DNA from: a virus
Direction: 5' to 3' (one strand)
DNA: 24,307 nt
Virus record (IMG/VR): IMGVR_UViG_3300009104_000122
Location: 1-24,307 of that record
How positions within the stretch are numbered: the first letter of the stretch is position 1; each line of letters opens with the position of its first letter. Position numbers and translations under genes: made by a program. This document shows, piece after piece, positions 1 to 24,307 of the stretch. Below the pieces are notes generated by a model. The model had not been told where the DNA came from. It did not search any database and was given only the letters and a program-made list of their open reading frames with translations.

Positions 1-440
1 CATGTACGAAAACATTTAATGGTTTAATTAATATAAAAAAAGATTTTGAAGATCTAGGTGTTGAGATAGAAATAAATCAACTTGGATCAGAAAACTTTAT
101 CCCCTCCGAACCAGTAGATCTATGTTTTACCTCTCCACCTTATTTCAATACAGAGGAATATTCACAAGAAGAAACTCAATCCTTTAAAAAATACCCAACA
201 AAAGAGGGGTGGTTGAATGGATTTTTAAGAAAAACATTAAGCAATTGCCATAAATCATTAAAAAATAATGGCTTACTTATCTTAAATATTGCTAATGTTA
301 AACAATATAATAACTTAGAAGAGGATGCTCTTAATGTAGCACATGAAGAGGGTTTTCATTTACAGGATATTATAAAGTTAAGATTAAGCAGTATAAATGG
401 TGGTTTTAAATATGAACCAATTTTTATTTTTAAAACATGA
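1..440 (+). CDS. DNA methyltransferase (N4-cytosine/N6-adenine type), C-terminal part
   Basis: The reading frame is open from base 3 with no start in the window, so this is the 3' end of a gene beginning upstream. At 120-146 it reads LCFTSPPYF, the (T/D)SPPY catalytic motif IV of SAM-dependent amino-methyltransferases that modify exocyclic amines of cytosine or adenine. A hydrophobic strand, LLILNIANVK, follows at the place where this class has its next core strand. The motif says what chemistry is likely but not which base or site is methylated. The TTG at 213 is an internal codon, not a start. The gene ends in ATGA, overlapping the next start by 4 nt, so the two are probably cotranslated. 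In phages such enzymes often protect against host restriction, which is inference here. Confidence 0.8.
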   Translation, partial: CTKTFNGLINIKKDFEDLGVEIEINQLGSENFIPSEPVDLCFTSPPYFNTEEYSQEETQSFKKYPTKEGWLNGFLRKTLSNCHKSLKNNGLLILNIANVKQYNNLEEDALNVAHEEGFHLQDIIKLRLSSINGGFKYEPIFIFKT

Positions 441-685
441 GTAAGAGTGAGAAGGGAATCGAATTAACTAATCAATCTTGGGCTAGAACGTTGCTTTGGT
501 TTGATATAGAGGTATTAATACAGGAAGGCAGCTATGAGCCAGAAAATCATTACAAGGCGTTAATCAAAGGAAAGCCATTACATGAATATAGAGATATGCA
601 ACCAGACGAACTTATTGCTATAAGAGATTGGCTAACAACTCAAGTGATGAAAGAGCAGATAAAAGGCGATGGTCCAAAAATATAA
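437..685 (+). CDS. Small phage protein of unknown function (82 aa)
   Basis: I do not recognise this protein. It is soluble-looking, with no signal peptide or membrane segment, rich in Trp, Glu and Lys, and probably helical in its second half (residues 45-78). It starts with the ATG of an ATGA overlap with the methyltransferase stop and runs 17 nt into the next gene, which supports a real, translationally coupled gene. Its position suggests an early or accessory role, but nothing in the sequence names one. Confidence 0.6.
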   Translation: MSKSEKGIELTNQSWARTLLWFDIEVLIQEGSYEPENHYKALIKGKPLHEYRDMQPDELIAIRDWLTTQVMKEQIKGDGPKI

Positions 686-1232
686 ACCACCCACCAATCC
701 ACACAAAGAAAAAGCTAATCAACTTTGTGCTGAAGTAGAAAAAAGAAGGGCAGAAATTAACAGAAATTGGGGTGAGCATAGATTTTTTCACTTACTTGAT
801 GCAGATCTGATGAATCGGTTAAGAATGATGCGTAATAAATACGAAAGAAGTAGAGTCACAAGCAACTACTTAATGTTAGTTAATCATGCAGAAGCAATGT
901 TGAGAGGATATGAAGTGTGCGAAGCCAACGCTATAGAGAGGGGGCATAAACAATTAGATGGTCATATATGGAGTTATTATTACGAAAGAACGGATACCAG
1001 ATTTTTAGTTGTGCTTGATGATTGTTATTATGCTAAAGCAGTAGCTATGTCCAGAAATGAGAAACCAGAACCGATGGTTTTATCTATGATAGAAATTTTA
1101 AGGTTAATACCCGATGATAATTGGATATTTACACTTAATGCAAAGAAAGAGTTTCCAGGCGCAGAGGTTGTTGAACCTACGAGTGAAAAGGAAATAAAGA
1201 GTATGGGACCAGTTTCTAGCTTCCCCGTATAA
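669..1232 (+). CDS. Phage protein of unknown function (187 aa)
   Basis: No catalytic motif is visible. The N-terminal half (about residues 10-95) is charged and likely helical, with the stretch DADLMNRLRMMRNKYER. A compact middle with several Tyr and Trp follows (about 97-125), then a Pro-rich acidic tail ending SSFPV. From memory it resembles hypothetical proteins found upstream of terminase genes in other phages, but I cannot give it a function. The ATG lies inside the previous gene (17-nt overlap). A short non-coding gap follows before the DUF3310 gene. Confidence 0.65.
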   Translation: MVQKYKPPTNPHKEKANQLCAEVEKRRAEINRNWGEHRFFHLLDADLMNRLRMMRNKYERSRVTSNYLMLVNHAEAMLRGYEVCEANAIERGHKQLDGHIWSYYYERTDTRFLVVLDDCYYAKAVAMSRNEKPEPMVLSMIEILRLIPDDNWIFTLNAKKEFPGAEVVEPTSEKEIKSMGPVSSFPV

Positions 1233-1267
1233 GGTGTATTATTAAACTATGACACCAAGGATAATAT

Positions 1268-1480
1268 ATGAAAGACTTAATCAATAAACCACCACATTAC
1301 CGAAATAAGATAGAATGTTTAGATATAATAAAGCAACAAGTAGATGATGTTGGTTCAGTATATGAAGCCCATATATGGCGTTATCTATATCGTCACAAAA
1401 ACAAAGGCGCAAACATATCTGATTTAGAGAAGGCAGAATTTTATTTAAAAAAGCTGATTAAACATTATAAGAATCTATAG
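1268..1480 (+). CDS. DUF3310 family protein (70 aa)
   Basis: The protein fits the short DUF3310 family common in phages. Its marks are the N-terminal KPPHYRNKIECLDII block, the central AHIWRYLYRHKNKG block and the C-terminal DLEKAEFYLKKLI helix. The family is mostly uncharacterised; as I recall, T7 gp1.7, a nucleotide kinase, belongs to or near it, so a role in nucleotide metabolism is possible but unproven. At 70 residues it is close to the minimum for the family. The ATG is preceded by AAGGA at 1257-1261 with 6-nt spacing. The 35-nt gap upstream could carry a weak promoter. Confidence 0.8.
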   Translation: MKDLINKPPHYRNKIECLDIIKQQVDDVGSVYEAHIWRYLYRHKNKGANISDLEKAEFYLKKLIKHYKNL

Positions 1481-1488
1481 TGAATAAT

Positions 1489-1653
1489 ATGTGTGAAGAT
1501 GATAAAAAAGCTATACTAGAACATAGCATAGAGGAAGGTTTATCTTTACATGATGTGGCTTTAAAGTTTGGAGTGACTAAAAGCACGATAAGAAGATGGG
1601 CTTTGAAACATAATTTAACCTTTAAAACTAAGTCACCCTGGAGAAAGAATTAA
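1489..1653 (+). CDS. Small helix-turn-helix protein (54 aa)
   Basis: A short frame encodes a protein starting MCEDDKKAILEHS. Residues 9-43 form a convincing helix-turn-helix: SLHDVALKFGVTKSTIRRWALK, with the Gly of the turn and a recognition helix ending RRW, as in homeodomain-like or transposase-type HTH folds. The tail is basic (KTKSPWRKN). It fills the gap between two neighbours and its TAA shares one base with the ATG of the next gene (TAATG), typical of this genome. A GTG at 1480 would give three more residues and overlap the DUF3310 stop. A DNA-binding regulator or packaging accessory is likely; which one cannot be told. Confidence 0.7.
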   Translation: MCEDDKKAILEHSIEEGLSLHDVALKFGVTKSTIRRWALKHNLTFKTKSPWRKN

Positions 1654-2243
1654 TGGTAAGCAGCATAAGAGTCACCGACAATATAAAGAAAGTGAACAGA
1701 GATCTAAAAAGAGCGCAAAAGAAAAAGATACCAGAAGCTACTAAATGGGCTATTAACAACACAGCGTTTAAGTTGCGTAAGGCCTATATGGCTCAAGCAG
1801 AAAAGAAGTTTGATAGACCTACAAGGTTTACTATCAATGCCTTTGGAGTCAGTAAAGCAACACCGAGAGATATGTCTGCGAAAGTTTTTATAAAGGATAC
1901 TCAAGCAAAATATTTAGAACCACAAATTGAAGGTGGTCAAAGCACCAAGAAGCAGAGATCAGGTTATGCAGTACCAACACAACGCCTTCCATTGAATCAA
2001 TATGGAAACATTCCAAGTAAAAAATTAACAGTAGGTGGAAGAGAAATAAGACCAACCAAGACAGGTCTTGGAGTTTACTCAAAAAGTGTTAAGGGCAAAC
2101 CATCAGAGTTATTAATTGTTTTTAAAAAAGCAATAAACTACAAAAAGATATTTCCTTTCTTTCATATAGGAGAAAAATTTGTTTCAAATGTTTTTCCAAA
2201 AGAAATGGTCAAGTCCCTTAAAAAAGAACTGGCTAGAAAATAA
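1653..2243 (+). CDS. Putative minor tail protein Z (GpZ)-like protein (196 aa)
   Basis: The basic protein begins with helices rich in Lys and Ala (residues 8-52: KKIPEATKWAINNTAFKLRK), then a segment RPTRFTINAFGVSKAT and the phrase KYLEPQIEGGQ near residue 90. The end has a FPFFHIGEKF motif and a charged helix. This pattern of an Ala-Asn-Thr-Ala helix, a central strand region and an aromatic C-terminus resembles the GpZ/neck-type phage structural proteins I know, but the match is by memory and weak. It is odd that it lies upstream of the terminase rather than with the tail genes. The ATG overlaps the preceding stop by one base. After it comes the long non-coding repeat region. Confidence 0.4.
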   Translation: MVSSIRVTDNIKKVNRDLKRAQKKKIPEATKWAINNTAFKLRKAYMAQAEKKFDRPTRFTINAFGVSKATPRDMSAKVFIKDTQAKYLEPQIEGGQSTKKQRSGYAVPTQRLPLNQYGNIPSKKLTVGGREIRPTKTGLGVYSKSVKGKPSELLIVFKKAINYKKIFPFFHIGEKFVSNVFPKEMVKSLKKELARK

Positions 2244-2258
2244 TGAATACCCCAAAAC

Positions 2259-2273
2259 CCTTATACTATAAGG
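2259..2273. repeat. Inverted repeat (7-bp arms, 1-bp centre)
   Basis: CCTTATA and TATAAGG flank a single C, making a near-perfect 15-bp palindrome. It is the first of three inverted repeats in the non-coding stretch before the terminase genes. A dimeric DNA-binding protein such as the small terminase could bind it; that is inference. Confidence 0.5.
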
Positions 2274-2316
2274 ATCATAGGTTCTTCCCAGGGGAAGGAT
2301 TGCCCCAGGTTTCACG

Positions 2317-2347
2317 ATTTCGATATTTTCTTAGACAATATCGAAAT
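2317..2347. repeat. Inverted repeat (11-bp perfect arms, 9-nt loop)
   Basis: ATTTCGATATT at 2317-2327 is exactly complementary in reverse to AATATCGAAAT at 2337-2347, with TTCTTAGAC between. There is no T-run beyond it and the stem is A+T-rich, so a rho-independent terminator is unlikely. It sits just before the small terminase gene and is a candidate protein-binding element. Confidence 0.6.
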
Positions 2348-2384
2348 TTAATAAGATTAAATTCAAATAACCAAACCAGTTCAG

Positions 2385-2402
2385 CAAACTGGAACCAGTT
2401 TG
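2385..2402. repeat. Inverted repeat with extra CCAGTT copies near terS
   Basis: CAAACTGG and CCAGTTTG flank AA, giving an 18-bp palindrome. A further AACCAGTT lies at 2374-2381, so CCAGTT occurs at least three times, in both orientations, within about 30 bases. Clustered short repeats of this kind next to a small terminase gene recall the gpNu1 binding sites of lambda cosB. Confidence 0.5.
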
Positions 2403-2438
2403 GGTTCAGTTCAAACTAAAACCGACAGTTTAAGTTCG

Positions 2439-2987
2439 ATGGCAGAAGAATTAGTGACAAGCAAGCGTGTTGCAGAGCATTTAGACATAACGCAAGAATA
2501 CGTTTCTAAATTAAAGAGCCAGGGAATTTTACCAGGTGGAAGGGGAAGGCAGAAGATGAACTTACGGGACTCTCGCCTGGCTTACATTAACTTCCTAAGA
2601 ACTAGAGCTAGATTGTCTCCCAAAGGTACAGATACCTCTATTAGTGAAGAAAAAACACGCTTAACCAAAGCGCAAGCAGATAAGGCCGAGATGGAAGTGG
2701 AAGTTATTACTAGAGGAATGTTAAAGGCACAAGAAGTAAAGGAAGGATGGATTGCGTTTGTAAGTAATGTAAGAGCAAAGTTGTTAAACCTACCTTCCAA
2801 GGTAGCGCATCAGGTAGTGGGGTTAGAAACTTATGCACAGGTAGAAGGATTAATTAATGAAGAAATATATGAGGTGTTAAATGAACTTGCATCAAGTGAA
2901 TTACCAGAATCCCTTAGAAGCAGTATGGAACAAAACAGCGAAAGCGTTTCTACCACCGAAGAAACTAAAAGTATCGAGTTGGGCTGA
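2439..2987 (+). CDS. terS: Terminase small subunit, Nu1-like
   Basis: The DNA-recognition subunit of the packaging motor. The N-terminus holds a winged helix-turn-helix, KRVAEHLDITQEYVSKLKSQ, followed by a basic GGRGRQ turn. The middle (about residues 65-100) is a charged helix, TRLTKAQADKAEMEVEV, and then comes the segment RAKLLNLPSKVAHQV typical of Nu1-type small terminases. I chose the ATG at 2439 (182 aa). The frame can extend to a TTG at 2400, but that would place 13 extra residues across the palindrome and leave the usual distance from start to HTH too long. The last 35 codons are overprinted by the large terminase start, and are low-complexity (Ser/Glu/Thr). It probably binds the repeats just upstream. 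Confidence 0.85.
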   Translation: MAEELVTSKRVAEHLDITQEYVSKLKSQGILPGGRGRQKMNLRDSRLAYINFLRTRARLSPKGTDTSISEEKTRLTKAQADKAEMEVEVITRGMLKAQEVKEGWIAFVSNVRAKLLNLPSKVAHQVVGLETYAQVEGLINEEIYEVLNELASSELPESLRSSMEQNSESVSTTEETKSIELG

Positions 2988-4731
2988 CCAACACAGAGTA
3001 TTAAGTTCTGAGTCAAGTGCTGAACCTGGCAACTGGCGAAGTAGTCGTGCTGCATATCAAATAGAAATAATGGATGCTGTTCTTGATAGAAATATAGAAA
3101 CTGTTGTTCTTATGTCCAGTTCACAAATTGGTAAGACAGAAATAATGAATAACATATTGGGTTATTACATATCTCAAGATCCCTGCCCTGTTTTAGTTAT
3201 GCAACCAACTTTAGAGATGGCTAGAACGTGGAGTAAGGACCGATTAAATCCAATGCTCAAAAGCAGTAAGGTCTTAAAAGGTAAAGTAAAAGAACCAAGG
3301 GCAAAGGACAGCGAGAATACTGTACTCCACAAAAAATACGATGGTGGTTTCATTGCAGTAGTGGGGGCCAATTCAGCTAGTGGTTTGGCGAGCAGACCAG
3401 TAAGAATTTTATTAGCAGACGAAGTAGATCGCTTCCCTATAAGTGCTGGCGCAGAAGGAGATCCAGTTTCCCTGGCATTAAAAAGAACAACTACCTTTTG
3501 GAATAGAAAAATAGTTATGGCATCAACCCCAACTATAGACGGACTATCAAGAATACAAACTGCTTTTGAATCATCAGATAAGAGAAGGTATTTTGTTCCG
3601 TGTCCAGATTGCCATGAAATGCAAATATTAGAATGGTCAAATGTCCAATGGGATGAAGGCAAGCCAGAGACAGCCAGATATATATGTGTGCATTGTGGTT
3701 CTCTTTTAGAAGAGAAAGAAAAAATAAAAATGATTAGAAACGGAGAATGGAGAGCAGAAGAAGAAACAAACAAGACAGCAGGATTTCATATTAACGAATT
3801 GTATTCACCTTGGAGTACATGGGGAACAATGGCTATTAATTTTTTAGAAGCTAAGAAACATCCAGAGATATTAAAGACTTATATTAATACTTCCCTTGGT
3901 GATGTGTGGAGAGATCAAGGGGAAGAGATAGTAAGTGAAGGATTGATGGCACGAAGAGAAACATACGATGAATCGTGTATTCCCGATAACGTCCTGGTTA
4001 TTACAGGTGGTGTTGATATACAAAGCGATAGATTAGAATTGCAAGTCATAGGATGGGGATTGGAATCGCACAGCTACGTTTTAGACTATCAGATATTTTG
4101 GGGTGAGACTTCTCAAGCGCAAGTGTGGGGAGAACTAGATGATTATTTAAAGAGAAGATATGAAAGAGAAAGTTTACCCTCCTTACCTATAGCGTGTGTT
4201 GGAATTGATACGGGGTATCAAACTCAAAGCTGTTATAACTTTGTAAAAAATAAAACAGGCAGAAGAATATTTGGAATTAAAGGACAATCACAAGCAGGCA
4301 AGCCGATTGCAGGAAGACCAACCCAATCGGGCAGACAAAGAATACAACTCTTCCCTGCTGGCGTTGATACAGCAAAGGAAAATATCTTTCAATGGCTACA
4401 AATTGATGAAGTAGGACCAGGGTATGTCCATTTCCCAAACAATATGGATGAAGAATATTTTAAACAACTTACAGCAGAGAAAAGAGCAGTCAAGTTTTAC
4501 AAGGGCGAGAAGCGAGTAGTTTGGGTAGCACAAAGAGAAAGAAATGAAGCCCTTGATACGTTTGTCTATTGTTTAGTTGCTCTACATATATTACAACCCG
4601 ATTTAAAAAAAATATCTTCAAACAACAAGCCACCTAAAGAAGAGTCCATAAAAAGGAACAATCCAATCACTAATCCCACGCTTAGAACAATCAAAAGACC
4701 TCGTAAGTCTTTTGTAAATAGTTGGAAGTAG
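2881..4731 (+). CDS. terL: Terminase large subunit, GpA family
   Basis: ATP-driven motor and nuclease that packages phage DNA into the prohead. Features in order: the family N-terminal block WADQHRVLSSESSAEPGNWR (residues 34-53); Walker A SSSQIGKTE (79-87); Walker B LLADEVDRF with Asp180-Glu181; two CxxC pairs, Cys241/244 and Cys269/272, forming a probable zinc knuckle; and nuclease acidic residues in GGVDIQ (Asp379), GIDTGY (Asp443) and NEALDTF (Asp559). The 616-residue length is normal for GpA. GAGGTG at 2871-2876 is a strong ribosome-binding site for the ATG at 2881, which fixes the start inside the small terminase gene. The conserved N-terminal block begins within that overlap, so the overlap is real. 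The C-terminus is basic and probably disordered. Confidence 0.95.
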   Translation: MNLHQVNYQNPLEAVWNKTAKAFLPPKKLKVSSWADQHRVLSSESSAEPGNWRSSRAAYQIEIMDAVLDRNIETVVLMSSSQIGKTEIMNNILGYYISQDPCPVLVMQPTLEMARTWSKDRLNPMLKSSKVLKGKVKEPRAKDSENTVLHKKYDGGFIAVVGANSASGLASRPVRILLADEVDRFPISAGAEGDPVSLALKRTTTFWNRKIVMASTPTIDGLSRIQTAFESSDKRRYFVPCPDCHEMQILEWSNVQWDEGKPETARYICVHCGSLLEEKEKIKMIRNGEWRAEEETNKTAGFHINELYSPWSTWGTMAINFLEAKKHPEILKTYINTSLGDVWRDQGEEIVSEGLMARRETYDESCIPDNVLVITGGVDIQSDRLELQVIGWGLESHSYVLDYQIFWGETSQAQVWGELDDYLKRRYERESLPSLPIACVGIDTGYQTQSCYNFVKNKTGRRIFGIKGQSQAGKPIAGRPTQSGRQRIQLFPAGVDTAKENIFQWLQIDEVGPGYVHFPNNMDEEYFKQLTAEKRAVKFYKGEKRVVWVAQRERNEALDTFVYCLVALHILQPDLKKISSNNKPPKEESIKRNNPITNPTLRTIKRPRKSFVNSWK

Positions 4732-4733
4732 TG

Positions 4734-4768
4734 TATTGACAGATTAAATATGGCACTTAATGTTTTTA
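4734..4768 (+). promoter_or_regulatory. Conserved promoter-like motif, copy 1
   Basis: TTGACA, a perfect -35 hexamer, is followed after 8 bases by ATGGCACTTA, then A, then TGTTTTTA. The same arrangement with identical spacing occurs at 18787-18821; 28 of 35 bases agree. The -10 element by the usual spacing is poor (TAATGT after 16 bp), so this may be a phage-modified promoter or an operator overlapping a promoter. It lies in the short gap between the large terminase and the head genes, just where a separate head transcript would begin. Confidence 0.55.
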
Positions 4769-4790
4769 GTTTAGCTTATGAGGACATAGT

Positions 4791-5381
4791 TTGGCCAATA
4801 GATTTGATTCCGTTAATTATCCAACAAACGTACCAGATACATTGTATGTAGGGGATAACTTTCTATGGAAGAGAGATTTAACTGATTATCCCGTTGCTAG
4901 TTATTCATTAAGTTATTCTTTTCGATTACTTACTTCGGCTGCTACTGAAATAGCGTTAGGTGATTCAGTAATTACAGAAAGTGATACAAGTGTTTATACA
5001 ATTAATGTTCCGAGTAGCACAACAACTGATTATACGAAAGGTGACTATACTTATCAGGAATATATAACAAAAACATCTGGATCAGAAAGATTGGTATTAA
5101 ATACAGGGTTGGTAAGTCTTAAATCTAACTTAGATGCTGATACGGGAGATCCAAGGTCAAGTGCCAGAATTATATTACAGGCCCTTGAAGCCACGATGGA
5201 AAACAGGGCTACAATAGATCAAATGTCTATGAGCATCGCTGGTAGGTCGCTTTCCCGTATGTCACCAGCAGAACTGAATGATTGGAAGTCACACTATAAA
5301 GCGTTAGTAAGTAATGAAGATAAGAAGTCCAGGCGAGATAAAAGCGAAGCAACAGGAACACAAATTAAGGTTAGATTCTAA
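4791..5381 (+). CDS. Head-tail connector (gpW-like) with N-terminal beta domain
   Basis: The C-terminal half (about residues 118-196) reads DPRSSARIILQALEATMENRA, then SIAGRSLSRMSPAELNDW and a final IKVRF. This looks like gpW-type head-joining proteins, in which a glycine-arginine turn separates two helices. The first 115 residues are Thr/Ser/Tyr-rich and probably a beta-sandwich, giving a protein far longer than lambda gpW (68 aa). Start: TTG at 4791 with GAGGA at 4780-4784 and 6-nt spacing; no ATG fits. Its stop shares a base with the portal ATG. The position between large terminase and portal matches gpW in lambda. The gpW link is a by-eye resemblance. Confidence 0.5.
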   Translation: MANRFDSVNYPTNVPDTLYVGDNFLWKRDLTDYPVASYSLSYSFRLLTSAATEIALGDSVITESDTSVYTINVPSSTTTDYTKGDYTYQEYITKTSGSERLVLNTGLVSLKSNLDADTGDPRSSARIILQALEATMENRATIDQMSMSIAGRSLSRMSPAELNDWKSHYKALVSNEDKKSRRDKSEATGTQIKVRF

Positions 5382-6868
5382 TGGCATGGTATAAAAATAT
5401 ATTTAAAAGAAAAATAAAGAACGCAATAAAGTTTAGGTCATTCGCAGGCGCACAAGGAGGGAGATTATTCGCAGATTGGAAGACTTCAAATGCAACAGCA
5501 GATCAAGAGATATTCAATTCATTATCCACTTTAAGAAATAGAAGTAGAGCATTAGCTAGAAATGATAGTTATATTTATAGATATTTGAATATGTTGGTGA
5601 GCAATGTTATTGGACCAAACGGCATCAGGGTTGCGTCAAAGGCCAGAAATGATAATGGTGAATTAGATTTACAAGGGAACAAAGAGGTAGAAGCTGCTTT
5701 CTCAGAATGGGGGCAAGTTGGAAGTTGTACTTTAAATGGCATACAATCCTTCTTGGATTGCCAAAAGTTATTCATTGAATCTGTAGCCAGGGATGGAGAA
5801 GCATTAATAAGAACAGTCCGTTCTAATAGCAACCGATTTGGTTTTGCTATTCAGTTTTTAGAAGCAGATCATTTAGACGAGAACCTTTCAACCAAGAACC
5901 AGGAATCAGGTAATTCTATCAAGATGGGAGTGGAAGTAGATAGCTTTGGAAAGCCAGAAGCATATTATTTATTAAAAGACCACCCGGGCAATTCACCCTA
6001 TTATAGTGATTATGCTGATCCGAGTAGATATATAAAAGTTCCTGCTGATGAACTCATACATGGATATTTACCCAATAGAGCAGAACAGACTAGGGGTGTC
6101 CCCTGGACTTCGGCAGTTTTAGGCAGAGCAAAGATGTTAGATGGGCTAGAAGAGTCGGCTGTAGTAAATGCCAGAGTCGGTGCATCTAAAATGGGATTCA
6201 TTGTCAGTCCCGATGGTGAACAATATGTGGGAGAAGATACAGAAGATACTTATACTCAAATAATGGATGCAACACCAGGAAGTATGGAACAACTACCATC
6301 AGGAAGTGAATTTCGCAAGTGGGATCCAGAATATCCAAACATGATGTTTGATCCATTTCAAAAAGCTATACTTAGAGGAATCGCATCAGGTCTTAATGTT
6401 TCTTATGTAGATTTAGCTAATAACTTGGAAGGGGTGAATTATTCCAGTATTAGACAGGGAGTAATGGAACAAAGAGATTATTACAGAACAATACAAAAAT
6501 TCGTTATTCAACACATGGTTAGGCCAATATATTTAAAATGGCTTGAATATGCTATGACTACGAAACAGGTAAGCATACCAATTACCAAGTATGATAAATT
6601 TGCCAATCAAGTTATTTTCATTCCCCGAAGTTGGTCATGGATAGATCCACAGAAGGAAATGAACGCCAATGTAGTTGGACTACAGAACGGGCAGATAACT
6701 ATGTCTGATATTCAGTCTTCTATGGGACGTGATCCAGAAGAACTTTTCGAGGAGTTATCCAGAGAAAAGGCACTCGCAGATCAATACGGAGTAGAGACAG
6801 CATTTTCACCCTATGGTGCAACCAAGACTCCTGTTGAACCAGATCTAACGGGAGGAGATAATGAATAA
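5381..6868 (+). CDS. Portal protein, lambda gpB family
   Basis: The portal forms the dodecameric ring at the capsid vertex through which DNA passes and to which the terminase and neck dock. Family signs are the early SLSTLRNRSRALARNDSYIYRYLNM helix region (split here around residues 48-72), NVIGPNGIRV, the KLFIESVARDGEALI block (about 129-143), LPNRAEQTRGVPW (about 230-242) and the helix MEQRDYYRTIQKFV (about 363-376). Its 495 residues are close to the family norm. The start overlaps the previous stop by one base. The ribosome-binding site of the next small gene is embedded in its last codons. Confidence 0.95.
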   Translation: MAWYKNIFKRKIKNAIKFRSFAGAQGGRLFADWKTSNATADQEIFNSLSTLRNRSRALARNDSYIYRYLNMLVSNVIGPNGIRVASKARNDNGELDLQGNKEVEAAFSEWGQVGSCTLNGIQSFLDCQKLFIESVARDGEALIRTVRSNSNRFGFAIQFLEADHLDENLSTKNQESGNSIKMGVEVDSFGKPEAYYLLKDHPGNSPYYSDYADPSRYIKVPADELIHGYLPNRAEQTRGVPWTSAVLGRAKMLDGLEESAVVNARVGASKMGFIVSPDGEQYVGEDTEDTYTQIMDATPGSMEQLPSGSEFRKWDPEYPNMMFDPFQKAILRGIASGLNVSYVDLANNLEGVNYSSIRQGVMEQRDYYRTIQKFVIQHMVRPIYLKWLEYAMTTKQVSIPITKYDKFANQVIFIPRSWSWIDPQKEMNANVVGLQNGQITMSDIQSSMGRDPEELFEELSREKALADQYGVETAFSPYGATKTPVEPDLTGGDNE

Positions 6869-6989
6869 GAACTGGCATCTGGTGGGATTTATACAAAGAT
6901 GTATAAACGTGCCACAAGATAAAAGCAAATTCACCCTAGCTTTTATGCAGGAGTCCGTAGTGGGTGTGGCAATAATGCCAGTAAACTAA
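6861..6989 (+). CDS. Very small phage protein of unknown function (42 aa)
   Basis: An ATG at 6861 preceded by GGAGGAG (6851-6857), one of the strongest ribosome-binding sites in the window, opens a 42-residue frame beginning MNKNWHLVGFIQRC and ending VAIMPVN. It overlaps the end of the portal gene by 8 nt and stops 11 nt before the protease-capsid start, fitting the packed layout. The protein is mixed beta-like, with no signal peptide and no clear membrane helix. I do not recognise it. The site could alternatively serve only to bring ribosomes to the downstream capsid gene, but the open frame of this length favours a real product. Confidence 0.55.
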   Translation: MNKNWHLVGFIQRCINVPQDKSKFTLAFMQESVVGVAIMPVN

Positions 6990-7000
6990 AAGGAAAAGCA

Positions 7001-8968
7001 ATGGAAGAAATCATTGAAGAAGCCGAAGAAAAGGAAGAAGAGGAAACTGAAGATTTAGAAATCGAAGTAGAGTTGGAATCTGATTCTGAGGAACAGCAAA
7101 CTGAGGATGAACAGCAAACTGAGGATGAACGAAGTTTTGCTGATAAGAAGCAATTTCGTTCTGCTGCTATTCGCAATGAATATATAGACACCGAGAACAG
7201 GCGTGTTCGTATAGCACTTACGAGTGAGCAACCAGTAAGTCGTTCCTTTGGTTTAGAAATATTAGATCATTCCGAAGATTCGATTGATACGTCATTTATT
7301 GGTCAAGGTAGAAGTCCACTTTTATTAGACCATGATATGACTCGTCAAATAGGGGTGGTCGAAAACTATTTCATTGATAAAGATGCGAAGAGAACTATCG
7401 CAGAAGTGCGTTTCGGAAGAAGCGAACTTGCTGATGAAATTTTTAATGATGTGCAAGATGGCATACGTCAAAATGTCTCAGTCGGGTACAACATAACAAG
7501 CATGGAAAGAGATTCATCTTTTGATGAACCTGCTTATCGAGTGGCTTTCCAACCATTAGAAGCATCCATAGTAAGCGTTCCAGCAGATCAAAGTCAGAAT
7601 GTGGGAATCGCAAGAAGTGATGATGCAGCTAAAGAATTGCCAGAAATAGAAGTAGAGGTAATAAAAGCCGAAGCTGAGAGTTCTGGTGTAATAATTAAAA
7701 ATAACAACATTGGAAAAACAATGGAACAAAAAGAAGAAATAAACGTTGAAGAAGTGAAAGCTACAACTGTTTCAGAAACACAAAAAAGAATCGCAAAAGA
7801 AAATGATGAGATTCTTGAATTGGGTGCGAGACATCAACAGCAAGAACTTTCGAGACAAGCAATTAAAGATGGAACTGATCTTGAGACATTCAGAGGACAA
7901 CTGCTTAACACTATACCTTCTGGACAACCTTTGGAAACTGCCGAAATAGGTTTGACTGAAAAAGAATCCAGAGACTTTAGTATTTTAAAGGCCGTTTATG
8001 CTATGTCTAACCCTACTAATCGTAAGGCACAAGAAGACGCTAAATTTGAATTTGAGGCCTCTCAGGCAGCAAAAGAAAAATACGGAAGAAATTCCGAAGG
8101 TCTTACTTTACCAAGTGAAGTAATGGGTACATGGACCAGGGACATTAACACAACAGACGATGCAGGCGGCATCGGAGAAGATTTCAGAAGAGGAGACTTC
8201 ATCAATGCACTAAGAGATGCGTCTGGTGTTATTAGAGCAGGGGCAACTATATTCCCTGATCTAGTAGATAACGTCAAGATTCCTAAACAAACTGGCGTAT
8301 CAACTGCAACCTGGATTGCAACCGAAGGTGGTTCTGTGACAGAATCAGAACTTACTTTAGGTTCAGTCACGATGTCTCCAAATACCATATCTGCGTACAC
8401 AGATATAACTAACAAGATGCTTGCTAATTCCTCTCTATCAATAGAGACATTAGTAAGAAATGATCTTGCTGCTGGTATCGGTAAAGTAGTGGATACGGGT
8501 GCTATGACGGGTTCTGGAAGTTCTGGTCAACCGACAGGAATAAACTCTGCAACTGGCGTTAATAGTGTCACATTAGATACAGCTTCAACCCCAACTTGGG
8601 CCGAAGCAGTAGAAATGGAATCATTGGTTCTAGCTGATAACGTACCATTTAACAGACCTGGTTATTTAACTAACTCAACTGTAGTAGGAAACCTAAAAAC
8701 TACAGCGAAAGCTAGTAATACAGCAGTCTTTATTATGGACGGAGATGGTAGAGTCAACGGACATCCTGTGACTATCAGTAATGCTGTAGCGAGTGGTTAT
8801 ATTTACTTTGGAATGTGGTCTGATTTATTGATTGGGTTTTTCGGCTCGATTGATATTTTAACGGATCCATATACGGCCGCTACGAACAACTTAACTAGAA
8901 TTAGGGCTACCCAATTCTGTGATGTTGCTGTTAGACATGGACAATCGTTCACCAAGGCAACAGCTTAA
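7001..8968 (+). CDS. Prohead protease fused to major capsid protein (HK97 fold)
   Basis: One 655-residue frame encodes both capsid maturation protease and capsid protein. Residues 1-45 are an extremely acidic leader with a duplicated 6-residue unit (an 18-bp tandem repeat at 7091-7126). Residues about 50-210 are an S78 (HK97-type) protease, with His111 in LLLDHDM and Ser160 in NVSVGY as the likely catalytic pair. Residues about 235-335 are a charged helical delta/scaffold region. From about 345 the HK97 capsid fold follows: GGIGEDFRRGDFINALRD, IPKQTGVSTATW, and near the end RIRATQFCDVAVRHGQSF. The start ATG is preceded by AAAAGGAAAAG. An internal ATG at 7721 (residue 241) lies at the junction between protease and scaffold. 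A hairpin follows the stop. Confidence 0.92.
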   Translation: MEEIIEEAEEKEEEETEDLEIEVELESDSEEQQTEDEQQTEDERSFADKKQFRSAAIRNEYIDTENRRVRIALTSEQPVSRSFGLEILDHSEDSIDTSFIGQGRSPLLLDHDMTRQIGVVENYFIDKDAKRTIAEVRFGRSELADEIFNDVQDGIRQNVSVGYNITSMERDSSFDEPAYRVAFQPLEASIVSVPADQSQNVGIARSDDAAKELPEIEVEVIKAEAESSGVIIKNNNIGKTMEQKEEINVEEVKATTVSETQKRIAKENDEILELGARHQQQELSRQAIKDGTDLETFRGQLLNTIPSGQPLETAEIGLTEKESRDFSILKAVYAMSNPTNRKAQEDAKFEFEASQAAKEKYGRNSEGLTLPSEVMGTWTRDINTTDDAGGIGEDFRRGDFINALRDASGVIRAGATIFPDLVDNVKIPKQTGVSTATWIATEGGSVTESELTLGSVTMSPNTISAYTDITNKMLANSSLSIETLVRNDLAAGIGKVVDTGAMTGSGSSGQPTGINSATGVNSVTLDTASTPTWAEAVEMESLVLADNVPFNRPGYLTNSTVVGNLKTTAKASNTAVFIMDGDGRVNGHPVTISNAVASGYIYFGMWSDLLIGFFGSIDILTDPYTAATNNLTRIRATQFCDVAVRHGQSFTKATA

Positions 8969-8980
8969 TAGCTAAATAGT

Positions 8981-9014
8981 GTGAAGGGGCTAATAACCCC
9001 TTCCACCTTTTAAG
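8981..9014 (+). terminator. Possible rho-independent terminator or attenuator after the capsid gene
   Basis: GAAGGGG (8983-8989) and CCCCTTC (8997-9003) form a perfect 7-bp stem with a 7-nt loop, extendable by GTG/CAC with a bulge, followed by CCTTTT. The T-tract is short, so partial termination or mRNA end protection is as likely as full termination. It sits directly after the capsid stop, where highly expressed capsid messages often end. Confidence 0.5.
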
Positions 9015-9022
9015 GAAAAGAT

Positions 9023-9235
9023 ATGAAAAAGTACGAAGTTCTTAAAAATTGTGTAATAGAAGGAAGCGATTTTTCTATTGGAGATACAGTTGAATTAGAA
9101 GAACCTATAGCAGTAGGTCTATTGGCTGCAGGCCAAGTAGCTGAACAAGTAGGTGAAACTGAGAAAACTGATCGTTCCGTAGGATTAGATTCTTCTGATA
9201 CTAAACCAGTTAAGAAAAGAAGTAAGAAGAAATAA
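9023..9235 (+). CDS. Small basic-tailed head/neck protein (70 aa)
   Basis: The first half reads as a small beta-barrel: KKYEVLKNCVIEGSDFSIGD, then TVELEEPIAVGLLAAGQV (residues about 21-39). This layout, with a Gly-Asp turn and a following helix, is common in short phage proteins located directly after the capsid gene. The C-terminal third is disordered and ends in a lysine/arginine cluster, KPVKKRSKKK. The ATG has AAGGA upstream at 9012-9016. By position it could be a head completion or decoration protein; the sequence does not settle it. Confidence 0.6.
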   Translation: MKKYEVLKNCVIEGSDFSIGDTVELEEPIAVGLLAAGQVAEQVGETEKTDRSVGLDSSDTKPVKKRSKKK

Positions 9236-9237
9236 AT

Positions 9238-9546
9238 ATGGTACTGGAATCTGCTAGTGATTTAGCTGGATATTTTGATACTTCAGCACACGGAACAAGT
9301 GCTACCATTACTATTAATGGTTCTAGTTCCTCGATTAATGTAATACTTAATAAAGAGTATTTTGCGATTGATCCTGGGATGGGTATTGATGTTGATGGAA
9401 CGCAGCCCGTAGTGACGGGTAGAAGTTCCGATATGTCAGGAGTAGATAATGCAGATACCATACTTATTGATTCAATAACTTATAATATTGTTGACGTACA
9501 ACCAGACGGAGTGGGCTGTACAGCACTTGTACTAGAAGAACAATAA
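9238..9546 (+). CDS. Head-tail joining protein, lambda FII-like
   Basis: A 102-residue protein whose end, ITYNIVDVQPDGVGCTALVLEE, matches the C-terminal signature of FII-type head-tail attachment proteins (a Tyr strand, then pDG.G...L.LE). The first half, AGYFDTSAHGTSATITING, matches their N-terminal strand region. FII-type proteins bind the portal/gpW end of the filled head and form the surface the tail docks on. The gene begins 2 nt after the previous stop and shares one base with the next start (TAATG), placing it in the neck operon just before the tail terminator. Confidence 0.7.
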   Translation: MVLESASDLAGYFDTSAHGTSATITINGSSSSINVILNKEYFAIDPGMGIDVDGTQPVVTGRSSDMSGVDNADTILIDSITYNIVDVQPDGVGCTALVLEEQ

Positions 9547-9989
9547 TGGCGCATATTAGACAACAAATACGAGAACGAGCAGCGAGTACGTTGGGTTCAT
9601 TAACTACTACGAGTTCCCGTGTCTATCAATCTAGGGTTTATCCACTAGGATCTAATAATTTACCAGGATTGTTAATTTATACTCAGAGTGAAGATTCGAT
9701 GCCAGAAACGATGGGAACGTCACGATTAATTATGAGAACATTGTCTCTAGTGGTTGAAGGATATGTGAAACAAGTTAGCAATTTCGATGATAAAGTAGAT
9801 TTAATCTGCAGCGAAGTCGAAACAGCTATGGCAGGAGATATTACATTAAATGGATTGGCTAAAGATTCATTCCTACAATCAACAGAAATAGTTTATAACG
9901 CAGAAGGTGATCAACCAGTCGGGGCGTGTACTATGACTTATTCAGTCATATATGCAAATGCCGAAGCTGATCCCGATACTGCAGTTTAA
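9546..9989 (+). CDS. Tail terminator protein, lambda gpU-like
   Basis: The protein starts HIRQQIRERAASTLGSLTTT and continues with SRVYPLGSNNLPGLLIYTQ, the usual opening of gpU-type tail terminators, which cap the tail tube once it reaches full length and bind the neck. A central strand (RTLSLVVEGYVK) is followed by a helix, DKVDLICSEVETAM, and a last strand, GACTMTYSVIYA. The 147-residue length is close to gpU (131 in lambda). Its place between the FII-like protein and the tail tube is that of U. The final codons run into the ribosome-binding site of the next gene. Confidence 0.75.
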   Translation: MAHIRQQIRERAASTLGSLTTTSSRVYQSRVYPLGSNNLPGLLIYTQSEDSMPETMGTSRLIMRTLSLVVEGYVKQVSNFDDKVDLICSEVETAMAGDITLNGLAKDSFLQSTEIVYNAEGDQPVGACTMTYSVIYANAEADPDTAV

Positions 9990-9999
9990 AGGAACATAT

Positions 10000-10155
10000 A
10001 TGGCAAAAAGAAAGATTTTATATTCTCCACAAGGTCAGGAAGCTATTGAAGTACCTGAACACCGAGTAGAGTTTTTAAAAAGCAAAGGTTGGACTGAAGA
10101 GGTGAAAGCCACTAAGTCTGTTAGTAAAACAAAAAAAAATAAAGAGGAAAAATAA
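10000..10155 (+). CDS. Small basic phage protein (51 aa)
   Basis: I start the gene at the ATG at 10000, with AAGGA at 9989-9993 overlapping the previous stop; an upstream in-frame ATG at 9952 would overlap the gpU-like gene by 38 nt and adds unrelated residues. The protein reads KRKILYSPQGQEAIEVPEHR and then FLKSKGWTEE, followed by a Lys-rich tail. Such 'G..GW' mini-proteins occur between neck and tail tube genes in other phages, without known function. The gene ends immediately before the tail tube ATG. Its basic tail resembles that of the small protein at 9023-9235. Confidence 0.6.
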   Translation: MAKRKILYSPQGQEAIEVPEHRVEFLKSKGWTEEVKATKSVSKTKKNKEEK

Positions 10156-10545
10156 ATGGCAACACATTCAGGAAAAGACGGACTCGTAAAAGTCGGTGCT
10201 AATACTGTAGCCGAAGTAAGAAATTGGTCTTTAGATCTATCTGCAGACACAATAGAAGATACTGTAATGGGCGATGCAGCCCGTTCATATCTTGTTGGAC
10301 TTACAACAGCTTCAGCAAGTTTCGATTGTTATTGGGATGAAACGGATACAAACGGGCAGCAAGCCGTAGATCCAGGATCGTCTATAACATTGGTGCTATA
10401 TCCCGAGGGGGCCGATTCTGGTGATAGTTATTTCACAGGTACGGCTCTTGTGACATCAAAGGCAATCACAGGCACGTTTGATGGTATGGTTGAAGCTAGT
10501 TATTCGGCAACTTACTCAGGTGCCGTGACAGAAGCGACAGTCTAA
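10156..10545 (+). CDS. Major tail tube protein
   Basis: The 129-residue protein opens SGKDGLVKVGANTVAEVRNW, then DLSADTIEDTVMGDAARSY (residues about 27-45). This is the classic tail tube pattern of an N-terminal strand with 'V.nWs.....T.edt', a loop and a following beta-barrel. It ends GTFDGMVEASYSATYSGAV, where the conserved aromatic strand of the tube fold lies. Hexamer rings of this protein would stack around the tape measure to make the tail. It lies just before the chaperone pair, as in lambda (V then G/T). There is no additional immunoglobulin-like domain at the C-terminus. Confidence 0.85.
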   Translation: MATHSGKDGLVKVGANTVAEVRNWSLDLSADTIEDTVMGDAARSYLVGLTTASASFDCYWDETDTNGQQAVDPGSSITLVLYPEGADSGDSYFTGTALVTSKAITGTFDGMVEASYSATYSGAVTEATV

Positions 10546-10546
10546 C

Positions 10547-10882
10547 GTGAGGGCGATAGATAGAGCAGTATCCCATTTCGATTCTATAGAAGTAAAAAAG
10601 CTAGAGATCGAAGAGTGGGGTGATGAATCAGGCCCTTTAGTTATTTATGCGAAACCATTAACATTAAATGAGTCGCAAAAGTTATATAAACTTTCGAAGA
10701 ATGATGATTTAGCTTTGTTGGCCTATGCTTTAATTCATAAGGCATTGGATGAACAAGGTGAACATCTTTTTACTTTAGAAGACAAAAATAAGTTAATGAA
10801 TCACACAGACGTTGGGCTATTGACTACGATTGGAACCTGGATAATGGGTTCGGAAGATATAGAGGTAGCCGAAAAAAAATAA
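10547..10882 (+). CDS. Tail assembly chaperone G (zero-frame product)
   Basis: A 111-residue protein starting at GTG 10547, one base after the tail tube stop. It has a strand-rich start (KKLEIEEWGDESGPLVIYAK) and a helical second half, with the usual tail assembly chaperone pattern. No ATG is available until residue 84 or so. It ends in codons GAA AAA AAA TAA, which form a slippery sequence. In lambda the equivalent G protein is made in excess over G-T and both coat the tape measure during tail tube assembly. The call rests on position between tail tube and tape measure plus the frameshift arrangement. Confidence 0.8.
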   Translation: MRAIDRAVSHFDSIEVKKLEIEEWGDESGPLVIYAKPLTLNESQKLYKLSKNDDLALLAYALIHKALDEQGEHLFTLEDKNKLMNHTDVGLLTTIGTWIMGSEDIEVAEKK

Positions 10883-11022
10883 GGGCCGATGCTGACCTAT
10901 TTACCCAATATGCGTTAGCTGATCGTTTACACAAAACTCTTAGTGAGTTGCGTGAAATGACAGTTGAAGAATATGTCCATTGGATAGCGTATATCAAGGT
11001 ATTAGAAGAAAAGAAAAAATAG
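10547..11022 (+). CDS. Tail assembly chaperone G-T, made by -1 frameshift (158 aa)
   Basis: After the G-frame codons ending at 10879, a -1 shift reads on from base 10879 (ATA AGG GCC GAT) through 47 further codons to a TAG at 11020-11022. The added part reads IRADADLFTQYALADRLHKT, then LSELREMTVEEYVHWIAYI and a Lys-rich end. This is the pattern of lambda T-type extensions: a helix with Leu, then 'mt.eEy..W..y'. There is no start codon suited to separate translation, and the frame stops exactly one base before the tape measure ATG. The fusion is predicted, not observed; the ratio of G to G-T cannot be read from the sequence. Confidence 0.85.
10873..10879 (+). promoter_or_regulatory. -1 ribosomal frameshift slippery site
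   Basis: The heptamer A AAA AAA is in the correct phase relative to the G frame (codons AAA AAA, preceded by the last A of GAA), so both tRNAs can re-pair after slipping back one base. The G-frame stop TAA follows at once, and the -1 frame stays open for 47 codons. I see no strong hairpin or upstream Shine-Dalgarno stimulator right beside it. Confidence 0.85.
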
Positions 11023-12696
11023 ATGGCACAGACGAAATATAAAATAGTAATAGATGCAGTTAACAGGGCTTCAAAAGTCTTCAGGTCTGTTCAGAAGGGT
11101 TTAGCTAAAGTTGGCGCAGTAGCTAAAGGAATGACCAAGATCTTAGGTGGTGTTGGTCTGGCTGTTGCGGCCGTAGGTGCGGCCTTTATTGCTATGGGTA
11201 AAAAAGCATTTGATACCCTGGACAGCATCGGCAAAACAGCAACCCGAACTGGGTTTGCAGCAGAAACCCTACAAGCACTTAGGTTAGGGGCAGTAGAGAG
11301 TGGTTCTTCGGTAGAAGCATTAAATAAAGCTATTGAGAAATTTTCTAAAAATATCGGTGATGTTATTGTTAAAGGTACAGGAGAGGCCACTTACGCCCTG
11401 GACAGAATGGGAATTACTTTATATGACAATGAAGGAATATTAAAAAGCAATGACCAGATATTAAGAGAAGTCACCGAAGGCATAAAAAATATGTCAAGTG
11501 AAGTTGAGAGAAATTCAGCTTTACAAGGATTTTTTGGTCGTCAAGGTATATTGATGAATCAGGTCTTCGCTGATGGGGTGAGGGGACTAGACCTATGGAT
11601 TTCTAAAGCAAGAGAAATGGGTTTTGTCGTTAATGGAGAAGCAATTAAGTCCGTAGAAAATTTTAATGATAGATTTTCTGAACTGAAATTTATGATTTCA
11701 GGATTGGTTAATCAAACCTTTGCAGCATTGGCCCCAGGATTAGAAGAACAGATTACTAAATTCAAAGATTGGGCTGTTGAGACAGCTAAAGCAAAAGGTG
11801 GATTAGAAGATATAGGTAAAACTATTGCTTCTACTCTTGTTGAAAAATTAGCAGCAGGACTAGAAGGGATAGGAGTTTTTGCAGATTCAATAGAGAAATT
11901 TGCAGTTGCCGTAAAAAATAATTTTTATGAAGTTGCCATTGCTGTATCCACTTTTGCTGATTCAATTCCATTTACAGCAGATCAAACCGAAAATATAGCT
12001 AACTTACAATCTAAACTTTCAAAAGCAACAGGGCAAGCAGGCAGATCTATGAAGGTTGCTGCTCAGAGTGTTAGGGCGTTAGGAAAAGGAATACTTGAAG
12101 CTAATAAACCGACAGAGGATCTAGATAATAAATTAGAAGATTCTAAAGGAAAACTTAACGGGATGCTAAGAGCAGCAAAGGCCTTCGGTTCTGGTTTTAA
12201 AGATATAATGATAAGTTCTTCGAAAGGATTAGATGATTTCAGAGAGTTGGGTGAAAAGGTAGCAATGAAATTAGAATCTGGCTTAACAGACGCATTTATG
12301 AATATAGGTAAAGGGTTGGATACTATAAGAGATTTAGCAGATGCCGTATTAAAAATGATTGTTCAAGAAATGATAAGAATAGCCATAGTAAAACCTTTCC
12401 TTGCAGGAATTGGTTTTGCAGCAGAGGGTGGAACAGTCGGAAGTGGTAAGCCCTATATTGTTGGAGAGAGAGGTCCAGAATTATTTGTTCCTGCAACGAC
12501 AGGAGCCATTGTTCCGAATGATAGATTGGGAGGGGTAGCAGGAGGAGGAGATACTAATGTTAATGTGACTTTTGAAATTAGTTCTTGGGATAGTCGAGAT
12601 ACCCTGGAAGCCATTACTCAACAAGCACCTGCGATTGTAGGAATAGTAGAAAGGTCATTTAGAAAACATGGAAGAAGAGGGCCGTTGGGATTATGA
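11023..12696 (+). CDS. Tail tape measure protein
   Basis: The 557-residue protein sets tail length and is thought to line the tube and enter the host envelope during injection. An amphipathic, Ala/Lys-rich N-terminus (VNRASKVFRSVQKGLAKVG) is followed by a hydrophobic glycine-rich segment (about residues 42-62). A long helical middle comes next, then a second hydrophobic segment (about 450-470, IRIAIVKPFLAGIGFAA). Then comes the hallmark GGTVGSGKPYIVGERGPELF (about 470-489). It is short for a tape measure, so by the family rule of about 0.15 nm per residue the tail should be roughly 80-90 nm. The start directly follows the G-T stop, and the end overlaps the next ATG by 4 nt. Confidence 0.92.
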   Translation: MAQTKYKIVIDAVNRASKVFRSVQKGLAKVGAVAKGMTKILGGVGLAVAAVGAAFIAMGKKAFDTLDSIGKTATRTGFAAETLQALRLGAVESGSSVEALNKAIEKFSKNIGDVIVKGTGEATYALDRMGITLYDNEGILKSNDQILREVTEGIKNMSSEVERNSALQGFFGRQGILMNQVFADGVRGLDLWISKAREMGFVVNGEAIKSVENFNDRFSELKFMISGLVNQTFAALAPGLEEQITKFKDWAVETAKAKGGLEDIGKTIASTLVEKLAAGLEGIGVFADSIEKFAVAVKNNFYEVAIAVSTFADSIPFTADQTENIANLQSKLSKATGQAGRSMKVAAQSVRALGKGILEANKPTEDLDNKLEDSKGKLNGMLRAAKAFGSGFKDIMISSSKGLDDFRELGEKVAMKLESGLTDAFMNIGKGLDTIRDLADAVLKMIVQEMIRIAIVKPFLAGIGFAAEGGTVGSGKPYIVGERGPELFVPATTGAIVPNDRLGGVAGGGDTNVNVTFEISSWDSRDTLEAITQQAPAIVGIVERSFRKHGRRGPLGL

Positions 12697-13295
12697 GTGG
12701 TACTTTTCCTAACTCTCCTGCACCAGCTTCTATAGAAGTAAGTTCTATAGAACCTACGCTTATTTCCGTCACCAGCAATTTAACCAGGCAAGCCAGATCC
12801 AGAGGAGGGCAGCGTTGGTCTTTTAGAGTTTCTTTTGCCCCTATGACTAGGGCGCAGTTTGATCCTATTTTTGCTTTCTCCGTTAAGCAAAGAGGTCAAT
12901 ACGAAACTTTTACTTGGGTTCCAACAACTATAGGAACTAGTAGAGGAGAATCATCGGAAACACCCGTAGTTGATGGCGCATTAAGTAAGGGTGTGACAAG
13001 TGCTACTATAAAATCTCTAACTGCTTCTACAAGCAATATTATGAGATCAGGAGATTTCTTTAAATTTACAGGACACAGTAAAGTTTATATGTGTACTGCT
13101 GATATGAGTAGCGATTCGGGTGGAGCAGCTACGCTTGACTTTGTACCAAAATTAACTACAGCAGTTGCCGATGAAGATGCGTTAACAATTTCGAGTGTTC
13201 CTTTTACAGTTGCTTTTACAAGTGATATTCAAACAGGAAGCACTAATGCAACCTCTTATTATGCTTATGGGATAGATTTAATTGAGGTTCCGTAA
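12693..13295 (+). CDS. Minor tail protein at the distal-tail position
   Basis: A 200-residue beta-rich protein. The N-terminal half (about residues 10-75) reads PTLISVTSNLTRQARSRGGQ, then RWSFRVSFAPMT, RAQFDPIFAF and QYETFTW, a pattern of strands and conserved aromatics typical of tail-tip proteins that join tube and tip. The second half has the phrases RSGDFFKFTGHSKVYM and AATLDFVPKL. Homologues with this layout follow the tape measure in many siphophages, in the place of lambda gpM or GTA gp12. Its ATG overlaps the tape measure stop (ATGA) and its stop overlaps the next start. I judge the role from position and pattern, not a firm family match. Confidence 0.6.
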   Translation: MSGTFPNSPAPASIEVSSIEPTLISVTSNLTRQARSRGGQRWSFRVSFAPMTRAQFDPIFAFSVKQRGQYETFTWVPTTIGTSRGESSETPVVDGALSKGVTSATIKSLTASTSNIMRSGDFFKFTGHSKVYMCTADMSSDSGGAATLDFVPKLTTAVADEDALTISSVPFTVAFTSDIQTGSTNATSYYAYGIDLIEVP

Positions 13296-15058
13296 TGGCA
13301 AACAGGAACAGTACATCAGCTTTTCAAACAGAGATAGTAAAGGCACAGAATCAACCCATCCATTTAATAGAAGTTTATTTTGATGCCCCTACGGGTACTC
13401 AATATATGACGGATGCTTATATTCCTATAACTTATAATTCTAATACTTATTCAGCAGCAGGTTATTTTTTAAGTTTCAGCGATATACAGGAAACCAGTAA
13501 TTTAGTTATTAACAGCTTAACTATAAGTTTATCGGGTATTGATAAGACTTATATTAATTATGTTTTAGATGAAGATTTTATAGATAGAAAAGTAATTATA
13601 AGAAAGGGCTTTCTTAGTACGACAGACGATTCATTAATTGCAGATCCAGTTTTAATATTTCAAGGCAATATGGATACACCCACTATTCAAGAGGCCGAAG
13701 ATGCTGGACGCTGCACAGTCTCTATTACTGCTGCCAATCTTTTTGTAGATTTTGAAAAAACACCTGGAAGGTTTAGTAATACACAATCACAAAATATTTA
13801 TTATCCTGGTGATAAAGGATTTGATTATTGTTCAAGAATAATACAAGACGTAGTGTGGGGTGCTGAATTTGATGCTGGCACTAGGGTTTCGGGCGCAGGT
13901 TCTTTGGCAAATGAAGTGGGTAGTATTATTGAAACTAGAGATATAGGATATTCAGCTACTCAGAGTCTCCCTGTAGTGGGTAATAATATAGAAGGAAAAG
14001 CAGATGGGACAATGGAGTTTACGGATGTAGCCAATGAATATGTAGAAGGAGAGGAGGTGACATTTACTAATTATTCAGGTCATTTTGGAAGTATAGATGG
14101 TTCAACCTATACCATAGCTAGTATTGATGGAAATACTTATAACGTTGGCAATATTTCTTATCCAGAAGCCATCACAACCGATGGGGGTAATGAATTACTT
14201 ATAAATGATAACTCAGCACAACCAGGAGTCACTTCAGAAAATGGTACAAATGAAATAACAGTACCACTTAATCAAGCAAGTGGAATAGTGGAAGTAGGGG
14301 ATCAAGTACAAGTAATAAATTTATCAGAGGATGTGGGGGGTATTGAAAAATCACACATAGACGGGTTATTCCATGAAGTGACGGCAACCTTCCCTAGAGA
14401 ATTTGTTTTAAGTATAGAAAAGGATCTGGAATATTCTGCCCCACCTTTAGAAACTAACACTAGCGTTTCAGATAGCATACAAGTTAATCAAACTGATCAT
14501 GGCTTATCAACGGGGGATAGTGTAGTTTTAGCAGGTGCATCGGCTACAGGGGGCGTTCCTGCTTCAGAAATTAATAAAACTCATTCTGTAGGTTATGTAT
14601 TAGATAGCAATAGCTTTATGATTCCTGTTTCTACATCACCAACCTCTAATGTAGATTATGGAGGTGGTAGTAGTGTGACCATAGGGGGTAGCGCAACTAC
14701 ACCTCCACCCATTAGCACGACATCGGGGAGTGCAACTGTCACTATATATCAGAATAATCATGGTTTAGCAGTAGATGATAAAGTGACTATATCTGGGGCA
14801 TTAGATGTGGGGGGAATAGAATCTTCCTATTTTAATAAGCAGCATACTGTTGTTTCAGTACCCGATTCAGATAGTTTCACTATAACAGTTGGGAAAACTG
14901 CTACTTCAACAGCAACGGGTGGGGGAAAATTAATAATTATTAGAGTTCCCGTAAAAGCTACAAGCGATGCTACAGGTGGTGGAAAGAATATAAAAATCAT
15001 CAGGCAAGAGGGGGGAGGGAGTGAAAAGGCCACCCCTTGGAAAACTTCATTAAAATAA
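13295..15058 (+). CDS. Tail-tip protein, DUF2163/gpL-like, with C-terminal repeat extension
   Basis: Residues about 1-190 look like the tip proteins of the DUF2163 or gpL group: NQPIHLIEVYFDAPTGTQYM, YNSNTYSAAGYFL, LVINSLTISLSGID, and then VIIRKGF and FQGNMDTPTI. This part probably helps build the hub that the tip protein attaches to. The rest (about 240-587) is made of about four degenerate beta-rich units of roughly 80-87 residues. The best two begin DHGLSTGDSVVLAGA (residue 401) and NHGLAVDDKVTISGA (residue 488), each with a following GG, an NK.H segment and a 'DSNSF/DSDSF' strand. Such units could be surface-exposed. The gene is about three times the size expected from the conserved part alone. 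The next gene starts at the following base. Confidence 0.6.
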   Translation: MANRNSTSAFQTEIVKAQNQPIHLIEVYFDAPTGTQYMTDAYIPITYNSNTYSAAGYFLSFSDIQETSNLVINSLTISLSGIDKTYINYVLDEDFIDRKVIIRKGFLSTTDDSLIADPVLIFQGNMDTPTIQEAEDAGRCTVSITAANLFVDFEKTPGRFSNTQSQNIYYPGDKGFDYCSRIIQDVVWGAEFDAGTRVSGAGSLANEVGSIIETRDIGYSATQSLPVVGNNIEGKADGTMEFTDVANEYVEGEEVTFTNYSGHFGSIDGSTYTIASIDGNTYNVGNISYPEAITTDGGNELLINDNSAQPGVTSENGTNEITVPLNQASGIVEVGDQVQVINLSEDVGGIEKSHIDGLFHEVTATFPREFVLSIEKDLEYSAPPLETNTSVSDSIQVNQTDHGLSTGDSVVLAGASATGGVPASEINKTHSVGYVLDSNSFMIPVSTSPTSNVDYGGGSSVTIGGSATTPPPISTTSGSATVTIYQNNHGLAVDDKVTISGALDVGGIESSYFNKQHTVVSVPDSDSFTITVGKTATSTATGGGKLIIIRVPVKATSDATGGGKNIKIIRQEGGGSEKATPWKTSLK

Positions 15059-15460
15059 ATGAAAGAGTTAGAAATAATTAAGTTTGCAGAGAAAGAATAC
15101 AAGACTCCTTTCAAATGGGGGGTTAATGATTGCAATACTTTAATTCTCAAATTTTTAGATGAAATATATGGATGGGATGTTTTAGATATTGCGTTTGAAA
15201 GATATTCCAACAGAAAGGAAGCAATTAAATTACAAAAAGAATTACCCACTCTCACCGAAGTTTGTTTAAATAATGGGGCAAGAAAAATACCTCCATCAAG
15301 AGCAAGAATGGGCGATATATTAATAATAAGCAAAAGATACTTTGAATTGGGGCATATATGTCTCGGTTCTAAGGTTCTATCGGTAATAGAAGAGGAAATA
15401 TCCGATATGGCATTTATTCCCTCTTTTAATGATTTTGATTGGGGGTTAAGGGTAGAGTAA
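15059..15460 (+). CDS. NlpC/P60-like tail hydrolase (DUF6950-type)
   Basis: The 133-residue protein has the papain-like pattern KTPFKWGVNDCNTLI with Cys25 as likely nucleophile, and a later GHICLG with His99 as likely partner. Between them is ARMGDILIIS, the 'A..GD.v' strand conserved in NlpC/P60 and DUF6950 proteins. In tail modules such enzymes open the peptidoglycan for DNA injection; lambda gpK and GTA gp14 are the positional equivalents. The gene follows the tip-hub protein with no gap and shares one base with the gpJ-like gene. It is on the small side for the family, with no extra cell wall-binding domain. Confidence 0.75.
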   Translation: MKELEIIKFAEKEYKTPFKWGVNDCNTLILKFLDEIYGWDVLDIAFERYSNRKEAIKLQKELPTLTEVCLNNGARKIPPSRARMGDILIISKRYFELGHICLGSKVLSVIEEEISDMAFIPSFNDFDWGLRVE

Positions 15461-18400
15461 TGGGTGGAGCATTAGCAAAAGCGTTTGTCTGGATAGCTGC
15501 TACGATAGGGCAAGCAGTAATGGTCTTCGGTGCTGGTGTAAAGACAGCAGCCGTAATAGGTATGATTGTCACCACAGCAGTTTTTGTTGCAGCAGGTTCG
15601 GCCCTTATGGGACGTTTAGTAAGAACACCAGATATAGGGTTGGCACAACAAGGATCTATCATACTTTCAAATTCCCCTTCCAATACTGCGCCAATTCCTG
15701 TTATTTACGGCTCAAGAAGGGTTGGTGGAACACGATATTTTGTTGGTACAAGTAATGGCTTTGAAAATGGACAAATGACCAATAAGAATGATTATTTACA
15801 CATGATCATCGGGTTGGGAGAAGGACCTGTTTCAGAAATAACGGCTGTTTATTTAAACAACGTAGAAGCGTGGCCCAATAAGGATAATCGTTTCGTACAC
15901 AGCAATCCAAATGGCAATCCCGTTGTTTATATCGAACCACATTTAGGAGAAGCAGACCAAGAAGCTAGTGCTGAATTAGTACATATCGCAAACAATAATA
16001 TATTAGCTTATGAACCAGAACCAGGGACTATACCTGGCATCGGAATACCCATACCAGGATCTTCTCCCTTCTCACAACCCTTTGAATGGACAGAGGATCA
16101 CCGATTAAGGGGTGTAGCTTATCTTTATGTGAGATTACATTTCGATCAAGAGATATTTGCGTCAGGAGTTCCCAATATTACTGCCGATATTAAAGGAAGA
16201 CCAGTAAAAGATACCAGACAGCTAGTGAATGGCGTAGTGGGTACAGCTATCACTCGATATAGCAACAATCCTGCATTATGTATTCGTGATTATTTAACTA
16301 ATACCATCTATGGAAGGGCAATATCTGAGGATTTAATAGATGACACTTCTTTTGAAGCAGCAGCTAACTATTGTGATGAAGAGGTGACTTTTGAATATGT
16401 AGAAGATGGCTTTGGTAAATCTGCTACTCAGAAACGATACACACTAAACGGAGTAGTGGATACTTCTGAAAGCAGTTTAAATATTGTTAATAAAATGCTA
16501 ACTGCTTGTAGGGGTTCTTTGGTCTTTAGTGGTGGTAAGTATAAGCTAGTATTAGATAAGGCCGAAACGGCTGCGCTTACTTTTGATGAATCAAATGTGA
16601 TGGGAGATTACGAAATAACATTAGCAGGAAAAGATACTCTAGCTAATAGAGTTGAAGCATCTTTCTTTAATCCCGAAAATGAATGGCAAGCAGATTTGGC
16701 CTATGAAGAAAATACACCAGGAAGAGAGGTTTATGATAATGGATTGTTGTTAGAAAAGAAGATTGAACTCCCATTTACTGCTAATAGGATAATGGCTCAA
16801 TATATTGCTAGACAGAATCTTTCTGCTTCAAGAAATAATATCATTTTAAGTTTTAAGACCACGCAAGAGGGGTTGTTAGCAGAAATAGGCGATGTTATTT
16901 ATGTGAAGTTAGAAGCTCCAGGTTGGGACACTCTCAATTCTAATGCTGGTAAAAAATTTAGAGTGATTCAAATGGAAATAGAAGCTACGGATGAAATTAA
17001 AATAACAGCCATAGAATATAGCGATGTGGTTTATCAGCTTTACCCACCAGCATACAGAAGTTCATTAGGTACAGCATTACCCCATTTAAACGTAGTGCTT
17101 CCACCAACCGATGTGACAGCGAGTGAAACCTTATTCTTTAGTTCACCTAAAGTAATAAACCGAGTTAGCATGAGTTGGACACCACCAGAAGTAGCTTATG
17201 CCAGATCTTATGATGTTGCCTATAAAAAACTCAATGATACAGAATTTACAGCCATAGCTACTACCACAGCCAAACAATATACTTTCGATAATTTAAAACC
17301 AGGCACTTATACTTTTAATGTTCGTGCTAAGAATAACGCTGGATTTACTTCGGCTTATAGTCAAACTACCCTAGCAGTTAAGGGAGTCACTTCTTTACCT
17401 GCTGTTAATCCACCTGCTATAACGGGGGTTGTAGAATCCTTAGTGAGTTCTACGTTGGGTTCTGGTGTAAAAGCGAAGGCGAGATTAACGTGGAGTGCTG
17501 TAGCAAATAGTGAATGGGAAGATATAGGAGTTAATATAGAGAGTTATGAAATACAATATAAATTAACTTCTGAAGCTACGAATTATGAATCTCCTGGTTC
17601 TTCGACAGGAACTTATTTTGATTTCTTCGATATAACACCAGGCAATTACAATATAAGAGTTAGGGCTATTAACGATGCAGGCGTGAAGAGTAATTACGCT
17701 GAAACCACTACTGAAATAGTGGCATTAACTGATGCCCCTGCTAATGTATCTAACTTTTATATGAGAGCAGATGGTGTAGAAGCCCATTTATCCTGGGATG
17801 AAACAACCGATTTAGATGTTAAGGTTGGAGGAACGTATGAAATAAGACATTCTGTAGCTACATCGGGGGCAACCTGGATAGCATCTACACCCATAGGTGA
17901 TGCCGTACCTGGTTCTTCTAATGGAGTGACGATGCCACTTTTGGTAGGTACTTATTTAATAAAAGCAGTAGATTCCACTTCTCATAAATCGGATTCTGCT
18001 ACTACTATAGTTAATACCATATCCCCATCGGTTTTGCAGAAGAGAACTTATCAGACAGTCACCGATACTGCCTTTGCAGGAACAAAAACAAATATGGTGG
18101 TCAGCGATGGTAAATTAGAACTAGAAGCCGACACACTAATTGATGATATGACAACTCTAATGGATGTATGGGGTGAGTTTGATTCCATAGGTGGTGTTGA
18201 TTTAGAAGGTACTTATGAATTTAGCGATAAAATAGATTTAACTCTAGCAGGAGGGGCCACATTATCAGGTGGTGTGACTTTTACTACAGAAAGTCTTAAT
18301 GATTACTTAGATATGAGAACTACAAATTTCGATTCATGGGCTGATTTCGATTACAACACTATTTTTGATGATGTAGTGACTACATTATATGTATCTTCTA

Positions 18401-18792
18401 CAACGGATGATCCTGCTAGTGGTGGCGCAACATGGAGTGATTGGTCTGAATTTACTATAGGAAACTATTATGGTAGGGGTTTTAAATTTAAACTAAAGGT
18501 AAATGTAGGAGATTCTTCCCATCAAATTAATGTTTCTCAATTACAAGCGCAAGCAGAGGTTTATTATAGATTCGAGTCTGAGGGAGTCACCACAGATGCT
18601 TCGGGTTCTGCTTTAACTTTTGATTCATCTTTTAGAGCAGCACCACAAATTAATATCACAGCGCAAGATCTGGCTACGGGTGATTATTACACTATTACGA
18701 GTCCATCAGCAACAGGATTCACTTTGAAATTTTTTAACTCAAGTGGAACGGGTGTTTCTCGTTCTGCTTATTATATAGCAAGGGGATATTGA
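15460..18792 (+). CDS. Tail tip protein, gpJ-like, with fibronectin type III repeats
   Basis: I take the ATG at 15460 (1110 aa) which overlaps the previous stop; a TTG at 15439 would lie inside the previous gene. Residues 1-48 are hydrophobic and Gly/Ala-rich, like the membrane-seeking gpI/J N-terminus. Then comes a gpJ-type core: NTAPIPVIYGSRRVGGTRY, VSEITAVYLNN, GVAYLYVRLHFDQE (about residue 220), ALCIRDYLTNTIYG and ADLAYEENTPGREVYDN. Three probable fibronectin type III domains follow at about 547-645, 647-757 and 758-850, with the typical 'F.dL.PGtY.f.V.A.N.aG' strand in the first. The last 255 residues form a tip domain ending SRSAYYIARGY. This would be the central tip that contacts the receptor and carries side fibres. 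Confidence 0.85.
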   Translation: MGGALAKAFVWIAATIGQAVMVFGAGVKTAAVIGMIVTTAVFVAAGSALMGRLVRTPDIGLAQQGSIILSNSPSNTAPIPVIYGSRRVGGTRYFVGTSNGFENGQMTNKNDYLHMIIGLGEGPVSEITAVYLNNVEAWPNKDNRFVHSNPNGNPVVYIEPHLGEADQEASAELVHIANNNILAYEPEPGTIPGIGIPIPGSSPFSQPFEWTEDHRLRGVAYLYVRLHFDQEIFASGVPNITADIKGRPVKDTRQLVNGVVGTAITRYSNNPALCIRDYLTNTIYGRAISEDLIDDTSFEAAANYCDEEVTFEYVEDGFGKSATQKRYTLNGVVDTSESSLNIVNKMLTACRGSLVFSGGKYKLVLDKAETAALTFDESNVMGDYEITLAGKDTLANRVEASFFNPENEWQADLAYEENTPGREVYDNGLLLEKKIELPFTANRIMAQYIARQNLSASRNNIILSFKTTQEGLLAEIGDVIYVKLEAPGWDTLNSNAGKKFRVIQMEIEATDEIKITAIEYSDVVYQLYPPAYRSSLGTALPHLNVVLPPTDVTASETLFFSSPKVINRVSMSWTPPEVAYARSYDVAYKKLNDTEFTAIATTTAKQYTFDNLKPGTYTFNVRAKNNAGFTSAYSQTTLAVKGVTSLPAVNPPAITGVVESLVSSTLGSGVKAKARLTWSAVANSEWEDIGVNIESYEIQYKLTSEATNYESPGSSTGTYFDFFDITPGNYNIRVRAINDAGVKSNYAETTTEIVALTDAPANVSNFYMRADGVEAHLSWDETTDLDVKVGGTYEIRHSVATSGATWIASTPIGDAVPGSSNGVTMPLLVGTYLIKAVDSTSHKSDSATTIVNTISPSVLQKRTYQTVTDTAFAGTKTNMVVSDGKLELEADTLIDDMTTLMDVWGEFDSIGGVDLEGTYEFSDKIDLTLAGGATLSGGVTFTTESLNDYLDMRTTNFDSWADFDYNTIFDDVVTTLYVSSTTDDPASGGATWSDWSEFTIGNYYGRGFKFKLKVNVGDSSHQINVSQLQAQAEVYYRFESEGVTTDASGSALTFDSSFRAAPQINITAQDLATGDYYTITSPSATGFTLKFFNSSGTGVSRSAYYIARGY

Positions 18793-18821
18793 CAAAGGTA
18801 TGATGGCACTTATTGTTTTTA
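18787..18821 (+). promoter_or_regulatory. Conserved promoter-like motif, copy 2
   Basis: TTGACA at 18789-18794, overlapping the gpJ stop, is followed after 8 bases by ATGGCACTTA, T and TGTTTTTA, matching the copy before the connector gene base for base except one position in that block. The -10 candidate after a 16-bp spacer is TATTGT. It fills a 54-nt gap directly ahead of the tail fibre gene, so the fibre and the genes after it probably have their own transcript. Confidence 0.6.
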
Positions 18822-18846
18822 AATCTAATATTAAAAGGTATATTTT

Positions 18847-20685
18847 ATGCAACACGATTATGTCATAGCAAATGCCAATGGGGCCACAGTTAGAGCAGAT
18901 ATAAATAATGTTCTACTTGCCATATCTTCTACTAACTCTGGTACTTCTGAACCTTCTACCACTTACGCTTATATGTTGTGGTTAGACAGCGACAATAATC
19001 TATTAAAATTAAGAAATGCAGCCAATGATGGCTGGATTACTTTGGGATTATCAATTACTGCGAGTAATACAGTAGATATTAATGGTGGTGCTATTGATGG
19101 AACACCGATAGGTGCTAGTTCTACATCAACTGGTGCTTTTACAACAATTACAGCGAGTTCTACTATATCTGGTACTTCTATAACAGCTTCTACTTCCCTC
19201 TTAACACCTTTAATCGAATATACGGATGGTGATGATGCTATAACGATAGCCGATGGTGGTGGAGTGACTATTGCTGATTTAACGGCCACAACAGCCGATA
19301 TAAATGCTGGTTCTATAGATAACGCTACAGTTGGATCTAGTACAGCTAATACGGGTGCATTTACTACTTTATCGGCTTCAGGGGCCACCGATTTAAACAG
19401 TACATTAGCAATAAGTGGTAATGTATCAATGGATGGTTCAGCGAATGAATTAAGATTTTATGAAGGCGCAAATTATGTAGGATTTGAAGCACCTGCTTTA
19501 ACTGGTGATCAGATATGGGTGTTGCCTACAGCCGATGGAAGCGCAGACCAGGTATTAAAAACAGATGGTTCAGGAAACCTTGGTTGGGCTACAGCAGGTG
19601 GTGGGGGTGCTTCTGATATTGATGATTTAAGTGATTGCTTAGTTGAAAATAATTCTGTTTGGCTAGGTAATGATCCTTCTAGCACAACCAGTACAGCGAG
19701 TTATTGCGTTTCTGTAGGAACTACTTCTTTAGATGCCATAACAACAGGAGATGATAATACCAGCATGGGATATGATGCGTTAACATCATTAAATACAGGG
19801 GAAGATAATACTGCCTTCGGCTATGAAGCTGGTAAATCCTTAACTATAGGGGTAAAAAACGTTTTTATAGGACATGGGGCAGGTAAAGATGTAGATAAAG
19901 AGTCTGGTGATCAAGGTTCTTTTAACACTTTTATTGGTCAGGATGCAGGTGCATTAGTCACTAATTCACAGCGTTGTACTTATGTTGGTAGGGCTGCTGG
20001 TGGACAGATGGCTCAAGGACCAAATTATCAAACACATATAGGTATGTATGCTGGAAGTAGTCAATACGGAAGCTATACAACCACAGTAGGTTATGGCAAC
20101 TTACAAGCTGCATCGTCTGGATCTTATATGGTTGCAGTTGGGGCCAATTTAACTTGTACAGGAGAAAGTTCTATCCTTATCGGTGCTGGTATTTCTGATA
20201 ATACTAGCGATGAAGTAATGTTGGGTGATGCTGCAAGTTATTATACGCTGGCTTATAGTGGTTCTGGTGCTAGTTGGTCGCACAGTTCTGATGAAAGAAT
20301 GAAAAAAGATATAACTACTGATACGTTGGGATTATCTTTTATTAATGATCTTAGACCTGTCACTTTTAACCTAAAAGCACCAAGTGAGTTTCCTACAGAA
20401 TGGAACTCTTATTCTCCACCTACTTATACTAATTCAGAAGGAGAAGTTTTTGAGCAACAGACCACACCAAGCAATACAGACTTACAACATGGTTTAATTG
20501 CACAAGAAGTTAAGGCAGCTTTAGATACTGCTGGGGTAAGCACTTTTTCAGGTTGGAGTGAAAGAGAAGATGGACAACAAAGAATTGCAAAAGGAATGTT
20601 TATTTTACCCCTTATAAATGCCGTTAAAGAACTTTCAACTAAACTAGAAGCAGCCGAAAACAGAATAACAGCATTAGAAAGTTAA
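18847..20685 (+). CDS. Tail fibre with C-terminal S74 chaperone domain
   Basis: A 612-residue, Thr/Ser/Gly-rich trimeric fibre. A 31-residue unit occurs twice, at about residues 76-106 and 150-180 (DINGGAIDGTPIGASS and DINAGSIDNATVGSS, both followed by TGAFTT). The middle (about 285-470) has repeats of the type NTAFGYEAGKSL and NTFIGQDAGALV, resembling YadA-head left-handed beta-rolls. The end (about 480-612) is a peptidase S74 domain: SDERMKKDI, FINDLRPVTF, HGLIAQEV, and a coiled-coil tail EAAENRITALE. S74 domains assist trimer folding and cut themselves off after the Ser of the SDER motif. The fibre would bind the host surface. Start ATG with AAAAGG at 18833-18838. Confidence 0.9.
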   Translation: MQHDYVIANANGATVRADINNVLLAISSTNSGTSEPSTTYAYMLWLDSDNNLLKLRNAANDGWITLGLSITASNTVDINGGAIDGTPIGASSTSTGAFTTITASSTISGTSITASTSLLTPLIEYTDGDDAITIADGGGVTIADLTATTADINAGSIDNATVGSSTANTGAFTTLSASGATDLNSTLAISGNVSMDGSANELRFYEGANYVGFEAPALTGDQIWVLPTADGSADQVLKTDGSGNLGWATAGGGGASDIDDLSDCLVENNSVWLGNDPSSTTSTASYCVSVGTTSLDAITTGDDNTSMGYDALTSLNTGEDNTAFGYEAGKSLTIGVKNVFIGHGAGKDVDKESGDQGSFNTFIGQDAGALVTNSQRCTYVGRAAGGQMAQGPNYQTHIGMYAGSSQYGSYTTTVGYGNLQAASSGSYMVAVGANLTCTGESSILIGAGISDNTSDEVMLGDAASYYTLAYSGSGASWSHSSDERMKKDITTDTLGLSFINDLRPVTFNLKAPSEFPTEWNSYSPPTYTNSEGEVFEQQTTPSNTDLQHGLIAQEVKAALDTAGVSTFSGWSEREDGQQRIAKGMFILPLINAVKELSTKLEAAENRITALES

Positions 20686-20708
20686 TATAAATAATTTAGG
20701 AGAGAAGA

Positions 20709-20972
20709 ATGGATGATAAAGTTAGTTTTAATATTGAATTACCGAATGGTGATGGAATAAAAAAAATAAATTCAATGGAGTTAACAGATAAACAATACTC
20801 AGTTGCAACACAACTACAGAATTTGCAAGGAAACGTACAACGTTTAGCAAATGCAGTTGCAGAGCTTAATATGAAACAAGATCATTTTCGTTTAAAGCAA
20901 AAAGAGTTGATAGATCTGTTAGAAGAAGATGGGACAGATAGCAGAAATAGACACAAGACTAAAAAGCCATGA
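20709..20972 (+). CDS. Small coiled-coil protein (87 aa)
   Basis: The gene has a good ribosome-binding site (AGGAGAG at 20699-20705). After a polar beginning (SFNIELPNGDG), residues about 27-73 form a heptad-like helix: VATQLQNLQGNVQRLANAVA, then ELNMKQDHFRLKQKELIDLL. The C-terminus is charged and overlaps the next gene by 44 nt. Such cytoplasmic coiled-coils often lie beside holin-like genes. I do not recognise the family. The overlap suggests coupled translation with the membrane protein that follows. Confidence 0.6.
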   Translation: MDDKVSFNIELPNGDGIKKINSMELTDKQYSVATQLQNLQGNVQRLANAVAELNMKQDHFRLKQKELIDLLEEDGTDSRNRHKTKKP

Positions 20973-21123
20973 GGCCGAGTGCCAACAACGTTGGCGAGAA
21001 AATTATAGACGTTTGGAGTCTATAGAAACACAATTAACCACCCTTAATTCACAAATTAGAATATCCCTGGTGTTCCTGGTAGTCACCCTGGGTAGTTTTT
21101 TCTTTGTCTCGCTTGCTCTTTGA
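20929..21123 (+). CDS. XhlA-like small membrane protein, possible holin or holin partner
   Basis: The 64-residue protein has a cytoplasmic N-terminal helix, AEIDTRLKSHEAECQQRWR, continuing YRRLESIETQL, and a single C-terminal membrane helix, ISLVFLVVTLGSFFFVSLAL (45-64). That layout, with 'L..HE...qqR' and a terminal membrane span, resembles XhlA-type hemolysin/holin accessory proteins. It could help release endolysin or anchor a complex at the inner membrane. No endolysin is visible within the window. The ATG lies inside the upstream gene, and its stop overlaps the next start by one base (TGATG). Confidence 0.5.
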   Translation: MGQIAEIDTRLKSHEAECQQRWRENYRRLESIETQLTTLNSQIRISLVFLVVTLGSFFFVSLAL

Positions 21124-22139
21124 TGATAAAGAAAAAATTATTATTATTAGCTTTGGGATTGGTATTTTTTAATTCAGCTTATAGTGAACAAACAGGAGAT
21201 TGTACTGCTGGCACAGATAATTGTGAGCAAAACAGTCTAAATACCACCAATAATACAACTACTAATAACACTAATAACAATATATCGAGTGGAGGGCTAA
21301 CCAACCAGAATACAAATATTAATACCTCTAATAATACGTCTAATAGCACCTCTAATAGCACCTCTAATAGCACAACGAACAATACTTCCGTATCAACAAA
21401 TAATAATATAAATCAAAATTCGTCTTCGGTTAACACAGTTGCCACTACTACAAGCGTGGCAACAAACAATTCTACAGTTAGTTCAACAACCACTTCTGAC
21501 GTCACGCAGAATGTGAATAGTGTATCTACATCTAAAATAGAGAATCAAAGTTCATCAATAGCACAAAATACGAACATTAATCAAAGCACTAGTGAATCTA
21601 AGGTAGAGACAGAAAATAGGAATATTAATCAAACACAGGCAGAAAATAGGAATACGAATATTAATAAAAGCGATTCCACCCAAGTAATAAGGCAAGAAAT
21701 AAAATCAAAAACACCAGTTGCTTCGGCAGTAGCCCCATCGGTTCTCTCGTATTCGCAAGACATTTGTATATCGGGAGTTTCGGGAGGATTTCAGAATCAG
21801 ATTTTTGGTTTATCGGGTGGCGCAGGGGTAGTGGATGAAAACTGCGTTCTTTTGAAATTATCAAGAGCATTACATTCTCAAGGTATGAAAGTAGCTAGTA
21901 TATCTATACTTTGCAGCCAAAAAGTAGTGTTTACTTCCATGATGCAAGCTGGCACTCCCTGTCCATATTTCGGCAAAGTAGGAGAGGAGGCCCGTAAGGC
22001 ATGGGAAGAAAATAAGGAAGACAGACCAGATTATGAGGACTTAAAAGCAAATTATATTCGTAAATGTAAAGGAAAAAAGAACTCAAAGGGGATAAGAAAA
22101 TCAAAGAGAACTTGTGCTAAAGAATTTCGCAATAGCTAG
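21123..22139 (+). CDS. Exported Asn/Ser/Thr-rich protein with conserved Cys-containing C-terminus
   Basis: I start at ATG 21123, overlapping the previous stop, which gives 338 aa; a TTG at 21120 adds only one residue. Residues 1-20 are a signal peptide (MIKKKLLLLALGLVFFNSAYS) with a likely cut after AYS. Residues about 25-190 are a low-complexity region of Asn, Thr and Ser, encoded in part by 12-bp tandem repeats. From about 200 the sequence becomes globular: SYSQDICISGVSGGFQNQIF, GLSGGAGVVDENCVLL, ISILCSQKVV and AGTPCPYFGKVG, with paired cysteines suited to an oxidising compartment. The end is strongly basic. I recall similar C-terminal blocks in other marine phages without known function. 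An exported adhesin or envelope protein is plausible. Confidence 0.7.
   Translation: MIKKKLLLLALGLVFFNSAYSEQTGDCTAGTDNCEQNSLNTTNNTTTNNTNNNISSGGLTNQNTNINTSNNTSNSTSNSTSNSTTNNTSVSTNNNINQNSSSVNTVATTTSVATNNSTVSSTTTSDVTQNVNSVSTSKIENQSSSIAQNTNINQSTSESKVETENRNINQTQAENRNTNINKSDSTQVIRQEIKSKTPVASAVAPSVLSYSQDICISGVSGGFQNQIFGLSGGAGVVDENCVLLKLSRALHSQGMKVASISILCSQKVVFTSMMQAGTPCPYFGKVGEEARKAWEENKEDRPDYEDLKANYIRKCKGKKNSKGIRKSKRTCAKEFRNS
21327..21374 (+). repeat. 12-bp tandem repeat (four units) coding Ser-Asn-Ser-Thr
   Basis: TCTAATAGCACC occurs at 21339-21350 and 21351-21362, with a one-base variant at 21363-21374 and a diverged unit at 21327-21338. The units are in frame and lengthen the low-complexity part of the exported protein. 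Such repeats change copy number easily by slippage. Confidence 0.85.
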
Positions 22140-24273
22140 TCTTAGCTTTCTTTTTTGTAGTCTGTTGGGGGCTACTTATACTTATGAAGCCAATAAAAAT
22201 CTATTTGATTTAACGGGAGAATCAGGAACTACCAGCTTAAATTCTGGTGACGACAGCTTATCTTCTGCTTTTAATTTAGATTTTACTTTTGGTTTTTATG
22301 GAGAATCTTTTACTTCGGCTAGAATGGCCACGAATGGCTGTCTTCATTTTGGTTTGGGTACAGGAAGCATAAACTACAATAATTATTGTGGTGATTACAC
22401 CCCAGATCCACTTCCCCACACCACTTATACTTTATATCCCTTTTATACTGATTTAATAAGAGATAGTGATTCTAAAATGTTAGCTAAAAACTTCACAGAT
22501 AAGGCAGTTTTTGGTTGGTATAACTTACGGGAATACAATCGTAGTGGTTCTGATAATAGTTTTGAGGTAATTCTTTGGACTAATGATACTTATGAATTTA
22601 GATATGGAGAATTAGATATTATTAAGCATGATGTGTTAATTGGGGAACAGGGTAATTCTACAGAAAATTATACTTATGTTTATTTTGATGAATGTAGCAC
22701 AGGAACTACCAATTCGAGTAATTGCGTCAGTTATGATTGGAACTCAAGTAGTAATTCTTATAATACAGCACTAGAGGATGGAGGTTCTCTTGCCAATAAC
22801 GAAGCGTGTTTAAATGATCCATTAAGCCATACTACTTGCCCCACTTATAACGATGCGCTGTTTGATTATGAGTGTGAAAGAGATTCACAACATTCTCCGT
22901 CTTGCCCTGGATATAGCTTTCAAGATTCTGTAGCTTATTTTGATTCGTCAGATATTGATTATGGCTATGAAGAAGATTATTACTTAGAAGAATTATACTT
23001 AGCTGGTAGTTGTATGGACGATCCTTCTTATTGCTACGATGATCCTTATTATGGCATGGAATTTACCGATGCCGAATGGTACGAAATAGACCTAAATGAG
23101 TTCGGTCAAGAGCAAGTAGATGATTGGTACGGAACAGAAGTAGAATTTAATAACGAAGGGTACATGGAATGGGAATCTTCCCCGTTAGAGAGTTGGGAAG
23201 AGTTAGATTATCAAATGGATTTATACGATAATTTTAATGAATTAAGTTATCATGGTGAACAACATATTGAAGTTTTTGGTGCAGAAGAACTAATAGATTT
23301 ATATACTTTTGATACAATAATTAGAGAAGGATTAATTAATGAAGAAGAGAACTATACCGATATTGCAACGCTTGAAGAACTGGATGAATGGTTTGAAGAA
23401 GAAATGCAAGAACATTTTTCCGAAGAAGAAATGGTATCCCACGAAGAGGAATTTGAAGAAGATCCCCAGGAAGAACACCAAGAGGAGATATTCGAAGAAG
23501 AAGCCGTTGAAGAGATCTACGAAGAAATAGAAGAAAGAGTAGCCGAAGAAGAGATTGAAAGAGAAGAAGTAGAGGAAAAAAAGGGTGGAATTACCTCTCA
23601 GCAATTAAATGTGGTTGCTCAGACTATATTAGTTGCCAACAATAGTGTTAATAAAGGATCTTTTTCTAACACTTCTAACTTATCCTCGCAAAGTTCCGAA
23701 CAGTCCGATAATACGAAGAAATCAACCAGTAGTAATATTAGTGGAATATCTACTAGCAGTTCTCCTAGTATTTCCGATCAAATACAAGCAGCCCAATTTC
23801 AAACTAATACAGTTTTATCTATGAATGATACGGGTGCAGCAAGTGGCGTAAACAACCCATTAACCACCCTGCCTGGGGTAAGTACCAATTTGAGTGTTTC
23901 GGATGCTGGTGTGAAGGATATACAGGTTAAAATTGATGCTGCTGTATCTGGTACGAGTAATACTTCCGAAGCAGATACTATAGCTAATCAAATTATTGCT
24001 CAAAATATAAAAGACCAACAAGAAGAACAACAATCCCTCCAAGAAGAAACGGGCAAATACGGGGATGAAACTTCTTTAATTGCTTATTTAGATTATGTGC
24101 CTGGTTTTGATGCTTACAGGAATGTTAGCATCCCTAAAGCCGATACCTGGTACGAATCAAAGACCATCTATGAAGATGTAAAAATAAAAGATAATGTTGA
24201 GGTTTTTTATTCTTTAGCATCAACAAGTTTCAATAAGTTGGATGAAATGCTAAAATCAGAACCCAGGTTATAA
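22114..24273 (+). CDS. Exported NIDO-like protein with Cys repeats and acidic stretch
   Basis: A GTG at 22114, inside the previous gene by 26 nt, opens 719 residues; it is the only start that keeps the signal peptide (MLKNFAIASLSFLFCSLLGA). Residues about 28-170 resemble NIDO-type domains: SSAFNLDFTFGFYGESF, MATNGCLHFG, YTLYPFYTDLIRD and NSFEVILWTND. Next are three copies of C-x9-C-x2-Y, with cysteine pairs at 194/204, 232/242 and 254/264, plus a shorter pair at 300/307. About 275-490 is Asp/Glu/Tyr-rich, becoming almost wholly Glu from 410. A Ser/Asn-rich linker (about 495-645) and a folded end (YLDYVPGFDAY) finish it. Exported and probably disulphide-bonded; role unknown. The family call is by eye. 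Confidence 0.7.
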   Translation: MLKNFAIASLSFLFCSLLGATYTYEANKNLFDLTGESGTTSLNSGDDSLSSAFNLDFTFGFYGESFTSARMATNGCLHFGLGTGSINYNNYCGDYTPDPLPHTTYTLYPFYTDLIRDSDSKMLAKNFTDKAVFGWYNLREYNRSGSDNSFEVILWTNDTYEFRYGELDIIKHDVLIGEQGNSTENYTYVYFDECSTGTTNSSNCVSYDWNSSSNSYNTALEDGGSLANNEACLNDPLSHTTCPTYNDALFDYECERDSQHSPSCPGYSFQDSVAYFDSSDIDYGYEEDYYLEELYLAGSCMDDPSYCYDDPYYGMEFTDAEWYEIDLNEFGQEQVDDWYGTEVEFNNEGYMEWESSPLESWEELDYQMDLYDNFNELSYHGEQHIEVFGAEELIDLYTFDTIIREGLINEEENYTDIATLEELDEWFEEEMQEHFSEEEMVSHEEEFEEDPQEEHQEEIFEEEAVEEIYEEIEERVAEEEIEREEVEEKKGGITSQQLNVVAQTILVANNSVNKGSFSNTSNLSSQSSEQSDNTKKSTSSNISGISTSSSPSISDQIQAAQFQTNTVLSMNDTGAASGVNNPLTTLPGVSTNLSVSDAGVKDIQVKIDAAVSGTSNTSEADTIANQIIAQNIKDQQEEQQSLQEETGKYGDETSLIAYLDYVPGFDAYRNVSIPKADTWYESKTIYEDVKIKDNVEVFYSLASTSFNKLDEMLKSEPRL

Positions 24274-24275
24274 CT

Positions 24276-24307
24276 ATGGAATGGTTTGAAAACAAAACAA
24301 CCCAAAT
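24276..24307 (+). CDS. Start of a further gene (5' end only)
   Basis: An ATG two bases after the previous stop opens a frame reading MEWFENKTTQ up to the window edge. Ten residues are too few for a family. The close spacing and the constant direction of genes suggest a real gene, but no separate ribosome-binding site is clear. Confidence 0.4.
   Translation, partial: MEWFENKTTQ

Follow-up and report, generated by a model that had tools for sequence, protein, structure and literature searches.

Predicted late promoters with a clade-specific spacer block at two gene junctions of a marine siphophage genome

Phages Mu and P2 encode activators of late promoters, Mor and C in the former and Ogr in the latter, which act on the host sigma-70 polymerase, and Ogr binds near -55. 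The spacer of a sigma-70 promoter is normally regarded as largely sequence-neutral, and MerR-type activators, which bind the spacer, act on spacers of 19-20 bp. The element bound by Mor is described as 16 bp long, with its centre at -43.5 (PMC4390567). Our literature searches found no description of promoters of the kind that we predict below.

The window, i.e. the whole stretch of DNA that we analyzed, is a virus record of 24,307 bp with a GC content of 0.376. Its genes follow the lambda-like order of a siphophage (terS, terL, head-tail joining, portal, major capsid, tape measure, distal tail, gpJ-like and tail spike). The source is a marine siphophage, and the nearest isolates by terminase are the Roseobacter phages CRP-811, CRP-406 and CRP-821, at ~50% identity. 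Neither a blastn comparison of 3 kb with phage records nor an Rfam search covering four sources returned a match. The contigs of many relatives start ~2.4 kb upstream of the head-tail joining gene, just before terS, which corresponds to window positions ~2305-2400, and the relative G025 has a 14-bp direct terminal repeat at the matching position, so its genome is probably complete. This site before terS is probably a cos site, in which case the window spans it; in the window it is followed by repeats around AAACTGGAACCAGTTT.

The pattern TTGACA-N8-ATGGCACTTA-N-TGTTTTTA is present exactly twice in the window, at 4736-4768 and 18789-18821, and 28 of 35 bases (80%) agree in the gapless match of 4734-4768 with 18787-18821. 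The first-pass annotation had reported both copies with identical spacing and this degree of match, which recomputing from the sequence bears out; it had also placed them in the gaps before the head genes and before a fibre gene, which is equally correct, the latter being the tail-spike gene. Copy 1 lies between terL (stop at 4731) and the head-tail joining gene, which is followed by the portal and major capsid genes, and fills most of that gap, while copy 2 lies upstream of the tail-spike gene and shares bases with the gpJ-like stop codon (18790-18792). We refer to the copy at the TerL/head-tail joining junction as P1, to that at the gpJ-like/tail-spike junction as P2, and to a further copy at the lysis end of some relatives as P3. 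The features concerned are as follows; the TTG start of the head-tail joining gene is common to most relatives.

4736..4768, + strand: predicted late promoter P1, whole motif, before the head-tail joining, portal and capsid genes
4736..4741, + strand: predicted P1 -35 hexamer TTGACA (TTGAC invariant in the 14-sequence set A1; TTGAC or TTGAT in nearly all relatives)
4750..4759, + strand: P1 spacer element ATGGCACTTA, the clade-specific block also present in P2
4758..4763, + strand: predicted P1 -10 hexamer TAATGT (TAnnnT, 16-bp spacer), from the sequence and from TAnnnT at 16/17 bp in relatives
4780..4783, + strand: GAGG, predicted from the sequence as ribosome-binding site of the head-tail joining gene (TTG start at 4791)
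4791..5381, + strand: head-tail joining gene, first gene under P1 (phrog_5774, E 7e-28)
18789..18821, + strand: predicted late promoter P2, whole motif, before the tail-spike gene
18789..18794, + strand: predicted P2 -35 hexamer TTGACA, overlapping the gpJ-like stop codon
18803..18812, + strand: P2 spacer element ATGGCACTTA
18811..18816, + strand: predicted P2 -10 hexamer TATTGT (16-bp spacer; 10 of 12 consensus bases)
18847..20685, + strand: tail-spike gene under P2, ATG at 18847 (phrog_4636, E 2e-28)

An IUPAC form of the pattern with three mismatches allowed was found at these two places only in the window and in none of 100 dinucleotide shuffles. Since a pattern derived from both copies makes this test partly circular, we added a test of any two 35-mers: no pair matched at 28 or more positions in 15 dinucleotide shuffles (best 27), versus 28 in the window. 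The recurrence of the motif is not due to chance, and the decisive independent control is provided by relatives that carry it at both gene junctions.

We collected 20 loci from IMG/VR by searching with the head-tail joining protein, and 80 loci by searching with an alignment of that protein. TTGAC-N16/17-TA precedes the head-tail joining gene in every locus of the 20-locus set that reaches the junction, and most loci of the 80-locus set carry TTGAC(A)-N16/17-TA there, down to ~45% protein identity; a sequence-only model recovers these sites, together with the copy before the tail-spike gene in G010, G021, G022 and G023. Clade B (G025-G031) has both copies, ~14 kb apart. A search of the genome and its relatives with the motif, proposed as a check by the first-pass annotation, thus finds uncultured relatives with copies at both junctions. 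The copy number is two in the window, G027, G028 and G031, and three in G010, G025, G026, G029 and G030; G015 (clade C) has only one copy, and no clear motif was seen at the head-tail joining junction of the distant relatives L180, L181, L182 and L184. Another relative at 45% identity with a related predicted promoter (L241) lies in the 72.7-kb contig CACEDS010000004.1, which belongs to a SAR86 single-cell assembly and may point to the host of the distant clade.

Scanning IMG/VR with the clade-B pattern gave 39 matches, 34 of them at the two junctions as judged by tblastn, one more (L294) by eye, and four in long ORFs. The window-form pattern gave 15 matches, seven at junctions, one at the third late site and seven inside long ORFs, the last being the number that chance would give; a scan of the collection with ATGGCACTTANTGTTTTTA gave seven matches. 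Occurrence at random places inside genes had been named by the first-pass annotation as a refuting outcome, and these scans served to test it; nearly all clade-B matches fall at the junctions.

The third copy is found near the lysis genes in some relatives whose contigs extend far enough. In G025, G026, G029 and G030 it immediately precedes a gene that has a lysozyme-like gene behind it; in G010 and contig L256/L304 it is located where the rightward operon ends. In G026, P3 begins 363 bp after the start of the homologue of the window gene at 24277, which predicts a third copy for the present phage ~360 bp beyond that gene start, just outside the right end of the window. The clade-B third copy, seen at L212:13145 (G026 29844) and on the minus strand at L209:10391 (G025), ends 2-3 bases before the next ATG, and since this leaves no room for a ribosome-binding site, the lysis-region mRNA is possibly leaderless. 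Behind the third copy in two clade-A relatives, at the end of the late operon (L114:4785-4915 and L304:3962-4092), there is an inverted repeat whose arms differ between sites but match each other, GGGGCAACT/AGTTGCCCC and GGGGCCAAC/GTTGGCCCC, around a common TCTCTCCAAGAA stretch; its z-score against shuffles is only -1.5, and it may represent a small RNA or else a terminator of unusual type that lacks a T-run.

The part that is universal across clades, TTGAC plus TA...T at 16-17 bp (TTGACA-N16/17-TAnnnT), has the signature of a sigma-70 promoter, and the two copies in the window, TTGACA-N16-TAATGT and TTGACA-N16-TATTGT, agree with a sigma-70-type arrangement (-35 TTGACA and -10 TAnnnT at 15-19 bp). 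They had been described as having a perfect -35 and a poor -10; the former is correct, whereas the latter is weaker than consensus but present, at 16 bp, because TAnnnT retains the most important -10 bases. Both copies are very probably the promoters of the head genes and of the tail-spike gene, a reading well supported by the retention of TTGACA-N16/17-TAnnnT across clades, at late-gene junctions, on the coding strand and outside genes. A sigma-54 promoter (-24 GG and -12 GC, 10 bp apart, TGGCAC-N5-TTGC) was considered and rejected, since TGGCAC is present but GC at -12 is not; furthermore, other clades keep TTGACA rather than TGGCAC.

In the spacer and -10 region lies a block, at ~-20 to -7, which is specific to each clade and reads TGGCACTTA in the window, TGCAACTTACGGT in the second clade and TGGAAC/TGAAAC in G010. 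Over positions 15-28 of the motif the copies are ATGGCACTTAATGT/ATGGCACTTATTGT in the window, ATGCAACTTACGGT in clade B, ATGGAACGTAATGT/ATGGAACTTAAGGT/ATGAAACTTAAGGT in G010 and ATGCAACTTAGCTT/ATGCAACTTAACTT in G028. Identity over these letters averages 13.0 of 14 within a genome versus 10.9 of 14 between genomes; this likeness was reached by 2 of 120 relabellings, or by 2 of 5040 with two tentative same-sample pairs added, counts that are optimistic because related genomes are treated as independent: only ~4 independent lineages (the window, G010, clade B and G028; G026 and G027 are close relatives) have both sites on a single contig. Pooled identity figures, in which clade B predominates, were set aside. 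The 8 bp beside the -35 carry no such signal (3.2 within versus 3.45 between genomes, of 8), and the 40-nt flanks of the copies of one genome match at only 8-15 of 40 positions. A weak dyad in the block, AC-N5-GT, was discarded, as it is missing from several relatives.

Among the clade-B close pairs listed, the block is identical (14 of 14) and the upstream flanks are 85-98% alike; clade-B P3 retains TGCAACTTA, with a different -10. The opposite is seen at P1 of G010 and L138, whose head-tail joining proteins are 93% identical: upstream 59 of 60 and in the right-aligned leader 20 of 20 bases agree (98% identical flanks), versus 9 of 14 in the block. Likewise, P2 of G010 and P2 of L260 agree at 53 of 60 and 94 of 100 flanking bases versus only 13 of 19 at positions 15-33, where L260 P2 instead matches P1 of L258 from the same sample at 17 of 19 positions, with 0 of 8 in the bases adjacent to the -35. 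This switch of the block inside constant flanks is based on one P1 and one P2 comparison. We take both the invariant clade-B block and the shifted block of the other clade, the latter seen in few sequences, as likely signs of a reader. The first-pass annotation had suggested a phage-specific promoter or an activator site rather than a plain sigma-70 promoter; the phage-specific spacer agrees with the former, whereas the core is itself of the sigma-70 type, and an activator, a repressor or a host factor would each leave the same sequence pattern.

Our best reading of the whole, which we hold to be about evenly poised between right and wrong, is that these are late promoters served by the host sigma-70 polymerase in combination with a spacer-reading protein that acts in trans and is probably encoded by the phage. 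Transcription of the head genes would start from P1 and that of the tail spike and the genes downstream of it from P2, with P3 acting near the lysis genes in relatives. TTGACA and the weak TAnnnT 16-17 bp away would be recognized by host RNA polymerase carrying the housekeeping sigma factor, the main sigma of the host being the economical reader of the universal part because no sigma region 2 was found in the four genomes searched and neither polymerase nor sigma factor was seen among the early proteins of G010 and G025. The trans-acting protein would bind the spacer/-10 region (~-20 to -7) and set the timing of the promoters. For a phage-encoded reader, taken by itself, we see the arguments as equally weighted on either side; it is likelier than a host-encoded one because close relatives differ. 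It would more likely help the weak -10 than block it, activation being favored over repression for that weakness, although proteins bound within a 16-bp spacer usually repress, which counts against this explanation. Since one protein must read all copies, they would all change together when its specificity changes. More tentatively, the specificity of a phage protein reading the spacer and the interior of the -10 may diversify fast among close relatives, with the late promoters of each genome following, so that each phage would have its own "promoter dialect".

Candidates for the reader were sought among the phage proteins. Sigma-70 region 2 (PF04542) was not found in G000, G010, G025 or G026, with positive controls, and weak matches resembling sigma region 4 were the TerS gene and the gene of a 57-aa helix-turn-helix protein (HTH57):

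1480..1653, + strand: 57-aa helix-turn-helix protein HTH57, candidate spacer reader (HTH_23 above cut-off)

Homologues of HTH57 are located next to the packaging genes in several of the relatives whose contigs cover this region, but none was seen next to terS in L239/L133. The recognition segment of HTH57 shows a correlation with the motif (Mantel r 0.54, partial 0.46); since TerL (0.53) and TerS (0.52) correlate equally, we attribute this to phylogeny, and HTH57 is not singled out as the reader. A second candidate is a small early protein (66-94 aa, beside the divergent region) common to G010, G025 and G026, which looks like a ribbon-helix-helix protein by eye, an assignment without Pfam support. 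When early proteins of G010 and G025 were scanned against Pfam, neither a polymerase nor a sigma factor was seen, nor was a CI-like repressor recognized among those searched; a genome search of G010, G025 and G026 with PF00940 was negative, its control likewise giving no signal, and a full MerR protein was not found.

It is unlikely that the sites are plain host sigma-70 promoters whose block likeness mirrors the preference of each clade's own host polymerase or regulator. TTGACA-N16/17-TAnnnT is indeed the sole part conserved in all clades, and the hosts of the wider group differ, the nearest isolates infecting Roseobacter and a distant relative lying in the SAR86 single-cell contig; but we know of no housekeeping sigma factor that reads -19 to -14 as TGGCAC/TGCAAC, and G010 and L138 differ in the block though they probably infect similar hosts. 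We give rather little credence to the idea that the blocks are operators of a phage repressor lying over the late promoters and keeping late genes off until the repressor is lost or displaced. Operators within the spacer or -10 are commonly repressor sites, and a perfect -35 suggests a promoter needing little help, whereas the weak -10 (TAATGT/TATTGT) better fits one that needs help, and the Pfam scans above recognized no CI-like repressor. Improbable, too, is an RNA or DNA element other than a promoter that sits at the borders between modules, for instance an antitermination site or a linker for recombination: although the copies directly follow or overlap stop codons and TGCAACTTA loosely resembles boxA, the spacing from TTGAC to TAnnnT is fixed at 16/17 bp in all clades, and a linker would not be expected to vary in its block while its flanks stay constant, as in one clade. 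Promoters of a phage-encoded sigma factor or single-subunit phage RNA polymerase would account for a long conserved block that reaches the -10, as in phage-specific promoters, but they are highly improbable, given the universal TTGACA, which points to the host sigma, and the searches above, negative for sigma-70 region 2 in four genomes including the probably complete G025, and for a polymerase among the scanned early proteins. Least probable of all is that short recombination or gene conversion homogenizes the sites and makes a trans-acting reader unnecessary: it would yield likeness within a genome, but because the 8 bp between -35 and block (0 of 8 for L258 P1 versus L260 P2) and the flanks (8-15 of 40) are not shared, its tracts would have to be shorter than ~20 bp and arise repeatedly between sites 14 kb apart.

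The reading with host polymerase and a spacer-reading protein gives these sites a wider interest. A widespread family of uncultured marine phages with lineage-specific late-promoter spacers would offer comparative data on how phages control timing over the host polymerase; the shared spacer could serve to assign contigs to one phage and to track down the missing regulator; and the concerted change of the block across all sites of a single virus hints at a reader specific to that virus and not yet described. The CRP-822-type roseophage family, to which the nearest isolated relatives by terminase belong, has a similar gene order, and the word "promoter" is absent from the main text of the paper on it (PMC12629253). 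However, CRP-811, CRP-406 and CRP-821, unlike the window, have no gap at the terL/head-tail joining junction, and CRP-406, a cultured Roseobacter phage, has one related site (L111:4851-4884; TTGACG-N17-TAACGT with GCACTTA in the spacer), in a divergent early region upstream of leftward genes. The predicted promoters share TTGACA, a 16-17 bp spacing and TAnnnT with plain sigma-70 promoters, but differ from them in a conserved, clade-specific spacer common to the sites within a genome. As in MerR-type promoters, the regulator would read the spacer between -35 and -10, which here, however, is 16-17 rather than 19-20 bp long and has no convincing dyad. With the systems of Mor and C in Mu and Ogr in P2 they have in common a phage-specific recognition sequence, probable use of the host polymerase and a weak promoter element, but their -35 is perfect and their specific block occupies the spacer and -10. 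Late promoters that carry phage-specific elements are a known kind in phages, and the sites predicted here are an unusual variant, with the specific element in the spacer beside a perfect -35.
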